The position numbers and the translations under genes were made by a program. The notes below the pieces were generated by a model. It was given only the letters and a program-made list of their open reading frames with translations. It ran no database searches and was not told where the DNA came from. Positions 1 through 64,000 of a stretch of 64,000 nt of DNA are shown here, piece by piece; position 1 is the stretch's first letter; each line of letters begins with the position of its first letter. The DNA comes from Myxococcus xanthus (GTDB lineage: Bacteria; Myxococcota; Myxococcia; Myxococcales; Myxococcaceae), in assembly GCF_900106535.1 (NCBI RefSeq), contig NZ_FNOH01000001.1, positions 992,001-1,056,000 on the forward strand, in the 5' to 3' direction.

Positions 1-605
1 TCCACGTCCACCCGGACCTCGCCGTCGACTTCGGCCTCGGCGTAGGCCAGCTCGCGCAGCCGCTCCTGGACGCGGGCCTTCGCTTCCTCCCAGGACTCTT
101 CCTTGAAGACGTCGCCTTCGTGCAGGGGCAGTCCGTCCAGCACGTACTTGCGGTGCTCCTCGCGCACGTCCTCCGGCAGGGTGTCCAGGCCCGTCACCTG
201 GATTTCGCTGATGCGGGTGGGTTCGCCCTCCTGCACGCTGATGTCGATGGCGACCTTGTCGTCACCGGCCGGCTTCACCTCGGCGTGGGTGACCTTCGCC
301 TGGTAGAAGCCCTGGGCCTGGTAGTACCGCTCGATGCGGCGCAGGTCCGCCTGCCACGCATTGGCGTCGAAGTAGCTGGGGCCGCCAAAGGGCCAGAAGC
401 CCCAGAAGGGCGTGGCGGTGGTGAGGATGCGGTCCTTGATGGCGCCTTCGCTCACCTGGTGCGTTCCCTGGATTTCCAGGTCGGTGACCTTGGGGCCCGA
501 GGGGGGCGGCGCATTCGTGGTGGCGCAGGCCGCGGTGAGCAGCAGCGCGAGCGGAGTGGCAAGGCGGAGGTATCTGAGCAGGTCGGCGGCCACGGGGTGT
601 TTCAT
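1..605 (-). CDS. POTRA-domain outer-membrane assembly-like lipoprotein (partial, BamA/TamA type)
   Basis: The gene runs off the left edge; only the N-terminal 201 codons are visible. The start at 605 opens with MKHPVAADLLRYL, a hydrophobic stretch and a lipobox (LTAAC), so a lipidated Cys near residue 26 is predicted. After this come segments of POTRA type: VTDLEIQGTHQVSEGAI, a pair of aromatic-rich turns (FWGFWPFGG), IERYYQAQGFYQAKV, and ISEIQVTGLDTLPEDV. In BamA/TamA/FhaC proteins POTRA repeats precede a C-terminal beta-barrel that folds or exports outer-membrane proteins. The barrel is not in this window, so family membership rests on the POTRA pattern alone. A lipobox is not usual for BamA, which normally has a cleaved signal peptide. 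Confidence 0.7.
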   Translation of the reverse strand, partial: MKHPVAADLLRYLRLATPLALLLTAACATTNAPPPSGPKVTDLEIQGTHQVSEGAIKDRILTTATPFWGFWPFGGPSYFDANAWQADLRRIERYYQAQGFYQAKVTHAEVKPAGDDKVAIDISVQEGEPTRISEIQVTGLDTLPEDVREEHRKYVLDGLPLHEGDVFKEESWEEAKARVQERLRELAYAEAEVDGEVRVDV

Positions 606-761
606 AGCTGGAAGGCTCGCGGCCCCAACACTTCTTCCGTCCAGGATGGCAGTGCTTTGTCGCATACCGGGACGTCGGGGCAAACCCCAGTGTCCGGTCT
701 CGCGGAATGGCGCCTCGCGAAGACGTGCAAGCCGCTCCCGCCTGGCCCAAGATGGGGGGCC

Positions 762-1073
762 ATGGCCCAGTCCCGGCGAATCAGAAGCCTGGTGTTCTCC
801 GTGCTCGCGGTATGCGTGTCCTCGTGTGGTGTCTCCGAGGACGAGGCGGTGCGCCCCAAGGAGGGCGAGAGCTTGTCGGACGCGCCCTACTGCGGCTCGT
901 TCGGCTGCGTGAACCCGTACCAGTTCTGCGCGGAAATCTTCCTGGAGTTCGGCCGCTCGCCGCCCATCTGCGTCTTCGACGACATCTGCGAGCGGCTGGA
1001 GTGCGCCAACTCCAACCGCACCTGCGCCCTGTTCGACGGCTTCCCGGCCCAGGTGAAGTGCATCAAACCGTGA
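762..1073 (+). CDS. small Cys-rich lipoprotein
   Basis: A 103-residue protein starting at the ATG at 762. It has a basic N-terminus (MAQSRRIRS), a hydrophobic core and a lipobox (CVSSC), so a secreted lipoprotein is predicted. The mature part is rich in Cys (for example CGSFGCVNPYQFC, CVFDDICERLEC, CALF, VKC), which suggests a small disulfide-bonded domain. No known family is recognised. It is convergent with malQ, with about 54 bp between the stop codons. The longer upstream frame is not used because the signal peptide fixes the start. Confidence 0.7.
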   Translation: MAQSRRIRSLVFSVLAVCVSSCGVSEDEAVRPKEGESLSDAPYCGSFGCVNPYQFCAEIFLEFGRSPPICVFDDICERLECANSNRTCALFDGFPAQVKCIKP

Positions 1074-1092
1074 GGCCGTCGCGGCCGCGCGT

Positions 1093-1121
1093 GTCCGCTC
1101 ACTTGGGCCCCTCGGGCGGAC
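1093..1121. terminator. hairpin between convergent genes
   Basis: GTCCGC at 1093-1098 pairs with GCGGAC at 1116-1121, in the short gap between two convergent stop codons. There is no T-run, so this is a weak bidirectional terminator candidate based on position and symmetry only. Confidence 0.35.
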
Positions 1122-1127
1122 GGTGTC

Positions 1128-2678
1128 TCAGCGCCGCGCGGACGCGGTGAGCCAGGCCAGCCGCTCGGCGGCCTCGCGCGTGCGCGAATCGGTGAGCAGG
1201 TCACTCACGTTCTGTTCGATGCGGTAGGCCCAGTTCGAATCGCTCATGGAGCCGGGCAGGTTGATGCGGTCCCGGGTGCCGAGCACGTCCTGCCAGGGCA
1301 ACACGCACAGGTCGCTGTTGGCGTTGAGCGCCGAGGCCAGCATGGCCCGGTGCACGTCCGGGGTGAACTCGCGGGTGATGGCCACGCCGTTGAGCTCCGG
1401 CCATGAGCGCGCCGCCGCCTGCCGCTCGTGGTCGCCCGCGCCCTCCCACCACTCGGCCATCGTGTCCGTGTCATGCGTGCCGGTGGTGACCAGGGACACC
1501 GCCGGGAACTGGCGCGGGTCGCGGTAGTGGTTGTCGTCGCGCTCCCAGCGCATCACCCGGTAGCCGGGCAGCTTGAGCTCCGCGAGGATGTGGCGCACGA
1601 AGTGTGGAATCACGCCCAGGTCCTCGGCGACGATGCCGGCGCCCTCGGACAGCAGGCGGAAGGTCTTCTCGCCCAGGCGGCGGTGGCTCTCCTCGTCCGG
1701 CGGGATGAAGCGCCCGGTGGGCGTCTGCGCGTCGCGAATCCACTGCCGGAAGTACCCCACCGCGTGGTCCACGCGGCGCAAGTCGTAGTAGCTGGCCGCC
1801 TTCTTCGCGCGCGTCTTCAGCCACGCGAAGTCGTCCTTCTCCATGGCCGCCAGGTCGAAGTAGGGCAGGCCCCAGTCCTGGCCCGTGGCGGAGAAGTCAT
1901 CCGGAGGCACGCCCAGGCGGGCGTCGCGCCGCAGGATGTCCGGGTGCGCCCACACGTCCGCGCTGTCCTGACCGATGATGAACGGCTCGTCGCCGCACAG
2001 GAGGACGTCCTTGGCGCGGGCCTGCGTCCGCACCTCGTTCCACTGCTGCTCGGCCACCCACTGGAGCCAGGCGTGGTAGCGCACGCGGCGCTCCAGCTCC
2101 CGGGACTTCTGGGCCAGGGCCTCGGGTTGACGGGTGCGCAGCGGCTCCGGCCACTCCCACCACGGGCGGCGCTCTTCCTGCTCGCTGATGGCGGTGAAGA
2201 GCGCGTAGCTCTCCAGCCATTCGCCCTGGGCGTCGCGCCACTGGCGGAAGGTCTTCGCCCGCTCGGACTGGGGCGCCCAGTGCTGCGCTTCGAAGACGTC
2301 GAAGGCGCGCGCGAAGGCGGTGTCCTTGAGGGGGAAGACCAGGTCATAGCGCACGCGCGGCGCAGAGCGCGCCTCGGCCAACTGGGCGCGCTGCGCGTCG
2401 GACAGGGCCGCCTCGCCGCCGGCCGCGGTGAACTCCGGCAGCCGCTGCAGGTCGATGAAGAGGGGATTGAGGCCGAAGGCCGAACGCGTCGCGTAGGGGC
2501 TCGAGTCGCCCGGCGCGGTGGGCAGCAGCGGCAGCACCATCAGCATCCGCTGGCGGGCGGACTTCATCCAGGTGAACAGTCCCTCCAGGGCACCGAAGTC
2601 ACCGATGCCAAAGTCGGTCTGTGAGCGGAGGGAGAAAAGCGGGAGCAAAAGACCGGAGAGCCGGCCGGGGGTGGACAT
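1128..2678 (-). CDS. malQ: 4-alpha-glucanotransferase (amylomaltase)
   Basis: This is a 516-residue GH77 enzyme, which moves alpha-1,4-glucan segments between maltodextrins and glucose in cytoplasmic glycogen and maltose metabolism. The N-terminus MSTPGRLSGLLLPLFSLRSQ and the SSPYATRSAFGLNPLFIDL segment are typical of MalQ. The catalytic motifs are visible: RRVDHAVGYFRQW (nucleophile Asp), AGIVAEDLGVIP (acid Glu) and GTHDTDTMAEWW (third Asp). Length is close to the family norm of about 500-520. The ATG at 2678 is preferred over one four codons upstream (2690) because family members begin at this point. The gene stands alone between an upstream divergent glycosylase gene and a convergent lipoprotein gene. 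Confidence 0.93.
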   Translation of the reverse strand: MSTPGRLSGLLLPLFSLRSQTDFGIGDFGALEGLFTWMKSARQRMLMVLPLLPTAPGDSSPYATRSAFGLNPLFIDLQRLPEFTAAGGEAALSDAQRAQLAEARSAPRVRYDLVFPLKDTAFARAFDVFEAQHWAPQSERAKTFRQWRDAQGEWLESYALFTAISEQEERRPWWEWPEPLRTRQPEALAQKSRELERRVRYHAWLQWVAEQQWNEVRTQARAKDVLLCGDEPFIIGQDSADVWAHPDILRRDARLGVPPDDFSATGQDWGLPYFDLAAMEKDDFAWLKTRAKKAASYYDLRRVDHAVGYFRQWIRDAQTPTGRFIPPDEESHRRLGEKTFRLLSEGAGIVAEDLGVIPHFVRHILAELKLPGYRVMRWERDDNHYRDPRQFPAVSLVTTGTHDTDTMAEWWEGAGDHERQAAARSWPELNGVAITREFTPDVHRAMLASALNANSDLCVLPWQDVLGTRDRINLPGSMSDSNWAYRIEQNVSDLLTDSRTREAAERLAWLTASARR

Positions 2679-2785
2679 GGTGCGATGCAATCTGCCCCAG
2701 CCCCGCGCCGGTGGGAACTGTGGACGCTCTCCGAGTGTGTCTGGGTTCTTCGCTTTCCGGACGGAAGGGCCGTTAACATCCAGGT

Positions 2786-3370
2786 GTGAACTGGTTGCCG
2801 GAGTCTTTCTACGCCCGTCCCGCGCTGGTGGTCGCGCGGGAGCTGCTCGGCGCCTTGCTGGTGGTGGAGGAGGGCGGGCAGCGCCGGGTGGGCCGCATCG
2901 TGGAGACGGAGGCCTATATCGGCGAGCACGACCTGGCGTGCCACGCGGCCAAGGGACTCACCCCTCGCACCGAGGTCATGTTCGGACCGGCCGGCGTGGC
3001 GTACGTCTATCTGATTTATGGCATGCACCACTGCTTCAACGTGGTGACGGATGCCACGGGGGCGGGCGCGGCGGTGCTGGTGCGGGCGGTGGAGCCGGTG
3101 GAGGGCCTGCCCCCGGGGACGCGCACGGACGGGCCGGGCCGCCTGTGCAAGGCGCTGGGCCTCACCCGAGCGCACAACCGGCGGGGCCTGTGCACGCCCG
3201 TGCTGCACTTGCGACCCGGGACGCCTGTTCCCGAGTCAGCCGTGTCCCGGGGGCCTCGGATTGGCGTGGATTACGCTGGGACCTGGGCCGCCGAACCCTT
3301 CCGGTTGTGGGTCCGGGACAGTCAACACGTCAGCAAGGGGCCGCCACCGGGGCGCCGCAAGCCCGCTTGA
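2786..3370 (+). CDS. DNA-3-methyladenine glycosylase, AAG/MPG type
   Basis: A 194-residue base-excision repair enzyme that removes alkylated and deaminated purines. The family core is clear: VGRIVETEAYIGEHDLACHAAKG, which contains the catalytic Glu, followed by TPRTEVMFGPAGVAYVYLIYGMHHCFNVVTD. Near the C-terminus are GPGRLCKALGLT and the GPRIGVDYAG motif. The start is the GTG at 2786. The gene is divergent from malQ with about 107 bp between starts. It is followed closely by the sigma-factor gene, with 35 bp between them. Confidence 0.93.
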   Translation: MNWLPESFYARPALVVARELLGALLVVEEGGQRRVGRIVETEAYIGEHDLACHAAKGLTPRTEVMFGPAGVAYVYLIYGMHHCFNVVTDATGAGAAVLVRAVEPVEGLPPGTRTDGPGRLCKALGLTRAHNRRGLCTPVLHLRPGTPVPESAVSRGPRIGVDYAGTWAAEPFRLWVRDSQHVSKGPPPGRRKPA

Positions 3371-3405
3371 CGGCGGGCTTTCTGGCTGGTTGGGTGCGCC
3401 CCGCC

Positions 3406-4020
3406 ATGTCCGACGAGGCCGTCATGGGCGAGGACCGTCAGCTCCTCGCTCGCGCACAGGATGGGGATGTTTCCGCCTTCGAGGCCCTGGTGGATGCCCA
3501 CCGGGACAAGGTGTATGGCCTGGCGCTCCGGATGACCCGTTCGGAAGCCGACGCGGCCGAAATCACCCAGGACACCTTCCTGTCCGCCTACCAACACCTG
3601 AAGGATTTCCGGGGGGATGCGGCCTTCGGTTCCTGGGTGCACCGCATCGCCGCCAACCATGCGCTCATGCGCCTGCGCCACCGCCGCGTGGCCCAGGCAG
3701 CCGAGCAGGAGCTCCAGGGCCCGGAGTTCACCGAGCGGGGCTCCCTGGCGGATTATCCCCAGACGGATTGGAGCCGGGACGCCGAGGAGAAGGCCCTGGA
3801 CGCCGAGCTGGGCTCCGCCATCCAGCAAGCCTCGGACCGCCTGCCCGAGGGGTACCGGGAGGTCTTCCTCTTGAAAGACGTGGAGGGCCTCAGTTACGAA
3901 CAGATTGCAGAGGCGACGGGGGACTCCATCCCCGCCATCAAGAGCCGGTTGCACCGGGCACGGCTCGCGCTCCGTGAAGCCATCGACGCTTTCTACAACC
4001 GGGATAGCCGCGAGTTGTGA
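3406..4020 (+). CDS. RNA polymerase sigma factor, ECF/sigma-70 family
   Basis: A 204-residue group IV sigma factor that directs RNA polymerase to a dedicated promoter set. Region 2 is seen as FEALVDAHRDKVYGLALRMT, then AAEITQDTFLSAYQHLKDFRGDAAFGSWVHRIAANHALMRLRHRR. Region 4 is LPEGYREVFLLKDVEGLSYEQIAEATGDSIPAIKSRLHRARLAL, which contains the HTH that reads the -35 element. The ATG at 3406 fits the usual ECF N-terminus. The next gene encodes a zinc anti-sigma-like protein, which points to control by sequestration. Its layout resembles RpoE-type factors of Myxococcus, but I cannot assign a specific name. Confidence 0.92.
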   Translation: MSDEAVMGEDRQLLARAQDGDVSAFEALVDAHRDKVYGLALRMTRSEADAAEITQDTFLSAYQHLKDFRGDAAFGSWVHRIAANHALMRLRHRRVAQAAEQELQGPEFTERGSLADYPQTDWSRDAEEKALDAELGSAIQQASDRLPEGYREVFLLKDVEGLSYEQIAEATGDSIPAIKSRLHRARLALREAIDAFYNRDSREL

Positions 4021-4085
4021 AACGCGACGAAGCGCTCGGCATCATCGAGAGGAACGAGGGCGCGCCGCAGCCAGCCGAGGTTCGG

Positions 4086-4325
4086 ATGTACAACTGCAAA
4101 GATTCCATCAACCTCCTGCTGCAATTCCTCGACGGAGAGATGTCTCCCGAGGACACACAGCACTTACGTGAGCACCTGCGCGGTTGCAGTCCCTGTGTGG
4201 ACTTCCTGCGCACCTACCGGGCCACACCCGGGCTGTGCAAGAAGGCGCTGGTGGCGAAGATGCCGAAGGAAGTCTCCGAGAAGCTCACCGAGTTCCTTCG
4301 CTCCAAAATCAAGTCCGCCTCGTGA
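4086..4325 (+). CDS. zf-HC2/ZAS anti-sigma factor-like protein
   Basis: A 79-residue soluble protein with the ZAS zinc-binding pattern: YNCKDSINLLLQFLDGEM, then HLREHLRGCSPC, which gives H-x3-C-x2-C. Proteins of this family bind ECF sigma factors and often respond to redox stress. It has no membrane segment, so it would act in the cytoplasm. The ATG at 4086 has a GAGG five bases upstream. A GTG at 4017 that overlaps the sigma stop (GTGA) would add 23 residues in the same frame; that stretch has coding-like third positions, so translational coupling from the sigma gene is possible. Its position right after the sigma gene supports regulation of that factor. Confidence 0.85.
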   Translation: MYNCKDSINLLLQFLDGEMSPEDTQHLREHLRGCSPCVDFLRTYRATPGLCKKALVAKMPKEVSEKLTEFLRSKIKSAS

Positions 4326-5398
4326 ACCTGAAGTCCTTGTCGTTGCAGGAGTTGGAGGCCGCGCTCGCGCCGCTCTCCCCGTCGCCCGCCGCCGTCCGCA
4401 AGGTGTTCGCGGCCGTCTTCGCCCACGGTGCGCAGTCCGTGGAGGACGTCGCTTCGGCCCGTCAGGTGCCGCGCCGCGTGGGAGACCACCTGCGTGCCCA
4501 CGCGGAGATGCCGAAGCTGGCAATCGTCGAGCGCCGCCGCGCGGACGACGGCTTCGTGAAGTACCTCTTCGACTCGCCGCTGGGCGGACGTATCGAAGCG
4601 GTCCGCATCCCCATCTTCGATGAGAAGTACGTCATCTGCGTCTCCAGCCAGGTGGGCTGTGCGCTGGCGTGCGACTTCTGCATGACGGGGAAGTTGGGCT
4701 TCAAAAGGAACCTCCAGACCTGGGAGATATTGGACCAGGTGCTCCAGGTCCGGGAGGAAGCGGACCGGCCGGTGCGCGGCGTCGTCTTCATGGGGATGGG
4801 GGAGCCGCTGCTCAACTACAAGGAGACGCTGCGGGCCGCGGACATCCTGCGGCACCCTGCGGGGTTCTCCATCGCGGGCGAGGCGATTACCTTCTCCACG
4901 GCGGGCCATGTGCCGGCGATCCGCCGCTACGTGCGCGAAGGGCATCCGTACCGGCTGGCCTTCTCCGTGACGAGCGCCATCGCGGAGAAGCGGGCGAAGG
5001 TGCTGCCGATTGAGAAGACGCACCCGCTGCCGGAGCTCATCGCCGCCATCCGCGAGTACAGCGAGGTGCGGCGCGAGCGGGCGATGATCGCCTATGTCGC
5101 CATCAGCGGCTTCAACATGGGGCGCGAGGACGCCGAGGCGCTGAAGGTCGCCTTCGAGGGCATCCGCATCAAGGTGGACCTCATCGACGTGACGGACCCC
5201 ACCGGGAAGTACCTGCCGCCCACGCCCGAGGAGCTGAGCGCCTTCCGCGACCACCTCCAGATTCTCAAGTCGCCGGTGGCGCGTCGGTACTCCGGTGGCA
5301 AGGAGATTGGCGCGGCGTGTGGCACGCTGGCGGCCACGCAGTATGGCGGCACGGTGATGCCGCGGCCCGCCGAGGCGCCTCCGTCCACGACGCCATGA
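4322..5398 (+). CDS. rlmN: 23S rRNA (adenine-2503-C2)/tRNA methyltransferase RlmN
   Basis: A 358-residue radical SAM enzyme that methylates A2503 of 23S rRNA and A37 of some tRNAs. The Fe-S motif is CALACDFC (C-x3-C-x2-C), preceded by VICVSSQVG. The methyl-carrying Cys lies in the C-terminal EIGAACGTLAA. Other family segments are GVVFMGMGEPLLNY and FSVTSAIAEKRAKVLPIEKTHPL. The start is a GTG at 4322 whose GTGA overlaps the stop of the anti-sigma gene. No Shine-Dalgarno sequence is visible, so translation is probably coupled. That puts a translation-fidelity enzyme in a sigma/anti-sigma operon. Confidence 0.92.
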   Translation: MNLKSLSLQELEAALAPLSPSPAAVRKVFAAVFAHGAQSVEDVASARQVPRRVGDHLRAHAEMPKLAIVERRRADDGFVKYLFDSPLGGRIEAVRIPIFDEKYVICVSSQVGCALACDFCMTGKLGFKRNLQTWEILDQVLQVREEADRPVRGVVFMGMGEPLLNYKETLRAADILRHPAGFSIAGEAITFSTAGHVPAIRRYVREGHPYRLAFSVTSAIAEKRAKVLPIEKTHPLPELIAAIREYSEVRRERAMIAYVAISGFNMGREDAEALKVAFEGIRIKVDLIDVTDPTGKYLPPTPEELSAFRDHLQILKSPVARRYSGGKEIGAACGTLAATQYGGTVMPRPAEAPPSTTP

Positions 5399-5412
5399 CG
5401 CGGGCCCCGCGT
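5398..5412 (+). terminator. hairpin after rlmN
   Basis: ACGCGG at 5398-5403 and CCGCGT at 5407-5412 form a six-base stem with a three-base loop. It starts at the last base of the rlmN stop codon. No T-run follows. Confidence 0.35.
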
Positions 5413-5523
5413 GGGCCCCGGGGATGTTCACCGGTGGCGGGGCCAGGGCGGAAGCACCTTTCGTGTTGGCGGCTTCCGACTTAAATCCGACGGAGCACGA
5501 CTCGCCGGAGGTCGCACGCTCGG

Positions 5524-6144
5524 ATGGTGGAATACATCGACCAGCTCATCTCGGCCCTGGGGCCCCTGGGCCTGCTCGTGCTGGGGCTGGCGGCGATGCT
5601 GGAGTACGTCGTGCCGCCCTTTCCCGGAGACACCATCACCCTGCTGGGGGGCGTGTACGCGGTGCGTGGTTCGCAGCCGTGGGTGCTCGTCTTCCTGGTG
5701 GTGACGGTGGGCAGTGTGGTGGGCGCGGCCATCAACTACGCGGTGGGGCACTGGCTGGCGAAGCGCTTCGACGCCCACCCCGAACGCAGCTTCTTGGGCA
5801 TCACCCATGCGCGGCTGGAGCAGGTTCAAGCGCGCATGCGCGTGAATGGGCCGTGGCTGCTGCTGGTGAATCGGTTCCTGCCGGGCATCCGGGGCCTCAT
5901 CTTTGTCGCCGCGGGCGCCTCTCGCATGCCGCGCTTCAACGCGCTGGCGCTGGGCGCGGTGTCCGCCATGGCACATACCGGGCTGGTGCTGGGGCTGGGC
6001 GCGGCGGTGGGCGGCAATCTGGAGCGGCTGACGGCGCTCGTCACCCGGTACCAGTACGCGGTGGTGGGACTGGTCGTCATTGGCGCCATTGGCGTGGGCA
6101 TCCGGATGTTGGCCCGGCGCCGTGCCCCCGCGCCGGGGCCTTGA
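5524..6144 (+). CDS. DedA family membrane protein
   Basis: A 206-residue polytopic inner-membrane protein. DedA proteins are linked to undecaprenyl phosphate or phospholipid flipping and to envelope homeostasis. Family features include the N-terminal LISALGPLGLLVLGLAAMLEYVVPPFPGDTITLLGG, where the E-x-PFPGD core is diagnostic, and the later FLPGIRGLIFVAAGASRM segment. Four to five hydrophobic segments are visible. The ATG at 5524 begins MVEYIDQLISALG. The gene stands alone, with about 125 bp to rlmN and 69 bp to the next gene. Confidence 0.9.
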   Translation: MVEYIDQLISALGPLGLLVLGLAAMLEYVVPPFPGDTITLLGGVYAVRGSQPWVLVFLVVTVGSVVGAAINYAVGHWLAKRFDAHPERSFLGITHARLEQVQARMRVNGPWLLLVNRFLPGIRGLIFVAAGASRMPRFNALALGAVSAMAHTGLVLGLGAAVGGNLERLTALVTRYQYAVVGLVVIGAIGVGIRMLARRRAPAPGP

Positions 6145-6212
6145 GTTCGTCTCAGGACGGCGCCTTGGCGTTGCATTGCAGGGGCGCGCGGCCCCGCGCT
6201 TGAGTCGCGGAC

Positions 6213-8378
6213 ATGCATCCGCAGGCGCGTTCCTGGAGTCCATTGTGGGTGGCGCTCATGCTCGCCGTGGGCGGGTGCCAGTCGGGGGACTCCGGGATGG
6301 GAGGCTCGCGTCAGGGGTTCCGGCCCCGGGATGCGGTGGTGGACTTCGGCCGTGTGCTGGAGGGGACGCAGGCGCGCCGCGCGGTGACGGTGCTGGCCAC
6401 GGGCCGAGTGGGTCTGACGGTGGCGGCATCCGTGGAGGCGCCCTTCGCCGTGGTGACGTCCGAGGTGAGCATATCTGGCGGCGGCGCGACCGAAGTGGAG
6501 GTCGTCTTCACCGCGGGGCATGGGCCGTCGGAGGGAATGCTGCTGTTGTCAGGCGCGGGGCTGACGGAGTCCGTTCGCCTCACGGGCCTGGGCATCCGGC
6601 CCACGCCGTGTCCGGAGCGCCCCTGCTTCGACTCCCGCTTCGACGTGGCATCCGGGACGTGCGTGGAGGCGCCGCTGGAGGAAGGCGCCGCGTGCACGCC
6701 GGAGAGCCGCTGTCAGGTGGATGGCCGCTGCCAGGCGAGCGTCTGCGTGGGCCACCCGAGGACGTGTGATGACAACAATCCGTGCACGGTGGATGCCTGT
6801 TCGCCCACGCAGGGGTGTGTGACGTCGCGGGTGGCGTGCCCCGCGCCGCAGAACCCCTGCAAGGTGGGGGTGTGCGACCGGGACGAGGGCTGCACGGCGG
6901 TGGACGCCGACGACTTCAGTCCTTGCGGCCCGGCGGACTGTCAGAAGGCGCGTCTGTGCTTCAGCGGCGCATGCCGGGAGGTGACGCCACCCGAGGGCTT
7001 CGTCTGCGCGCCTGCTACCGCCTGCCAGGGAGAAGGGACGTGCCAGGGCGGCGTGTGTCAGCGGCCGGACCCTGTCGAGCTCGCGCCGGAGCTCAGCCTG
7101 GAGCTGGAAGGCGTGCCGGTGGAGGCGGACGGTGGGACGGTATTGCTCGTCTCGGAAGACGCTCTCTACACCTCCGTGTGTGGCGGGGACGCGGGCTGCC
7201 AGTTGGTCGCGTACACGCGCTCTGGGCTGCTGCGGTACGCGTCTTCGTACCCGGATGGGGGTGCGCGGACGCTGCTGGCCGCGTCGGATGCGGGCGTGGT
7301 GGTCCATGCGCCAGAGGGGCTCGAGGCCTATGCGCCGCGCGGCTCCGGTGCGCGCCTGTGGCAGGCCTCGTGGGCGTCGCTAGGGGCGGGCGAGGGCCTG
7401 CCGCTGGGAGGCGCCGCCGCGAGCCACATCGCACTCACGCACGAGGAGGACATCCTCGCGTACGTCGCGTGGCGAGCCGTGCCGGATGCCGGCGGCGTGG
7501 ATGATGGCGGCACCGCGCCTGAATCCGCGAGGCTCGTCTGGCTGTCGGGTCGCGAGGACGCTGGCACGTTGCTGGGCGCGTCACAGGTCGAAGCCTGGCG
7601 AGGAGAGGCGCGGCTGGGGCTGGACGTGCTGGGGACGGCCTATCTCTACACGGTGGATGGGCGACTGGCGCGGGTGGAGGTGTCGCCAGGAGTGGCGGAT
7701 GGCGGTGGGGGGACGGAGTTGAAGCTGAGCGCGCTGCTGGATGGCGGTGTTCCGGATGGAGGTGCGTCACTGGCCATCGCGGGTGGGCGGCTGCTGGTGG
7801 GAGCGCGAGCCTTTGTGCCGGAGGATGGCGGCGTGCCCGTCATGCTCTCCGAAGGGGGCGGTGGAGCCAGCGTGCGGGTGCCCATCGCGGAGCCGGCGCT
7901 CCTGTCCTCGGGTGGCCAGCCTGGCCAGCTCTTCGCGCGGGCATGTGCGCGCACGGACGGCGTTCCCTGCACGGCGCGGGAGGAGCGTGTCGTGCTTCGC
8001 GCCGTGGACCCGGAGTCCGGCCACGTGGTGTGGGAGGTGGATGCGCTTCCGGATGAGGTGGCACCGGGCACGGTGTACGAAGCCGCGTTGCTCCAAGGGG
8101 GCGCGGTGGCGGTGCTCGCTGACGCCGAACTGCCGGAGGGCCACCAGGCCTGGATACAGTTCTTTGCTCAAGGTGCCCGAGTCGGCAGTTGCCCGCTTCC
8201 CAGTCGCCCGCGGGTGGCGGGTGCCGCGTTCCTGGGGCAGCACCTGTATGTCGTCTTGAACCGCGATGGCGTGTGGCGACTCGAGTCGTACGGCCTGGGG
8301 CGGGACTTCATGACGGAAGACCGCGGCTGGCCGCAGCGCCATGGTGGACCCTTGCGGATGAGAAACGAATCTCCGTGA
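6213..8378 (+). CDS. Cys-rich beta-propeller-like lipoprotein
   Basis: A 721-residue predicted lipoprotein with a lipobox (AVGGC) near residue 22. Residues about 40-125 (AVVDFGRVLEGTQARRAVTV..., VEVVFTAGHGPSEGMLLLSG) resemble the immunoglobulin-like ASH or choice-of-anchor D fold. Residues about 130-290 are Cys-rich, with repeated elements such as CDDNNPCTVDACSPTQGC and CKVGVCDRDEGC that recall EGF-like or stigma-type modules of delta-proteobacteria. The rest contains repeating strands typical of a PQQ/WD-like propeller (VLLVSEDALYTSV, GRLLVGARAF, HLYVVLNRDGVWRLESYG). Asp-Gly-Gly-rich turns recur. Function is unknown; a surface or periplasmic scaffold is likely. Confidence 0.7.
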   Translation: MHPQARSWSPLWVALMLAVGGCQSGDSGMGGSRQGFRPRDAVVDFGRVLEGTQARRAVTVLATGRVGLTVAASVEAPFAVVTSEVSISGGGATEVEVVFTAGHGPSEGMLLLSGAGLTESVRLTGLGIRPTPCPERPCFDSRFDVASGTCVEAPLEEGAACTPESRCQVDGRCQASVCVGHPRTCDDNNPCTVDACSPTQGCVTSRVACPAPQNPCKVGVCDRDEGCTAVDADDFSPCGPADCQKARLCFSGACREVTPPEGFVCAPATACQGEGTCQGGVCQRPDPVELAPELSLELEGVPVEADGGTVLLVSEDALYTSVCGGDAGCQLVAYTRSGLLRYASSYPDGGARTLLAASDAGVVVHAPEGLEAYAPRGSGARLWQASWASLGAGEGLPLGGAAASHIALTHEEDILAYVAWRAVPDAGGVDDGGTAPESARLVWLSGREDAGTLLGASQVEAWRGEARLGLDVLGTAYLYTVDGRLARVEVSPGVADGGGGTELKLSALLDGGVPDGGASLAIAGGRLLVGARAFVPEDGGVPVMLSEGGGGASVRVPIAEPALLSSGGQPGQLFARACARTDGVPCTAREERVVLRAVDPESGHVVWEVDALPDEVAPGTVYEAALLQGGAVAVLADAELPEGHQAWIQFFAQGARVGSCPLPSRPRVAGAAFLGQHLYVVLNRDGVWRLESYGLGRDFMTEDRGWPQRHGGPLRMRNESP

Positions 8379-8414
8379 TGCCGGCGCCGCGCGCCACCCG
8401 TGCCTTGGGCTGTC

Positions 8415-11400
8415 TCAGGTGGCGGCGTTCGGGTCGACCCAGAGGTCTTCGAAGCGCACCTGGGGCGGCGTCTGGTGCAGCCGCAGGCTTTGGACCGCGG
8501 GGGTCGCGGCCGCGTGGGCGCGGTCGTGGTACAGCGGGATGAGGGGGCAGTCCTCCTGGAAGAGCTGCTCCGCGCGCAGATAGAGCTGACGGCGCAGCTC
8601 CGGGTCGATGGAGACGCGGGCCTCGGCGGTGAGGCGGTCCAGCTCCGGGTTCCGGTAGCCCATGGGGAACACCGTCTGGGCGTTGGAGTGGAGGAGGAAG
8701 TACAGGAAGGTGTCCGGGTCCGGGTAGTCGGCCAGCCAGCGGTTGCGGAAGGCGGGGAGGCGGCCCTCGGTCACCTGGGCCGTGTATTCCTCGCGCGACA
8801 TCTCCACGTAGCGCAGCTCCAGCAGCCCGGCCTGGAGCAGCGGGCGGAAGAGCACCGCGTCCTCCGCGGAGTGGTCATTGCCGGTGGGACGGTGGAGCGT
8901 CAGCCGCAGCCTGCGCAGGCCTGCCTCTCGCAGCAGCCGCTCGGCGAGGGCCACGTCCGGTACGGGCGCGGGTCCCATGTCCGCGTCATCCAGCAGCTCG
9001 GGTGGGGTCAGCGAGCGAGCCACGCGCGCGCCGGGGTGGAACTGGCTCACCATGGCCGGGATGTCCATGCCCGCGCGGAGTGCGCGACGGACCCTCACGT
9101 CGTCGAAGGGCGCCTCCCGGTGGTTGAGCACGACGAAGGCCGTGGAGGGCGTGGTGCTCGCGGCAAGCTGGAAGGCCTCCAGGCCGGGCAGCTCCACATG
9201 CTCCGTGTCGAGGAACGACACCAGGTCCACCGCCCCCTGGCGCAGCAGCGCCACCGCTTCCTTACGAGAACCGGCGAGCAGGAACTCCAGCCGGTCCACC
9301 ATCGGTCCGCCCGGACGCCAGTAAGAGGGGTTCCGCTCCAGCACCACGTGCTCGGGTTCCAGGGCGAGGAGCCGGAACGGCCCGGTGCCCACCAGCCGCC
9401 CGTTGGCGTCCGTCCGGGCCACCGCGGTGGCGGTGAGCGCCATCAACTGGAGGAAGAACGCCTTGGGCTCGCGGAGGCGAATCTCCAGCGTGTGGTCGTC
9501 CAGCACTTCCAGGCCGGACACGTCGCGCGCCATGCCAGCGGCGTACTCCGGCGCGCCCTCCACGTCCTCCAAGAGGCTCCGGTCGGGCGAGCGGAGCGCC
9601 GGGTCCAGCAGCCGCTCCAGGTGGCGCTTCACGTCGCTCGCCGTTAGCAGCGTGCCGTCGTGGAAGGTGACGCCACGGCGCAGGTAGAAGCGGTAGCGGC
9701 GCGCGGAAGGGTCTGCGTCCCAGCGCTCGGCCAGGTCGGGCTCCAGCCCGCCGTCCTCTCTGCGCACCAGTGTGGAGAACACGCACGAGGTGAGCTCGGA
9801 GACCTGGTTCTCCACGCTGAAGAGCGGGTCCACCGCCTGGCGGTTTCGCAGCGACGCGGCCTGGTGCATGCCCACGCGCAGCGTCCCGCCGGAGTGGGGC
9901 GTGGGGAGCTTGAAGTGGTACACCTCCGCTTCCAGGCCCTCTGCTTCGTGGCCCAGTTGGTCCACCGTTCGCGTCAGCCCGTCGCCGATGCGGATGACCC
10001 GGCGTGCGTCCTCGCGCACCTGGGCGACTTCCTCGCGGATGGAGGCGTCTGCCTTGGTGAGCACCACGTTGGCGGAGCGCAGCTCCTCCAGGGCGGCGCT
10101 CAGCCGCACCACCGACTCGGAGAGGTCGCGCCCGGTGCGCGCCTGGGCCTCCGCCTTCTGCGAGGCGCCCTGGCCCACGCGGGCCATCTCCTGTGTCTGG
10201 CGCAGCAGCTCGCGCGCGTGGCCGGACTGTTCAATGGCCATGCGCGTGACGTTCTCCACCCGCAGGGCCACGCGGCGGCTGGCTTCAACGACCGTGGCCC
10301 CCTGCGCCTCCAGCCGTTGCGTCTCCGCCACCGTGGCTTCAACGGCGGTGAAGGTGCGCTGGGTGATGGTGCGAATCTCCACCAGGGCCTCGGCGGCGCG
10401 GTCGCCCAGGGCCACACCGGCGGTGGCTCGCTCGCGGCCTTCCTGCACCAGCGCCACCGCCGTCTGCACGGCGTCGCGCACGCCCGCCACCATGGCGCCG
10501 ATTTCGCGGGTGGAGCGCGTGGTGCGCTCGGCCAGGTTGCGAATCTCGTTGGCCACCACGCCGAAGGGCCGCCCCTGCACGCCCGCCTGGGCGGCGATGA
10601 TGGCGGCATTGAGGGCCAGCAGGTTGGTCTGGTCCGCAATCTCCTGGATGACGTCGACGATGCGGCCGATTTCCGTCGAGCGCGTGCCCAGCATCTCCAT
10701 CAGCTCGGCGGCCTTCCGGACCGTCTCCTCCACCCGGTACATGCCCTTGACGCTGTCGCCCACCAGCACCTCGCCGCGCTCGGCGGTGGCCGTCACGGCG
10801 ATGGCCAACTGGTTCGTCTCATTGGCACGGCGGCGCACGGAATCGATGCCGCCTTCCACGGCGGCGACGAAGTCCTCGGCCTCGCTGGCGAAGCGGCCCA
10901 GTTCGTCACCGGACGCGGCGATGTTGGCCATCCGTTCGGCCATGGCCTGCATCAGCGACGTGGTGTTGTGGGCGAAGGTGTTGACCTGGGCCAGCGAGTC
11001 CACCACCTGCTCCAGCCGCTCCGTCATCTCCAGCAGCGCGCCGGTGGTGTCGACGGCGAAGACCTCCAGTTGGTGTACCCGCTTGCCTGCCACCTGGAGG
11101 CTGCCGCCCATTCCGCTGACGGCCTCCAGCGTGCGCTCCACCGCGCCGCCCTGCCGCCGCGCGGCCTCCAGCAGCATCCGGGCCTGCCCGCTCACGTCCG
11201 TGCTGGTGCGGTGCAGGTTGGCCGTCACCCGCTGCACCTGCGCCAGGGCGCGCCGCAGGGACAGGATGAGGCGGCGCACGTCCTCGTGGCCTTCATAGCG
11301 CGGCCCCACCGTGGTGGTGAGGTCGCCCTCCGCCAGCCGCGCCATCACCTGCCGGCGCACCTGCCGCCGCTGCGCCGCCCAGCGGAACCACGCGAGGTAT

Positions 11401-11561
11401 CCCCCCGCCAGATAGAGCGCGGGCGTGGCGAGCAGCACCACCGCCCAGGTGGCATTCGGAAGCGGCGCCCCGGACACGGCTCGCAGCATCCCCCCCAGGA
11501 GGAGCGCGGAGACCAGCCCTGCCGCCAGGCCGAACGTGAACAGGTACCGTTTGGCGCCCAT
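8415..11561 (-). CDS. chimeric methyl-accepting chemotaxis protein / family 5 solute-binding protein
   Basis: A 1048-residue fusion. Residues about 7-29 and 39-60 are two membrane helices separated by only about nine residues, followed by a HAMP-like linker and a long receptor coiled coil. The signalling tip, near residue 315-330, reads IADQTNLLALNAAIIAAQAG, followed by VQGRPFGVVANEIRNLAERTTRSTREI. From about residue 555 a full SBP_bac_5 domain follows (TLRVGMHQAASLRNRQ, GLEPDLAERWDADPSARRYRF, GVTFHDGTLLTASDVKRHLERLLD, GTGPFRLL, FRNRWLADYPDPDTFLYFLL). These domains normally bind peptides or nickel in the periplasm. Here no signal precedes the domain, so topology places it in the cytoplasm. 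The tip lacks usual receptor residues (see findings). The gene is divergent from the transglutaminase-like gene with 62 bp between starts. Confidence 0.9.
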   Translation of the reverse strand: MGAKRYLFTFGLAAGLVSALLLGGMLRAVSGAPLPNATWAVVLLATPALYLAGGYLAWFRWAAQRRQVRRQVMARLAEGDLTTTVGPRYEGHEDVRRLILSLRRALAQVQRVTANLHRTSTDVSGQARMLLEAARRQGGAVERTLEAVSGMGGSLQVAGKRVHQLEVFAVDTTGALLEMTERLEQVVDSLAQVNTFAHNTTSLMQAMAERMANIAASGDELGRFASEAEDFVAAVEGGIDSVRRRANETNQLAIAVTATAERGEVLVGDSVKGMYRVEETVRKAAELMEMLGTRSTEIGRIVDVIQEIADQTNLLALNAAIIAAQAGVQGRPFGVVANEIRNLAERTTRSTREIGAMVAGVRDAVQTAVALVQEGRERATAGVALGDRAAEALVEIRTITQRTFTAVEATVAETQRLEAQGATVVEASRRVALRVENVTRMAIEQSGHARELLRQTQEMARVGQGASQKAEAQARTGRDLSESVVRLSAALEELRSANVVLTKADASIREEVAQVREDARRVIRIGDGLTRTVDQLGHEAEGLEAEVYHFKLPTPHSGGTLRVGMHQAASLRNRQAVDPLFSVENQVSELTSCVFSTLVRREDGGLEPDLAERWDADPSARRYRFYLRRGVTFHDGTLLTASDVKRHLERLLDPALRSPDRSLLEDVEGAPEYAAGMARDVSGLEVLDDHTLEIRLREPKAFFLQLMALTATAVARTDANGRLVGTGPFRLLALEPEHVVLERNPSYWRPGGPMVDRLEFLLAGSRKEAVALLRQGAVDLVSFLDTEHVELPGLEAFQLAASTTPSTAFVVLNHREAPFDDVRVRRALRAGMDIPAMVSQFHPGARVARSLTPPELLDDADMGPAPVPDVALAERLLREAGLRRLRLTLHRPTGNDHSAEDAVLFRPLLQAGLLELRYVEMSREEYTAQVTEGRLPAFRNRWLADYPDPDTFLYFLLHSNAQTVFPMGYRNPELDRLTAEARVSIDPELRRQLYLRAEQLFQEDCPLIPLYHDRAHAAATPAVQSLRLHQTPPQVRFEDLWVDPNAAT

Positions 11562-11623
11562 GAAGGAGTGGAACGCTACTCCGCCTTCTCGCGCCGGTCC
11601 TCAAAACGCCGCACACTGGGGCC

Positions 11624-12649
11624 GTGGCCACCCTGCTTGCCCTGCTGCTGCTGACGCTCCCGGTAAAGCCAGAGAATCCTGGTAGCGCTGGCGCGCCACC
11701 CGCGTCCCAGGCGGATTCCACGCGTTACGTCTTCGCCTGGCGCGGCGTGCCGGTAGGCACGGTGACGCTGAAGCTGGAGCCGGGCCGTTTTACCTACGTC
11801 AGCCAGCACCTGCACACCCGCGCCGGAAAGGCGGGAGCGCGCCGCCGGGAGCAGTCCCTGGCGGTGGATGCCCAGGGGCGGGTGCGTGGCTCGCCGGCGG
11901 TGCCGCAGGCGCTGTGGCTCTGGAAGGGCGTGCCCGCCGTGGGGTGTGTCGTGGGGCGGGAGGAGCTGACGGGCCGCGAGGGCCCACACTGCGTCACCCG
12001 CGTGGAGGACCGGCGCGTGGAGGGAACGTTGTTGGGGACGGCCTTCCAGGCCCGCTATGGGGCGGACGGCCAGATGGAGGCGCTGGAGGTGGGCGACTCG
12101 CGCTTCACCGTGGCCGCGCCTGGGGAGCGGCTGCGCGCGCCTCCCGAGCTTTTCGCGGACGGACTGCCCGTGGAGGGGGCCCGAGGCGCGCTGTCGCTGG
12201 AGCCGCCGCTCGACGTTCCAGCGCGGCCGGCGGGGCTGACGCCGTGGAATGCGGCGGCGGCGCGGGCGCTGGCTGCCGAGGTCCACGCGGCCTTCCCGGA
12301 GAAGACGCCCGGTGGTGCGGACTGGAGCGAGGACGGCGAGGGCGAGGCGGGCGGGTGCCTGGCGCACGCGCTGCGCTTCGCGGCGGGGGCCCGTGCTCGG
12401 GGCGTGAAGGTGGCGCTGGTGCACGGGCTGCTGGTGGTGGACGGCGGGCCGGCGCGCCCCCACGCCTGGGTGCGCGTGGCGCTGTCGAAGGGCGGGACGT
12501 TGGATTTGGACCCGACGTCCCTGGACGAGGTGTCACCGCAGACGCACCTGCCCATCGCCCTGGCGGAGGCGCAGGGCCCCGCGCTGGAGGCGGGGGCGCG
12601 CTGGCTGTCGCTGCTGCGCGGGGCGCACCGGGTGGTGCGCCGGCCGTGA
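11624..12649 (+). CDS. transglutaminase-like domain protein
   Basis: A 341-residue exported protein starting at a GTG at 11624 with a short hydrophobic leader (MATLLALLLLTLPV). The C-terminal half has a transglutaminase-like Cys-His-Asp arrangement: C245 in GGCLAHALRFAAGARARG, H280 in RPHAWVRV and D296 in LDLDPTS. The N-terminal half (YVFAWRGVPVGTVTLKLEPGRFTYVSQHLHTR) resembles beta-rich domains found in front of such folds in delta-proteobacteria. In this superfamily the triad acts as protease, amidase or crosslinker; the substrate here is unknown. The gene converges on astA with 9 bp between them. Confidence 0.7.
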   Translation: MATLLALLLLTLPVKPENPGSAGAPPASQADSTRYVFAWRGVPVGTVTLKLEPGRFTYVSQHLHTRAGKAGARRREQSLAVDAQGRVRGSPAVPQALWLWKGVPAVGCVVGREELTGREGPHCVTRVEDRRVEGTLLGTAFQARYGADGQMEALEVGDSRFTVAAPGERLRAPPELFADGLPVEGARGALSLEPPLDVPARPAGLTPWNAAAARALAAEVHAAFPEKTPGGADWSEDGEGEAGGCLAHALRFAAGARARGVKVALVHGLLVVDGGPARPHAWVRVALSKGGTLDLDPTSLDEVSPQTHLPIALAEAQGPALEAGARWLSLLRGAHRVVRRP

Positions 12650-12658
12650 GGCAGTGGG

Positions 12659-13684
12659 TTATTCGAAGGGGATGATGGACACCTTCGCGCCGGCCTGGAT
12701 GTCCAGGACCTCCTTGGCTCGCGCGGGCAGGAAGGCCTGGGTGTTCTCCAGCCGGGCCTGGCAGCGCACGGCGCGGAAACGGTTGCGGCCGGAGTCATTC
12801 TCCGCCGCGACGAGGACGTCATCCCCCTCCAGGTCGAAGTCCTCCTCCGCCACCTTGAGCGTACGGAACTTGCGCACCAGGGAGATGTCGGCGGTGTCGG
12901 CCTCGAAGTGGGGACCGCCGTCGAACGGGTCGATGCGCTCCATGTACTTGAAGCCGATGCGCTCCAGCATGCGCTGCACGCCGCGCGTCTGCGGGCCCAC
13001 CTCGCCCAGGACCTTCTGTACGCGCGCGGGGAAGAGCGACGCGTAGATGTCCGAGGCGGGGAAGAGCTCCTTGATGAACTCCTTGTTCTGCCGGCTGAGG
13101 CGGTCCGCCTCCTGGTAGGTGAGGCCGGTGAACTTCTTGCCGCAGGCCTCCCACAAGAGGCTGCGGCCGTCCGGCAGCAGCGGCGGCAGCAGCTCCGCCA
13201 GCACGCGAGGGCGGAAGAGCCGCCGGTGCATGGCGATGAAGAGGAAGCGCCCGTAGGACAGCTGCTTGCCGGGCTTGTCCGGCGTGGCGCGGTAGGGCGG
13301 GTCCACGACGAGGCCGCCCACCTCGGTGGGGCCCTCGTAGTTGTAGGCGATGGAGAGGACCTTGTGGCGAAGGTGACGGGAGAGGGACGCGGAGTAGTGC
13401 TCGCGCTCGCTCACCTCGTAATAGATGTGCGGAGCCTCATAGGTGCCGTGCTGCGCGATGATCATCGACGTGCCGATGATGAGGCTGTTGCGCACGTCTT
13501 CGAGCACGAAGAGGTACTCGCGCTCGAAGGGGTTCTTCACCTTGCCCGCGAAGCTCTTCACCGACGTGTCCACGATGGCCGACAGCGTTTCCTCGTTGTT
13601 CGGCAGGTTCACCGTGTTCAGCACGGCCGCGAGCCTTTTGAGCCCGGGCAGGTCGGTCTTCTGGACGTCACGCAGGACAAGCAT
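12659..13684 (-). CDS. astA: arginine N-succinyltransferase
   Basis: A 341-residue enzyme that transfers succinyl from succinyl-CoA to arginine, the first step of the AST arginine-degradation pathway. The sequence follows AstA along its length: MLVLRDVQKTDLPGLKRLA, FVLEDVRNSLIIGTSMI, HIYYEVSEREHYS, EVGGLVVDPPYR, LSYGRFLFIAMHRRLFRPRVLAELLP, GKKFTGLTYQEADRLSRQNKEFIKELFP and a C-terminal beta segment. The ATG at 13684 is chosen because the protein then begins exactly as the family does; an upstream in-frame start at 13741 would add 19 unrelated residues. No astB, astC, astD or astE is visible next to it. Confidence 0.93.
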   Translation of the reverse strand: MLVLRDVQKTDLPGLKRLAAVLNTVNLPNNEETLSAIVDTSVKSFAGKVKNPFEREYLFVLEDVRNSLIIGTSMIIAQHGTYEAPHIYYEVSEREHYSASLSRHLRHKVLSIAYNYEGPTEVGGLVVDPPYRATPDKPGKQLSYGRFLFIAMHRRLFRPRVLAELLPPLLPDGRSLLWEACGKKFTGLTYQEADRLSRQNKEFIKELFPASDIYASLFPARVQKVLGEVGPQTRGVQRMLERIGFKYMERIDPFDGGPHFEADTADISLVRKFRTLKVAEEDFDLEGDDVLVAAENDSGRNRFRAVRCQARLENTQAFLPARAKEVLDIQAGAKVSIIPFE

Positions 13685-13997
13685 TGGGACACTCGGGGCG
13701 CCCCCGGAACGGAGCGCCGGAAAGTGCGGACTATACCCCACACCTGCCGCCAGTCAGCTTGAAGGTTGTCCGGCGTGTTGATGACGCGACGTGTTGCTGT
13801 CGGCTTGCCAGGACGCCCGGAGTGTGTCAGCCGCCCTGCGCTCGACGTGAAACATGGCGTGAAACATCCAAGGCCTTGCATGCCCGCCTGCCCACTTGCC
13901 GGCCCAGCGGGAAGGATTTCGCGGGGGAATGAAGCAGTGAATGGTTTGCGGTACCGTGTGCCGGTTGTTGCATTCCAAACCTTTGCGAGGATGTGTT
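13685..13997. other. divergent intergenic region between astA and the lyase-like gene
   Basis: This 313-bp stretch separates two divergent genes and should hold both promoters. It contains a direct repeat of GTGAAACAT at 13847-13855 and 13859-13867 (12-bp period), which could be a protein-binding site. No credible small gene is seen. Confidence 0.4.
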
Positions 13998-15035
13998 TTG
14001 AGAGCCTTTATCCCCGGATGGCTTGTGATGTGGTGCGTCCCCGGGCTCGCCATGGCAGGCGTCGTGTGGCGGGGGGACTTCGAGACGGGGGACCGCTCGC
14101 AGTACTCCCGCGCGCAGATGGTGAACGCGGACCGGCTGCAGGTGGTGACGTCACCCGTGGCCGAGGGCAAATACGCGCTGAAGGCGACGGTGCATCAGGG
14201 CGACGACCCCATCAACGCCAGCGGGAATCGCAACGAGCTGGTCTACATCAGCAACGAGCCGGTGGGCTCGGAGTACTACTACCGCTGGAAGGTGATGTTC
14301 GCGAACGACTTCCCCAGCGTGGACACCTGGCAGCTCTTCACCCAGTGGCACCACGACGGATGCTGTGGTTCGCCGCCGGTGGAGTTCTACGTGAAGGGGG
14401 AGGAAATCCGGCTGTCGCTCCCCGGCACCAGCGAGATTCCCTGGCGCACGAAGCTCACCCGAGGCGTGTGGCACGAGTTCATCCTGCACGCGAAGTGGTC
14501 GTCCGACCCGAAGGTTGGCTTCGTCGAGCTGTGGCACAACAAGGAACTGGTGCTGCCCAAGCGCGGCGCGATGACGATGTACTCGGGGCAGCGCAACTAC
14601 CTGAAGCTCGGCCTCTACCGGAGTGACACCGTGAAGCCGGTGGGCGTCGTCTACCACGACGGCTTCATCCAGGCGACGGCGCTGTCGGACGTGCTCGAGC
14701 AGAAGCCGGAGCCGCCACCCGTGGACGCGGGGACGCCGATGGATGCGGGCTCGCCCATGGACGCCGGCTCGCCCGAGGACGCGGGCCGCGTGGACCCAGA
14801 CCCCGTGGACGCGGGTGGGGCCGAGGAGCCGGGCCCGCAGCCGGAGGCGGACGCGGGGACGCCAGCCTGGGACGCGGGCACGGAGCCTGGGCCGAACGTG
14901 CCCCCGCCTGGAGGCATCTCCTCGGATGAGGGCGCCGCGGCACAGTCGGGGTGCAGCAGCACCGGTGGCTCCGCGGCGGCCTTCGCGCTGCTGGGGCTGA
15001 TGGGCCTGGCGGGCTACCGCCGCCGCAAGGGCTGA
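13998..15035 (+). CDS. polysaccharide lyase-like surface protein with MYXO-CTERM tail
   Basis: A 345-residue exported protein. Residues about 20-230 look like a heparin lyase I/alginate lyase-type jelly-roll (GVVWRGDFETGDRSQY, ELVYISNEPVGSEYYYRWKVMF, DTWQLFTQWHH, IPWRTKLTRGVWHEFILHAKWS, LKLGLYRS). A low-complexity linker rich in Asp-Ala-Gly and Pro follows (PMDAGSPMDAGSPEDAG). The end is a MYXO-CTERM signal: SGCSSTGG, a hydrophobic helix (AAAFALLGLMGLAG) and YRRRKG. Such tails direct surface anchoring in myxobacteria. I place the start at the TTG at 13998, with GAGG at 13987-13990 upstream and a good signal peptide; an in-frame ATG at 13941 is the alternative. The substrate is unknown. Confidence 0.75.
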   Translation: MRAFIPGWLVMWCVPGLAMAGVVWRGDFETGDRSQYSRAQMVNADRLQVVTSPVAEGKYALKATVHQGDDPINASGNRNELVYISNEPVGSEYYYRWKVMFANDFPSVDTWQLFTQWHHDGCCGSPPVEFYVKGEEIRLSLPGTSEIPWRTKLTRGVWHEFILHAKWSSDPKVGFVELWHNKELVLPKRGAMTMYSGQRNYLKLGLYRSDTVKPVGVVYHDGFIQATALSDVLEQKPEPPPVDAGTPMDAGSPMDAGSPEDAGRVDPDPVDAGGAEEPGPQPEADAGTPAWDAGTEPGPNVPPPGGISSDEGAAAQSGCSSTGGSAAAFALLGLMGLAGYRRRKG

Positions 15036-15044
15036 GCCTCCCGG

Positions 15045-15072
15045 GGCGCGCGGGCCCTCGGGCTCGCGCGCC
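15045..15072 (+). terminator. strong hairpin after MYXO-CTERM gene
   Basis: GGCGCGCG at 15045-15052 pairs with CGCGCGCC at 15065-15072, with further internal pairing in the loop. It starts 9 bp after the stop codon. A terminator or 3'-end stabiliser is likely, though no T-run follows. Confidence 0.55.
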
Positions 15073-15310
15073 ATCGTGGGAAAAAGTGAGAGACGCGGCG
15101 CGCTCCACGTGTCCGGAGCGCTCGCACCCACGGGCGAGGTCGGCTCGCCCGGGAAGGTCCGTCCGGCTCCGAAGCGGTGCGCCGCTCTCGTTCGAGCCAT
15201 GAACCCGACGTGATACGTCTCATGCTTCGCCGTATCGAAGCCGAGGCGGCCGGTGGAGCGCTACTCCAGGCGTGAAATCCAGCCTCATTTCTGACGGACT
15301 CGGAGTGCGT

Positions 15311-15322
15311 CTGACGTGTCAG
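15311..15322. promoter_or_regulatory. candidate operator, copy 1
   Basis: CTGACGTGTCAG has CTGAC and GTCAG arms around a 2-bp centre. An identical 12-mer lies 291 bp downstream. Twofold symmetry plus repetition suggests a dimeric regulator site. No regulator can be named. Confidence 0.35.
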
Positions 15323-15545
15323 CCGCGCTCCGTGCCGGTCCTCTGCTCGTGAGCAGCAAGGCCAATGACCTGACAGGTCTGAAAGGGGCCTGTCGGGTGC
15401 GGACTCGCCCGTCACGGCCCGCGTCGTGGCGCTGCCTGGCCTCGCGGTGGGAGGTGGCGACCTGATGCGGCGGGTCCATGCATCCAAACGATTCCATGTG
15501 CTGTGGCTGGAATAGGGGTGGATTGCGTCTGGGATTGGGGTAGAT

Positions 15546-15557
15546 CCAAGCGCTTGG
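15546..15557. promoter_or_regulatory. perfect 12-bp palindrome
   Basis: CCAAGCGCTTGG is its own reverse complement. It resembles the central GCGC symmetry of LacI-family operators, but that likeness is only formal. It lies 229 bp upstream of the start at 15786. Confidence 0.35.
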
Positions 15558-15601
15558 GGGTAATGAATTGCATGGAAGACGTGGCGCGTCGGTGATTGGA
15601 A

Positions 15602-15613
15602 CTGACGTGTCAG
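15602..15613. promoter_or_regulatory. candidate operator, copy 2
   Basis: This is identical to the 12-mer at 15311-15322. It lies about 170 bp upstream of the PixA/AidA-like start codon. Confidence 0.35.
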
Positions 15614-15785
15614 TCGCAGGGTGCAATTCCAGGCTCGATGCGAGCTTCAGAGGAGGCAATGGTTGGGTAGTCGATGGCATGTGCGTTGCTTTGGTGGTCC
15701 TCAGGCGGGATGGACTCCTTGCCGTGAGCCCGATGTGAGGGTTCAGCAACGACACACAGCAGCCACACGAAGGGATTGGTTCGAC

Positions 15786-16382
15786 ATGGTAAAGATCAGC
15801 TTCCTGATTGATTCCACCAAGCTTCCCACGGGGGGATCCTCCGTCAGTACCGCGGTCGCGGTTAGCCATCAGACGTTCCTCGTGAACGACAACCCCCATC
15901 CCAACCAAAATGACCCCGACTATGCGGTGCCCGTCCCGAGTGGGGAGAGCGTCCGCATCTACATCCAAGAGGCGAACTACGCCTCGACCGTGGGGCTCGC
16001 GCCCAATGGCATCATCGTGCATGCGTTCAACGGCGCTCCGGTCTCGGACGCGATCATGAATGACGCCACGAAGCGGCCCATCGACATCCCCAACTTCGAT
16101 TTGGATCTGGGCCCTATTCCGGACTTCATCGGTTTCGTCGGCGATAGCCCGAAGTGGACCCAGACGCCCCCCTCCTGGAGCAACTGGCCCAACGAGCCGC
16201 TCATCGACCAGCAACTCCGGGCGGGCTGGACGCCCACCTTCGTTCCGTACATCACGTTCAATGCCAGTAAGCTCGTGAGCGGTTTGCTCGAGTACGGAGT
16301 GGTGTTCGCGCTGACGAAGGACGGAGCGAACGTCCAGTACTTCTACTTCGACCCCTTCCTCAAGATCGGTTCGTCGAGCTGA
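15786..16382 (+). CDS. hypothetical protein, possibly PixA/AidA inclusion-body family
   Basis: A 198-residue soluble protein with no signal peptide. It begins MVKISFLIDSTKLPTGGSSV and ends EYGVVFALTKDGANVQYFYFDPFLKI. The mix of beta strands, a long Asp/Pro-rich middle (FDLDLGPIPDFIGFVGDSP) and a terminal DPFLKI motif resembles AidA/PixA inclusion-body proteins, which often end in a similar aromatic-DP-hydrophobic strand. The likeness is weak and the family call is tentative. The ATG at 15786 is used; the in-frame extension upstream lacks coding character. The gene is flanked by long non-coding regions on both sides. Confidence 0.55.
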   Translation: MVKISFLIDSTKLPTGGSSVSTAVAVSHQTFLVNDNPHPNQNDPDYAVPVPSGESVRIYIQEANYASTVGLAPNGIIVHAFNGAPVSDAIMNDATKRPIDIPNFDLDLGPIPDFIGFVGDSPKWTQTPPSWSNWPNEPLIDQQLRAGWTPTFVPYITFNASKLVSGLLEYGVVFALTKDGANVQYFYFDPFLKIGSSS

Positions 16383-16685
16383 TAATCCCTTCAGCGTACG
16401 CGCTGCCCGCGCAAGCCGGTTGCTGTTGATGACACTGGACTTGCACGACGCCGCGCAGAAAGCCACCGCTGCCGTCCGGGACTCGATGGAACCCGGGCGG
16501 CCAGCGGCGGCCCCGCGCCGTTTGATGGCGCGGGCGCTCGAGTGGCGGCCGCATGCCTCGTCCCTCTCCGGCCCGGCGCCAGTGCCCTCGCAGGGGATTG
16601 ATGCCGCTTCGTCATGGCGTGCGGGCCATGCAATATCGGCGCTTCCGGTGCGTAGTTCGAGCAGGTCCGCCCCCGGGGAACGCCC
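16383..16685. other. 303-bp intergenic region
   Basis: No gene is recognised here. A short hairpin just after the upstream stop (CAGCG at 16392-16396 with CGCTG at 16401-16405, TACG loop) may be a weak terminator. The rest probably holds the promoter of the serine hydrolase gene. Confidence 0.35.
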
Positions 16686-18281
16686 ATGCGACACAGTCTC
16701 TACCTCCCGCTCTGTACCTTGCTGGCCTGTGCCCACACGCAACCCGTGGCCGCGCCCGCTTCGTCTCCAGTCTCTGCCGTGCAGCCGGCGCCAGCAGACC
16801 CTGAGTCCCAGCTCCGCGAGGCGTTGCAGCGGGCTGGCAGGGCGATGGAGGCCGGGCGCTTCGACGCCGCGCTCTCGGAGATGCAGCGGCTGTGGGAGGG
16901 CGGCCGCCAGACGGACGAGGTGGCATGGCTTGCCGCTTACGCCTCGTTGGGCGTGGGCGACGACGCCGCGGCCTTCCAGTGGCTGGAGCGCGCCGTCGAG
17001 CGGGGGATGGGCTCGCCGGGCGATCTGCTGCACGACAAGTCCCTGGAGCCGTTGCGGCGGATGCCGGGTTACGACGCGCTGGTGGCGCGGGCGAGAGAGA
17101 ACGCACTGAAGGCGCGCGCGGAGGGCAACGTCGGGGCGGGGCTGGAGAAGGCGACGCCCGCCGAGGCGGGGCTGTCGGAGCCGGCGCTCGCGGCCTTCGT
17201 GAAGGCGGCCGAAGAATCGGGCTCGTCGGCCCTGGTGGTGCTCCGCCACGGCAAGTTGGTGGGGGAGTGGTACTTCGGCGGCGAGACGCAGCGCATCGAG
17301 TCCATGTCCGCCACCAAGGGCGTGGTGGCGCTGGCCATCGGGCTGCTCATCGATGAGGGCCGCATTCCCTCCGTCGACGCGCCTGTCTCCACCTTCTTCC
17401 CGGAGTGGAAGGACGGCCTCAAGGGGAAGGTCACGCTTCGGCACCTGCTCAGCCACACCTCGGGGCTGGCGGCGAACGCCCACGCGATGGACATCTACGA
17501 GTCGCGGGACTTCGTCCGCTACGCGCTGGACAGCCACGTGGTGGACGTGCCGGGCAGCCAGTTCTTCTACAACAACAAGGCCACCAACCTGCTCGCGGGC
17601 GTGGTGGAGCGCGCCTCAGGCGAGAAACTGGACGCCTATCTCATGCGGCGCCTCTTCGAGCCGCTCGGCATCCGTGACGTGTTCTGGCAGAAGGACCCGT
17701 CCGGCAATCCGCTGGGCATGTCCGGCCTGCGCCTGCACCCCGTGGACTTCGCCAAGGTGGGCCAGTTGATGCTTCAGCGAGGCGTCTGGCAGGGCCAGCG
17801 CATCCTGAGCGAGGCCTGGATTCAGGAATGTACCGCCGCGGCATCTCAGGCCCACACCCCCACGGCGGGCTTGTTGTGGTGGCTCGTCTACGACAAGGCG
17901 TTCCGCGTGCTGGGCCAGGACATGGTGAACGAGGCGCGTCGCAACGGCATGCCCGAGGCGTCGTTGTCTCGCCTGCGGGACGTGGTGGACAAGCCGATTC
18001 CCGCCGGGGACTTCATGCAGGTGCTCTCCGAGCGGCTCGGCGGGATGAAGGGCGTCATGGCGTTCATGGAGAAGAGCGCCCGCATCCCGTTGCGCACGCA
18101 CGTGGAGGGCGCGCCCCGGGGTTACTCCGCGCGAGGCTCCTTCGGGCAACTCCTGCTGGTGGTGCCAGAGCAGGACCTGGTGGTGGTGCGCATGGCTGTG
18201 CCGGACGGGCGGGTTCCTCCAGACGTCATGGAGTTCCCTGCATTCAACACGCTGGCCCTCTCGCTGGTGCCTTCTCCCTGA
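16686..18281 (+). CDS. serine hydrolase (beta-lactamase/DD-peptidase fold) lipoprotein
   Basis: A 531-residue protein. A lipobox (TLLAC, Cys15) predicts a lipoprotein. Residues about 40-135 contain a TPR-like helical pair (REALQRAGRAMEAGRFDAALSEMQRLWEGG..., FQWLERAVERGM). The catalytic domain follows: S208-A-T-K211 in SMSATKGVVALAIGLL gives the S-x-x-K motif, and Y295-N-N gives the second (Y-x-N). The third, KTG-like, region is not obvious; HTPTAGLLWW lies near where it would be expected. This family includes class C beta-lactamases, esterases and D-amino-acid peptidases. The N-terminal TPR-like part is an unusual addition. Confidence 0.88.
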   Translation: MRHSLYLPLCTLLACAHTQPVAAPASSPVSAVQPAPADPESQLREALQRAGRAMEAGRFDAALSEMQRLWEGGRQTDEVAWLAAYASLGVGDDAAAFQWLERAVERGMGSPGDLLHDKSLEPLRRMPGYDALVARARENALKARAEGNVGAGLEKATPAEAGLSEPALAAFVKAAEESGSSALVVLRHGKLVGEWYFGGETQRIESMSATKGVVALAIGLLIDEGRIPSVDAPVSTFFPEWKDGLKGKVTLRHLLSHTSGLAANAHAMDIYESRDFVRYALDSHVVDVPGSQFFYNNKATNLLAGVVERASGEKLDAYLMRRLFEPLGIRDVFWQKDPSGNPLGMSGLRLHPVDFAKVGQLMLQRGVWQGQRILSEAWIQECTAAASQAHTPTAGLLWWLVYDKAFRVLGQDMVNEARRNGMPEASLSRLRDVVDKPIPAGDFMQVLSERLGGMKGVMAFMEKSARIPLRTHVEGAPRGYSARGSFGQLLLVVPEQDLVVVRMAVPDGRVPPDVMEFPAFNTLALSLVPSP

Positions 18282-18363
18282 CTGGCCAAAGGCGCACGCG
18301 GCGGGCCCGGCGGCCTGCCCGTGTGCCTGCGCCGCCGGCCCTGTGGCATAAAGCGCTTCCAGC

Positions 18364-19647
18364 ATGCAGCCATCTCGCCGTGTTTCGCTCGTCCTGAGCT
18401 ACCAGTACCCAGGTAAGTACGCCTTCACCGTGCTGGCGGGCGCCGTGGAGTCGGACCCGGCGCTGGCGGACGTGACGCTGCACTTTCCGCGCAGCCGCGA
18501 GACGCTGCTGGACACGATTCGCGAGCGCGTGGACGCCGGAGACACGGTGGTGGCGGCGTGGTCTTTTTACTCGGCCAGCTTCGCCCCGGCGGCGGAGGAG
18601 CTGGCATGGGTGCGTGAGCGGTTGGAGGGACGGGACGTGCTGTGCATCGCCGGCGGTGTGCACGCCACGGCGGAGACGCTCCAGACGCTTCAGGCGGGCT
18701 TCGACCTGGTGGCGGTGGGCGAGGGTGAGTACTCCCTGCGCGCCTTGCTCGGCCGGGTGCTGCGCGGCGAGGTGCCGCGTGAGACGCACGGCGTCGCGTA
18801 TCTGAAGGATGGGAAGCTGGTGCAGCACGGCCGGGGGGAGGGCGTGCAACTGGACGACTTCCCGCCCTTCGCGGCGCGCAACGGGCAGTACGGCGCCATC
18901 GAGATTACGCGCGGCTGCATCTACGCGTGTCGCTTCTGCCAGACGCCGTTCATGAGCAAGGCGCGCTTTCGCCACCGCTCCGTGGCCAACGTGGCGCACT
19001 GGGCGCGGGAGCTGCGGCGCTCGGGGCGGAGAGACATCCGCTTCATCACGCCCACCTCCATGTCCTACGGCACCGCCGACGAGTCGGTGAACCTGGACGC
19101 GGTGGAGGCGCTGCTCGCCGCGGTGAAGGAGGCCATGGCGCCCGATGGGCGCGTCTACTACGGCACCTTCCCGTCGGAGGTCCGCCCCGAGCACGTCACG
19201 CCCGAGGCGCTGGAGTTGCTCAAGCGCTACGTCCACAACGACAACCTCATCATCGGCGGCCAGTCCGGCTCCGAGCGCATCCTCCAGAGCACCCGCCGGG
19301 GGCACGACGTGGAGACGGTGGTGCGCGCCACCCGCATCGCGGTGGAGTGTGGCTTCGTGCCCAACGTGGACTTCATCCTCGGGCTGCCCGGCGAGGAGCC
19401 CGAGGACGTGGATGCCACGGTGGCGCTGATGGAGAAGTTGGCGGGCCTGGGCGCGCGCGTGCATGGGCATACATTCATGCCGCTGCCGGGGACGCCCTTC
19501 CGCGATGCGCCGCCCGGGTCGGTGGATGAGGCGACACAGCGCAAGCTGGACCGGCTGGCCTCGCAGGGGCGCCTGTATGGGCACTGGAAGCAGCAGGTCG
19601 CGCTCGCCGAGGGCATTGCCTCACGCCGTCGCCCGCGCGCGGGGTAA
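18364..19647 (+). CDS. B12-binding domain/radical SAM protein
   Basis: A 427-residue enzyme. The N-terminal part (VSLVLSYQYPGKYAFTVLAGAVE..., VVAAWSFYSASFAPAAEEL, VLCIAGGVHATA, DLVAVGEGEYSL) is a cobalamin-binding-like Rossmann domain. The radical SAM core has CIYACRFC (C-x3-C-x2-C) after IEITRG, and later NDNLIIGGQSGSERIL and VDFILGLPGEEPEDV. It resembles the TIGR04013 group of B12/radical SAM proteins, whose reactions are mostly unknown and may include methylation. The ATG at 18364 lies 82 bp after the hydrolase stop codon. Confidence 0.88.
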   Translation: MQPSRRVSLVLSYQYPGKYAFTVLAGAVESDPALADVTLHFPRSRETLLDTIRERVDAGDTVVAAWSFYSASFAPAAEELAWVRERLEGRDVLCIAGGVHATAETLQTLQAGFDLVAVGEGEYSLRALLGRVLRGEVPRETHGVAYLKDGKLVQHGRGEGVQLDDFPPFAARNGQYGAIEITRGCIYACRFCQTPFMSKARFRHRSVANVAHWARELRRSGRRDIRFITPTSMSYGTADESVNLDAVEALLAAVKEAMAPDGRVYYGTFPSEVRPEHVTPEALELLKRYVHNDNLIIGGQSGSERILQSTRRGHDVETVVRATRIAVECGFVPNVDFILGLPGEEPEDVDATVALMEKLAGLGARVHGHTFMPLPGTPFRDAPPGSVDEATQRKLDRLASQGRLYGHWKQQVALAEGIASRRRPRAG

Positions 19648-19695
19648 GGGCAGCGCGGAACGGGCAAGACAGACCTGAAGTCTAGGATTCGCGGA

Positions 19696-20367
19696 ATGCG
19701 AACCTGTCTGCTCCGAATGCTTCCGGTGCTTGCTGTGCTTTGGCTGGGGTGTTCCACCTCGGTCAAGCCGCCCATGCAGCAGGCCTGGGATGACGCGGAA
19801 CTGGAGTGCTGGACTCCGCACGAGGACCAGTGTGTGTCCTTGCTGTGTCTGGGCGACGCGTGTGGCTTCTACCGTTGCACGGACCTGCCGGGGGAGGTGG
19901 AGCTGGCGCGCTTTCCGCCCGCCCGTCCACCCGTGGCTGCCGCGGCGCCTGGCCGAGGTCCCCGGCGAAACTGGGGCCTCGGCCAGCAGTTGCCTCGGGG
20001 CGCTGTCATGGTGTTCCCCAGTTGGGGTGGTGCGCCTGGGCGAGTCATCCCGCCGTCACATCGGCTGCCGCCCGGACGCTGGGAGAAGCACCACATCTTT
20101 CCCCAGGCACCAGAGCTTGCCCAATGGTTCACGCAGCGGGGCGTCAAGATTCACGACTACACGATGCCGATACCGCGAGAGCTCCATCGACGCATTCCCG
20201 GTGGTGCGGGAGCCGGTGGTGCCTGGAACGAAGCCTGGCGCGCGTACATGCGGCGGAACAGTGGGGCGAGTCCTGAAGAGATTTTCAAACACGCCGGGGA
20301 GTTGATCTACCGCTTCGAGCTGCTTGGTGGGCCGATTCGGCCGTACTATTCCAGGCCCGGAACATGA
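19696..20367 (+). CDS. SitA-like polymorphic lipoprotein toxin (TIGR02269 type)
   Basis: A 223-residue lipoprotein with a lipobox (LWLGC, Cys19) and a Cys-rich start (ECWTPHEDQCVSLLCLGDACGFYRC). The C-terminal part has the nuclease-like pattern KHHIFPQ (H132, H133), WFTQRGVKIHDYTMPIPRELHRRI and WNEAWRAYMR. In Myxococcus, SitA lipoprotein toxins are handed to neighbouring cells by TraAB outer-membrane exchange and kill non-kin lacking the SitI immunity protein. The ATGA overlap with the next gene (ATG at 20364) is the typical toxin-immunity layout. The toxin frame is intact. The specific activity is inferred from the HH motif. Confidence 0.78.
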   Translation: MRTCLLRMLPVLAVLWLGCSTSVKPPMQQAWDDAELECWTPHEDQCVSLLCLGDACGFYRCTDLPGEVELARFPPARPPVAAAAPGRGPRRNWGLGQQLPRGAVMVFPSWGGAPGRVIPPSHRLPPGRWEKHHIFPQAPELAQWFTQRGVKIHDYTMPIPRELHRRIPGGAGAGGAWNEAWRAYMRRNSGASPEEIFKHAGELIYRFELLGGPIRPYYSRPGT

Positions 20368-21092
20368 CCCTTCGTGTGTTTGAACTCTCCCAGGACAGCG
20401 CGATGTGGCCCCGAATCAACGGGAGCTTCAACGCCGCGCACAAGTGGGGACTGCCTGGGCTGGCGGGGTGCCCTGGCTGTGGGGTGACCTGGGCCTCCTC
20501 GGGCCATCAGTACCCCGCTGTCGATTTGTCGAACCTGCCTGCGCAGTTCGAATTCCTGAAGGCCCGGCCCGAGCCATTCGAGGAGTTCGTGAGGCTGCGT
20601 GAGTTGGTCCGCCCCTTGGCTCCGCCAGGCGCGCTGCTGCCTCCAGGGACATTGTTCGGCCCGCTGGTTGGAACTGCCTCGGGACGATTCGCCGACTTCG
20701 AAACGCAAGGGAGCATGTTGCTGGTGGTTCGCCGGGAAGCGCTGTAACGGCTCCAGGTGGAAGGTGTGCGTGGCCTCGTGGGCTGCAAGACGGAGCTGCG
20801 CTTTCGGCAGAAGGACCCGCCGGAGCTCTTGGAGCTTCAGCTCGAACCTCGAGGACAACTGCACCCGGACTGCTATCCGCCGGAGTTGCCTCCACCGTGT
20901 GACGTCTGCGGCCGATTCAAACTCACGTTGCCCGACGAGCCCATCCTCGACGCGGCCTCGCTGCCCACGGACCGCGACGTTTTCCGCGTGGGCAATTTCG
21001 CGACCGTGATGGTGGGCACCGAGCGGTTCAAGGAGGCGGTGCAGCGCTTGGAGCTGGAGGGCATCACCTTCCGTGAGCTGCCCACCCGCTAG
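20364..21092 (+). pseudogene. double-CXXCG immunity-like gene interrupted by an in-frame stop
   Basis: The frame opens with MTLRVFELSQDSAMW and has CPGCG at codons 36-40, then SSGHQYPAVDLSNLP and FVRLRELVRPLAPPG. At codon 128 it meets TAA (20745-20747), directly after LLVVRREAL. The same frame then continues without shift as RLQVEGVRGLVGC..., CDVCG at codons 179-183 and FRVGNFATVMVGTERFKEAVQRLELEG, ending at 21092. Both halves belong to the myxobacterial double-CXXCG family (TIGR02264 type) found beside SitA toxins. A single change such as GAA or GAG to TAA or TAG explains the stop. Reinitiation at the GTG at 20757 could still make the second half. A sequencing error is possible. Confidence 0.75.
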
Positions 21093-21105
21093 GCGCTCGC
21101 AAGGG

Positions 21106-21126
21106 GGCCCGTCACTTCCACGGGCC
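21106..21126 (+). terminator. hairpin after the toxin-immunity pair
   Basis: GGCCCGT at 21106-21112 and ACGGGCC at 21120-21126 form a perfect seven-base stem with a seven-base loop, 14 bp after the last stop codon. Confidence 0.5.
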
Positions 21127-21159
21127 TCCGCTCCGCCAGGCGCTTAGGATGGGGGCGCG

Positions 21160-21498
21160 ATGTCCACCGACCAGGCACCTCCCTACTGGCTCCTCATCTC
21201 CGTCCTCTTCAGCAACCAGCCGCTGTCGCCCTCGCTGGCGATGACGCTGCACCAGGTGGCCTATGAGCTCCACCAGCGCGGTGAGGGCGCCAAGGAAGTG
21301 GCCGGGGACATGGTGAGCGGCCGGGTGGTGAACCTGCGCAAGGACGTGTCCTTCGGCGGCATCGCCGGGCCGGCCTTCGAGGCGGAGATCGAGACCGAGC
21401 GGGGCTCCGGCGTCGTCCGCTTCGTCCTCACCCGGCAGGGCCTGGAGATGATGAAGCAGCAGCCCGCCGAGCCGCCCCGGCCCAAGTACCTCAACTGA
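21160..21498 (+). CDS. hypothetical protein
   Basis: A 112-residue soluble protein with no signal peptide. It begins MSTDQAPPYWLLISVLFSN and contains AMTLHQVAYELHQRGEGAKEVAGDMVSGRVVNLRKDVSF and a basic, Pro-rich end. No family is recognised. The base composition and codon use match its neighbours. A strong hairpin follows the gene. Confidence 0.65.
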   Translation: MSTDQAPPYWLLISVLFSNQPLSPSLAMTLHQVAYELHQRGEGAKEVAGDMVSGRVVNLRKDVSFGGIAGPAFEAEIETERGSGVVRFVLTRQGLEMMKQQPAEPPRPKYLN

Positions 21499-21520
21499 GC
21501 CTGCGCGGGCCCGCCCGCCT

Positions 21521-21540
21521 GTCCGCCCCTGCTCGCGGAC
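21521..21540 (+). terminator. hairpin after the 112-residue gene
   Basis: GTCCGC at 21521-21526 pairs with GCGGAC at 21535-21540, and flanking CGCCC and GGGCG segments can extend the stem. It lies between two short genes on the same strand. Confidence 0.45.
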
Positions 21541-21564
21541 GGTGGGCGTCTCCACTTTGGAGAC

Positions 21565-21807
21565 ATGGACCCCAAGGACTACCTCAAGCGCAGCGCGGGC
21601 ATCCCGCTGGATCCGAAGAAGCAGAAGGACCCCGAGGAAGACGGCGAGCGCGTCCCCGCCGAGGGGCGCGCCGAGTTCCTCAACGACGTCTCCGAGCACA
21701 ACGGCGGTCAGCGCACCGACGTCGACGTGCCGTGGCGCAAGGGCCCCGAGCTGCAACGAGGCCAGCGCGACGCCTACAACGCGGAGAGCGACAAGAAGAA
21801 GGGGTGA
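21565..21807 (+). CDS. small charged hypothetical protein
   Basis: An 80-residue hydrophilic protein, very rich in Lys, Asp, Glu and Arg (MDPKDYLKRSAGIPLDPKKQ..., DVPWRKGPELQRGQRDAYNAESDKKKG). It has no signal peptide or membrane segment and is probably largely disordered. It converges on the next gene, leaving only 3 bp between the stop codons. No family is recognised. Confidence 0.6.
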   Translation: MDPKDYLKRSAGIPLDPKKQKDPEEDGERVPAEGRAEFLNDVSEHNGGQRTDVDVPWRKGPELQRGQRDAYNAESDKKKG

Positions 21808-21810
21808 CCC

Positions 21811-22218
21811 TTACTCCCGGTCGAGGTCCACCTTCATCTTGTTGCCCATGTGCAGGATGGAGTTCGACAGCGTCGCGGCGGACATCTCCGCCAGCTCCAT
21901 CAGGACCTGCTCCTGCTGCGCCTGCTCCGAGCCGGCCGGAGCCTGGGACACCGAGCCCCGCGAGCCGTCCTCGGAGATGGGCCCGCGGCCCACGGCGGAC
22001 AGGTAGGAGTTCAGGATGCCGTTGTTCGGCGAGCTGCCCACCGAGGCGAGCGCCGAGGCGACCACCGCGCCCCCCGATACCATCAGCGGGTCCCCAGGCC
22101 GGTTGGCAGGGGCCATCGGGTTCACCAGCGCGCCAAAGCTCGTGCTCGCGGCGCGGGCCTGCGCCTGCGTGGTGGCGGGCTGAATCATCGGACCGGTGAA
22201 GGAGTTGATGCGGGTCAT
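21811..22218 (-). CDS. hypothetical protein
   Basis: A 135-residue protein of low complexity, rich in Ala, Ser, Gln and Met (MTRINSFTGPMIQPATTQAQARAAS, then EQAQQEQVLMELAEMSAATLSNSILHMGNKMKVDL). The C-terminal third is predicted to be amphipathic helix. The ATG at 22218 has GGAGG just upstream and is preferred over 22251. The gene lies downstream of aceA on the same strand but is cut off from it by a strong terminator. The look of the sequence recalls small structural or secretion-system accessory proteins, but no family is recognised. Confidence 0.65.
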   Translation of the reverse strand: MTRINSFTGPMIQPATTQAQARAASTSFGALVNPMAPANRPGDPLMVSGGAVVASALASVGSSPNNGILNSYLSAVGRGPISEDGSRGSVSQAPAGSEQAQQEQVLMELAEMSAATLSNSILHMGNKMKVDLDRE

Positions 22219-22325
22219 GGCGCCTCCGTCTCGGCCCGGGACGCGCACCACGCACGTGTCGGACCTCTCGAAACCCCATTATCGCCCGGCCGCCGGCGAA
22301 GTTGCGCGGAAGGCCGAAAACGCCC

Positions 22326-22371
22326 GAAGGCCGCGGACTTACGGGCGTGCTCCCCGTCAGCCGCGGCCTTC
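22326..22371 (-). terminator. intrinsic terminator of aceA
   Basis: GAAGGCCGCGG at 22326-22336 pairs with CCGCGGCCTTC at 22361-22371 to give an 11-base stem. The loop has its own small hairpin (ACGGG/CCCGT). On the minus strand the stem is followed by a short TTTT run, as in intrinsic terminators. Confidence 0.7.
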
Positions 22372-22396
22372 TTGGGACTTCAGGAGGCGCCGTTGC

Positions 22397-23683
<1,287 letters not shown>

Positions 23684-23740
23684 CGTGGGCTCCTCGCTAC
23701 GGTAAAAGTGATGGGTTGCTGCTGCGAGATTCAGAAAGGT

Positions 23741-25366
<1,626 letters not shown>

Positions 25367-25614
25367 CTGAGCTCCTTTGGCTAGGTGCGTTGTAAATCTA
25401 CTGGAACGGCTCGGAAAATGAGTCCTGCGAGGGCAAAAAGGAAGTGCGGAGTGAATCTTTGCCTGCTTGCCTGTAACTGTGTCAACAGCCGGCGTGTTAA
25501 ATCTGTAAATCAGCGAATCGTCCCCAGGGCGTGTGCAATGGGGTGCGCCAGGGCGCGTAGGTAGGAATGAGGGCCACGGACGCCAAGTGGGAGCGGCCCC
25601 AGAAGGGAGATGTG

Positions 25615-25968
25615 ATGGACGCCAAGAGACGCTGCGCCACCTGCACCGAGGAAGTGAGCCTGGAGGTCCGGAGGTGCCCGCGCTGCGGCGCGCGCACGGA
25701 GCCCATGCACCGGGGCGTGGATGGGCGGCTGCTGACCGGGGTGTGCGCGGCGCTGGGACGGGAGCTGGGCGTGGACGCGGCGCTGATTCGCGTGGGCTTC
25801 GTGGTGGCGCTGGCGGTGTCCGGGGGCACCGCGCTGATGGTGTACCTGCTGCTGTGGGCCTTCACGCCGCCGTCGGCGACGGGCACCGCGCCCCTGCGGC
25901 GCACGTACAACTGGCTGTCCGGCCTGGGCAATTCGGAGCGCACGCCCCGCGTCGAGCGTCGGGTGTAG
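25615..25968 (+). CDS. PspC-domain protein with N-terminal zinc ribbon
   Basis: A 117-residue membrane protein. It begins with a rubredoxin-like ribbon (CATCTEEVSLEVRRCPRCGA, C-x2-C twice) and continues with a PspC domain (RGVDGRLLTGVCAALGRELGVDAALIRVGFVVALAVSGGTALMVYLLLWAF). PspC proteins belong to envelope-stress systems in other bacteria. The ATG at 25615 has GGGAG five bases upstream. The gene is divergent from aceB and is followed by a strong terminator. A link to metabolism is not implied. Confidence 0.8.
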   Translation: MDAKRRCATCTEEVSLEVRRCPRCGARTEPMHRGVDGRLLTGVCAALGRELGVDAALIRVGFVVALAVSGGTALMVYLLLWAFTPPSATGTAPLRRTYNWLSGLGNSERTPRVERRV

Positions 25969-25995
25969 TGCTCAGCGTCCAACGGAGAAAGTCAC

Positions 25996-26022
25996 GCCGG
26001 AGCCGTGCCTGAAGGCTCCGGC
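25996..26022 (+). terminator. terminator between the PspC gene and fumC
   Basis: GCCGGAGCC at 25996-26004 pairs with GGCTCCGGC at 26014-26022 in a perfect nine-base stem with a nine-base loop. A T-containing tail (CTGTTATT) follows. This makes an in-frame fumC start at 26005, inside the loop, unlikely. Confidence 0.65.
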
Positions 26023-26067
26023 CTGTTATTCGATGGGGCCCACCCTTCTTTCCGAGGAGCCCCGCGC

Positions 26068-27468
26068 GTGAGCACGAAGAACGTCCGTACCGAGAAAGAC
26101 ACCTTCGGTCCCATCGACGTCCCCGCCGACCGGCTGTGGGGCGCGCAGACGCAGCGCAGCCTCCAGAACTTCGCCATCTCCACCGAGCGCATGCCGCTGG
26201 CCCTCATCCGCGCCCTGGTGCTGGTGAAGAAGGCCGCCGCGCGGGTGAACGTGGAGAACGGCTCGCTGGCGAAGGAGAAGGGCGAGGCCATCATCCGGGC
26301 CGCGGACGAGGTGCTGGCCGGCCAGCACGACGCGGAGTTCCCCTTGAGCGTCTGGCAGACGGGCAGCGGGACGCAGACGAACATGAACACGAACGAGGTG
26401 CTCGCCAACCGCGCCTCGGAGCTGCTGGGCGGCGAGCGCGGCGAGCGCCGCAAGGTCCACCCCAACGACGACGTCAACAAGGGGCAGAGCTCCAACGACG
26501 TCTTCCCCACCGCGATGAGCGTGGCCGCCGTGGCCGCCATCACCGAGCACGTGCTGCCGGAGCTGAAGGCGCTGCGCGACGTGCTCGCGCAGAAGGCCCG
26601 CGCCTTCCATGACGTGGTGAAGGTGGGCCGCACCCACCTGCAGGACGCCACGCCCCTGACGCTGGGGCAGGAGGTCGGCGGCTTCGTGGCGCAGTTGGAC
26701 CACGCGAAGGGCCACCTGGAGCGCACCCTGCCGCATCTTCTGGAGCTGGCCCTGGGCGGCACGGCGGTGGGCACCGGCCTCAACGCCCCCAAGGGCTATG
26801 CCGAGCGGGTGGCGCAGGAGCTGGCCCAGCTCACCGGCCACCCCTTCGTCACCGCGCCCAACAAGTTCGAGGCGCTGGCCGCCAACGACGCGCTGGTGCA
26901 GGCGCACGGGGCGCTGAAGGGGCTGGCGGCGGTGCTCTTCAAGGTGGCCAACGACGTGCGCTGGCTGTCCTCGGGGCCGCGCTCGGGGCTGGCGGAAATC
27001 ACCATCCCGGAGAACGAGCCGGGCAGCTCCATCATGCCGGGCAAGGTGAACCCCACCCAGAGCGAGGCGCTCACCATGCTGTGCGCCCAGGTGATGGGGA
27101 ACGACGTCGCCGTCACCGTGGGTGGGGCGTCCGGCAACTTCCAGCTCAACGTCTTCAAGCCGCTCATCGCCCACAACCTGCTCCAGAGCTGCCGGTTGCT
27201 GGCGGATGGCATGCGCAGCTTCCGCCTGCACTGCGCGGTGGGCATCGAGCCCAACCGGCCCCGCATCCAGGAGAACCTGGAGCGCAGCCTGATGCTCGTC
27301 ACGGCGCTCAACCCCCACATCGGCTACGACAACGCGGCGAAAATCGCCAAGACGGCCCACAGGGACGGCACGACGCTCAAGGAGACGGCCGTGGCGCTGG
27401 GGCTCGTCACCCCCGAGCAGTTCGACCAGTGGGTCCGCCCGGAGGACATGACGGGCCACAAGGGGTAG
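26068..27468 (+). CDS. fumC: class II fumarate hydratase
   Basis: A 466-residue TCA-cycle enzyme that interconverts fumarate and malate. The family signature [13 protein letters not shown] is present, and so are [30 protein letters not shown] and [11 protein letters not shown]. The length fits FumC and excludes the aspartase-like paralogue, although the two share fold. The start is a GTG at 26068 ([28 protein letters not shown]); the longer frame back to 26005 lies in the terminator loop. The gene is 106 bp upstream of clpP, so the two may be transcribed separately. Confidence 0.94.
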
Positions 27469-27574
27469 GTCACCAGGGGAGCAAGGGGGCTCCGGCGTCG
27501 AAGCGTGGGGCAGCGTACGCTCCAGGAAGAAGGGACGGGCACGGCGGCGGAAGGGCGATTAGGGTAGGGGCGTC

Positions 27575-28186
<612 letters not shown>

Positions 28187-28193
28187 GGCCCTT

Positions 28194-28220
28194 CCCGCCC
28201 CGGACGCATGCCGGGGCGGG
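28194..28220 (+). terminator. hairpin after clpP
   Basis: CCCGCCCCGG at 28194-28203 and CCGGGGCGGG at 28211-28220 form a perfect ten-base stem with a seven-base loop, seven bases after the stop codon. No T-run follows. Confidence 0.55.
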
Positions 28221-28332
28221 GTGCTCCTCCCGGCGGGGTGCCACACGGGCGCCGCGCCGGACGCAGGTCCTGCACTGGACGTTTCCGGCTTCCCTGCCTG
28301 CGGGTGGCACGCGGCGTGCTCACCATGGGCAT

Positions 28333-28752
28333 ATGCCGCCGATCCGATTTCGCATCGTCCCCCGGTTCCTCTTGCCCGGCGCCATCCTGGCCTCCATGGC
28401 CTGCGCGACGGGGCCCACCGGCCGCCCCCCCGCCCCTCCCAGCTCGGCCGCCGTGCAGACGGAGCTGGGCGCTCGGGACGTGGTCCAGGCCGGCGAGGAA
28501 TACGCCCGCAACAACTCATTGGTGCTGGCCGAGGCCGGGGAGGCGGTGGAGATCCGCCCCAACTTCTGGCGCATCCGCTTTGGCCTCGCGGACCGACCCG
28601 GCCGCGTGCTGGAGGTCGAGTTCGATGAGCTGGCGCGGAGGGTCGTCAATGCCCGCGAGCTGGAAGTCATCCCGGAGAATCCGGGGGACTCCGCCCTGGG
28701 CGGCAGCGGCCCCGTGCCGGCGGCGGGGCAGCCCCGAGGCCCCATTCCCTGA
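28333..28752 (+). CDS. small lipoprotein of unknown function
   Basis: A 139-residue predicted lipoprotein. It starts at the ATG at 28333 and has a hydrophobic leader ending in a lipobox (ASMAC). The mature part (DVVQAGEEYARNNSLVLAEAGEAVEIRPNFWRIRFGLADRPGRVLEVEFDELARRVVNARELEVIPE) looks like a small alpha-beta fold. A Gly-Pro-rich tail follows. No family is recognised. The upstream in-frame extension overlaps clpP and lacks a signal, so it is not used. Confidence 0.65.
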   Translation: MPPIRFRIVPRFLLPGAILASMACATGPTGRPPAPPSSAAVQTELGARDVVQAGEEYARNNSLVLAEAGEAVEIRPNFWRIRFGLADRPGRVLEVEFDELARRVVNARELEVIPENPGDSALGGSGPVPAAGQPRGPIP

Positions 28753-28816
28753 GCGTGGACGTCGCCCCGCGGCCCCGGTCCTCACGGGCGGCGCGGGGGC
28801 ACTCTGTCCGCGTGCT

Positions 28817-29284
28817 TCACGGGGCGGGTGAGGCGCGGGCTTCCTCGCAGAACAGCAGCTCCGCCTGGCCTCCCGTGCGTCCCACGAGCACGGCGACCTT
28901 TCCGTAGGCGCGGCCGAAGCGTCCGGCCTCCTCGCGGGGAAGCCCGGGGACGAAGAGGCTCTGCTCGCACCAACTGCCGTCATCCGCCTCGCCCAGCGCG
29001 GGGGCGGCCCCCCAACCCCCGGCGACGAGCTGCGCGACCATGCGCTCCTGCGCGCGGCGGTTCTCCTCGCCGCTCCGCCACTGCGAGCCGGGATTCCACG
29101 CCGTCAGGAAGGCCCACTCGCGGTGGCCGCGCGCCGCAAGCGTTGCGTCCAGCGCCGGGTGCAAGGCGCCCGCCCGCAGGATTTGCTCGACACCACCCGT
29201 GCTGGAATGGGGCCGGATGATGTAGCGCGTCGCCGCGTAGGCCGTCGCCAACCGCTCGCGTTCGTGGTGGCTCATTCCGCTCAT
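28817..29284 (-). CDS. DUF3293 domain protein
   Basis: A 155-residue soluble protein. The core TAWNPGSQWRSGEENRRAQERMVAQLVAGGW, then SWCEQSLFVPGLPREEAGRFGRAYGKVAVLVG, matches the DUF3293 pattern (AWNP, ENR, later W-x-E-x-S and GRAYGK). Its function is unknown. The ATG at 29284 (MSGMSHHERERL) is chosen; the frame continues upstream to 29491 but that part looks non-coding (Arg-rich, no family match). It is convergent with the small lipoprotein gene, with 64 bp between them. Confidence 0.75.
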   Translation of the reverse strand: MSGMSHHERERLATAYAATRYIIRPHSSTGGVEQILRAGALHPALDATLAARGHREWAFLTAWNPGSQWRSGEENRRAQERMVAQLVAGGWGAAPALGEADDGSWCEQSLFVPGLPREEAGRFGRAYGKVAVLVGRTGGQAELLFCEEARASPAP

Positions 29285-29507
29285 GATGCGCCGCGTGCCC
29301 TCCGGGGAAAATCGGGTTTCGGATGATTCAATGTGAATGTTCGATTCCGTTCGACGCCCATGCCCCCGCTTCGTTCCGGAACGGAATGAACGGCTTCGGA
29401 GGGGAACAGGCTTCGTCGTTCTGTTGCGGTCGTGTCGCGTCGCGACGACAGCGACATCGAATACTGAGAGACGCACCGTGTTCCGGCGCACCCTGCCGGA
29501 GCACGGC

Positions 29508-30944
29508 TCAGTGCGTGGACCGCACCCCGCCCGTCACTCGTTTCACCGTGCGGCCCGCGGGAAGCGTGTCACCGGGCTGCACGCCGTTGATGATGGACAG
29601 CTCCTCCACGGGGATGGTGGACGGGTGCTGCTCGTTGAACTGCTGCAACGTCATGGGTGACGTCACCTTCGCCAGTTCAATCCGTGCGGGCTGGACGGCC
29701 AGCGCCGACGCATCCGTCAGCTCGCCGAAGCTGGAGAAGGTGGCGCGGAAGGCGTCCTCGTAGGCGGGAAGCTGCTGCGCGCCGGTGTAACCCAGGAGCT
29801 GCAGCGTGGTGCCGCCCTGGGACACGAAGGCCGTGACGCCGGCGATGACGCCCTGCTCCGTCTGCGCCTGGAAGAACGCGGTGCCCTGCGGGAATCCCGT
29901 GGGCGCCGCGCTCACCGGCTGGATGCCTTCCTGCGCGAGGAAGCGCCGCATCGCCTCCTGCGGCGCGATGTTGCCGATGGGCACCAGCCCGACGATGGCG
30001 TCCTCCTGCGGGCTGATGCCCGCCACCTGCTGCGGCTGGTTCGCCGTCTTCCAACCCTGGGGGAAGGTGAGCTGGAAGCGCAGTCCCGGGTGCATGAAGA
30101 CGTTGCCCCGGAAGAAGCCCTGCCGCGGGTCGTCGCCGTAGGCCATGCCCTGGAGCATGGCGAGGTATTCCTCCCGGCCATCCTTGAGTTGGTTGAAGTC
30201 CACGTTGGCTTTCGCGGCGCGCTCCTTCGCTGTCTTCACGCGGTCGCCCGGGTCGGGGTGGGTGGACAGCCACGTGGGGAGGCTCTGTCCGCCCGCGGCC
30301 TTGCCCACGCGGTCCAGGGTGGCGAAGACGTTGGCCGCCTGGCGCACGTCGTAGCCGCCTTTCAGCATGTACTTGAAGCCCAGTTCGTCCGCCTGGCGCT
30401 CGTCGTCGCGGCCGTACTTGAGGAACAGCAACTGGAGCCCGGCGGCGGCCAGGCCCCCGAAGCGGGCCACGTCCTCGCTGAGCACGCTGCCCAGCAGCAG
30501 GCCCGCCTGGGCGAGCTGCGCCTGGGACATCTGTTCCACGGAGTGCCGTGCGGTGATGTGGGCGATTTCGTGCCCCAGCACGGAGGCCAGCTCCGCCTCG
30601 GAGTTCATCGCGGTGAGCAGGCCTCGTGTCACGAACACGGGCCCTCCGGGGAGGGCGAAGGCGTTCACCACCGGGTCATCCACGGCTTGGATCGTCCAGG
30701 GCAGCTCCGGCCGTTCGGAGGCCTTCGCCATGGGCAGGCCCACCCGGGCGACGTATTCCTGAACCTTGGGCTCCTGGATGAGGCCAATGGACCCGCGCAC
30801 CTCCTCCGCGCTCTGCTTGCCCAGGGCAATCTCGTCCTGTTGGGAGACGAGCGACAGCATGCGCTTGCCGGTGGCGGGGTTGCGCACGCAGGTTGTCAGC
30901 GAGAGCAGGGCCAGCAGCGGCAGCAGCCGGAGTCGTGAAGTCAT
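29508..30944 (-). CDS. M48 family metalloprotease lipoprotein
   Basis: A 478-residue zinc metalloprotease with a lipobox (LTTC, Cys19). The HExxH motif is in VLGHEIAHITARHS, the downstream zinc-ligand Glu region is FLKYGRDDERQADELGFKYM, and TWLSTHPDPGDRV follows. It resembles BepA/YfgC-type periplasmic proteases that degrade misfolded outer-membrane proteins. The C-terminal 200 residues form a second domain, ending in a LysM-like segment (LSIINGVQPGDTLPAGRTVKRV). The ATG at 30944 begins MTSRLRLLPLLALLS. The much longer upstream frame is a shadow of the opposite strand. Confidence 0.9.
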   Translation of the reverse strand: MTSRLRLLPLLALLSLTTCVRNPATGKRMLSLVSQQDEIALGKQSAEEVRGSIGLIQEPKVQEYVARVGLPMAKASERPELPWTIQAVDDPVVNAFALPGGPVFVTRGLLTAMNSEAELASVLGHEIAHITARHSVEQMSQAQLAQAGLLLGSVLSEDVARFGGLAAAGLQLLFLKYGRDDERQADELGFKYMLKGGYDVRQAANVFATLDRVGKAAGGQSLPTWLSTHPDPGDRVKTAKERAAKANVDFNQLKDGREEYLAMLQGMAYGDDPRQGFFRGNVFMHPGLRFQLTFPQGWKTANQPQQVAGISPQEDAIVGLVPIGNIAPQEAMRRFLAQEGIQPVSAAPTGFPQGTAFFQAQTEQGVIAGVTAFVSQGGTTLQLLGYTGAQQLPAYEDAFRATFSSFGELTDASALAVQPARIELAKVTSPMTLQQFNEQHPSTIPVEELSIINGVQPGDTLPAGRTVKRVTGGVRSTH

Positions 30945-31091
30945 GGGGCCTTCCTGGTAGTGGTGGATGCGCAAATAGGTCAGCGGCGGCGAGGCGACCA
31001 CGGCGGGTGTGGGCGGGCCGTCACTGCTGGACAGTCGGGCGCGCGCATCCGGCCCGCTTCCGTTAGCTTCTCTTCGCGAGGAGGCGTTCGA

Positions 31092-31718
31092 ATGGATTCG
31101 GATTCGCTCGAAGCACGGATGGCGCGGCTGGAGCGCAGTTGCCGGCGGTGGCAGGGACTGACGTTCACCGCGCTCGCGTTGGCGGGACTGGGGCTGGGTG
31201 CGGCGGCGCTCCGGGGCGAAGACGTGTCCTCCGGGACGCTGGTGGCCTCCCGGCTGGTGCTCACGGACGCGCGCGGGCAGACACGGGCCACGCTGGATAC
31301 CGATGACCAGGGCAACGCGGGCCTGGTGCTGCGCGACGGCGAGGGCCGGCCCCGGGCGCTCCTGGGCGTGGGCGAGGACGGCTCGCCCCGGCTGCGCTTC
31401 TCCACCGCCGAGGGCCAGTCCCTGGCGGAGCTGATGGTGTACTCCGACGAGGCGCCACGCCTGACGCTGTCCACGCCCGGCGGCGGGGAGTTGTTCGCGG
31501 TGGGCCTTCAGGTGGATGGCTCGTCGCGGCTGGAGCTGTCGGACGCGGACGGACGGCCCCGGGCCATCCTGGGTGCGGACGAGCATGGCTCTCCCGGTCT
31601 GGTGCTGAGGGACCGCAAGGGGCTGCCACGCGTGGCGCTCCGGGTGTCGCCGTCGGATGGCGCCAGCCTGGTGGTGGAAGGCCAGGACGGCGCGGTGTTC
31701 CGCGCGCCCGGCGGCTGA
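31092..31718 (+). CDS. membrane-anchored protein with short beta repeats
   Basis: A 208-residue protein with a short coiled N-terminus (MDSDSLEARMARLERSCRRW), one membrane helix (GLTFTALALAGLGLGAAAL) and then about six repeats of roughly 20-30 residues of the type L-x-L-x-D-x2-G-x2-R-A-x-L (RLVLTDARGQTRATL, GLVLRDGEGRPRALLG, RLELSDADGRPRAILG, GLVLRDRKGLPRVAL). The repeats suggest a beta-solenoid-like exported domain. GGAGG lies upstream of the ATG at 31092. The function is unknown. It converges on the next gene with 8 bp between the stops. Confidence 0.7.
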   Translation: MDSDSLEARMARLERSCRRWQGLTFTALALAGLGLGAAALRGEDVSSGTLVASRLVLTDARGQTRATLDTDDQGNAGLVLRDGEGRPRALLGVGEDGSPRLRFSTAEGQSLAELMVYSDEAPRLTLSTPGGGELFAVGLQVDGSSRLELSDADGRPRAILGADEHGSPGLVLRDRKGLPRVALRVSPSDGASLVVEGQDGAVFRAPGG

Positions 31719-31726
31719 GCCGAGGG

Positions 31727-32212
31727 CTACAGCGTGGGCGGCACCACCTTGTAGCCGCGCTGAAGCAGCGGCGACAGGCGGTCGGAGATGTCCCAGGACT
31801 CCACCACCTTGCCGTCGCGCAGCCGGTACAGGGAGTGCCCTTGCAGCAGGAGGGGCTGGGGGGCCGGTGCGGTGGCCTTCCAGTGCGCGAGCACCAGGTC
31901 GCCGTCCGCCACCAGGTGGAGGATGTCGAACTTCAGCTCGGGGAACGTTTTGAAGCTGGCCTCCGCCTGCTGACGGATGAAGGCGGGCCCCACGGCGTTG
32001 AGGGGCGCGTCCTGGGAGCGGTCCACGAAGTCCTCGGCGATGAACTCCGGGATGCGGTCCAGCATGCGCAGGTTGTAGAGCTCCTCGGTGAGCTGCCGCA
32101 CCCGCTGTTTGTTCTGGGCCTCCAGGGCGGCCGCGCGCTCCACGGGAGACATCGTGGCGCAGCCCGACAGCCACCCGAGGGCGCACATCAGAATCGTCGT
32201 GTGTCGTGTCAT
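31727..32212 (-). CDS. SnoaL-like lipoprotein
   Basis: A 161-residue predicted lipoprotein with a lipobox (WLSGC). The rest fits the SnoaL/NTF2-like ester-cyclase fold: LYNLRMLDRIPEFIAEDFVDRSQ, FIRQQAEASFKTFPELKFDILHLVADGDLVLAHWKATA, LQGHSLYRLRDGKVVESWDISD. Proteins of this fold have varied small-molecule roles, so a precise function cannot be given. The ATG at 32212 begins MTRHTTILMCAL; a longer frame to 32266 adds 18 residues that would spoil the signal peptide. Confidence 0.75.
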   Translation of the reverse strand: MTRHTTILMCALGWLSGCATMSPVERAAALEAQNKQRVRQLTEELYNLRMLDRIPEFIAEDFVDRSQDAPLNAVGPAFIRQQAEASFKTFPELKFDILHLVADGDLVLAHWKATAPAPQPLLLQGHSLYRLRDGKVVESWDISDRLSPLLQRGYKVVPPTL

Positions 32213-32275
32213 GGCCCCACGATGCTGTGCATGGGGCGGGCAGGCGGGCAGTGCCGCCGGCCTCAAACGTTCACC

Positions 32276-34609
32276 TCATGGCGACAGGTGGCCCAATCCA
32301 ATGGGCGCGGCGAGGCAGGTGTCCGGTACTCCAAAGGCGTTCACCAGCGCCACCGCGTCCGGGCGGAGCTCGGCGCACAGCCGCGTCACCTCCTTGCGGA
32401 TGGCCTTCACCTTGGTGCCCTCCAGCCACCCGTGCTCCTGGAACCAGCCGTTGGCGGACTCCAGGCAGGACAGTCCGTAGAGGTCGCACAGGCGCCCCAG
32501 CACCGTCTTCAATCCGGGGTCCTTCACGTCCGCCACGCCCTTGAGGAACTGCTCCAGCACCAGCCGCTCCACGTGGGCGTGCGCCAGCTCCAGCAGGTGG
32601 ACCTGGACCTGGTTGAACGCCTCGAAGGCCTCCACGCCCGCGCTCAGCCGCTTGCGGATGCGCTTGGACACGGTGGCCAGCAGCTCCTCCTCGCGGAAGC
32701 GCAGCGCGCGCAGGTGGTAGTCGTTGTCGCGCAGGTGGTCGCTGTCGGTGCGCCGCGCGGCGAAGGGGTTGCGGTCCACCACGGCGGTGGCCCGGTCCGC
32801 CAGCAGCTTCAGCACGGCGAAGACGCGGTCGTCCTCGAAGCGCTGCCGGTAGCCGGTGAGCAGGCCCTTGGCGACCAACTGCATCAGCACCGTGTTGTCG
32901 CCCTCGAAGGTGGTGAACACGTCCGTGTCCGCCTTGAGCGCCGCCAGCCGGTTGGCCTGGAGGTAGCCCTGGCCGCCGCACGCCTCGCGCGCCTCCTGGA
33001 GGACGGCGGTGGTGTGCCAGGTGCTGTAGGCCTTGAGGCCGGCCGCCAGCGACTCCACCTCGCGCGCGTCCTCCTCGGTGCGCTTCACGTAGCGCTCCAC
33101 CAGGTACTCCAGCGCGAAGTCCATGGCGTACGTCTTGGCCAGGGGCACGAGCAGGCGCCGCTGGTGGGCCTGGTGGTCCAGCAGGCGGAACTCCTTGTCG
33201 CCGGCGGGGCCGAACTGGCGCCGCAGGTCGCCGTAGCGCACGGCGATGGTAAGCCCGCTCTTGGCCGCGCTCAGCGCCGCGGCGGCCACGCTCACCCGGC
33301 CCGCCACCAGTGTGCCCAGCATGGTGAAGAAGCGCTTGGAGTCGCCGGTGATGGCGCTGGTGTATTCGCCCTGCGCGTTCACCTGTCCGAAGCGGTCCAG
33401 CAGGTTCTCCCGCGGGACGCGGACGTGCTCGAACCAAATGCGGCCGTTGTCCACGCCGTTGAGGCCCATCTTCTCGCCGCAGTCCTCGATGCGAATCCCG
33501 GGCAGCACCTTCCCGGCCGGGTCGCGCAGTGGCACCAGCAGCGCGTGGACGCCCAGCACCCGGCCACCGACCTCGAGCTGCGCGAACACGGTGGCGATGC
33601 GCCCGTGCCGCGCGGCGTTGCCAATCCACTCCTTGCGCGCCGTCTCTGTTGGCGTGTGCACCACGAACTCGCCGGCCTCCGCGTCGTAGCGGGCCACCGT
33701 CTCCACGTCCCGGACGTTGGAGCCGTGGCCCAGCTCGCTCATGGCGAAGCAGCCGGGCAGCTCCAGCGAGGCCACCTGGGGCAGGTACTTCCGGTGGTGC
33801 TTCTCGGTGCCGAGGAAGAGGATGCTGGCGCCGAAGAGGCCGAAGTGGACGCCGGCCTTGATGACGAGGCTCAGGTCGAAATAGGCCAGCGTCTCGAAGG
33901 CGGTCACGAAGGCGCCCAGGTCCGCGCTCGTCTCATTGCCCGAGGGGAAGGCGATGCGCCCCAGTCCGTGGTCGGCCATGGCCTTGAGCCAGGCGAGCAC
34001 CTGGTCCCGGTACTTCGCCGTGTCGCGCGTGTCCGTGTAGCGGTAGGCCGGGTCCGCCAGCCACTGGCGCACCTGGGCGCGCGTCTCCGGATAGGTCCGG
34101 TCCAGCACGGCACGCAGCGCCTCCGGGTCGAAGGACGTGGGCGTGCCCTGTTCGGCGCGGCTGGGGGAAGCGGCGGGGACGAGCGCGCGGACGGCCTCGC
34201 TGCCGGAGACGCCCAGGGACTCCTCCAACTGCGCCAGCGCGCGCGTCAGCTCCGGCATGGGCGCGGGAAGGCCCTCGTCGCCGTTGCCCACCTGGGCGAG
34301 CCGCGCGCCCAGCTCGGCGAGGTTGTTGTGTTCGCTGTGGGACAGGCGCTCCGCGGTGCGGCGGATGTGCTCGCGCACCTGGGCCAGCTCACCGGGGCTG
34401 GGCGGCACCAGCGGGTCCAGCCAGCGTGCCAGCACGGTGTTGGCGCGCAGGTCCAGCCAGGGCTGCGCGCGGGCGGCGGAGCCCATGGCGCGAATCTCCT
34501 CCGGCGTGAGCTCCCCGTCCGTCCAGGCCACGTACAGCATGGGCACGAGCGGAGCGAGTCGGGGAAGGGACAGCAGCTCGTGGGCTGTCGGTCGGGTGTC
34601 ATCCACCAT
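32276..34609 (-). CDS. large acyl-CoA dehydrogenase/oxidase with TerB-like N-terminal domain
   Basis: A 777-residue flavoenzyme of fatty-acid beta-oxidation, closer to peroxisomal acyl-CoA oxidases than to 380-residue dehydrogenases. Visible core: YFDLSLVIKAGVHFGLFG, CFAMSELGHGSNVRDVETVARYD, WIGNAARHGRIATVFAQL, FGPAGDKEFRLLDHQAHQRRLLVPLAKTYAM, EACGGQGYLQANRL, TFEGDNTVLMQLVAKGL (catalytic-Glu region). Residues about 20-90 (APLVPMLYVAWTDGELTPEEIRAMGSAARAQ) look like a TerB-type helical domain (DGELTPEE). The ATG at 34609 (MVDDTRPTAHELLSL) is used; the frame upstream to 35410 is a shadow of the phospholipase D gene. Confidence 0.9.
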   Translation of the reverse strand: MVDDTRPTAHELLSLPRLAPLVPMLYVAWTDGELTPEEIRAMGSAARAQPWLDLRANTVLARWLDPLVPPSPGELAQVREHIRRTAERLSHSEHNNLAELGARLAQVGNGDEGLPAPMPELTRALAQLEESLGVSGSEAVRALVPAASPSRAEQGTPTSFDPEALRAVLDRTYPETRAQVRQWLADPAYRYTDTRDTAKYRDQVLAWLKAMADHGLGRIAFPSGNETSADLGAFVTAFETLAYFDLSLVIKAGVHFGLFGASILFLGTEKHHRKYLPQVASLELPGCFAMSELGHGSNVRDVETVARYDAEAGEFVVHTPTETARKEWIGNAARHGRIATVFAQLEVGGRVLGVHALLVPLRDPAGKVLPGIRIEDCGEKMGLNGVDNGRIWFEHVRVPRENLLDRFGQVNAQGEYTSAITGDSKRFFTMLGTLVAGRVSVAAAALSAAKSGLTIAVRYGDLRRQFGPAGDKEFRLLDHQAHQRRLLVPLAKTYAMDFALEYLVERYVKRTEEDAREVESLAAGLKAYSTWHTTAVLQEAREACGGQGYLQANRLAALKADTDVFTTFEGDNTVLMQLVAKGLLTGYRQRFEDDRVFAVLKLLADRATAVVDRNPFAARRTDSDHLRDNDYHLRALRFREEELLATVSKRIRKRLSAGVEAFEAFNQVQVHLLELAHAHVERLVLEQFLKGVADVKDPGLKTVLGRLCDLYGLSCLESANGWFQEHGWLEGTKVKAIRKEVTRLCAELRPDAVALVNAFGVPDTCLAAPIGLGHLSP

Positions 34610-34750
34610 GGTTGGCGCTCCTGGAGGCTTGAGGACGAGCGCAGTGTGGCCAGCCTGCCGCCGCGCGGCAACGGGAAGCACGCGTCGGGCCCGAGGCAGG
34701 CGGGCAGGCGCGGCATTCCAAGCGGAGGGAGGCATCCCTAGCTTGCCCGT

Positions 34751-35730
34751 ATGGATGAAATGCAGGAGCTGGAGGCGCTGATTCCCAAGCCCGGGGCGCT
34801 GGGCTTCTCGGGCAGCGTGGAGCGTGCGCGACATGAGATGCACGGGCCCTTCTCGCTGCCGCCGGGGCCGGAGGCCTTCTCCTTCGCGCTGTACCAGTCC
34901 ACGGGGGTGGGGCTGATTCCCGGACACGCGCTGGAGTTGCTGGAGAACGGCGCGGTCTTCGAGCGCATGCTGGCGGACATCCGCGCCGCCCAGAGCAGCG
35001 TCCATGTCCTGGTGTACATCTGGCGGCCCTGTGCGCTGTCGGACCGTGTCGTGGAGGCGCTGGTGGAGCGCGCCCGGGCGGGCGTGGCGTGCCGCGTGGT
35101 GGTGGACCCGGTGGGCAGCGAGGAGATTCGCGGCGACCGTGACTTCGACCAGAAGGTGGAGAAGGTGCTCACGGACGCTGGGGTGGAGGTCCACTACTTC
35201 CGGCTCCTGGCGGGCAAGGTGCTGGGCCGTCTTCTGGGGCGCAGTCACCAGAAGCTCGTCATCGTCGACGGGCGCATTGGCTACACGGGCGGCTTCGGCA
35301 TCTGGAAGGTGTGGGAAGGCGACGGCCTGAAGCCGGACGAGTGGCGCGACACGCACAGCCGCGTGGAGGGCCCCGAGGTGCGCCGGATGCAGTTGTCGTT
35401 CTCCCGGCACTGGCAGGAGTCGGGTGGCGGGTTGATTCCACCGAGCGCCTTTCCGGAAGCGGAACCCGCGGGCCCCTGCGCCGCGGGCTTCATCGACAGC
35501 GCGGGCAAGCTGGGCCTCACCGACGCGGAGCGATGGACTCGCTGTCGCTCAACAAGTTGAAGGAGGGCTCGCTCGTCATCCACGACGCGTCCTTCGTCCG
35601 CAAGCTGGCGCGGTGCTGGGCCAGGGACCTGCGGCACTCGAAGGAAATCACGCTGGAGAATGGGGGCCGCACCAATCCCTGGCGGCGGCTGGCCCGCCGG
35701 GCGACGCAGCTCGTGGGGCAGGACCGGTAG
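34751..35730 (+). pseudogene. phospholipase D/cardiolipin synthase-like gene with internal deletion
   Basis: The first frame (269 residues) begins MDEMQELEALIPKPG and holds the first HKD motif (SHQKLVIVDGRIGYTGG). It reaches FIDSAGKLGLTDAERW and then terminates after seven more residues. About 15 bases later another frame continues with MDSLSLNKLKEGSLVIHDASFVRKLARCWARDLRHSKEITLENGG, the usual C-terminal end of this family, finishing at 35730. The second HKD motif and about 110 residues between are missing. An internal deletion that also shifted the frame is the simplest account. A short single-HKD protein might still be made. The 3' end also occurs as a second copy at 44049-44096. Confidence 0.75.
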
Positions 35731-35732
35731 CG
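35685..35732. repeat. 48-bp direct repeat, left copy
   Basis: This 48-bp block starts GCGGCTGGCCCG and ends GACCGGTAGCG. It is identical to 44049-44096. It covers the last codons and stop of the phospholipase D gene. The two copies, in the same orientation, bracket an 8.3-kb gene block. Confidence 0.9.
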
Positions 35733-35765
35733 AGGGGAACAGCAGCCGGTTGAGCTCCCCTCGCT
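35729..35765. terminator. hairpin at the left island junction
   Basis: AGCGAGGGGA at 35729-35738 pairs with TCCCCTCGCT at 35756-35765 (ten bases, 17-base loop). It starts inside the phospholipase D stop codon and lies between the converging phospholipase D and LamG genes. The loop holds a 19-bp match to the nth gene (see findings). Confidence 0.5.
35740..35758. repeat. 19-bp match to the nth coding region, left copy
   Basis: CAGCAGCCGGTTGAGCTCC occurs here and at 44199-44217 inside nth, in the same orientation. A 19-base identity within 64 kb is not expected by chance, so this is read as a fragment of nth left behind at the junction. Confidence 0.75.
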
Positions 35766-35784
35766 GGCCCTGAGTCCGCGTGCC

Positions 35785-37353
35785 CTACTTGCCCTTGGCG
35801 AGAATCGCACCGAGGCTGGGGTCGAACCAGGCGACGCGGTTGGGCCCCACGGCAAGGCTCGTGATGTTGCCGTACCTGACGGCAAACGCTAGCGCCCACT
35901 GGCTCCCTCCTACCGGGAGCCGGAGGATGTCGTATGGACTCAGGTTCTCCGCGATGAAGAGGTCCGTTCCGTCGCTGGCGATACCCGTGGTGGCGTTCGA
36001 CGAATTCCAGAGGGATGAAGCAGGGCCGCCGGGCCTGGCTGCCTTCACGATGGTGCCGCCCGGCTGCATCCAGTAGAGATGATGACCATCCACTGCGAGG
36101 GGGCCAGCCAGGGCCGTCGTATAGAGAATGGCAGGCGTGCCGCCCTGGACCGGCATGTGGAGGATGGAGCCTCCCTGGGTCCAGAAGAGTTCCGCGCCAT
36201 CCGTGACGAGCTGGCCAATCCCCGATAGCCCCGAGGCCAGGGAGGTGATGCTCCCGCCATTGACGGGCATCTTGAAGATGGCCTTGTCGTCCTCGACCCA
36301 GTAGACAAACGTGGCATCCGTGGTCACGGCGCTCGGGTTTTCGCGGCCGGAGGCGAGCACCTGCGCTCTACCCGTGGAGAGCGACGCCTTCATCACCTGG
36401 CCGTTGGTTCGTTTCTCGACCCAGTACACGCTCGTGGTGTCCGCGGCCATGCCCGCGACGTCCGTTCGCCCGTCGATGACTACGTGCTCCGTGCCAGGCG
36501 CCATCACGGTATCCGGGCCAGCCTGGTAGCTGGCGGTGAGGTCATTCGACGACAGCGCAGCGCCGTGAACGCGGAACTCGGAGATCGAGCCCTTGAAGAA
36601 TGGATCCGCGGAATAGGCGGAACGACCCAACCACGCATTCGCGAGCGTGCCCAGGCTCGCCGGAGTGAGCGCGGTAGGGGTGGTGGTCTGAGCCACCTGC
36701 ATGCCGTCGATGTACAGGCGGTTGACCCTCGCGACGCTGTCCATGGTCACGGCGACGTGCGTGAGTGCGCCCGTTGGGAACCCGGTTGCACTGGTGGCCT
36801 GCTCCTCTCCACTGATGGCCGGGCTGAAGATGCTGAAGCGTGGCGCATCGACCGCCGGCCCCGAGTCGAAGCCGCCATTGCGCGGGGTGAGGACCAGGGA
36901 CTTGTTCCAAACGCCATCGTTGAAGTCGAAGATGCGCGCCCACGTCTGCCCCGAGGCGGAATCCCACTTCACCCACGCCTCGAAGGTCGCATCCTGGAGG
37001 CTGGCGAGGGTCCCGGTGATGGGCAGGTTCACATAGGCCCCCGCTCCGCTCAGAATCACCTCGCCATTGACGGTCGTGGCACCCCCCTCGAGCGTGGCAT
37101 GCGCCGCGCTCACCGAGTCGGTCCCGCCGGCGGTGAAGCTGTAGCGGTGGAGGAGGCTCGAACCGCCCATCGTCAGGCCCGCACGCGAACTGCTCAACGC
37201 GTCTTGCTCAAGCTGGAGTTGCTGCTCGGGCGTGCACCCCACCAGACCGAGGACTCCCGCCAACATGGCGGAAACCTTCGTAGCCTGGCGGAGTGCGTCC
37301 CACCCTCCGCGCGGCTTGGAGTTTCGCGAGCTGAATTCGGACATTGTTCTCAT
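35785..37353 (-). CDS. LamG and beta-propeller lipoprotein
   Basis: A 522-residue predicted lipoprotein with a twin-basic start (MRTMSEFSSRNSKPRGG), hydrophobic core and lipobox (GLVGC). Residues about 68-260 form a LamG/concanavalin A-like domain (LLHRYSFTAGGTDSVSAAHATLEGG, TFEAWVKWDSASGQTWARIFDF, GALTHVAVTMDSVARVNRLYIDG, FKGSISEFRVHGAALS). Residues about 275-520 repeat a propeller-type unit (VYWVEKRTNGQVMKASLSTG, VYWVEDDKAIFKMPVNGG, LFWTQGGSILHMPVQGG, LYWMQPGGTIVKA). The ATG at 37353 follows AGGTGA. It probably acts at the cell surface; the ligand is unknown. It is divergent from the kinase gene, and both lie in the island. Confidence 0.75.
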   Translation of the reverse strand: MRTMSEFSSRNSKPRGGWDALRQATKVSAMLAGVLGLVGCTPEQQLQLEQDALSSSRAGLTMGGSSLLHRYSFTAGGTDSVSAAHATLEGGATTVNGEVILSGAGAYVNLPITGTLASLQDATFEAWVKWDSASGQTWARIFDFNDGVWNKSLVLTPRNGGFDSGPAVDAPRFSIFSPAISGEEQATSATGFPTGALTHVAVTMDSVARVNRLYIDGMQVAQTTTPTALTPASLGTLANAWLGRSAYSADPFFKGSISEFRVHGAALSSNDLTASYQAGPDTVMAPGTEHVVIDGRTDVAGMAADTTSVYWVEKRTNGQVMKASLSTGRAQVLASGRENPSAVTTDATFVYWVEDDKAIFKMPVNGGSITSLASGLSGIGQLVTDGAELFWTQGGSILHMPVQGGTPAILYTTALAGPLAVDGHHLYWMQPGGTIVKAARPGGPASSLWNSSNATTGIASDGTDLFIAENLSPYDILRLPVGGSQWALAFAVRYGNITSLAVGPNRVAWFDPSLGAILAKGK

Positions 37354-37717
37354 GGCTTTCACCTGAAGAGGGGCAAGGGAGCGGCAATGCGTGGTGGAAT
37401 CACCAGGCGCCAGTCTGTGTTTGCACCTCTCGTGCCCACTCGAGCTTCGCTTCCGAATCGGACCGCTCACGCTTCCATCAAGGGGCGTGGCGCGTCTCCG
37501 CCAGCGCACGCGTTGGTAGGGTGATTGCGCCCCAGGGGGATGTCTCGACAGTCCGGCGACATGCCGGCGACATGCCGCGAGCACTCCTTGGACCGAAGCG
37601 GACCCCGTGTCTCTTCTGAGAAGAGACCTCGTGATATAGGAACGACCGGGGAGCGCGGGGCCCTTCAACTGAGACGGCCGCTGGCTTTGCGCGCCGCTCT
37701 CTTTGAGGTGCCCATCG
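37354..37717. other. 364-bp divergent control region in the island
   Basis: No gene is recognised. It lies between the divergent LamG lipoprotein and kinase genes and must hold both promoters. A candidate sigma-54 promoter for the kinase lies at 37514-37528. Confidence 0.45.
37514..37528 (+). promoter_or_regulatory. candidate sigma-54 promoter upstream of kinase-TPR gene
   Basis: TGGTAGGGTGATTGC has GG and GC dinucleotides ten bases apart, as -24/-12 elements require; TTGC matches fully and TGGTAG matches TGGCAC in part. It lies 190 bp upstream of the kinase start. A sigma-54 activator is encoded in the same island, which makes the site worth noting. The match is incomplete. Confidence 0.3.
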
Positions 37718-40700
37718 ATGAATCGTGACGATGAGACGGAGCTCTGGCTCGCGATTGACGAGGGGATCCTGTCCCGCGAGGAGGCAGCGGCCCTGCTTCA
37801 GGATGCGCGACGCCTGGGACGAAGCCCACTGGAGTTGCTTCAGGAGCGGGGCCGGATTTCGGAAGAGACACTTGCCTCTCTGATGCGGGAGAACCTTGTC
37901 CTGGAGGAGCGCCCGTCAGGTGAGCAGCCCTCTCCCGAGCAGACCGTTACGGTCGACCCGGTCCGGGCTGAACAGGCATTGGCCCCAGGGGACGCCGACG
38001 TCCCTGCTTTCCCGCTCCTCGGGAGGGAGCGATACCAACCCGTGCGGTTCCTGGGACAGGGCGGAATGGGTCGTGTGTTCCTGGCCTGGGACCCACGGCT
38101 GCGCCGACAGGTCGCCCTCAAGTTCGTCCGCGACGAGGAATCGCACACTCGCCGCTTCGTTTCCGAGGCCCGTGCCCAGGCCAAGGTGAAACACGAGCGC
38201 GTATGTCAAGTGTATGAGGTGGGCCACGTCGGGGGGAAGGTCTTCATCGCCATGCAGTACATCGACGGCCAGTCGCTCGGCGCTCAGGTGCGCTCGCTCA
38301 CCATCGAGCAGAAGGCACTGGTGATGCGCGAGGCTGCTCTGGGTGTTCATGCGGCCCACCGCGTCGGGCTCATCCACCGGGACATCAAGCCTTCCAACAT
38401 CATGGTGGAGTCCTCCGACGACGGGACTCCCAGGCCCTATGTGATGGACTTCGGTCTTGCGCGTGAATGGAACGAGTCCGTCACGGCCAGTGGCGCCGTC
38501 TTGGGGACGCCGCACTACATGGCCCCGGAACAGGCTCGCGGAGAGGTGAGCGGGCTCGACCGCCGCGCGGATGTCTACAGCCTGGGGGCCACCCTCTACT
38601 TCCTCCTCACCGGCGAGGTCCCCATCCCTGGGGCCAATGGCCTGGAAGTGCTCAACAGCATCGCCACCGAGGAGCCGCGCGCGCCGCGCCTGCTTGCTCC
38701 AGGACTCCCGGCGGACCTGGAGGCCATTGCCCTCAAGTGTCTGGAGAAGGATCGCGACGCCCGTTACGACTCGGCGCGTGCATTGGCGGATGACCTGGAG
38801 CGTTTCCTGGGCGGCGAGCCGGTGCTGGCACGCACGAGCTTCGCGTACTCCCTGCGCAAGCGCCTGCGCAAACACCGGCTCCTGGCCACGGTGGGCGCCG
38901 CCGCGCTGGTCACGGCGGGAGGGGCCCTCGGTTGGGGCATCCGGGCCCGCCAGGAGGCCGCCGAGCGTGAGCGAATCGTCCAGCGATTCACCGAGCTGGT
39001 GGAGGGCATCGAGTCCAGGGGCCGCTACTCCGCGCTCTCGCGGCTGCATGACATCCGGCAGGACCGCCGGGCACTCCAGGCCCAGATGGCCGAACTGGAG
39101 GCGGAGATACAGCGCTCCGGTCCACAGGCGCTGGGCCCTGGGCACCATGCGCTGGGGCGTGGCCACCTCGCGCTCGGAGACGAGGCGAAGGCCCTGGAGT
39201 TCCTGGAGTCCTCCTGGCGCAATGGCTTTCGCTCGCCCCGGGCCGCGTATGCGCTCGCGCTGGTGAGCGGGCGGCGCTATCAGCAGCAACTCCTGGAGGC
39301 GCAGCGAATCCGTGTGCCGGCGCTGCGGGAGGCCGCGACGCGTGAAGCGGAGCGCCTCTACCGGGATCCGGCGCTCGCGTGGTTCAAGCAGAGTGAAGGC
39401 GCTCAGGTGCCCTCGAGGGAATACGTGGCGGCGCTGGTCGCCTTCTACGAGGGCCGCTTCGATGACGCCCTGCTCCTGGCGGATCGCGCCGCCAGCGAGC
39501 TGCCCTGGTTTCATGAGCTGCCCATGCTGCGCGGGGACGTCCATGCGGCACAGGCTTTCAAACGCTGGAACGGGGGAGACCCCGAGGGAGCCCGAGCGAG
39601 CTTCGAAGCCGGTCGCAAGGCCTACGCCGCCGCCATCGCCACCGCTGAAAGCGACCCCGCCGTCTACCGGTCCCTGGCCTTGCTCGAAAACGATGCGATG
39701 GTCATGGAGCTGTATGGCAGGGGGGATGTCATGCCTGCGTACCACCGCTCCCTGGACGCGCTCTCCCGTTGTCTCACCATTGCTCCGGACGACGCCCAGT
39801 GTGTTATCCGCATGGCGCGCGCGCACCACCGCCTGGCCGAGCACCGGCTCACCCATGGGGGCGATGGGGAGGAGCCTCTCGCGAAGGCGCTGGAGGCAGC
39901 GCGGCGTGCCCTCTTGGTGGAGCCCGGGCTTCCGGCGGCCACATTCAACCTGGCTCGGAGCACCTGGCTCCAAGCGCGCTATCAAATCGAGAGGGGCGAG
40001 GACCCACGCGCGCTGCTCGGAGAAGCCGCCGCGTTGTTCGCGAGCATCGGCGTGGCGCACCGGGACCGCGCCTACCACGGCGATTCAGGTCTCGTCTTCA
40101 CGACATGGGCGGACTACGAGGAGCAGATTGGGAGGGATTCCGGCGGGAACAGGGACAAAGCCATCCTCGCCTACGAGGCGGCCATCGCCTTGGACAATCG
40201 TGTCCCCGAGGACTGGATCAACCTGGGTCGTGCGTTTTTTTCACGGGCTTCCCGTCCACTCAATGCGGAGGCGGAGCAGGACCTGCGGCGGGCGGCGGCG
40301 GCACTCGAGGAGGCTCGGGCCCTCAACCCCCAGCATATGGCGCTGTACTTCTATGCGGGGCAGGTCGACGAGCAGTTGGCTCGGCGGCGGGGTCGTCGCG
40401 GCGAGGATCCGCGACCCGTCCTGGCGCATGGATTGGAGCAGTATCAGCGGGGCATTGAAATCAACCGCCGGATCCCCAACTTCCATAACGGAATGGGCGT
40501 GGTGCACTTGCTGCGGGCCGAGGATTCCTGGAACCGGGGTGAGGATCCCCTGCCCGCGCTGGAGCAGGCTCGGACGTGCTTCGAACAGGCCATCGCTGTC
40601 GCGCCCGGACAGGGCTTTGCCTATGCGAACCTGGGCTCTCTCTTCGTCCGGCGCGCGCACTACCTGCTCGCGCTTGGCGAGTCGCCTCTTTCGAGCACGC

Positions 40701-41353
40701 ATGAGGCAAGGGAGGCACTGAGACAAGCCTCCGAGAGGATGCCGGGGGCCGTGTGGCTGCGGGTCCTCCTCGGCACGGTGCATGTCATCCAGGCCCGCGT
40801 CGAGTCGGACCAAGGGCGAGACCCCGGGGCTGCCATCGCTCGCGCCCTGAAGGAACTCCACGCCGCGTTGGAGGTGAACTCCTTGGAGGCGGAGCCCTGG
40901 CTCCAGCTTGGCAAGGCGCAGGCCCTCCAGGCGCACTGGAAGGCACAGCGCGGGTCGCTCCAGACCGAGTCCATGGAGGCAGCGGCGAAGTCCTTCGACA
41001 GGGCCCTCACGCTCTCTCCAGACGACCCGGAATATCGCCTGGAGGCTGGCCGCTTCTACCGACGGTGGGCGGAACACCAGAATCGCACGGGTCGTGAAAA
41101 CGGCCCGCTCCTTCTGCGGGGCCTCGAACACGCCGAGCAAGCGCTGAAGCTCCGGCCCGACTGGGCCGCGGCCCGCGCCCTGCGGGCCGGTTTGAAGTTG
41201 GAGTGGGTTGAAGCCGAGCCCCCCGGGGACCCGTGCACCTGGAGGCGCCAGGCCCTCGATGAGCTGACCCAGGCGCTCACGCACAATTCAAACCTCTCTA
41301 ATGAGTGGGGTGGCCCACTCGCGGGCGCACAGCGGCTTGCCGCATGCCCCTGA
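37718..41353 (+). CDS. Hanks-type Ser/Thr kinase with C-terminal TPR array
   Basis: A 1211-residue kinase. Residues about 5-65 (LWLAIDEGILSREEAAALLQDARRLGRSPLELLQERGRISEETLASLM) form a small helical domain common in front of delta-proteobacterial kinases. The kinase domain (about 105-365) has GQGGMGRVFLAW, VALKF, HRDIKPSN (near 220), DFGLA (near 244) and MAPEQA, so all catalytic residues are present. A membrane helix (LLATVGAAALVTAGGALGWGI) follows at about 390-412. The remaining 800 residues contain many TPR-like helices (ALDNRVPEDWINLGRAFFSRA, EDPLPALEQARTCFEQAIAV, GFAYANLGSLFVRRAHYLL). The ATG at 37718 has GAGG upstream. The TPR part would lie outside the cytoplasm and could bind a partner such as the divergent lipoprotein. 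Confidence 0.92.
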   Translation: MNRDDETELWLAIDEGILSREEAAALLQDARRLGRSPLELLQERGRISEETLASLMRENLVLEERPSGEQPSPEQTVTVDPVRAEQALAPGDADVPAFPLLGRERYQPVRFLGQGGMGRVFLAWDPRLRRQVALKFVRDEESHTRRFVSEARAQAKVKHERVCQVYEVGHVGGKVFIAMQYIDGQSLGAQVRSLTIEQKALVMREAALGVHAAHRVGLIHRDIKPSNIMVESSDDGTPRPYVMDFGLAREWNESVTASGAVLGTPHYMAPEQARGEVSGLDRRADVYSLGATLYFLLTGEVPIPGANGLEVLNSIATEEPRAPRLLAPGLPADLEAIALKCLEKDRDARYDSARALADDLERFLGGEPVLARTSFAYSLRKRLRKHRLLATVGAAALVTAGGALGWGIRARQEAAERERIVQRFTELVEGIESRGRYSALSRLHDIRQDRRALQAQMAELEAEIQRSGPQALGPGHHALGRGHLALGDEAKALEFLESSWRNGFRSPRAAYALALVSGRRYQQQLLEAQRIRVPALREAATREAERLYRDPALAWFKQSEGAQVPSREYVAALVAFYEGRFDDALLLADRAASELPWFHELPMLRGDVHAAQAFKRWNGGDPEGARASFEAGRKAYAAAIATAESDPAVYRSLALLENDAMVMELYGRGDVMPAYHRSLDALSRCLTIAPDDAQCVIRMARAHHRLAEHRLTHGGDGEEPLAKALEAARRALLVEPGLPAATFNLARSTWLQARYQIERGEDPRALLGEAAALFASIGVAHRDRAYHGDSGLVFTTWADYEEQIGRDSGGNRDKAILAYEAAIALDNRVPEDWINLGRAFFSRASRPLNAEAEQDLRRAAAALEEARALNPQHMALYFYAGQVDEQLARRRGRRGEDPRPVLAHGLEQYQRGIEINRRIPNFHNGMGVVHLLRAEDSWNRGEDPLPALEQARTCFEQAIAVAPGQGFAYANLGSLFVRRAHYLLALGESPLSSTHEAREALRQASERMPGAVWLRVLLGTVHVIQARVESDQGRDPGAAIARALKELHAALEVNSLEAEPWLQLGKAQALQAHWKAQRGSLQTESMEAAAKSFDRALTLSPDDPEYRLEAGRFYRRWAEHQNRTGRENGPLLLRGLEHAEQALKLRPDWAAARALRAGLKLEWVEAEPPGDPCTWRRQALDELTQALTHNSNLSNEWGGPLAGAQRLAACP

Positions 41354-41449
41354 GCCTGTGCTTGCGTCGCCCTCCGCCACGTCCGCGGCTGCCTGGCGTG
41401 AGAATGAAACGTCGTGCCGCGAGCGTGGGGCGTACCTTGGGAGCGGTGG

Positions 41450-41890
41450 CTAGACCAGAGAGGGAAGTTCTGTGCCAGGACCGCCTGATACTTCGATTTT
41501 CCCGGAGGATGTGGGGGGTTCCCCTTTTGAAGAGCGGTTCTCCACCCTGTCTCTCAGAGGGTACTCGGGGGGCACGGTTTCCACGAGTTTGACGACATAG
41601 TTGCGTATGAATCTATCTTGGGAGGTGGGGGCCTTGGTTTTGTCTATCTGAGGAACGAAGTCGTGTTCGTATGTGTTTTTTTCTTCGGTGAAGACGAAGT
41701 CGTGGGTGGGATCATTGATTGTCAGGATGCAGGCGTCGGGGTCGGTATCGCAGAAGGTGATTGTTGGAGTCAGCTTCAAGTCGGGAGGGAGTATGATCCT
41801 GAAGGTTATCCTGGTGCCGTTTCGGACCGAGATTGGCTTCGGTGTAGGTTTTTCCTCGTTGAAGTTGATGGTGATGACGTGGGGTTGCAT
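41450..41890 (-). CDS. hypothetical protein in the island
   Basis: A 146-residue protein with no signal peptide (MQPHVITINFNEEKPTPKPISVRNGTRITFRIILPPDLKLTPTITFC, then THDFVFTEEKNTYEHDFVPQIDKTKAPTSQDRFIRNYVVKLVET). It appears beta-rich. Its base composition is clearly more A+T-rich than neighbours, especially 41600-41800, and codon use is less GC-biased, which suggests recent transfer. The ATG at 41890 has AGGAG upstream and is preferred over 41911. It follows the sigma-54 regulator on the same strand after 44 bp and may share its transcript. No family is recognised. Confidence 0.65.
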   Translation of the reverse strand: MQPHVITINFNEEKPTPKPISVRNGTRITFRIILPPDLKLTPTITFCDTDPDACILTINDPTHDFVFTEEKNTYEHDFVPQIDKTKAPTSQDRFIRNYVVKLVETVPPEYPLRDRVENRSSKGEPPTSSGKIEVSGGPGTELPSLV

Positions 41891-41934
41891 GGTCGTCTCC
41901 TGGTCTGCCATTGAGGTGGTGTGAGGCCGTCCGC

Positions 41935-43557
41935 TCAGGACTCCTTCGAATACAGCCCCAATTCCTTGACACGCCGGTTCAGGGCCCGTTTGGACACCTC
42001 CAGGCGCCGCGCCATCTCATCCAGGTTGCCCTGGCACGCGTGGAAGGCGTGGGTGAGCTCCTCCACGCTCAGGTCTCCAGCCAGACGGATGCTGGGGCTG
42101 CGCTCGATGAGATCATAGATGGAGGAGCGGGCGATCTCCAGGTGGTGGGCGGCCTTCTTGACGTCCCAGTCGTGCGCACGCAAGGCCACGAGGAGTTCCT
42201 GTTCGCCCACGTCCGTGGACTTGCGACGGGCCGCAACCTCACGCTTCGGGGGGACGGCGGAGGCGGAGGGCCGGGCCGGCGGCGCCAGGTCGAGCCTCAA
42301 CTCCTGGGCGAGGCGTGCATCAAGCTCCAGGCAGGACTGCCCCCTGCTGCCGATGACGAGCTGTCGGGCGACGTTCCGGAGCTGACGGATGTTGCCCGGC
42401 CAGGGATGCAGCAGGAGCTGCGCCGCCAAGTCTGATGGCATCCAAGGTAGTGCATGAGGGTCTCTCGCGGTGAGGTGGTGGGCCTCTCCGAGCGCGTCCA
42501 ACTCCTGGCGGGCGAAGTGGAGGAACAGTGGAGCGATGTCCTCCCGGCGCTCGCGGAGAGGGGCAAGCCGGAGCTCATAGCCGGCCAGCCGGTGAAGGAG
42601 GGGAGACCGGAAGCGCCCCTCGGCGATCTGCGCTTCCAGGTCCGCATCCGTGGCCGCGATGAGGCGGATGTTCGTCGCCACGGGCTTGCTGGCCCCCACC
42701 GGGTACAGCTCCCCCGTCTCCAACACTCGGAGGAGCATGACCTGTACGTCGGATGAGGCCTCTCCCACCTCGTCGAGGAAGAGCGTGCCGCCCTCCGCGG
42801 CTTGGAAGAGGCCCTTACGGTCGCGTTGGGCACCGGTGAAGGCTCCCTGGACGCTGCCGAAGAGTTCCGCCGCGGCCAGTTCCTTCGGGAGGGCGCCCAG
42901 GTTGACACTGACGAAGGGACCTCGGCGCTGGCTCCGCTCGTGGAGGGCCTGGGCGACCAGTTCCTTGCCAGTTCCGGTTTCGCCCCGGATGAGGACGGGC
43001 ACGTCCAGATCGGCGACGCGTTCGATGTGTCGGCGCAGGGCATGGATGGCGGCGCTTTCGCCCACCATTCCCAGGGCGGATGGTGCGTTTGATTCGGGGG
43101 CAGGGGCCAGGTGCAGCAGCACCCCCGTCCGCCTGGAGAACTCCAGCGGGACTCCTTGTTCAAGCGCTGTCGGACCGAATTCGCGGGCCCCGTGGAGTGG
43201 CTCACCCGCTGACGTGCATCGTCCCACTTCGCCCAGGACGACGCGGATGCCTGCTCCCGCGGGGACGAACAGGATCGACTTGCGACTCATGAAGGGGTCG
43301 CCCAGGGGCAGGCCCAGCGGCTCGCCCGGGCGGCAGAAGTCCGGGGCATTGCGGGAGAGCGGGACCTCCCGGCCGGCGAGGAGTCCATGCAGCAGCAGCC
43401 TCTCCCCGAGGCGGGTGACGGTGGTGTGCGAGCTGAGCGTCAACGCTGGAATCGGGCGCGCGGACGGGCGCTGCCCGTACGGAACCGACTCGGAGGCCGT
43501 GGACACGTCCGAGGTCCTCGCGGCCACATGGGGAGGGGGGACGCTGGGACGTGACAT
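41935..43557 (-). CDS. sigma-54-dependent transcriptional activator with FHA-like N-terminal domain
   Basis: A 540-residue enhancer-binding protein. Residues about 40-155 look like the atypical FHA sensor of myxobacterial activators (RLGERLLLHG..., LSRNAPDFCRPGEPLGLPLGDPFMSRKSILF). The AAA+ core has Walker A GETGTGKE (near 190), the sigma-54 loop GAFTGA (near 238) and Walker B GGTLFLDEVGE. The C-terminal 100 residues hold two Fis-like helix-turn-helix units in tandem (VKKAAHHLEIARSSIYDLI and LDEMARRLEVSKRALNRRV). FHA domains bind phosphothreonine, so the convergent kinase of the island is an obvious candidate partner; that is inference. The ATG at 43557 begins MSRPSVPPPHVAARTS. Confidence 0.92.
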   Translation of the reverse strand: MSRPSVPPPHVAARTSDVSTASESVPYGQRPSARPIPALTLSSHTTVTRLGERLLLHGLLAGREVPLSRNAPDFCRPGEPLGLPLGDPFMSRKSILFVPAGAGIRVVLGEVGRCTSAGEPLHGAREFGPTALEQGVPLEFSRRTGVLLHLAPAPESNAPSALGMVGESAAIHALRRHIERVADLDVPVLIRGETGTGKELVAQALHERSQRRGPFVSVNLGALPKELAAAELFGSVQGAFTGAQRDRKGLFQAAEGGTLFLDEVGEASSDVQVMLLRVLETGELYPVGASKPVATNIRLIAATDADLEAQIAEGRFRSPLLHRLAGYELRLAPLRERREDIAPLFLHFARQELDALGEAHHLTARDPHALPWMPSDLAAQLLLHPWPGNIRQLRNVARQLVIGSRGQSCLELDARLAQELRLDLAPPARPSASAVPPKREVAARRKSTDVGEQELLVALRAHDWDVKKAAHHLEIARSSIYDLIERSPSIRLAGDLSVEELTHAFHACQGNLDEMARRLEVSKRALNRRVKELGLYSKES

Positions 43558-44048
43558 CCGTGCGAATTTATCTCAATGCTCAATGAATTGCACCCGCAGG
43601 GGCTCAAGTACTGAGGTCGTCCAATACCCTTTCACCCCTTGGTTTACTTAAAGGGTGCGCTGGGACCTGCCCCCTCCCATCGCGGCGGGCACTGCAACCA
43701 GGACCAAGCCCTCCTCCTGGCGGGTGAGCGATGGAGGGCTGGACGGGTAGGTGTGCCTATCCCAAATTCGATCGCTGCGTCATGAGCGCGTCGAGGCGAG
43801 TAAGCGAGCCGTGCACGAGGCCAGAAGTCTCCAAGCCATCCGGGGTAAATCTTTGTCTATTACGGCCACAACCACCGTCGAGGTGGCGCACTCCAGCGCC
43901 TTGGCTGCGGCGCGACACGTGGAACCTGTCAACGCGAGTGAGACAGTGAGTTCGAGATTGGCGGTGTCTTCGGCATGGGGGCACCGCGGGGGAATCGCTC
44001 AGGGTGAGCGGCGTAGGCAGCGGCGAGCACCGCAGCGCGGGCCGCTCA
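43558..44048. other. non-coding right end of the island
   Basis: This stretch of about 490 bp upstream of the sigma-54 regulator has no convincing gene. The part next to the regulator start is A+T-richer (around 43560-43660) and should hold its promoter. Short open frames at 43731-44212 show no recognised domain, and some run across the junction, so they are not called. It ends at the right copy of the 48-bp repeat. Confidence 0.45.
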
Positions 44049-44096
44049 GCGGCTGGCCCGCCGGGCGACGCAGCTCGTGGGGCAGGACCGGTAGCG
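44049..44096. repeat. 48-bp direct repeat, right copy
   Basis: This is identical to 35685-35732. In this copy it reads as the last codons of a phospholipase D gene, ending in TAG at 44092-44094, but no phospholipase D sequence precedes it. It directly abuts the nth stop codon (44097-44099). Confidence 0.9.
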
Positions 44097-44819
44097 TCAG
44101 CGCGCGTCCCTTACGCCGACCTGCCGGCAGAAGCTCAGCACCGGGCACGTGGAGCACTTCGGCCGCGTGCCCGTGCAGACGTGCTTGCCGAAGGGCACCA
44201 GCAGCCGGTTGAGCTCCACCCACCAGGCGCGCGGGAGCACGGCCTCCAGCGCCTCCATGGTGGCCTCCGGCGTGCGCGCCTGCACATAGCCCCAGCGGTT
44301 CGTCACCCGATGGACGTGGATGTCCACGCTGATGGCTTCGTGCCCGCAGGCGATGCCCAGCGCCAGGTGCGCGCACTTGGGTCCCACGCCCTTGAAGGAC
44401 TGGAGCACCTGGGCATCACACGGCAGCGCGCCTCCGAATTCATCCCGCGTCCGCGTGGCGATGGCGTGAAGCTGCCACGCCTTCGCTTCATGGAAGGTGA
44501 CGGGCTGGATGAGGGCGTCGATGTCTTCCGGCGACATGCGCGCCAGGGCCTCCGGCGTGGAGGCGCGCTGGAGCAGGGCGAGCGAGACGGGCAGACTCAC
44601 CTCGTCGCGTGTGCGGATGGAGAGGATGCAGGCGACGAGCTGCTCGAAGAGCGTGTCATGTCCTCGGGCCGCGAGCGCGAACATCGCCGCGTCCGCGAAG
44701 TGGCGCACCGCCTCTCGGATGCGGCCGAGCACCTCGTCGATGTCGAATGGCTTCTTGTCCGGCCGGGGCGGTGGTTCCACGACGCGGCCGGGCTTCGTGG
44801 GCGCCTGCCGGCTAGGCAT
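44097..44819 (-). CDS. nth: endonuclease III
   Basis: A 240-residue base-excision repair glycosylase/AP lyase for oxidised pyrimidines. The helix-hairpin-helix has SFKGVGPKCAHLALGIACG, with the catalytic Lys in GPK, and the catalytic Asp is in SVDIHVHRVTNRWGYV. The C-terminal iron-sulfur ligands are CTGTRPKCSTCPVLSFC (C-x6 to x7-C-x2-C-x5-C). The N-terminus is about 20 residues longer than in the usual enzyme (MPSRQAPTKPGRVVEPPPRPDKK). Its stop codon touches the right copy of the 48-bp repeat. An internal 19-bp part occurs again at the left junction. Confidence 0.92.
   Translation of the reverse strand: MPSRQAPTKPGRVVEPPPRPDKKPFDIDEVLGRIREAVRHFADAAMFALAARGHDTLFEQLVACILSIRTRDEVSLPVSLALLQRASTPEALARMSPEDIDALIQPVTFHEAKAWQLHAIATRTRDEFGGALPCDAQVLQSFKGVGPKCAHLALGIACGHEAISVDIHVHRVTNRWGYVQARTPEATMEALEAVLPRAWWVELNRLLVPFGKHVCTGTRPKCSTCPVLSFCRQVGVRDAR
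44199..44217. repeat. 19-bp match to the left junction, copy inside nth
   Basis: The same CAGCAGCCGGTTGAGCTCC as at 35740-35758, in the same orientation. Here it is part of the nth reading frame and is presumed the original. Confidence 0.75.
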
Positions 44820-44948
44820 GGCGCGTTCCTCCCGCGGGATGGATGCTCGTCATGTGCTGCCTCCCGCCCCAAACCTGGGGACGCGGGCGCGACGAGGCCC
44901 TGGGCCGTACGAAGGGCCGGCGGCAGGGCAGGGGGCCGTCCGTCTTCG

Positions 44949-45455
44949 TCAGTCGAGCGGCTTTGACAAGTCCCGGGCGTACCAGTGGTCGCAGCCGAAG
45001 TGGCCCGTGCTGCCCATGGGCGCGCACAGTGGCTCGAAGCCCATGCGGCGGTAGAGCTTCTGGGCCTGCTGCATTCCGGCCAGCGTCTCCAGGTAGCAGC
45101 GCTGGAAGCCCGCTTCACGTGCGAACTCCAGGCAGCGTCGGAGCAGGCGCTCGCCCTGGCCGAGGCCTCGGGCTTCGGGGAGGAAGTACATCTTCCGCAG
45201 CTCGCAGACGCCCGCGTCTCCTCCTTCAAGTGGGGCGATTCCACCGCCACCGATGACACGCCCCGCCCGCTCCACGACGAAGTAGACGTGCCGGGGCCGG
45301 GCGTAGGCGGCGCTCATCGCTGACACCTCGGGGTCGTGGATGGCGAAGCCAGGGCCGTCCGCGCCGAACTCCGGCATCACCGTCCGGATGATGCCGGCCA
45401 CCGCGGCGTCATCCCTCGATTCGATGCGTCGCAGCGTCAGCTCTTCCGTGCTCAT
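44949..45455 (-). CDS. GNAT family N-acetyltransferase
   Basis: A 168-residue protein. The acetyl-CoA-binding motif A is ELRKMYFLPEARGLGQGERLLRRCLEFAREAGF (R-x2-G-x-G), followed by CYLETLAGMQQAQKLYRRMGFEPL, as in GNAT enzymes. The N-terminus MSTEELTLRRIESRDDAAVAGIIRTVM is typical. The acceptor substrate cannot be read from the sequence. The start is the ATG at 45455. It is 129 bp from nth and divergent from the large membrane-protein gene. Confidence 0.88.
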   Translation of the reverse strand: MSTEELTLRRIESRDDAAVAGIIRTVMPEFGADGPGFAIHDPEVSAMSAAYARPRHVYFVVERAGRVIGGGGIAPLEGGDAGVCELRKMYFLPEARGLGQGERLLRRCLEFAREAGFQRCYLETLAGMQQAQKLYRRMGFEPLCAPMGSTGHFGCDHWYARDLSKPLD

Positions 45456-45657
45456 GCGCGCAACGTTTCACAGCCGGGGCCGAGGTGCCAGCGGCGGAAA
45501 GGGGGGCGCCCGCTGCGTTGACGCTCACGCACGGGTTGTGCAACCGGGTGCACAGGTGTCACGGGTGTGATGCAGCGTGTACGCGTTCCCCTTCGTCAGG
45601 GGGTGTCTGTACGCGACGGCCTCTTGAGTGGCATGTTCGTTGTATCGAGGGGGATGC

Positions 45658-48600
45658 ATGTACTGCGCTGACTGCCGCGAAGAGCGGCGTGGCAAGGACT
45701 CGTGGTGTGCGCTGTGTGGCGCTCGGATGACGGCGCGCTCGCGTGAGGTCATCGAAGCAGAGCTCACGCACGTTCAATTCCTGCTCGATGAGCTGACGCG
45801 GTGGGAGTCGTCCGAGGTTCCTCCCAACGTCCGGCGCTTCATCTCGGAGCGGTATGAGCGTCAGGCACGCATCCTCCTCGCGGTTTTGACGGAGCTGCCT
45901 CCAGCGGGCTCAGCGGAGGCGGCCACCGTCGTGGCTCCGGCGCATGCGGATGCCGCGACGTCCGTTCCCGCCGCGTTGATGCAGGAGCCTCCCGCGCCGC
46001 AGGAGGCGGCTTCGGTACAACCGGAGGTCGAGGTGACTCCGGCCGTGGAGGCTCCGGGACTCACCGAGGAGCCGCGCCGGGCCGAGGCATCGGCTCCATC
46101 GGAGCCGGAAGACGTCGCGGCGCCGTCGCACCCGTCCGAGCCGGAGGCCGATGCCGGAGTGGACGCTGCGCCCGAGGCTGTGCAGTCGGATGATTCGCGC
46201 CCCGAGGCCCCGCCTGTCTGGCTGCCGCTGCCCGCGAATCCCGCGGAGCCCTATGCGGAGCCGCCGCCGGCGCGAAGCCTCACCGCGCGCCTCGTCGAGG
46301 AGACCTCCACCTGGAACCGCGTGTGGAGGCCGTTCCTCTACGAAAGCCTCATGTGGTTCGTCGGGGCCTTCCTCATCCTCTCCAGTGCCCTCTACCTCGT
46401 GTTCGAGAGTTGGGTGGGGATGTCGTCCGGCTTCCGCTCGCTCACGGTGTTCGGGCTGACGGCGAGCTGCTCCGCGGGCTTCACCGGTTGGGGCGCATAC
46501 CTCGCCAGGCGCGAGGCGTTACGCAAGCCTGGGTACATCCTGGGGCTCATCGGTACAGCCGTGGCTCCGCTCGCTGGTATCGCACTGGGGCCCATGGGCT
46601 TGGGGGACGTCTTCCAACTGGGAGGCGTCGGCACGGTGTGGCTCATCCCCGCGCTGCTGGCATGGGCGGCAGTTGCGGCCTTCCTGGCGCGCAAGCCGCT
46701 GGAGGCCTTCGATTCCACGTCCCGTCCCTTCATCCAACTGGCGCTCGTGGCCAGTACCTTGATGATGGGGTTGGCGCCGCTCGCCGCGGGGCAGGGCGGC
46801 CTGGCGCTGTGGCTCAACGTCCTGCCGTGCGCGCTCTTCTTCCTCTTGTCCTCGCGTCCGCCACCAGCGCCGCGTGAGGGCACCGCGCTCGCTTTCGTCC
46901 TCGCCGCGCCGCTGTACCTGCTGCTGCTCTATTTCGCGCGCCTGCACGTCGCGCTGGCAGGCGCGGACGTGGCGGTCTCCGTTGGCACCTATGCCCCGTT
47001 CGGCGCCTTTCTCCTGGCCACCGCGTTGCGCTTCCGCACGCTGGATGCCGAGCGGGGCGCGGATTCGCTGTCCATTGGCGCGGTGTCACTCCAGGCCACC
47101 TGCCTCATCGCCGCGGCACTGGCTCCGGCGCCGGCGCTCTTCGTCACAGCGGCGGTCATCTCGTGGACGTTGCTGTCGCTGTCGCGCGGCGGCGTCGCTC
47201 GCATCCGGTGGGTCTACGCGGCCTATGCGAGCACGTACTTCGCCTATGCCTCCTTCTCCCAGCTCATCCCCGGGCCGGTGCGGCGCATCATCAATGCGGT
47301 GAAGGCCTGGTTCGGTTACACCACCGAGCCGCTGCCCCTTCAGTTCGGAGCGCTGTCCGCGTTGCCCTTCATCCTCGCGGGCGCGTTGTTCGCCGTGTCG
47401 CGGCTGTGGCGAGGTCAGCGTACGGGCAATGCACGGGACCTCGCGCTGGCGGAGGTGCTGCTGCGCGCCACCGCGGTGGCGAGCCCGCTCTTCGTCTTCT
47501 TTGGCCTGTCGGGACCGGACGCTCGGCCCTCCTTCTGGAGCGCGCTGGCGCTGGCGGTGCTGTGTCTCGTCCTGGGCCTGCTGGTGGAGCGTTTCTTCCT
47601 GACGGTGGTGGGGGCGGGGCTGTCGCTGTTCCTTCCCTTCCAGGCCTACGCCGTCCTGGGGGCGTCCGGCGGCGCGGTCGCGTCGGGGGCGCTGGCCCTC
47701 GTGCTCGCCGCGGTGAGCATGCTGTGCACCGCGCGCACACGCGGGTTGCTGGGCGCTGTCGTGGGCGTGGTGGCCACGGTGGGGTTCCTCATGGGCCTGA
47801 CTGCCGGTGACGGCTTCACGGCCGTGACGGGCATGGCCCTGTGTGGCGCCGCCGCGGTGCTTGTCGCCTGGGTGCTTCAGCGTGCCTCCCTCATGGCGTT
47901 GGCGTCCGTGCTGGCGGCGGCCGCGCTTCCGCGCCTGGCGGGAGAGCTCTCGCCCACGGCGGTGGCGCCCACGCTCGCGGCGGTGGCGCTCGGGCTCTCG
48001 TTGCTGGGGATGCGGGGTGGGCTGGCGCGGTGGCTGGGCCTGCCGGGCGTCTTCTACGCGATGCTCGCGATTCCCTGGGGCGTGCTGGCCCAGGCGCCGG
48101 GGCTGGCCGGCATCATCCTGGTGTCCGCGGGCGCGGTGGCCGTGGCGTCACGGACCTTCCCGGTGGTGCGTCCCCTCGCGGTGCTCATGTCGGCCCTGGC
48201 GCTGGTGCACGACATCCCGGGGCTCTATTCGCCATGGGGGGGATGGATGTCACCGGGCCTGTCCGTGGCGCTGTTCTGCTGCTGGGCCCTGGGGGCTTCC
48301 GTCGCGGCGGCGCGGTGGGGTCGAGGCATCAGCGCGACGGTCGCCGGGCTCATCGCGCTCGTCTTCCCGCTGACGGCCCTGCTGGGCGCGCGTTCGTCGG
48401 AGCAGGCGCCCCTGTTGCTGGGGGCGGCGCTCGCGGCGCTGCTCACCGCGCGCGTACTGCCCGCGGGGCTGAGTGTCGCCGTGGCCGCGCTCTATGCGCT
48501 CACCGCGACGTTCAGTTTCGGCGCCGTGCCGTTGTTGTGCCTCGCCGGGGTGTTGAGTCTCCTGGCCGTGCTGGAGGAGGTCCCCGCGGTCTTGCGCGTG

Positions 48601-51174
48601 GGGGCGGGCGGTCACCGCTTCGCCCTGGCGGCGACGTTGTCCTCCGTCGTGGTGCTGGGCGTCGCGGTGGTGAAGTGGGACGACGCGGGGCTGCCGTTGC
48701 TGCTCGTGGGCACCTGTGTGCTGCCCCTGCTCTGGGCGCGAGCCAATCGCCAGCCGTTCTTCGCGTCGCTCGCTGTCCCGTATTCCTTCGTGGGCATCGT
48801 GGTGGTGGGGGGCGATGTGCCCTCGTGGGTTCGGGCGCTTCCGCTGCTGAGCCTGGCGCTGGTGCGTGTCGTGGCGCACGTCCCCGCCGCGGCATCGCTG
48901 CTGCTGCGCTCGCGTGAGGAGGCGCCTCGCCAGGCGCTGTCATCGTGGATGCAGGGATGGCTCGCCGTGGTGGCCCTGCCCGTGCTCCTCGTCGCGCTCA
49001 GGCCGTACCATGTCCCCACATCGCTCTATGTGCTGTTGGCGTCCCTGGCGCTGATGCCCGGACCGCGTCCCGTCTTGCGCGTGTGCGGCTCCGCGCTGGC
49101 CCTCCTCTTCTTCCTGGAGGCACGTCCCATCGTCATTGGCCTGCTGCTCGCGCTGGCCATCGCGGAGAGTCATCGGCCCGCTCGCGTGTGGGCGTTCTTC
49201 CGGAGCGCGCCGGACACAGCACTGCGGCCCGGCGCCGTCATCACGGCGCTCATCCTCGCGACGCTGCCCACCCTCTATTCGCCCACGCCGTCTCATCTGG
49301 CCACGCTGGCGGGCGTGTTGGCGCTGGCCGCGTTCCTGCTGTCTCAGCGGTGGCTGCTGACTCCCGCCATCTGGGCGTTGGCGTTGGCGCCCATGGGCGC
49401 GGTCAGAGTGAACGAGCTGTTCGAGCGGGGGCTCGACGCGGGCCTGTCCGTCATCGCCGTGGTGTTGGGCGCGGCCGTGGCGTCCGCCGTGTTCCAGTCC
49501 GGACGCCTCCAACGCGCGCTCACCCAGGCCTTCGCGAAGGTGTTGCCTCCGCTGGAAGACACCTGGAGCGAGCCGCTGTGGGTGGGCAGCGCCGGTGCGT
49601 TGGGCGCGCTGCTGCTGGAGCGCCTGCTCCTGTCAGGCCCTGGCTCGCTGCCTCTGCCGGTGGCGGTGGGCGCCGCGGTGACGGCGTGTGTGTTGATGGT
49701 GGCGAGGGAGCGGTGGATGGCCAACGTGGCCACCGCGTTGCTGGGGGCCTCGCTCGTCGCCGCCGTGGACCCGCTGTGGGTGCCCGCTGTCGTCAGTGGA
49801 ACAGGGCTGGCGCTATGCCTCATCGGGTCGCTCGTGGACGCTCGCGGTGTGCGCGTGGGCGCCTCGTTGCACCATGGCGGCTGGGTGCTGGCGCTGCTGT
49901 CGCTCGCGGGCTTGCGCGAACTGGAGCACGTGGGCACCCCGCTGACGTTCCTCTTCGGCGTGGGCGCGGCGTGGGCTGTGGTGTGGCGGCGTCGCGAGCG
50001 CGAGGTGGTGGGGTGGCTGGCCTCGCTCGCCGCCGTGCACGGATGGCTGCTGTACCTGGGCGCGGTGTACTCCAGCGGCCGGGGCGCGGCGTTCATCCTG
50101 CCGTACCTCGGAGCGGCCAGCGCGCTGTTGGCGGCCCTCTCGCTCTTCGTGGCCAGCAAGTCGCGGCGCCGGAGCGTGGGGCACGGCTTCGCCGGGGTGG
50201 CGCTCTTCGAGGTGATGGCGGGGTTGGCGCTCGTCGACACGTCGCTGGGCGCGCTCCGCGAGGGACTGGTGGCGAGCGTGGCGCTGGGCGTGCTGCTCTT
50301 CGCCCTGGTCCGCCGCGCGGCCACGGAGAAGGAAGAGGCGTCCGCCTACATGGCGCAGGTGGTGCTCGCGCTGGGCTATCTCTCCGTCCGCATGCTGGGA
50401 ATGGGGGCGCACCCGGGCCCCGGCGACAGCCTGGCGGCCCTGGTGGGCGGTGCGCTGTTCACCGGCCTCTACTTCTTCGTGCAGCGCGAGGGTTCCTCCC
50501 TGGCGTGTTTCCGACGCCCCGCCTTGTTGGGCGCATATCTCTTCCCGCTGGCGGGGTTGCTCTCCGCTCCATGGAGCGACCCCCTTCACGTGGCGGCGTT
50601 GATGGTGGGGTATGCCGCTCACTTCGCCGCGCTGGCCACGCACCCGCGGCATCGGGGCATGGCGTCGCTGACGTCGGTGGTGGCGTTCAACGCGGCGCTG
50701 CTGCTTGTGTGGCAGGGGACGGGCGCGGGAGAGGCGCAGTTCTATGTCATCCCCGCGGGGCTCTCCCTGCTCGCGTTGCTGCGCGTGTTCCGCGAGGCCA
50801 TCGAGGTGGAGACCTATGCCCGGTTGCGTGCGCTGGCCGTCACCGCCATCTACGTTGCGGGTGCCTGGAAGCCGCTCATGTTCAATGATGGCGGTTCGAT
50901 GCTCCTGTGCGTCACGCTCTGTGTGGTGGGCGTGGCGTGTGGCATCGCGCTGCGCATCCGCTCCTATATGTATCTGGGCACGGCGTTCCTGGTGACGTGC
51001 ATCGTCGCCAACCTGGTGCGCTTCGGCATGCGGGACCACCGGATTGCCGCGGCCTCACTGTTCGTTCTGGGACTGATGGTCATTGGTTCCATGGTGATGC
51101 TCAGTGCGCACCGCGCGGCGCTGCTCCAGAGGTATGCACGGGTGCGAGCCATGCTCGCGACCTGGGAGGGCTGA
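45658..51174 (+). CDS. giant polytopic membrane protein with N-terminal zinc ribbon
   Basis: An 1838-residue protein. Residues 1-25 carry two C-x2-C pairs (CADC and CALC), a likely zinc ribbon. Residues about 25-80 form a helical segment (VIEAELTHVQFLLDELTRW...). An acidic, Ala/Pro-rich linker follows to about residue 205. From about 225 to the end there is an almost unbroken series of hydrophobic helices, probably 40 or more, separated by short loops. The pattern recalls large DUF2339-type membrane proteins, but the likeness is only general. The ATG at 45658 has GAGGGGG upstream. The role is unknown; envelope or transport is possible. It is followed 41 bp later by an NlpC/P60-like lipoprotein gene on the same strand. 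Confidence 0.85.
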   Translation: MYCADCREERRGKDSWCALCGARMTARSREVIEAELTHVQFLLDELTRWESSEVPPNVRRFISERYERQARILLAVLTELPPAGSAEAATVVAPAHADAATSVPAALMQEPPAPQEAASVQPEVEVTPAVEAPGLTEEPRRAEASAPSEPEDVAAPSHPSEPEADAGVDAAPEAVQSDDSRPEAPPVWLPLPANPAEPYAEPPPARSLTARLVEETSTWNRVWRPFLYESLMWFVGAFLILSSALYLVFESWVGMSSGFRSLTVFGLTASCSAGFTGWGAYLARREALRKPGYILGLIGTAVAPLAGIALGPMGLGDVFQLGGVGTVWLIPALLAWAAVAAFLARKPLEAFDSTSRPFIQLALVASTLMMGLAPLAAGQGGLALWLNVLPCALFFLLSSRPPPAPREGTALAFVLAAPLYLLLLYFARLHVALAGADVAVSVGTYAPFGAFLLATALRFRTLDAERGADSLSIGAVSLQATCLIAAALAPAPALFVTAAVISWTLLSLSRGGVARIRWVYAAYASTYFAYASFSQLIPGPVRRIINAVKAWFGYTTEPLPLQFGALSALPFILAGALFAVSRLWRGQRTGNARDLALAEVLLRATAVASPLFVFFGLSGPDARPSFWSALALAVLCLVLGLLVERFFLTVVGAGLSLFLPFQAYAVLGASGGAVASGALALVLAAVSMLCTARTRGLLGAVVGVVATVGFLMGLTAGDGFTAVTGMALCGAAAVLVAWVLQRASLMALASVLAAAALPRLAGELSPTAVAPTLAAVALGLSLLGMRGGLARWLGLPGVFYAMLAIPWGVLAQAPGLAGIILVSAGAVAVASRTFPVVRPLAVLMSALALVHDIPGLYSPWGGWMSPGLSVALFCCWALGASVAAARWGRGISATVAGLIALVFPLTALLGARSSEQAPLLLGAALAALLTARVLPAGLSVAVAALYALTATFSFGAVPLLCLAGVLSLLAVLEEVPAVLRVGAGGHRFALAATLSSVVVLGVAVVKWDDAGLPLLLVGTCVLPLLWARANRQPFFASLAVPYSFVGIVVVGGDVPSWVRALPLLSLALVRVVAHVPAAASLLLRSREEAPRQALSSWMQGWLAVVALPVLLVALRPYHVPTSLYVLLASLALMPGPRPVLRVCGSALALLFFLEARPIVIGLLLALAIAESHRPARVWAFFRSAPDTALRPGAVITALILATLPTLYSPTPSHLATLAGVLALAAFLLSQRWLLTPAIWALALAPMGAVRVNELFERGLDAGLSVIAVVLGAAVASAVFQSGRLQRALTQAFAKVLPPLEDTWSEPLWVGSAGALGALLLERLLLSGPGSLPLPVAVGAAVTACVLMVARERWMANVATALLGASLVAAVDPLWVPAVVSGTGLALCLIGSLVDARGVRVGASLHHGGWVLALLSLAGLRELEHVGTPLTFLFGVGAAWAVVWRRREREVVGWLASLAAVHGWLLYLGAVYSSGRGAAFILPYLGAASALLAALSLFVASKSRRRSVGHGFAGVALFEVMAGLALVDTSLGALREGLVASVALGVLLFALVRRAATEKEEASAYMAQVVLALGYLSVRMLGMGAHPGPGDSLAALVGGALFTGLYFFVQREGSSLACFRRPALLGAYLFPLAGLLSAPWSDPLHVAALMVGYAAHFAALATHPRHRGMASLTSVVAFNAALLLVWQGTGAGEAQFYVIPAGLSLLALLRVFREAIEVETYARLRALAVTAIYVAGAWKPLMFNDGGSMLLCVTLCVVGVACGIALRIRSYMYLGTAFLVTCIVANLVRFGMRDHRIAAASLFVLGLMVIGSMVMLSAHRAALLQRYARVRAMLATWEG

Positions 51175-51215
51175 CACCGGGAGTTCTTGGCGGACGGCCT
51201 GGGAGGTGGTTTTGA

Positions 51216-52070
51216 ATGCGGCCCCTCATGTCGCTCCGCCTTCCACTCCTTGCCGTCTTCCCCCTCAGCGTGCTCGTGGGGTGTGCCACTGTGAAGCCGC
51301 GCCCCTCGGAGCCCGTCGCCACGACGGAGGCGGTGACGGTGGCCGCGCCAGGAGGCCTCGCGGAGCCGGTGCCAGTGCCAGTCACTGCGGTGGAACTGGG
51401 GACCACCGAAGTCGCGCCCACGGTGGTGGCGACGCAGTGGGTGAGCGCGGGCGTGCTGGAGGCCACGCTGCGGGCGGCCGAGCAGGTGACGGGGCCCGCC
51501 AGCACCACCGGCCGATTTTGGGACGTGGTGCTCGCGCCTACGCAGATGTCGCGCTCCATCGTCCAGCGCTCCCTCCAGCTCGTGGGCATGCGCAGCCTGC
51601 GCCGAGTCAGCCGCGGCGTTCCGGATGACTGCTCCGGCTTCGTGCGCCTGGCGTACCGCTCCGCCGGCATCGACCTGGTGGCGCACGGCTTCCGCGCGGG
51701 AGAGAACGCCGTCTCCGCCATCTTCCGCCGTGCGGTGGATGTCGGCTCCGTCCACCACCAGCCGCCGCGTCCCGGAGACCTCGTCTTCTTCCGTGAGACG
51801 TATGACCGCAACCGCGATGGCCGCCGCAATGACGGCATGACACACATTGGCGTGGTGGAGGCCGTGGATGCGCATGGCACCGTCACCTTCATCCACCGGG
51901 GCGGCAAGGGCGTCGCGCGAAGCCGGTTGAACCTGTCCTTCCCGTCGAGGCACCAGTTGGAGCAGGGCGGGCCCGTGGTCAATGACTACATCCGCCCCGC
52001 CGCGAAGGGCTCGCGGGCCTATCTCGCCGGTGAGCTGTTCGCGGCGTTCGCGTCGCCTGAAGGGCTGTAA
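51216..52070 (+). CDS. NlpC/P60-type cell-wall hydrolase lipoprotein
   Basis: A 284-residue predicted lipoprotein (lipobox LVGC). After a Pro/Val/Thr-rich linker, the catalytic domain from about residue 110 has the C-H-H triad: C139 in VPDDCSGFVRLAYRSAG, H210 in GMTHIGVVEAV and H227 in TFIHRGGKG. RPGDLVFF marks the fold. Enzymes of this group cut peptide bonds in peptidoglycan. It starts 41 bp after the giant membrane protein and may share its transcript. The ATG at 51216 has GGAGG upstream. Confidence 0.82.
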   Translation: MRPLMSLRLPLLAVFPLSVLVGCATVKPRPSEPVATTEAVTVAAPGGLAEPVPVPVTAVELGTTEVAPTVVATQWVSAGVLEATLRAAEQVTGPASTTGRFWDVVLAPTQMSRSIVQRSLQLVGMRSLRRVSRGVPDDCSGFVRLAYRSAGIDLVAHGFRAGENAVSAIFRRAVDVGSVHHQPPRPGDLVFFRETYDRNRDGRRNDGMTHIGVVEAVDAHGTVTFIHRGGKGVARSRLNLSFPSRHQLEQGGPVVNDYIRPAAKGSRAYLAGELFAAFASPEGL

Positions 52071-52129
52071 CTTTCCAGTGCCTGGCTCATACCCTGCGTG
52101 GCTTTGAAGATGTGCCGCGCTGATGCGTC

Positions 52130-52534
52130 ATGGGTGGCATGCGACTCGCCCTTGTCATTGGCTGTCTGATGCTCGCTTCGGGTTGTGTCCTGCACACCCG
52201 CTCACCTTCTCCGCATCCACCGCCTCCTCCGCATCGTCCGGTGGCGATGACGTACCGGGAAGCGGTGAACCTGGGCTTCAACCAATGTCGCTCGCGTGGC
52301 TATGAGTGCCGCCTGAAGGACGCGGACCGCAAGGGGCGGGACGTGTGGCGGGTGAAGTTCCATGCCTCCACGCGGAGGGCGAAGGGCCACCTGCACCTGG
52401 ACTTCGATGCGTACTCGCGCAGCCTCCTGCGGGTGGATGACAAGGTGAAGGCCCGCCGACATGACTGGGACGACGATGACCGGCGCGGGCGCGGGCGCGG
52501 CAAGAAGAAGGGGCACGCCCGGCGGGATGACTGA
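52130..52534 (+). CDS. small basic lipoprotein
   Basis: A 134-residue predicted lipoprotein (MGGMRLALVIGCLMLASGC). A Pro/His-rich linker (SPHPPPPPHRP) is followed by a small domain (YREAVNLGFNQCRSRGYECRLKDADRKGRDVWRVKFHASTRRAKGHLHLDFD) and a highly charged tail (RRGRGRGKKKGHARRDD). The positive tail suggests binding to acidic polymers such as nucleic acids or polysaccharide; this is inference. It converges on the kinase-cyclase gene with 1 bp between the stops. No family is recognised. Confidence 0.7.
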   Translation: MGGMRLALVIGCLMLASGCVLHTRSPSPHPPPPPHRPVAMTYREAVNLGFNQCRSRGYECRLKDADRKGRDVWRVKFHASTRRAKGHLHLDFDAYSRSLLRVDDKVKARRHDWDDDDRRGRGRGKKKGHARRDD

Positions 52535-52535
52535 G

Positions 52536-55079
52536 TCAGTCGCTCTTCTGCTTGAGTGACTTGATGGCGGTCGCCGCTGCTTCGTGGCCGCAGTCCTTGC
52601 TGCCCAGGAGGCCCTTCGCCTTGGGGAGCGAGGTGACGCGCTCCATCGCGGGGATGGCATCCGCGTCACCCAGGCCCGCGAGACGGTTGGCGGCCTGGGT
52701 GCGGATGTCGCAGTCCGGGGAGTTCAGCGCCTCGCTATAGGCGCGAACCAGGTTCACCCCGTCCGCGGCCTTCACAAACTCCAGGTAGCGCAGCGCGCCC
52801 CACTGGCGCAGGGAGTACGCCTCCTCGGCCAGGTCCTCGTAGTGGGCGCGCAAGCGGTCCTTCGGGAACCGGGCCAGGGCATTCCCCAGGACGGTGAGAG
52901 GCTCCTTGCCGTAGTCCTCCGCCAGGCCGTCGAGGATGAGCGGCTCCACGTCCTCGAGCTCCTCCTCCTTCAGGTGGCTGAGCGCAGTCCGTTCGCTGAT
53001 GTGGTGCCCCTTGGCATGGTTCGCCGCCACGCGCGCGCGCCTCAGCGAGGGCAGTTCCTTCTCCTCGTCGGTGGCGGCGTCCATCAGCGCCAGGGCTTCG
53101 TTCAGCTTCCCATCCTCCAGCAGCGCGAAGGCCCGGGTGCCAGCGTCGTTGCGCTGGCTCAGCCACGCGGCGCCAGCGCCCAGGAGCACCACCGCGCCGG
53201 CGACCAGCGCCGCCTCGCGCCTCCGCTGACGCAGCAGCTCCCCCAGTCCGGTGGGCAGCTTCACGGCCTGGAGCTTCGCCAGCAGGGGCGCGAGCGCGTT
53301 GCCCCGGCTGCCTTGCGAGGCGAAGCGGTCTCCAAAGGGCGGGCCCTCCGCGGCGCGCTGGCAGCGGTAGAGCTGGAGTTGCTCGTTGCGGCCGGGGAGG
53401 GTGATGGCGCCGCAGGGCTCGGCGGTGGCCTCCGCGCGGTTGCGCGCCAGGTTCACCGCTTCAGTGAAGGTGACCTCACCCGCGCTGGCGACATGCTCCA
53501 CGGCCTCGATGACCTCCATGGGCTCGCCCAGCACGGAGTCCGGCGTGGCGAGCACCTCGCCCGCGTGCAGGCAGACGCGCACGTTGAGGCGGTCCACTTC
53601 CGGCACCGTCTGGTTGTGGCGCCACAGCCGGTCCTGCATGGCCATGCCACACAGCACGCCCGCGGTGGGGGAGCGGAACACCACCAGCAACGCGTCCCCA
53701 CGCTTCTGGACCAGTCGCCCGTCGTGCTCCTTCACCAGGGGCATCAGCAGCTTGTCGTGCGTCTCCAGCATCCGCGCGTTCTCTTCGTGCGTCTGCCGGC
53801 TGGTGCGCTCGGTGAAGCCCTGGATGTCGGTGAGCATCACCGTGAGGTTCTGCGGCTTCACCACCGACGCGTTGCCGCCCGTCACTGCGGCCACGCCGCC
53901 GGAGGACTTCAGTCCGAAGGACGCCGTCCCCGTGTGCGGGGAGGCCGCCGGCAGGGCGCCCGAGGCCGAGCCGCTGCTGGAGGCCACGCCGAACGCGGCG
54001 GTACCACTGCTCGCCTGCGGCGCCGGAGCGACTCCCGCGAAGGCCGCCGTGCCCGTGGGGCCCGAACTGCTCCCCGAGGCACTCCCGGTGCCGAACACCG
54101 ACGTGCCCGAGGAGGGCGTGGCGCCACTCCCGGGCTGCGGGACGTAGGCAGGGGTGCCCAGGCCGGGCGTGAAGGCGGAGAGGGCGGAGTGCGCCGCGGC
54201 CAGCGCGTCGGCCAGTTCGTGCGCGCTCTGGGGACGCTTGCTCGCGTCCTTCTCCAGCAGGCGCATCACCAGCGACAGCAGGCCCACATAGCGCGACAGC
54301 GTGGGGGCCGCGCGGTCCAGGGGCAGCGGCGCGGCGGAGGCGTGCTGCGACAGGAAGTTTCGCGGCAGGGGCCCGTCGAAGGGGAGCCGCCCGGACAGCA
54401 CGCGGTAGGTCAGCACGCCGAACGAGTACAGGTCGCTGCGCGTGTCCACCTTCGCGCCCACGGCCTGCTCCGGCGACAGGTACTCCGGCGTGCCCAGCAC
54501 CACGCCAATCTGGCTGACGCTGCTGGCGGCGTCTGGCTCGACCAACCGGGCGATGCCGAAGTCCAGGAGCCGGGCCTGCTCGCCCCGGGCGCTCTTGGAG
54601 ATGAAGACGTTCTCCGGCTTCAGGTCGCGGTGGATGATGCCCTTGTCGTGGATGGCGGCCAGGCCCTCCGCCAACTGCTGGAGCAGGGGCAGCGCGCGGC
54701 CCGGGGGCATGGGGCCCGGCGTGAGCACGTCGTACAGGCTCTCACCTTCGACGAACTCCATGACCAGGCAGGCGTGGTCGCCGGATTCGCCGAAGTCGAC
54801 GATGCGCACCACGGCCGGGTGCTCCACGGCGGAGAGGAGGCGCGCCTCGCGCTTGAAGCGCTCCGCCATGCCGGCCTGGGCGTGGAGGTCATGGTGCAGG
54901 ACCTTGATGGCCACCTTGCGGCCCAGGGAGACCTGTTCGCCAAGGTAGACCTCACCCATTCCGCCCGAGCCCAGCGGACGGAGAACCCGGAAGCGACCGT
55001 CGAGGACAAGGGAGTCAGGGGCCAGCACGCGGGGCGCATCTTGTCCGACTTCGGCCCAGCGCGCAGCCCGTTCCTTCAC
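52536..55079 (-). CDS. Ser/Thr kinase fused to class III cyclase-type domain and HEAT-like tail
   Basis: An 847-residue protein. The kinase (about 28-290) has GSGGMGEVYLGE, VAIKVL, HRDLKPEN, DFGIA and SPEQA, all intact. A Ser/Gly/Ala-rich linker follows (about 305-405). From about 410 a class III nucleotide cyclase-type domain is seen (NLTVMLTDIQGFTERTSRQTHEE, QKRGDALLVVFRS), keeping both metal Asp. A membrane helix (ALVAGAVVLLGAGAAWL) lies near 620-640, and the end holds HEAT-like repeats (SPDCDIRTQAANRLAGLGDADAIPAMERV). Start is a GTG at 55079. It is divergent from the giant TPR gene with 103 bp between starts. Cyclase activity is likely but not proved by sequence. Confidence 0.9.
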   Translation of the reverse strand: MKERAARWAEVGQDAPRVLAPDSLVLDGRFRVLRPLGSGGMGEVYLGEQVSLGRKVAIKVLHHDLHAQAGMAERFKREARLLSAVEHPAVVRIVDFGESGDHACLVMEFVEGESLYDVLTPGPMPPGRALPLLQQLAEGLAAIHDKGIIHRDLKPENVFISKSARGEQARLLDFGIARLVEPDAASSVSQIGVVLGTPEYLSPEQAVGAKVDTRSDLYSFGVLTYRVLSGRLPFDGPLPRNFLSQHASAAPLPLDRAAPTLSRYVGLLSLVMRLLEKDASKRPQSAHELADALAAAHSALSAFTPGLGTPAYVPQPGSGATPSSGTSVFGTGSASGSSSGPTGTAAFAGVAPAPQASSGTAAFGVASSSGSASGALPAASPHTGTASFGLKSSGGVAAVTGGNASVVKPQNLTVMLTDIQGFTERTSRQTHEENARMLETHDKLLMPLVKEHDGRLVQKRGDALLVVFRSPTAGVLCGMAMQDRLWRHNQTVPEVDRLNVRVCLHAGEVLATPDSVLGEPMEVIEAVEHVASAGEVTFTEAVNLARNRAEATAEPCGAITLPGRNEQLQLYRCQRAAEGPPFGDRFASQGSRGNALAPLLAKLQAVKLPTGLGELLRQRRREAALVAGAVVLLGAGAAWLSQRNDAGTRAFALLEDGKLNEALALMDAATDEEKELPSLRRARVAANHAKGHHISERTALSHLKEEELEDVEPLILDGLAEDYGKEPLTVLGNALARFPKDRLRAHYEDLAEEAYSLRQWGALRYLEFVKAADGVNLVRAYSEALNSPDCDIRTQAANRLAGLGDADAIPAMERVTSLPKAKGLLGSKDCGHEAAATAIKSLKQKSD

Positions 55080-55182
55080 CCTGGATTCAGGGAGCCATCA
55101 CGCCTCGTTGCTTGCCCCACAAGCTGGGGTTTGCCAGAAATTTCGAGGGCTTGGAGCCCGTGCTAACGTCCCTGCTCCCGCG

Positions 55183-58100
55183 ATGGCTACCGAAAGCGAT
55201 TCTCCCAAGCCCGCCACGGCGCTGGATGCGCGCGCCGCCGCCCCCGAATTGCGCCTGCTGGACCGCAGGGCGTTCGTGGGCTTCCCGGCGCTGGAGGTCC
55301 TGCCGGGACTGCGCATCTCCGACTTCGCACTCCAGATTCCGGACGTCAGCTTCCCCTTCAACGTCAGCGCCGGCGCCACGCGCTACCAGCGCAAGAAGCT
55401 GCACTTCGGCTTCCTCGAGCTGTCCGTCGACGCGGACCTGGTGACGCGCCGGGTGGCGGAGCTGGCCGGGCGTCTGGCCGGCATCGAGGACCTGCGCCTG
55501 CACTTCCGGCCCGGCTACCTCGAAGGCCAGGGACGGTTGCCGGCGCCGGAGCACACGCCCTTCACCTTCAAGGTGGCGTTCGACGCGGATGGGGAGCGGC
55601 TCGCCGTCTACCTCTACGACGTGCGCCTCTATGGCTTCTCCTCCACGCCGTCCGTGCAGGTGCCGGGGCTCTTGTCCGCGGCCATGGGCGCGCTGGCGCT
55701 GGTGCCGGATGTCGAGGTCCGCGGGGCCACGGGATTCTCCACGCGCGTGCTGCCCGCGCTGTGCCAACTGGCGGCGGTCAGCCGCGGCTACAAGATGCCG
55801 ACGCTGGACACCGCGCGCCTGTCGGCTGCGGAGGTCTCCAGCACGGGCCTGCGCCTGCGCTTCTCCGCGGGAGGACTGCCGCCGCCGTCGCCCCCGGACG
55901 AGGAGCTGCTGCTCGCACTGGAAGGCGCGCGCGCCTTCGCGGACGCCGAAGGCCTCATCGCGCAGGGCCGGCTGGCCGACGCGCGTCAGGCGTATCTCCA
56001 GGCCGGTGACGCGCAGGACGCGCACCCCTTCGCCGCCGAGCGGCTGCTGTCGCTGATGGTGGCGGACCCGCAGGCGCATGACCTGGCGCTGGACGTGGCG
56101 GCGACGCTGCAACGCCGCAGGGACCGCAGCCCCGCTTCGCTCTGGGGCGAGGCCGTGGTGCGCGAGCGCCGGGGCGAAGGTGCCCGCGCCGCCGAGCGCT
56201 ACCTGGCGCTGTGCGCGCTCGCGCGCCGGACCTCGGAGGAGGCCGCGGCCTTCTTCGCCGCCGAGGCCGCCGCCCGCTGCTCGCGCGACACCGCGCCCCA
56301 GGTGGCGGTGAAGGCGCTGCACGAACTGCTGGGGCTCAAGCCCGACCACCTGCCTTCGCTCAAGGCGCTGGCGCGTGCGTCCGACCAGGCCCGCGACAGG
56401 GCGGGCGCGGTGCGTGCCTATCGCCGGTTGGCGGCGCTCGCTCGCGACCCGGCCGAGGCCGCCGATGCGCACGTGCACCTGGCCCGGCTGTGCGCGCAGA
56501 CGGAAGACGACATCGCCGGCGCGCGCCTGCACTGCGAGGCCGCGCTGCGGCTGGCGCCGGACCATCCGGACGCGCTGCTGCTGTTGGGCGAGCTGTGCCA
56601 TCGCGGTGGTGAGCACCTGCGCGCGCTGAAGGCCCTGGACCGTCTGCGTGAGGTGGCCATGGGCCGCCACGAACTGGACCGGGTGGGCCATGCCGACCTG
56701 ATGGCCGGCCGCGTGTGGGACGAAGGCCTGAAGCAGCCGGAGAACGCGCTGCTGCGCTTCCGGGAGGCGGTGTCGCTGCTGCCCGGTGAGCCGGAGCCGC
56801 TGTTCGCCGCCGCCCGTGTGGCGGAAGGGCTGGGCCGGTTGCAGGAGGCGCTCGCGGGCTACCAGCAGGCGCTGGAGCTGGCGGGGCCGGCGCCGCGCTC
56901 GGAAGGGGTGCGGCACGCCGCGCACGCCAGCCACCACGCCCTGGCGCGGCTGTACCGCACGCGGCTGGGTGACCCTGCGCGCGCGCGGGAGCACCTGGAG
57001 TCCGCGCTGGCGTTGGATCCGCGCGACGCGGTGGCGCTGGAGGAGCTGATTCCGTACTTCCGCGCCACCGGCCGCTCGCAGGAGCTGGCGGAGGCGTTGG
57101 AGAAGGCCGCGGCGCTCCAGGACGCGCCCGGCAAGCGCGCGGCGGCCTGGGCCGAGGCGGGCGAGCTGTACCGGGGCAAGCTGCAACAGCCGGAGAAGGC
57201 GGAGCGGCTGCTCCTGCTGGCGCTGGAGGCGGATGGCGACCACCGGCCCGCGCTGGAGTCGTTGCTGGCGCTGGCCGAGGCCCGGCGTGACGGCGCGCTG
57301 CTGACGCGGTGCCTGTCTTCGCTGGCGCGGCTCGCCACGGACCTGAAGGAGCGCGCGCAGAAGTACCGCCGGCTCGCGGTGGCCGCGCGCGACCTCGCCT
57401 TCGATTTGGACCTGGCCGTCCACGCGCTCCAGGAAGTGCTGCGCGCCGAGCCGGATGACCTGCCCGCGCTGGGCGAGCTGTGCGCGTTGCAGCGCAAGCG
57501 CGCCGACATGGCGGGGCTCGCCGACGCGCTGGAGGTGCGCGCGCGGGTGGCCGAGGCGCAGGGCGACAAGCGGCTGGCCGCGGCGGCGCTGCGTGAGCTG
57601 GCCGGAGTGCTGGAGGCCCGGCTGGGCCGCGTGGGTGACGCGCTGGTGGCGCTGGAGAAGGCCGCGCGGCTGGCGCCGGACGCCGCGGTGCTGCTGGACC
57701 TGGCGGACCTGTCGCTGCGCTGCGAGCGCCCCGAGCATGCGCGGCGCGCACTGGAGAGCTTGCTGTCCACGCTGCCTCGCACGGCGGCGCCGGAGAAGCT
57801 GGCGGACGTGCGTTCCCGGTTGGGTCGCGCGTGCGAGATGCTGGGGGACCGCGAAGGCGCCATCGCCGCCTACGCGCAGGCCTTCCCGCTGCGCCGGCTG
57901 GATGATGCCCTGGCCGCGCGCCTGGAAGCGCTCTACACGGAGGCCGGGGAGTCGCAGGCGCTGGCCGAGCTGTGGGCCAACCGCGCCCAGGCGCTGATGG
58001 GCGCCGACCGCGCCGAGGAGGCCGCGCCGCTGTTCCTCCAGAGCGCTCGTACGCTGCTCGAGCGAGGCGAGAACGCCGCGGCGCTGATGCGTCTGACGGC

Positions 58101-61100
58101 CGCGCTGGAGGCGAACCCCGAGGGCCCGCTGGCCGCCGAGGTGTTGGAGTCGCTGGCCGAGTTGGAGCTGGAGCGAGGCGAGAAGCTGGAGGCCGCGCGC
58201 CTGTACGCGCGCCGCGCCGCGCTGATGCCCGAGGCCCGCGCTGGCGCGAAGCTGCTGTTCCGCGCCTCGCTGCTCGCCGCGGGGACCAGCCGCGAGGAGG
58301 CCTTCCTCGCGGACGCCCTGGAGCGTGACGCGAGCTACGCGCCCGCGCGCCAGCGCCGGGGCGAGCTGCGTCTGCCCACGGATGCCCGCGCCGCTTTGGA
58401 GGACTTCGAGGCCGTGCTGGCGCTGCCGCCCGCGGACGGCGATGCGCCTCGCGAGAGTGAGCGCGTAGCCCTGACGCGCAAGGCCGCCACCGCGGCGGTG
58501 CGCGCGAGCCGCACGGATGCCGCCCGCCGCCTGCTGGCCGAGTACAGCGCCCGCGCGCCGGAAGATCTGGACGCCCGGGTGGAGCTGGCGTCGCTGCACC
58601 GCAAGGCGGGTGCGCGCGAGGCCCTGGCGGACCTGCTGGTGGAGCTGTGGCCGCGCCTGTCCGGCGAGCCGCGCCGCGCCGCCCGCCGCGAGCTGGCCGA
58701 GCTGTCGCTGGGCCTGGGGCGCGCCACCTCCGCGGTGGACGCGCTGCGCAGCCTGCGCCTGGAGGAGCCGCAAGACACCTGGGCGGCGCAGTCGCTGCTG
58801 GACCTGCTGCCTCCACCCGGCACCGGCACGCCGGAAGAGGAGACGGAGCGGCTGGAGTTGCTGAGCACGCTCGTGGCCGCCGCCTCGGGCGAGGCGCGCG
58901 CGGAGCTGCTGGCCCGGCGCGCCGTGCTTCACCGCGCCGCGGGCCGGGTGGCCGCCGCGCGCGATGACTTCTCGGAGGCCGCGAAGGGTTCTCGTCGCCC
59001 CGCCTCGTTGCTGCTCGCGCTGACGGAGCTGGCGCGCGAGTCGGGCGATGAGGCCGCGGAGCTGGACGTGTGGCGCCGCGCCGTATCCGCCGACGCCAAC
59101 CTCGCCGCCCGCGCTCGCGAGCGGCTGCTGGCCCTGTCCGCCACGCTGGTCGAGAAGGACGAGCGCGCCCTCGCGCGCGAGGCCCTGGGCGCGGCCATTG
59201 GACTGGAGCTGTCCGCGGCGGAGCGGTGTGACGCCTTCTTCTCCCTCGCCGAGCTGGCGCGCCGTGATGGCCAGCCGGAGGACGAGGCCGCCGCGCTCGC
59301 CGAGGCGGCCCTCCAGGGACCCGCGCCTCGCCGCGTGGAGGCACTGCTGGCGCGCGCCGCGCTGCTGGAATCCAGCGGCCGCATGGCGGACGCGGGGCAG
59401 AGCCTGGAGGCCGCGCTCGCGCTGGCCCCGAGGCACGCGCAGGCCACCGCCGCGCTCCAGCGCGTGCTGCGGACCCGGGAGGACTGGGCCGCGCTGGCCG
59501 AGCTGCTCTCCACCGAGGCACCCCATGTGGCGCCCGCCGAGGCGGCCGCGATGTACGCAGAGCTGGCCAGCCTCTACCTGGACCGGCTGTCGCAGCCGGT
59601 GCCCGCCGAGGCCGCGCTGCGGCAGGCGCTGCGCCTGTCCCCGTCTGACGCCGCCGTTCGCCGTCGCCTCGTCTCGCTGGTGGCGGAGCGTGGGGAGTTG
59701 CGTGAGGCCGCGGCGCTGCTGGAGACCGCGGCGGAGAGCGCCACCGCGCACGACGCGGCGCTGCTGCTGCGTGAGGGCGCGGGTTACGCACGCGGCGCGC
59801 ACGACCTGGACAAGGCGCTGAAGCTGGCGCGCAAGGCCCACGCGCTGGTCCCCGCGCAGGGGCCGGAGCTGGCATCGCTGGCGGAGTTGCTCTACCTGCG
59901 CGGCGCGGTCATCGAGGCGCTGCCGCTGCAAGACGCACTCGCCGCCGCCGCGGATTTCCGAAGCGCGCCGGAGGCCGCGGAGTCCACGTGGCTGCGCCTG
60001 GCGGAGCTGGCCGAGCAGACCGGAGAGACGAAGCGCGCGGTGGCGGCGTACCGGAAGCTGCTCGTGGAGCGGCCCCTGTGCGAGGCCGCCGTCATGCGTC
60101 TGGCCGCGCTGCTGGAGAAGGATGACCCGCGCGGCGCCTTCGACGTGCGCGTCACCCACGCGCACGCATTGGCTCCGTCCGAGGACACCGTGCAGCGGCT
60201 CGTCGAGCTGTCGGCGCGGGCCCGCGAGGTGCTCGCGGACGCGGGTGTGGCGGCCTCGCTGCTGGCGCGCGCCGCGTCGCTGGCGTCGGAGCCGCTGCCG
60301 CTGCGTCGCCGGTTGGCGGCGCTGCACCGGGAGACCGGCCGCACCGTGGAGTTGCTCGCGGAGCTGCGCCAGGTGGCCACCCTCAGCCTCGAGGCAGGGG
60401 ACCCGGACGCGGCGCTCGAGGCCTATCAGGAAGAGGCCCGGCTCGCGGTCGACCTGGGCCGCGCGGACGACGCGCTGCGGGCGCTGGCGGATGCGCGCGA
60501 CTTGTTGGAGGCGCGGGGGCAGCAGTCCGAGGCCGCGGCGTGCGAGCGCTACCGGGCGAAGCTGCTGCGCGACGTGAAGCTGGACCCCGCCGGCGCCGAG
60601 GTCGCGCTGGAGCGCGCCTTTGCCCTGGCCGTGGACCTGGGCACCGCGAAGCTGGGCGCGGCGCTGGCCGAGCGTCGCGACGACGCGGAGGCCGAGGCGC
60701 GTTGGCTGGAGCGCGCGCTGCCGCTGCTGGATGACGCGGGCGAGGCCGCGGCCGTGTTGCTGCGGCTGGCGCGGCTGAACCTGGGCGTGCTGTCAGACGT
60801 GGCGAAGGCCGAGGAGTTGCTGCGCTCGGCGCTGCGCAAGGACCGGGCGCTGACGGAGGCCGAGGGCCTGCTGGAGAAGCTCCTGGAGAGCGACGGCCGG
60901 CTGGCGGAGCTGGCGGCCTGGTACGAGGAGTGCGCGGAAGGCGAGCCCGACGCGGCCCGTCGCGCGGAGCTGTTCCTGCGCGCCGCCGTGCTGTACCGCG
61001 ACCGGGCAGGGCGCCCGGAGTCCGCCGCCGCGGCCTTCATCGCGGCGCGTGGCGCGCGCCCGGACGACCTGGAACTCACCGCGCAGGCGGCGGAGCTGCT

Positions 61101-64000
61101 ACACGAGGTGAAGCGCCACGCGGACGCCGCGGAGTTCGACGCGGTGCTGCTGGAGGCGGACCCGTTCCGCGAGCCCGTCTTCGCTCGGCACCTCGCCTTT
61201 CTGGATGAGGCCGAGGACCACCAGGCGCTCGCCGAGCTGATGCTGCGCAGGGCGCAGCGCCAGGAAGCCGCAGGCGCCGCGGAGAGCTATCTGTCCGCCG
61301 CCCGTGCCTTCCGCGCGGCCGGTGCCCGCGAGCGGGCGCTGCTGTGCGAGGACCAGGCCTTCGAGCTGAGCCCCGCGAGCGCGGAGGCCTTCGAGCGCGT
61401 GCGTGAGCGCGCGGCCGGTGACGTGCGCCGGCTGGCGGACCTGCTGTCCCAGCGCGCCGCGGCCCTGTCCACGTCGGAGGCCCTGCCGCTGCTGCGCGAG
61501 CGCGCCGCTCGACTGCTGGACGCGGGCGAGGCGCTGCTGGCCGCGGAGGCCTTCGACGAATACCTCTCCCTGGCGGGGGATGACGTGGACGCCCTGTCCG
61601 CGCGCGCCGAGCTGGCCGCGAAGGGTGGAGGCCCCGTCGCCGCGCGCCCCTACGACCGCCGCTTGCTGGACGTGGGCGGGGACGCGCTGCCGGTGCCGGT
61701 GCGCACGCGGACCTGGCTGCGGTTGGGCCATGCCTCGCTCGGCGCGGGCGCGTTCCACGACGCGGCGGATGCCTTCGAGTCCGTGGTGGCGCTGGAGCCG
61801 GAAGGCGAGCGCGGCCGCGAGGCGCTGTCGCTCCTGGCCGAGGTGCACTCGCGCACGGGCAACGCGCCGGGCCTCTACCGGGCGTCGCTCCAACTGGCGC
61901 GCCATGCGGAGGACGCCGCCACCGCCGAGGTGCTCTACCGCCGCGCGGCGGACCTCTTCGACGACCCGAAGGACGCCATCGACGCGCTGTTGCCGCTGGC
62001 GCGCCTGCGTCCCGCGGATGCGTCCGTCATCGACCGGGCCGTGGCGGGGCTGCACGCCCTGGGACGTCATGGCGACCTGCTGGACGTGTACGCCTCGGGC
62101 GCGGAGGCGGCGGGTGGCCGTCGCGCCGCGGAGCTGCTGTTGGCCGCCGCGTCGGTGGCCTCCAGCTCGCTGGCGGATGAAGACGCGGCCTGGACGCTGA
62201 CCCAGCGCGCCGCGGAGGCCGCGCCGGAGGACCTCACCGCGCTCCAGGCACTGGTGACGGGCCTGCGTCAGCGGGGCGACTCCACGCGGCTGCTGGAGGC
62301 GCTGGAGCAGTGGGTGCCGCGCGTCGAGGACGCCGACGAGGCCGCGGTGCTGCGGCTGGAGCTGGCCGAGCTCGCGCGTGACGCGGGCCGCGTGGATGTG
62401 GCGCGCGAGGCACTGGAGGAAGTGGCCGCGCGTGGCGCCTCGGGCGCGGGTTACGCGGACGCGCTGGAAGCCCTCGAGCCGCTGCTGAAGGACGCCCCCG
62501 CCCGCCGCGCCGAGGTGCAGGTGGCGCGCGCGGAGTTGGCCTCCGGCCGCGAGCGGCAGGTGCTGCTCATGGCGGCCGCGCGGGGCTTCGAGTCCGCGGG
62601 ACAGCTTCCGGAGGCCCTGAAGGCGGCGAAGGACGCCGCCTCGGTGGAGCCGGACGTCGACGCCGCCCTGCGAGTGGCCCACCTGTACCGCGCGTCGGGC
62701 GAGGCGCCTCGCGCGGCGCGGGCGCTGCTTCAGGCCGCGCGGCTGGCGGCGCCGGAGGAGCGCCCCCCGCTGCTGCTGGAGGCCGCGGGCCTCTGGGAGA
62801 AGGCGGGAGAGCACGGTGAGGCGCTGGAGGTGTTCGAGCGCATCGCCACCGAGGCATCGGACATGCTCGCGCCCTCGGAGCTGGCCGAGCGCTTCGGCCG
62901 GCTGGGGGCCTTCGCTCGCGCGCTGGAAGTGGGCTTCGCGCCCGCCATGGCCTCGGGCGACCTGACCGACGCGCTGGCCATGGCCGCGCAGGCGGGCGAC
63001 ACGGCGCGCACGCGAGAGGCGCTGTGGGCCCTGGCCGCGCTGGCGGACGCGGACCCCGCGCATGCCTCGGCCCTGGCGGATGGCCTGCGCGCGGAAGGCG
63101 ACGCGGAAGGGTTGCTGGAGCTCGCGGGCCTGTCCGCCGCGCGTGACGCCGCGTTCGCGGTGGCGCTGCGCGATGAGGTGCTCCGCTCGGCGGCGGCCTC
63201 GGTGCTGCCTCGCCTGCGCGCGCTGGAAGAGCTGGCGCCCGAGCCGGGCTTCGCGGCCCGTCTGACGCTGTTGCTGCCCACCCTGGAGAAGCTCCCGGAG
63301 GCGCTGGCGGAGGCGGTGCTGACGCAAGTGCATGCGCAGCCGGGCACGGTGCGCGTGGAAGCGCTGGCCATGGCGGCGGACGGCTGGCCCTCGCGACGCA
63401 AGTCGCTCTTGCGCGAGCGTTACGCACTGGAGCTGGAGCTGGGCCGCTACGAGGCCTGCGTGCGCACGCTGTCTCAGGTGGCCGGCGAAGAGTCGGACGC
63501 GGTGGCGCGCGCCGTCCTGCACCTGGAGCGCGGAGAGCTGCTGCTCAGCCCGCTGGAGCAACTGCCCGAGGCGCGCGAGGCCTTCGAACAGGCCCTGAAG
63601 GACGACCCCGCGCAGCTCCATTCCCTGCGGCACCTGTTGTCGCTGGTGGACCTGGGCGAGGAGCCCGCTGTCTTCGTGTCGCTGGTGGAGCGGCTGGAGC
63701 AGGCCGCGGGCGTGGAGTCCGGCAACACCTACCGCGAGCGGCTGGCGGACGCCTACGAGGCCCTGGGCATGGTGGCGGACGCGGCCGCGCAGCTCGAGCG
63801 GCTGCCGGAGACGGACGAACGGCTGGCCCGCCGCGCGAGGTTGGCGGAGGAGCGCGGCCTCACCGGCGAGGCCCTGCGCCTGCGCGAGCGGCTCACCGAC
63901 GAACCCGCGGTGCTGGAGGCCATTCTCCGCGGCTACCTGGACGCGCAGTTGGTGTCGCCCGGAGCCCGGCTCGCCGCGCGCCTCTTCGAGGCCGGCGAGC
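55183..64000 (+). CDS. giant TPR-repeat protein (partial, at least 2939 residues)
   Basis: The reading frame from the ATG at 55183 stays open to the end of the window, with no stop in 2939 codons. Residues 1 to about 235 (LLDRRAFVGFPALEVLPGLRISDFALQIPDVSFPF, AFDADGERLAVYLYDVRLYGF) form a beta-rich domain with no signal peptide. From about 240 to the end, degenerate TPR or SEL1-like helical pairs continue, rich in Ala, Glu, Arg and Leu (FADAEGLIAQGRLADARQAYLQAGD, EHLESALALDPRDAVALEELIPYF, ALEEVAARGASGAGYADAL). It probably acts as a cytoplasmic scaffold. The shared promoter region with the divergent kinase-cyclase gene suggests a functional link; the rest of the gene lies outside the window. 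Confidence 0.88.
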   Translation, partial: MATESDSPKPATALDARAAAPELRLLDRRAFVGFPALEVLPGLRISDFALQIPDVSFPFNVSAGATRYQRKKLHFGFLELSVDADLVTRRVAELAGRLAGIEDLRLHFRPGYLEGQGRLPAPEHTPFTFKVAFDADGERLAVYLYDVRLYGFSSTPSVQVPGLLSAAMGALALVPDVEVRGATGFSTRVLPALCQLAAVSRGYKMPTLDTARLSAAEVSSTGLRLRFSAGGLPPPSPPDEELLLALEGARAFADAEGLIAQGRLADARQAYLQAGDAQDAHPFAAERLLSLMVADPQAHDLALDVAATLQRRRDRSPASLWGEAVVRERRGEGARAAERYLALCALARRTSEEAAAFFAAEAAARCSRDTAPQVAVKALHELLGLKPDHLPSLKALARASDQARDRAGAVRAYRRLAALARDPAEAADAHVHLARLCAQTEDDIAGARLHCEAALRLAPDHPDALLLLGELCHRGGEHLRALKALDRLREVAMGRHELDRVGHADLMAGRVWDEGLKQPENALLRFREAVSLLPGEPEPLFAAARVAEGLGRLQEALAGYQQALELAGPAPRSEGVRHAAHASHHALARLYRTRLGDPARAREHLESALALDPRDAVALEELIPYFRATGRSQELAEALEKAAALQDAPGKRAAAWAEAGELYRGKLQQPEKAERLLLLALEADGDHRPALESLLALAEARRDGALLTRCLSSLARLATDLKERAQKYRRLAVAARDLAFDLDLAVHALQEVLRAEPDDLPALGELCALQRKRADMAGLADALEVRARVAEAQGDKRLAAAALRELAGVLEARLGRVGDALVALEKAARLAPDAAVLLDLADLSLRCERPEHARRALESLLSTLPRTAAPEKLADVRSRLGRACEMLGDREGAIAAYAQAFPLRRLDDALAARLEALYTEAGESQALAELWANRAQALMGADRAEEAAPLFLQSARTLLERGENAAALMRLTAALEANPEGPLAAEVLESLAELELERGEKLEAARLYARRAALMPEARAGAKLLFRASLLAAGTSREEAFLADALERDASYAPARQRRGELRLPTDARAALEDFEAVLALPPADGDAPRESERVALTRKAATAAVRASRTDAARRLLAEYSARAPEDLDARVELASLHRKAGAREALADLLVELWPRLSGEPRRAARRELAELSLGLGRATSAVDALRSLRLEEPQDTWAAQSLLDLLPPPGTGTPEEETERLELLSTLVAAASGEARAELLARRAVLHRAAGRVAAARDDFSEAAKGSRRPASLLLALTELARESGDEAAELDVWRRAVSADANLAARARERLLALSATLVEKDERALAREALGAAIGLELSAAERCDAFFSLAELARRDGQPEDEAAALAEAALQGPAPRRVEALLARAALLESSGRMADAGQSLEAALALAPRHAQATAALQRVLRTREDWAALAELLSTEAPHVAPAEAAAMYAELASLYLDRLSQPVPAEAALRQALRLSPSDAAVRRRLVSLVAERGELREAAALLETAAESATAHDAALLLREGAGYARGAHDLDKALKLARKAHALVPAQGPELASLAELLYLRGAVIEALPLQDALAAAADFRSAPEAAESTWLRLAELAEQTGETKRAVAAYRKLLVERPLCEAAVMRLAALLEKDDPRGAFDVRVTHAHALAPSEDTVQRLVELSARAREVLADAGVAASLLARAASLASEPLPLRRRLAALHRETGRTVELLAELRQVATLSLEAGDPDAALEAYQEEARLAVDLGRADDALRALADARDLLEARGQQSEAAACERYRAKLLRDVKLDPAGAEVALERAFALAVDLGTAKLGAALAERRDDAEAEARWLERALPLLDDAGEAAAVLLRLARLNLGVLSDVAKAEELLRSALRKDRALTEAEGLLEKLLESDGRLAELAAWYEECAEGEPDAARRAELFLRAAVLYRDRAGRPESAAAAFIAARGARPDDLELTAQAAELLHEVKRHADAAEFDAVLLEADPFREPVFARHLAFLDEAEDHQALAELMLRRAQRQEAAGAAESYLSAARAFRAAGARERALLCEDQAFELSPASAEAFERVRERAAGDVRRLADLLSQRAAALSTSEALPLLRERAARLLDAGEALLAAEAFDEYLSLAGDDVDALSARAELAAKGGGPVAARPYDRRLLDVGGDALPVPVRTRTWLRLGHASLGAGAFHDAADAFESVVALEPEGERGREALSLLAEVHSRTGNAPGLYRASLQLARHAEDAATAEVLYRRAADLFDDPKDAIDALLPLARLRPADASVIDRAVAGLHALGRHGDLLDVYASGAEAAGGRRAAELLLAAASVASSSLADEDAAWTLTQRAAEAAPEDLTALQALVTGLRQRGDSTRLLEALEQWVPRVEDADEAAVLRLELAELARDAGRVDVAREALEEVAARGASGAGYADALEALEPLLKDAPARRAEVQVARAELASGRERQVLLMAAARGFESAGQLPEALKAAKDAASVEPDVDAALRVAHLYRASGEAPRAARALLQAARLAAPEERPPLLLEAAGLWEKAGEHGEALEVFERIATEASDMLAPSELAERFGRLGAFARALEVGFAPAMASGDLTDALAMAAQAGDTARTREALWALAALADADPAHASALADGLRAEGDAEGLLELAGLSAARDAAFAVALRDEVLRSAAASVLPRLRALEELAPEPGFAARLTLLLPTLEKLPEALAEAVLTQVHAQPGTVRVEALAMAADGWPSRRKSLLRERYALELELGRYEACVRTLSQVAGEESDAVARAVLHLERGELLLSPLEQLPEAREAFEQALKDDPAQLHSLRHLLSLVDLGEEPAVFVSLVERLEQAAGVESGNTYRERLADAYEALGMVADAAAQLERLPETDERLARRARLAEERGLTGEALRLRERLTDEPAVLEAILRGYLDAQLVSPGARLAARLFEAGE

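Follow-up and report, generated by a model that had tools for sequence, protein, structure and literature searches.

The window analysed here, a 64,000-nucleotide stretch of Myxococcus xanthus DNA, encodes a membrane-anchored chemoreceptor in which a full solute-binding domain of the peptide type, most likely cytoplasmic, follows a complete receptor hairpin, and whose signalling tip carries a pair of exchanged residues that appears to be an old alternative tip of very long receptors. The ORF (8415..11561, minus strand; window coordinates, as throughout) begins with ATG and specifies 1048 amino acids. The protein is orthologous to McpK of M. xanthus (MXAN_6456), an identification drawn from its length, its domain content, 99% identity along 1048 residues with the locus L061, labelled M. 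xanthus AM003, and its distance to the DifA candidate described below. Its relatives with 98-99% identity carry the labels Myxococcus xanthus, Myxococcus sp. CA023 and M. vastator. In the source genome, assembled to 9.26 Mb, MCPsignal is matched 21 times.

The fusion of receptor and solute-binding domain is itself already known. McpK was listed in 2014 as an orphan of 1048 amino acids with a bacterial extracellular solute-binding domain (PMC3945109, Table 1), and that paper was the only one found to cover M. xanthus McpK when the literature on McpK, the 64H class and fusions of receptors with solute-binding proteins was searched; the McpK of Pseudomonas is an unrelated protein. In the sections of the paper cited here, five mcp mutants are named as free of defects, McpK being absent from the list (section 7), and McpK is outside the set of ten fusions that were localised. 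McpK is thus a known but unstudied receptor, whose function we infer. What is new here is the support for a cytoplasmic topology, a length class other than the published one, and an Ile/Gln tip whose residues co-vary and mark the lineage of long receptors.

The domain architecture is clear in outline. Pfam finds MCPsignal at residues 259-423 (1.9e-30; 106.4 bits against a cut-off of 34.6) and SBP_bac_5 at residues 606-961 (4.7e-66; 223.8 bits against 32.4). All features lie on the minus strand. By hydropathy, the chain begins with two membrane helices, one at residues 7-26 (11484..11543; median 2.07 in 68 rows of the orthologue alignment) and one at residues 41-59 (11385..11441; median 1.57 in 67 rows), the second followed by a positively charged stretch. 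A HAMP-like linker can be placed at residues 60-102 (11256..11384) by eye only: the string LAEGDLTTTV makes the originally noted HAMP-like region plausible, and Pfam detects no HAMP in the protein at E 0.001. The N-terminal arm of the receptor hairpin (residues 103-317; 10611..11255) aligns almost without gaps with 21 other receptors that share the Ile/Gln tip. The tip itself, NAAIIAAQAGVQGRPFG, reads as first noted, occupies residues 318-334 (10560..10610) and overlaps at 328-334 with the C-terminal arm (residues 328-552; 9906..10580), which comprises the 225 residues after NAAIIAAQAG and ends in ..YHFKL. The solute-binding domain (residues 556-1048; 8418..9896), recognised by Pfam and phmmer, follows the arm directly after LPTPHS, with its conserved GGTLRVG start at residue 558. 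Neither a hydrophobic stretch nor a signal peptide or lipobox precedes it; PTPHSGGTLRVG comes directly after the coiled coil. Two membrane helices, a receptor coiled coil and a full SBP_bac_5 domain with no signal between them, as first read from the DNA, are thus confirmed by Pfam, hydropathy and conservation among orthologues.

The location of the solute-binding domain depends on whether a third membrane helix lies before it. Table 1 of PMC3945109 gives a TMHMM count of three for McpK, as would be expected if a helix in the C-terminal arm carried the domain to the periplasm. The best candidate is the segment at residues 354-372, which has the highest 19-residue Kyte-Doolittle mean between the N-terminal helices and the solute-binding domain (1.43). 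Hydropathy before the domain rises to 2.13 in one orthologue (L032), and windows above 1.6 occur there in 7 of 65 rows, the other 58 having none. The segment, however, sits inside the receptor coiled coil as part of the arm: it aligns without gaps with the coiled coil of the 21 other receptors, and the rest of the 225-residue arm comes after it. Moreover, its median hydropathy across orthologues is only 1.18 (68 rows), and in distant orthologues it drops to -0.19 with charged residues inside. We find no convincing third membrane helix before the domain, and a periplasmic location is very improbable. The positive-inside pattern agrees: in every one of the 65 rows counted, the predicted inside carries more net positive charge than the short loop. 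(Charge and hydrophobic windows were counted in 65 rows, with L087, L086, L084, L085, L001 and L030 left out; segment hydropathy was taken from 67-68 rows, after removal of L087, L001, L030 and any row whose segment was too short.) Since both lines point the same way, the domain is most likely cytoplasmic, as the original prediction had it, and residues 354-372 are the likely source of the third helix in the published count.

The length of the C-terminal arm sets McpK apart from most receptors of its own genome. We compared it with the 21 other Ile/Gln receptors from 15 genomes (L103-L123; L103 is from the same genome and the rest were chosen among the matches listed). From NAAIIAAQAG to the stop codon there are 225 residues in 18 of them, and 226, 223 and 257 in one each. 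This leaves no room for a C-terminal solute-binding domain, and Pfam finds no SBP_bac_5 in the five that were scanned. The last residues are RFKL or RFKV in eleven of the 21 and similar in most of the rest, and the end of the McpK arm aligns with these C-termini. In McpK, ..YHFKL falls at exactly 225 residues, and GGTLRVG begins six residues on, so the solute-binding domain starts where the other long receptors end. The 19 canonical receptors of the genome run for 140-163 residues past the tip motif in 18 cases and for 428 in the other (L007). The latter, by its length a probable Mcp7 orthologue, has a canonical tip and no further Pfam domain over cut-off in its 428 residues.

In the original classification, 64H stands for thirty-two heptads per arm. 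About 32 heptads amount to 224 residues, and McpK has 225 to ..FKL; about 22 heptads, as expected of a 44H receptor, amount to 154, close to the 157 of the DifA candidate. Judged by arm length, rather than by the published 64H profile, McpK is thus of 64H length, and its published assignment to 44H is unsupported by this count. McpK shares the arm of about 32 heptads with the 64H class (so named in PMC8235581), to which it adds a C-terminal solute-binding domain. The same count leaves the 40H assignment of McpJ, as the wording of PMC3945109 has it, without apparent support.

This revision bears on the pathway that McpK may serve. In section 8 of PMC3945109, McpK and DifA are both placed in Group 1 and class 44H, and a link of McpK to the Dif system is suggested, so that McpK might signal together with DifA. 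The DifA candidate of the source genome (L003) was recognised by position, near CheW and a CheA-like CheW domain. It has a Glu/Arg tip, whereas McpK has Ile/Gln, and the two arms differ as stated above; the 64H length of McpK argues against the pairing, as does the view that receptors of differing lengths appear not to form trimers (PMC3945109). We therefore regard signalling through Dif as quite unlikely. In short, where the 2014 paper gives three membrane helices, class 44H and a Dif link, we find two helices, 64H length and a tip unlike that of the DifA candidate. Another receptor of the genome, L001, was considered as DifA and rejected: the nearest CheW on its contig is more than 130 kb away among the matches listed, and L003 fits better.

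We turn to the tip. When McpK is aligned with the genome's own 19 canonical receptors, I322, Q325 and V328 fall at the positions of Tsr E385, R388 and E391, so McpK lacks the canonical residues at all three. Of the 21 receptors of the genome, 19 have Glu and Arg or Lys at the first two positions; the exceptions, with Ile and Gln, are McpK and L001. In McpK orthologues (69 rows; L087 and L001 left out), Ile stands at residue 322 in 67, the other two having Leu, and Gln stands at residue 325 in 68, the exception being the distant orthologue L084 with Gly. Residue 328 behaves differently, with Glu in 57 rows and Val in 12: the window protein, its close relatives L023-L030, and L038-L040. Since Glu is the rule among orthologues, and another residue also stands there in three of the genome's 19 canonical receptors (Val, Gln and Asp in L020, L013 and L014, against Glu in 16), E391V is a local change that deserves no weight.

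The first two positions also vary together across the phylum. A hydrophobic residue paired with Gln occurs in 129 of 193 Myxococcota genomes, and the reversed-pattern control is zero in every row listed. Mixed pairs are nearly absent. A hydrophobic residue with an Arg-type residue was matched in two of the 193 genomes, one of them encoding Ser, and this is chance level, since its reversed control matches four genomes; Glu with Gln was matched in one. The Glu/Arg pattern was found in 30 of the 31 genomes searched for it, the source genome included. An inter-dimer ionic lock homologous to Tsr E385-R388' has been modelled in an archaeal transducer (PMC8144572). With the two residues as partners in such a lock, the counts indicate that both positions change together. 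E385I/R388Q is an old, co-varying alternative tip of a very long receptor lineage, reaching beyond McpK alone. Four plasmid receptors, examined out of 4020 records matched, had canonical tips. The suggestion that the altered tip rewires the receptor away from standard arrays is thus left with two of its three residues, and the comparison of homologues that could have exposed the changes as random decay divides in the same way: Ile/Gln is kept, while Glu at the third position is still the common state.

If the tip had nevertheless degenerated, McpK would exert no control over a kinase and might serve as a membrane-tethered cytoplasmic peptide-binding protein or as a scaffold. The changed residues and the orphan gene would fit this, as would a single strict methylation consensus, at residues 488-497, which suggests in any case that McpK may adapt poorly. 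We found no CheW domain near McpK or L001 in the source genome, and for 31 sites of the Ile/Gln pattern in 18 further genomes the nearest CheW on the same contig, among the matches listed, was about 77 kb away, several of the contigs being short. Conservation and co-variation of the pair, with the remaining tip intact, speak against decay, however, and in section 8 of PMC3945109 the predicted CheW-binding motif is retained in all M. xanthus MCPs. The tip thus seems not to be decaying, and loss of kinase control is unlikely.

The partner suggested by the tip is L001 (L103 in the set of long receptors), which by relative position and length is probably McpJ. It shares with McpK the Ile/Gln tip, the 225-residue arm and orphan status. 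It differs in having a HAMP found by Pfam, in having no solute-binding domain, and in keeping Glu where Tsr has E391. A tree built from 53 tip regions contains a branch (support 95/85) that sets McpK and every Ile/Gln row on one side. McpK rows do not form a strict single group: four Ile/Gln receptors that have no solute-binding domain lie near L083 on a long branch. These four (L117-L120) are from what we take to be an Anaeromyxobacter-like family; they contain four to six hydrophobic segments, leave no space for a solute-binding domain, and may have lost it.

Since the tree puts all Ile/Gln receptors together, the shared tip may reflect ancestry, and conservation of the pair could be no more than the heritage of one lineage. 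McpK might then be an ordinary long orphan receptor that serves Che7/Che8 or some other pathway of Group 1, with a tip that marks its lineage and insulates nothing. Its placement in Group 1 and the tie of McpJ to Che7/Che8 (PMC3945109) are in favour, while the joint change of two trimer-contact positions, mixed pairs being nearly absent from the 193 genomes, is harder to reconcile with it. We consider this account possible. We entertain with similar reserve a bolder one, in which the long receptors would use an orthogonal trimer code, Ile/Gln being swapped as a unit, and would assemble only among themselves as an insulated layer fed through McpK. How a cell keeps many receptor arrays separate is an open question, and a two-residue swap at the tip, linked to length, would be a simple and testable rule.

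The solute-binding domain gives some indication of what McpK may sense. Its closest PDB entry by sequence is 8upi, a peptide ABC transporter protein (phmmer, 6.7e-41), and OppA entries are also matched. Asp945 of a W-x-A-D motif (8727..8729) aligns with the Asp of WCADY in OppA, which there contacts the amino group of the peptide. W942 and D945 are at least 97% conserved (69 rows; L086 and L001 left out), and L078 has Asn in place of D945. Profiles of oligopeptide-binding proteins score 110 and 101 bits on the domain, those of nickel-binding proteins 78 and of the dipeptide-binding DppA 62. Metal sensing, one of the two functions first proposed, is not favoured on these scores, the nickel profiles being under the oligopeptide profiles, though over DppA. 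Sensing of a peptide or an amino ligand is plausible and our leading guess. Only two other relatives of the domain are found in the genome at E 1e-5, with 30-37% identity (G000:C1:891361-892617 and C16:83249-84625).

We are inclined to think that McpK is a membrane-anchored receptor of 64H length, with a cytoplasmic peptide-type sensor at the C-terminal end of its complete hairpin and with trimer partners of the same length and tip. As the receptor arms are antiparallel, the sensor would adjoin the HAMP-like region under the inner membrane, some 33 nm from the tip if the 225 residues form a helix. The two lobes of the domain would close upon binding a ligand from the cytosol, most likely a small peptide or some other molecule that bears a free amino group. 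Closure would shift the packing of the membrane-proximal bundle, from where the signal would run to the tip. Because Ile and Gln replace both partners of the E385-R388' lock, assembly with receptors of the same tip is expected, in M. xanthus with McpJ, and not with 40H receptors or a 44H DifA. Whole-chain structure prediction, proposed as a check, models helix 1 as a helix (block pLDDT 72-75). The AlphaFold models are otherwise poor (mean pLDDT 45.6 for the chain and 47.7 for the solute-binding domain, with 12 alignment rows each), so the junction geometry is unreadable and domain closure is beyond their reach.

Myxobacteria feed on peptides, and McpK suggests that they may use a chemoreceptor to follow a peptide or amino compound inside the cell. 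With periplasmic proteins of the OppA/DppA type McpK shares the fold family and the W-x-A-D motif; it differs in having no signal peptide, in being fused to a receptor and in its predicted cytoplasmic location. SBP_bac_5 is also part of intracellular regulators in SgrR and DsvR, transcription factors that join it to an HTH domain, where the output is DNA binding instead of a receptor hairpin (PMC13060122). Among the seven MCP topology classes described in one review, a sensor after the signalling domain does not figure, the sensor position in class IVa being left unstated (PMC8396549).

The fusion is old. Relatives of McpK (E <= 1e-60; some rows are fragments at contig edges) occur in 92 of 195 Myxococcota genomes, namely 88 of 96 in the family of the window and four of 99 elsewhere. 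In three of these four (G155, G152 and G163) the ORF carries both domains by Pfam; in the fourth (G164) the receptor and solute-binding halves lie at the ends of two contigs. Within the genus, one locus (L082; G058:C4:214196-218319) has mcpK in two frames, 462-2942 and 2086-3630, owing to a frameshift in the stretch that joins the receptor to the solute-binding domain, which could be a natural separation or an assembly error.

The neighbours of mcpK are a Radical SAM/rlmN-like gene, a VTT/DedA gene, a transglutaminase-like gene and astA, syntenic in close relatives; none of the genes listed is a chemosensory or transport partner. Over window positions 4184-13741 the order is rlmN-like, VTT/DedA, an unknown gene, mcpK, transglutaminase-like and astA, and it is kept in Myxococcus, Pyxidicoccus and Citreicoccus to the extent of the stretches fetched. 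Positions 6213-8378 encode a cysteine-rich protein of 721 residues that matches the Dicty_CTDC repeat.
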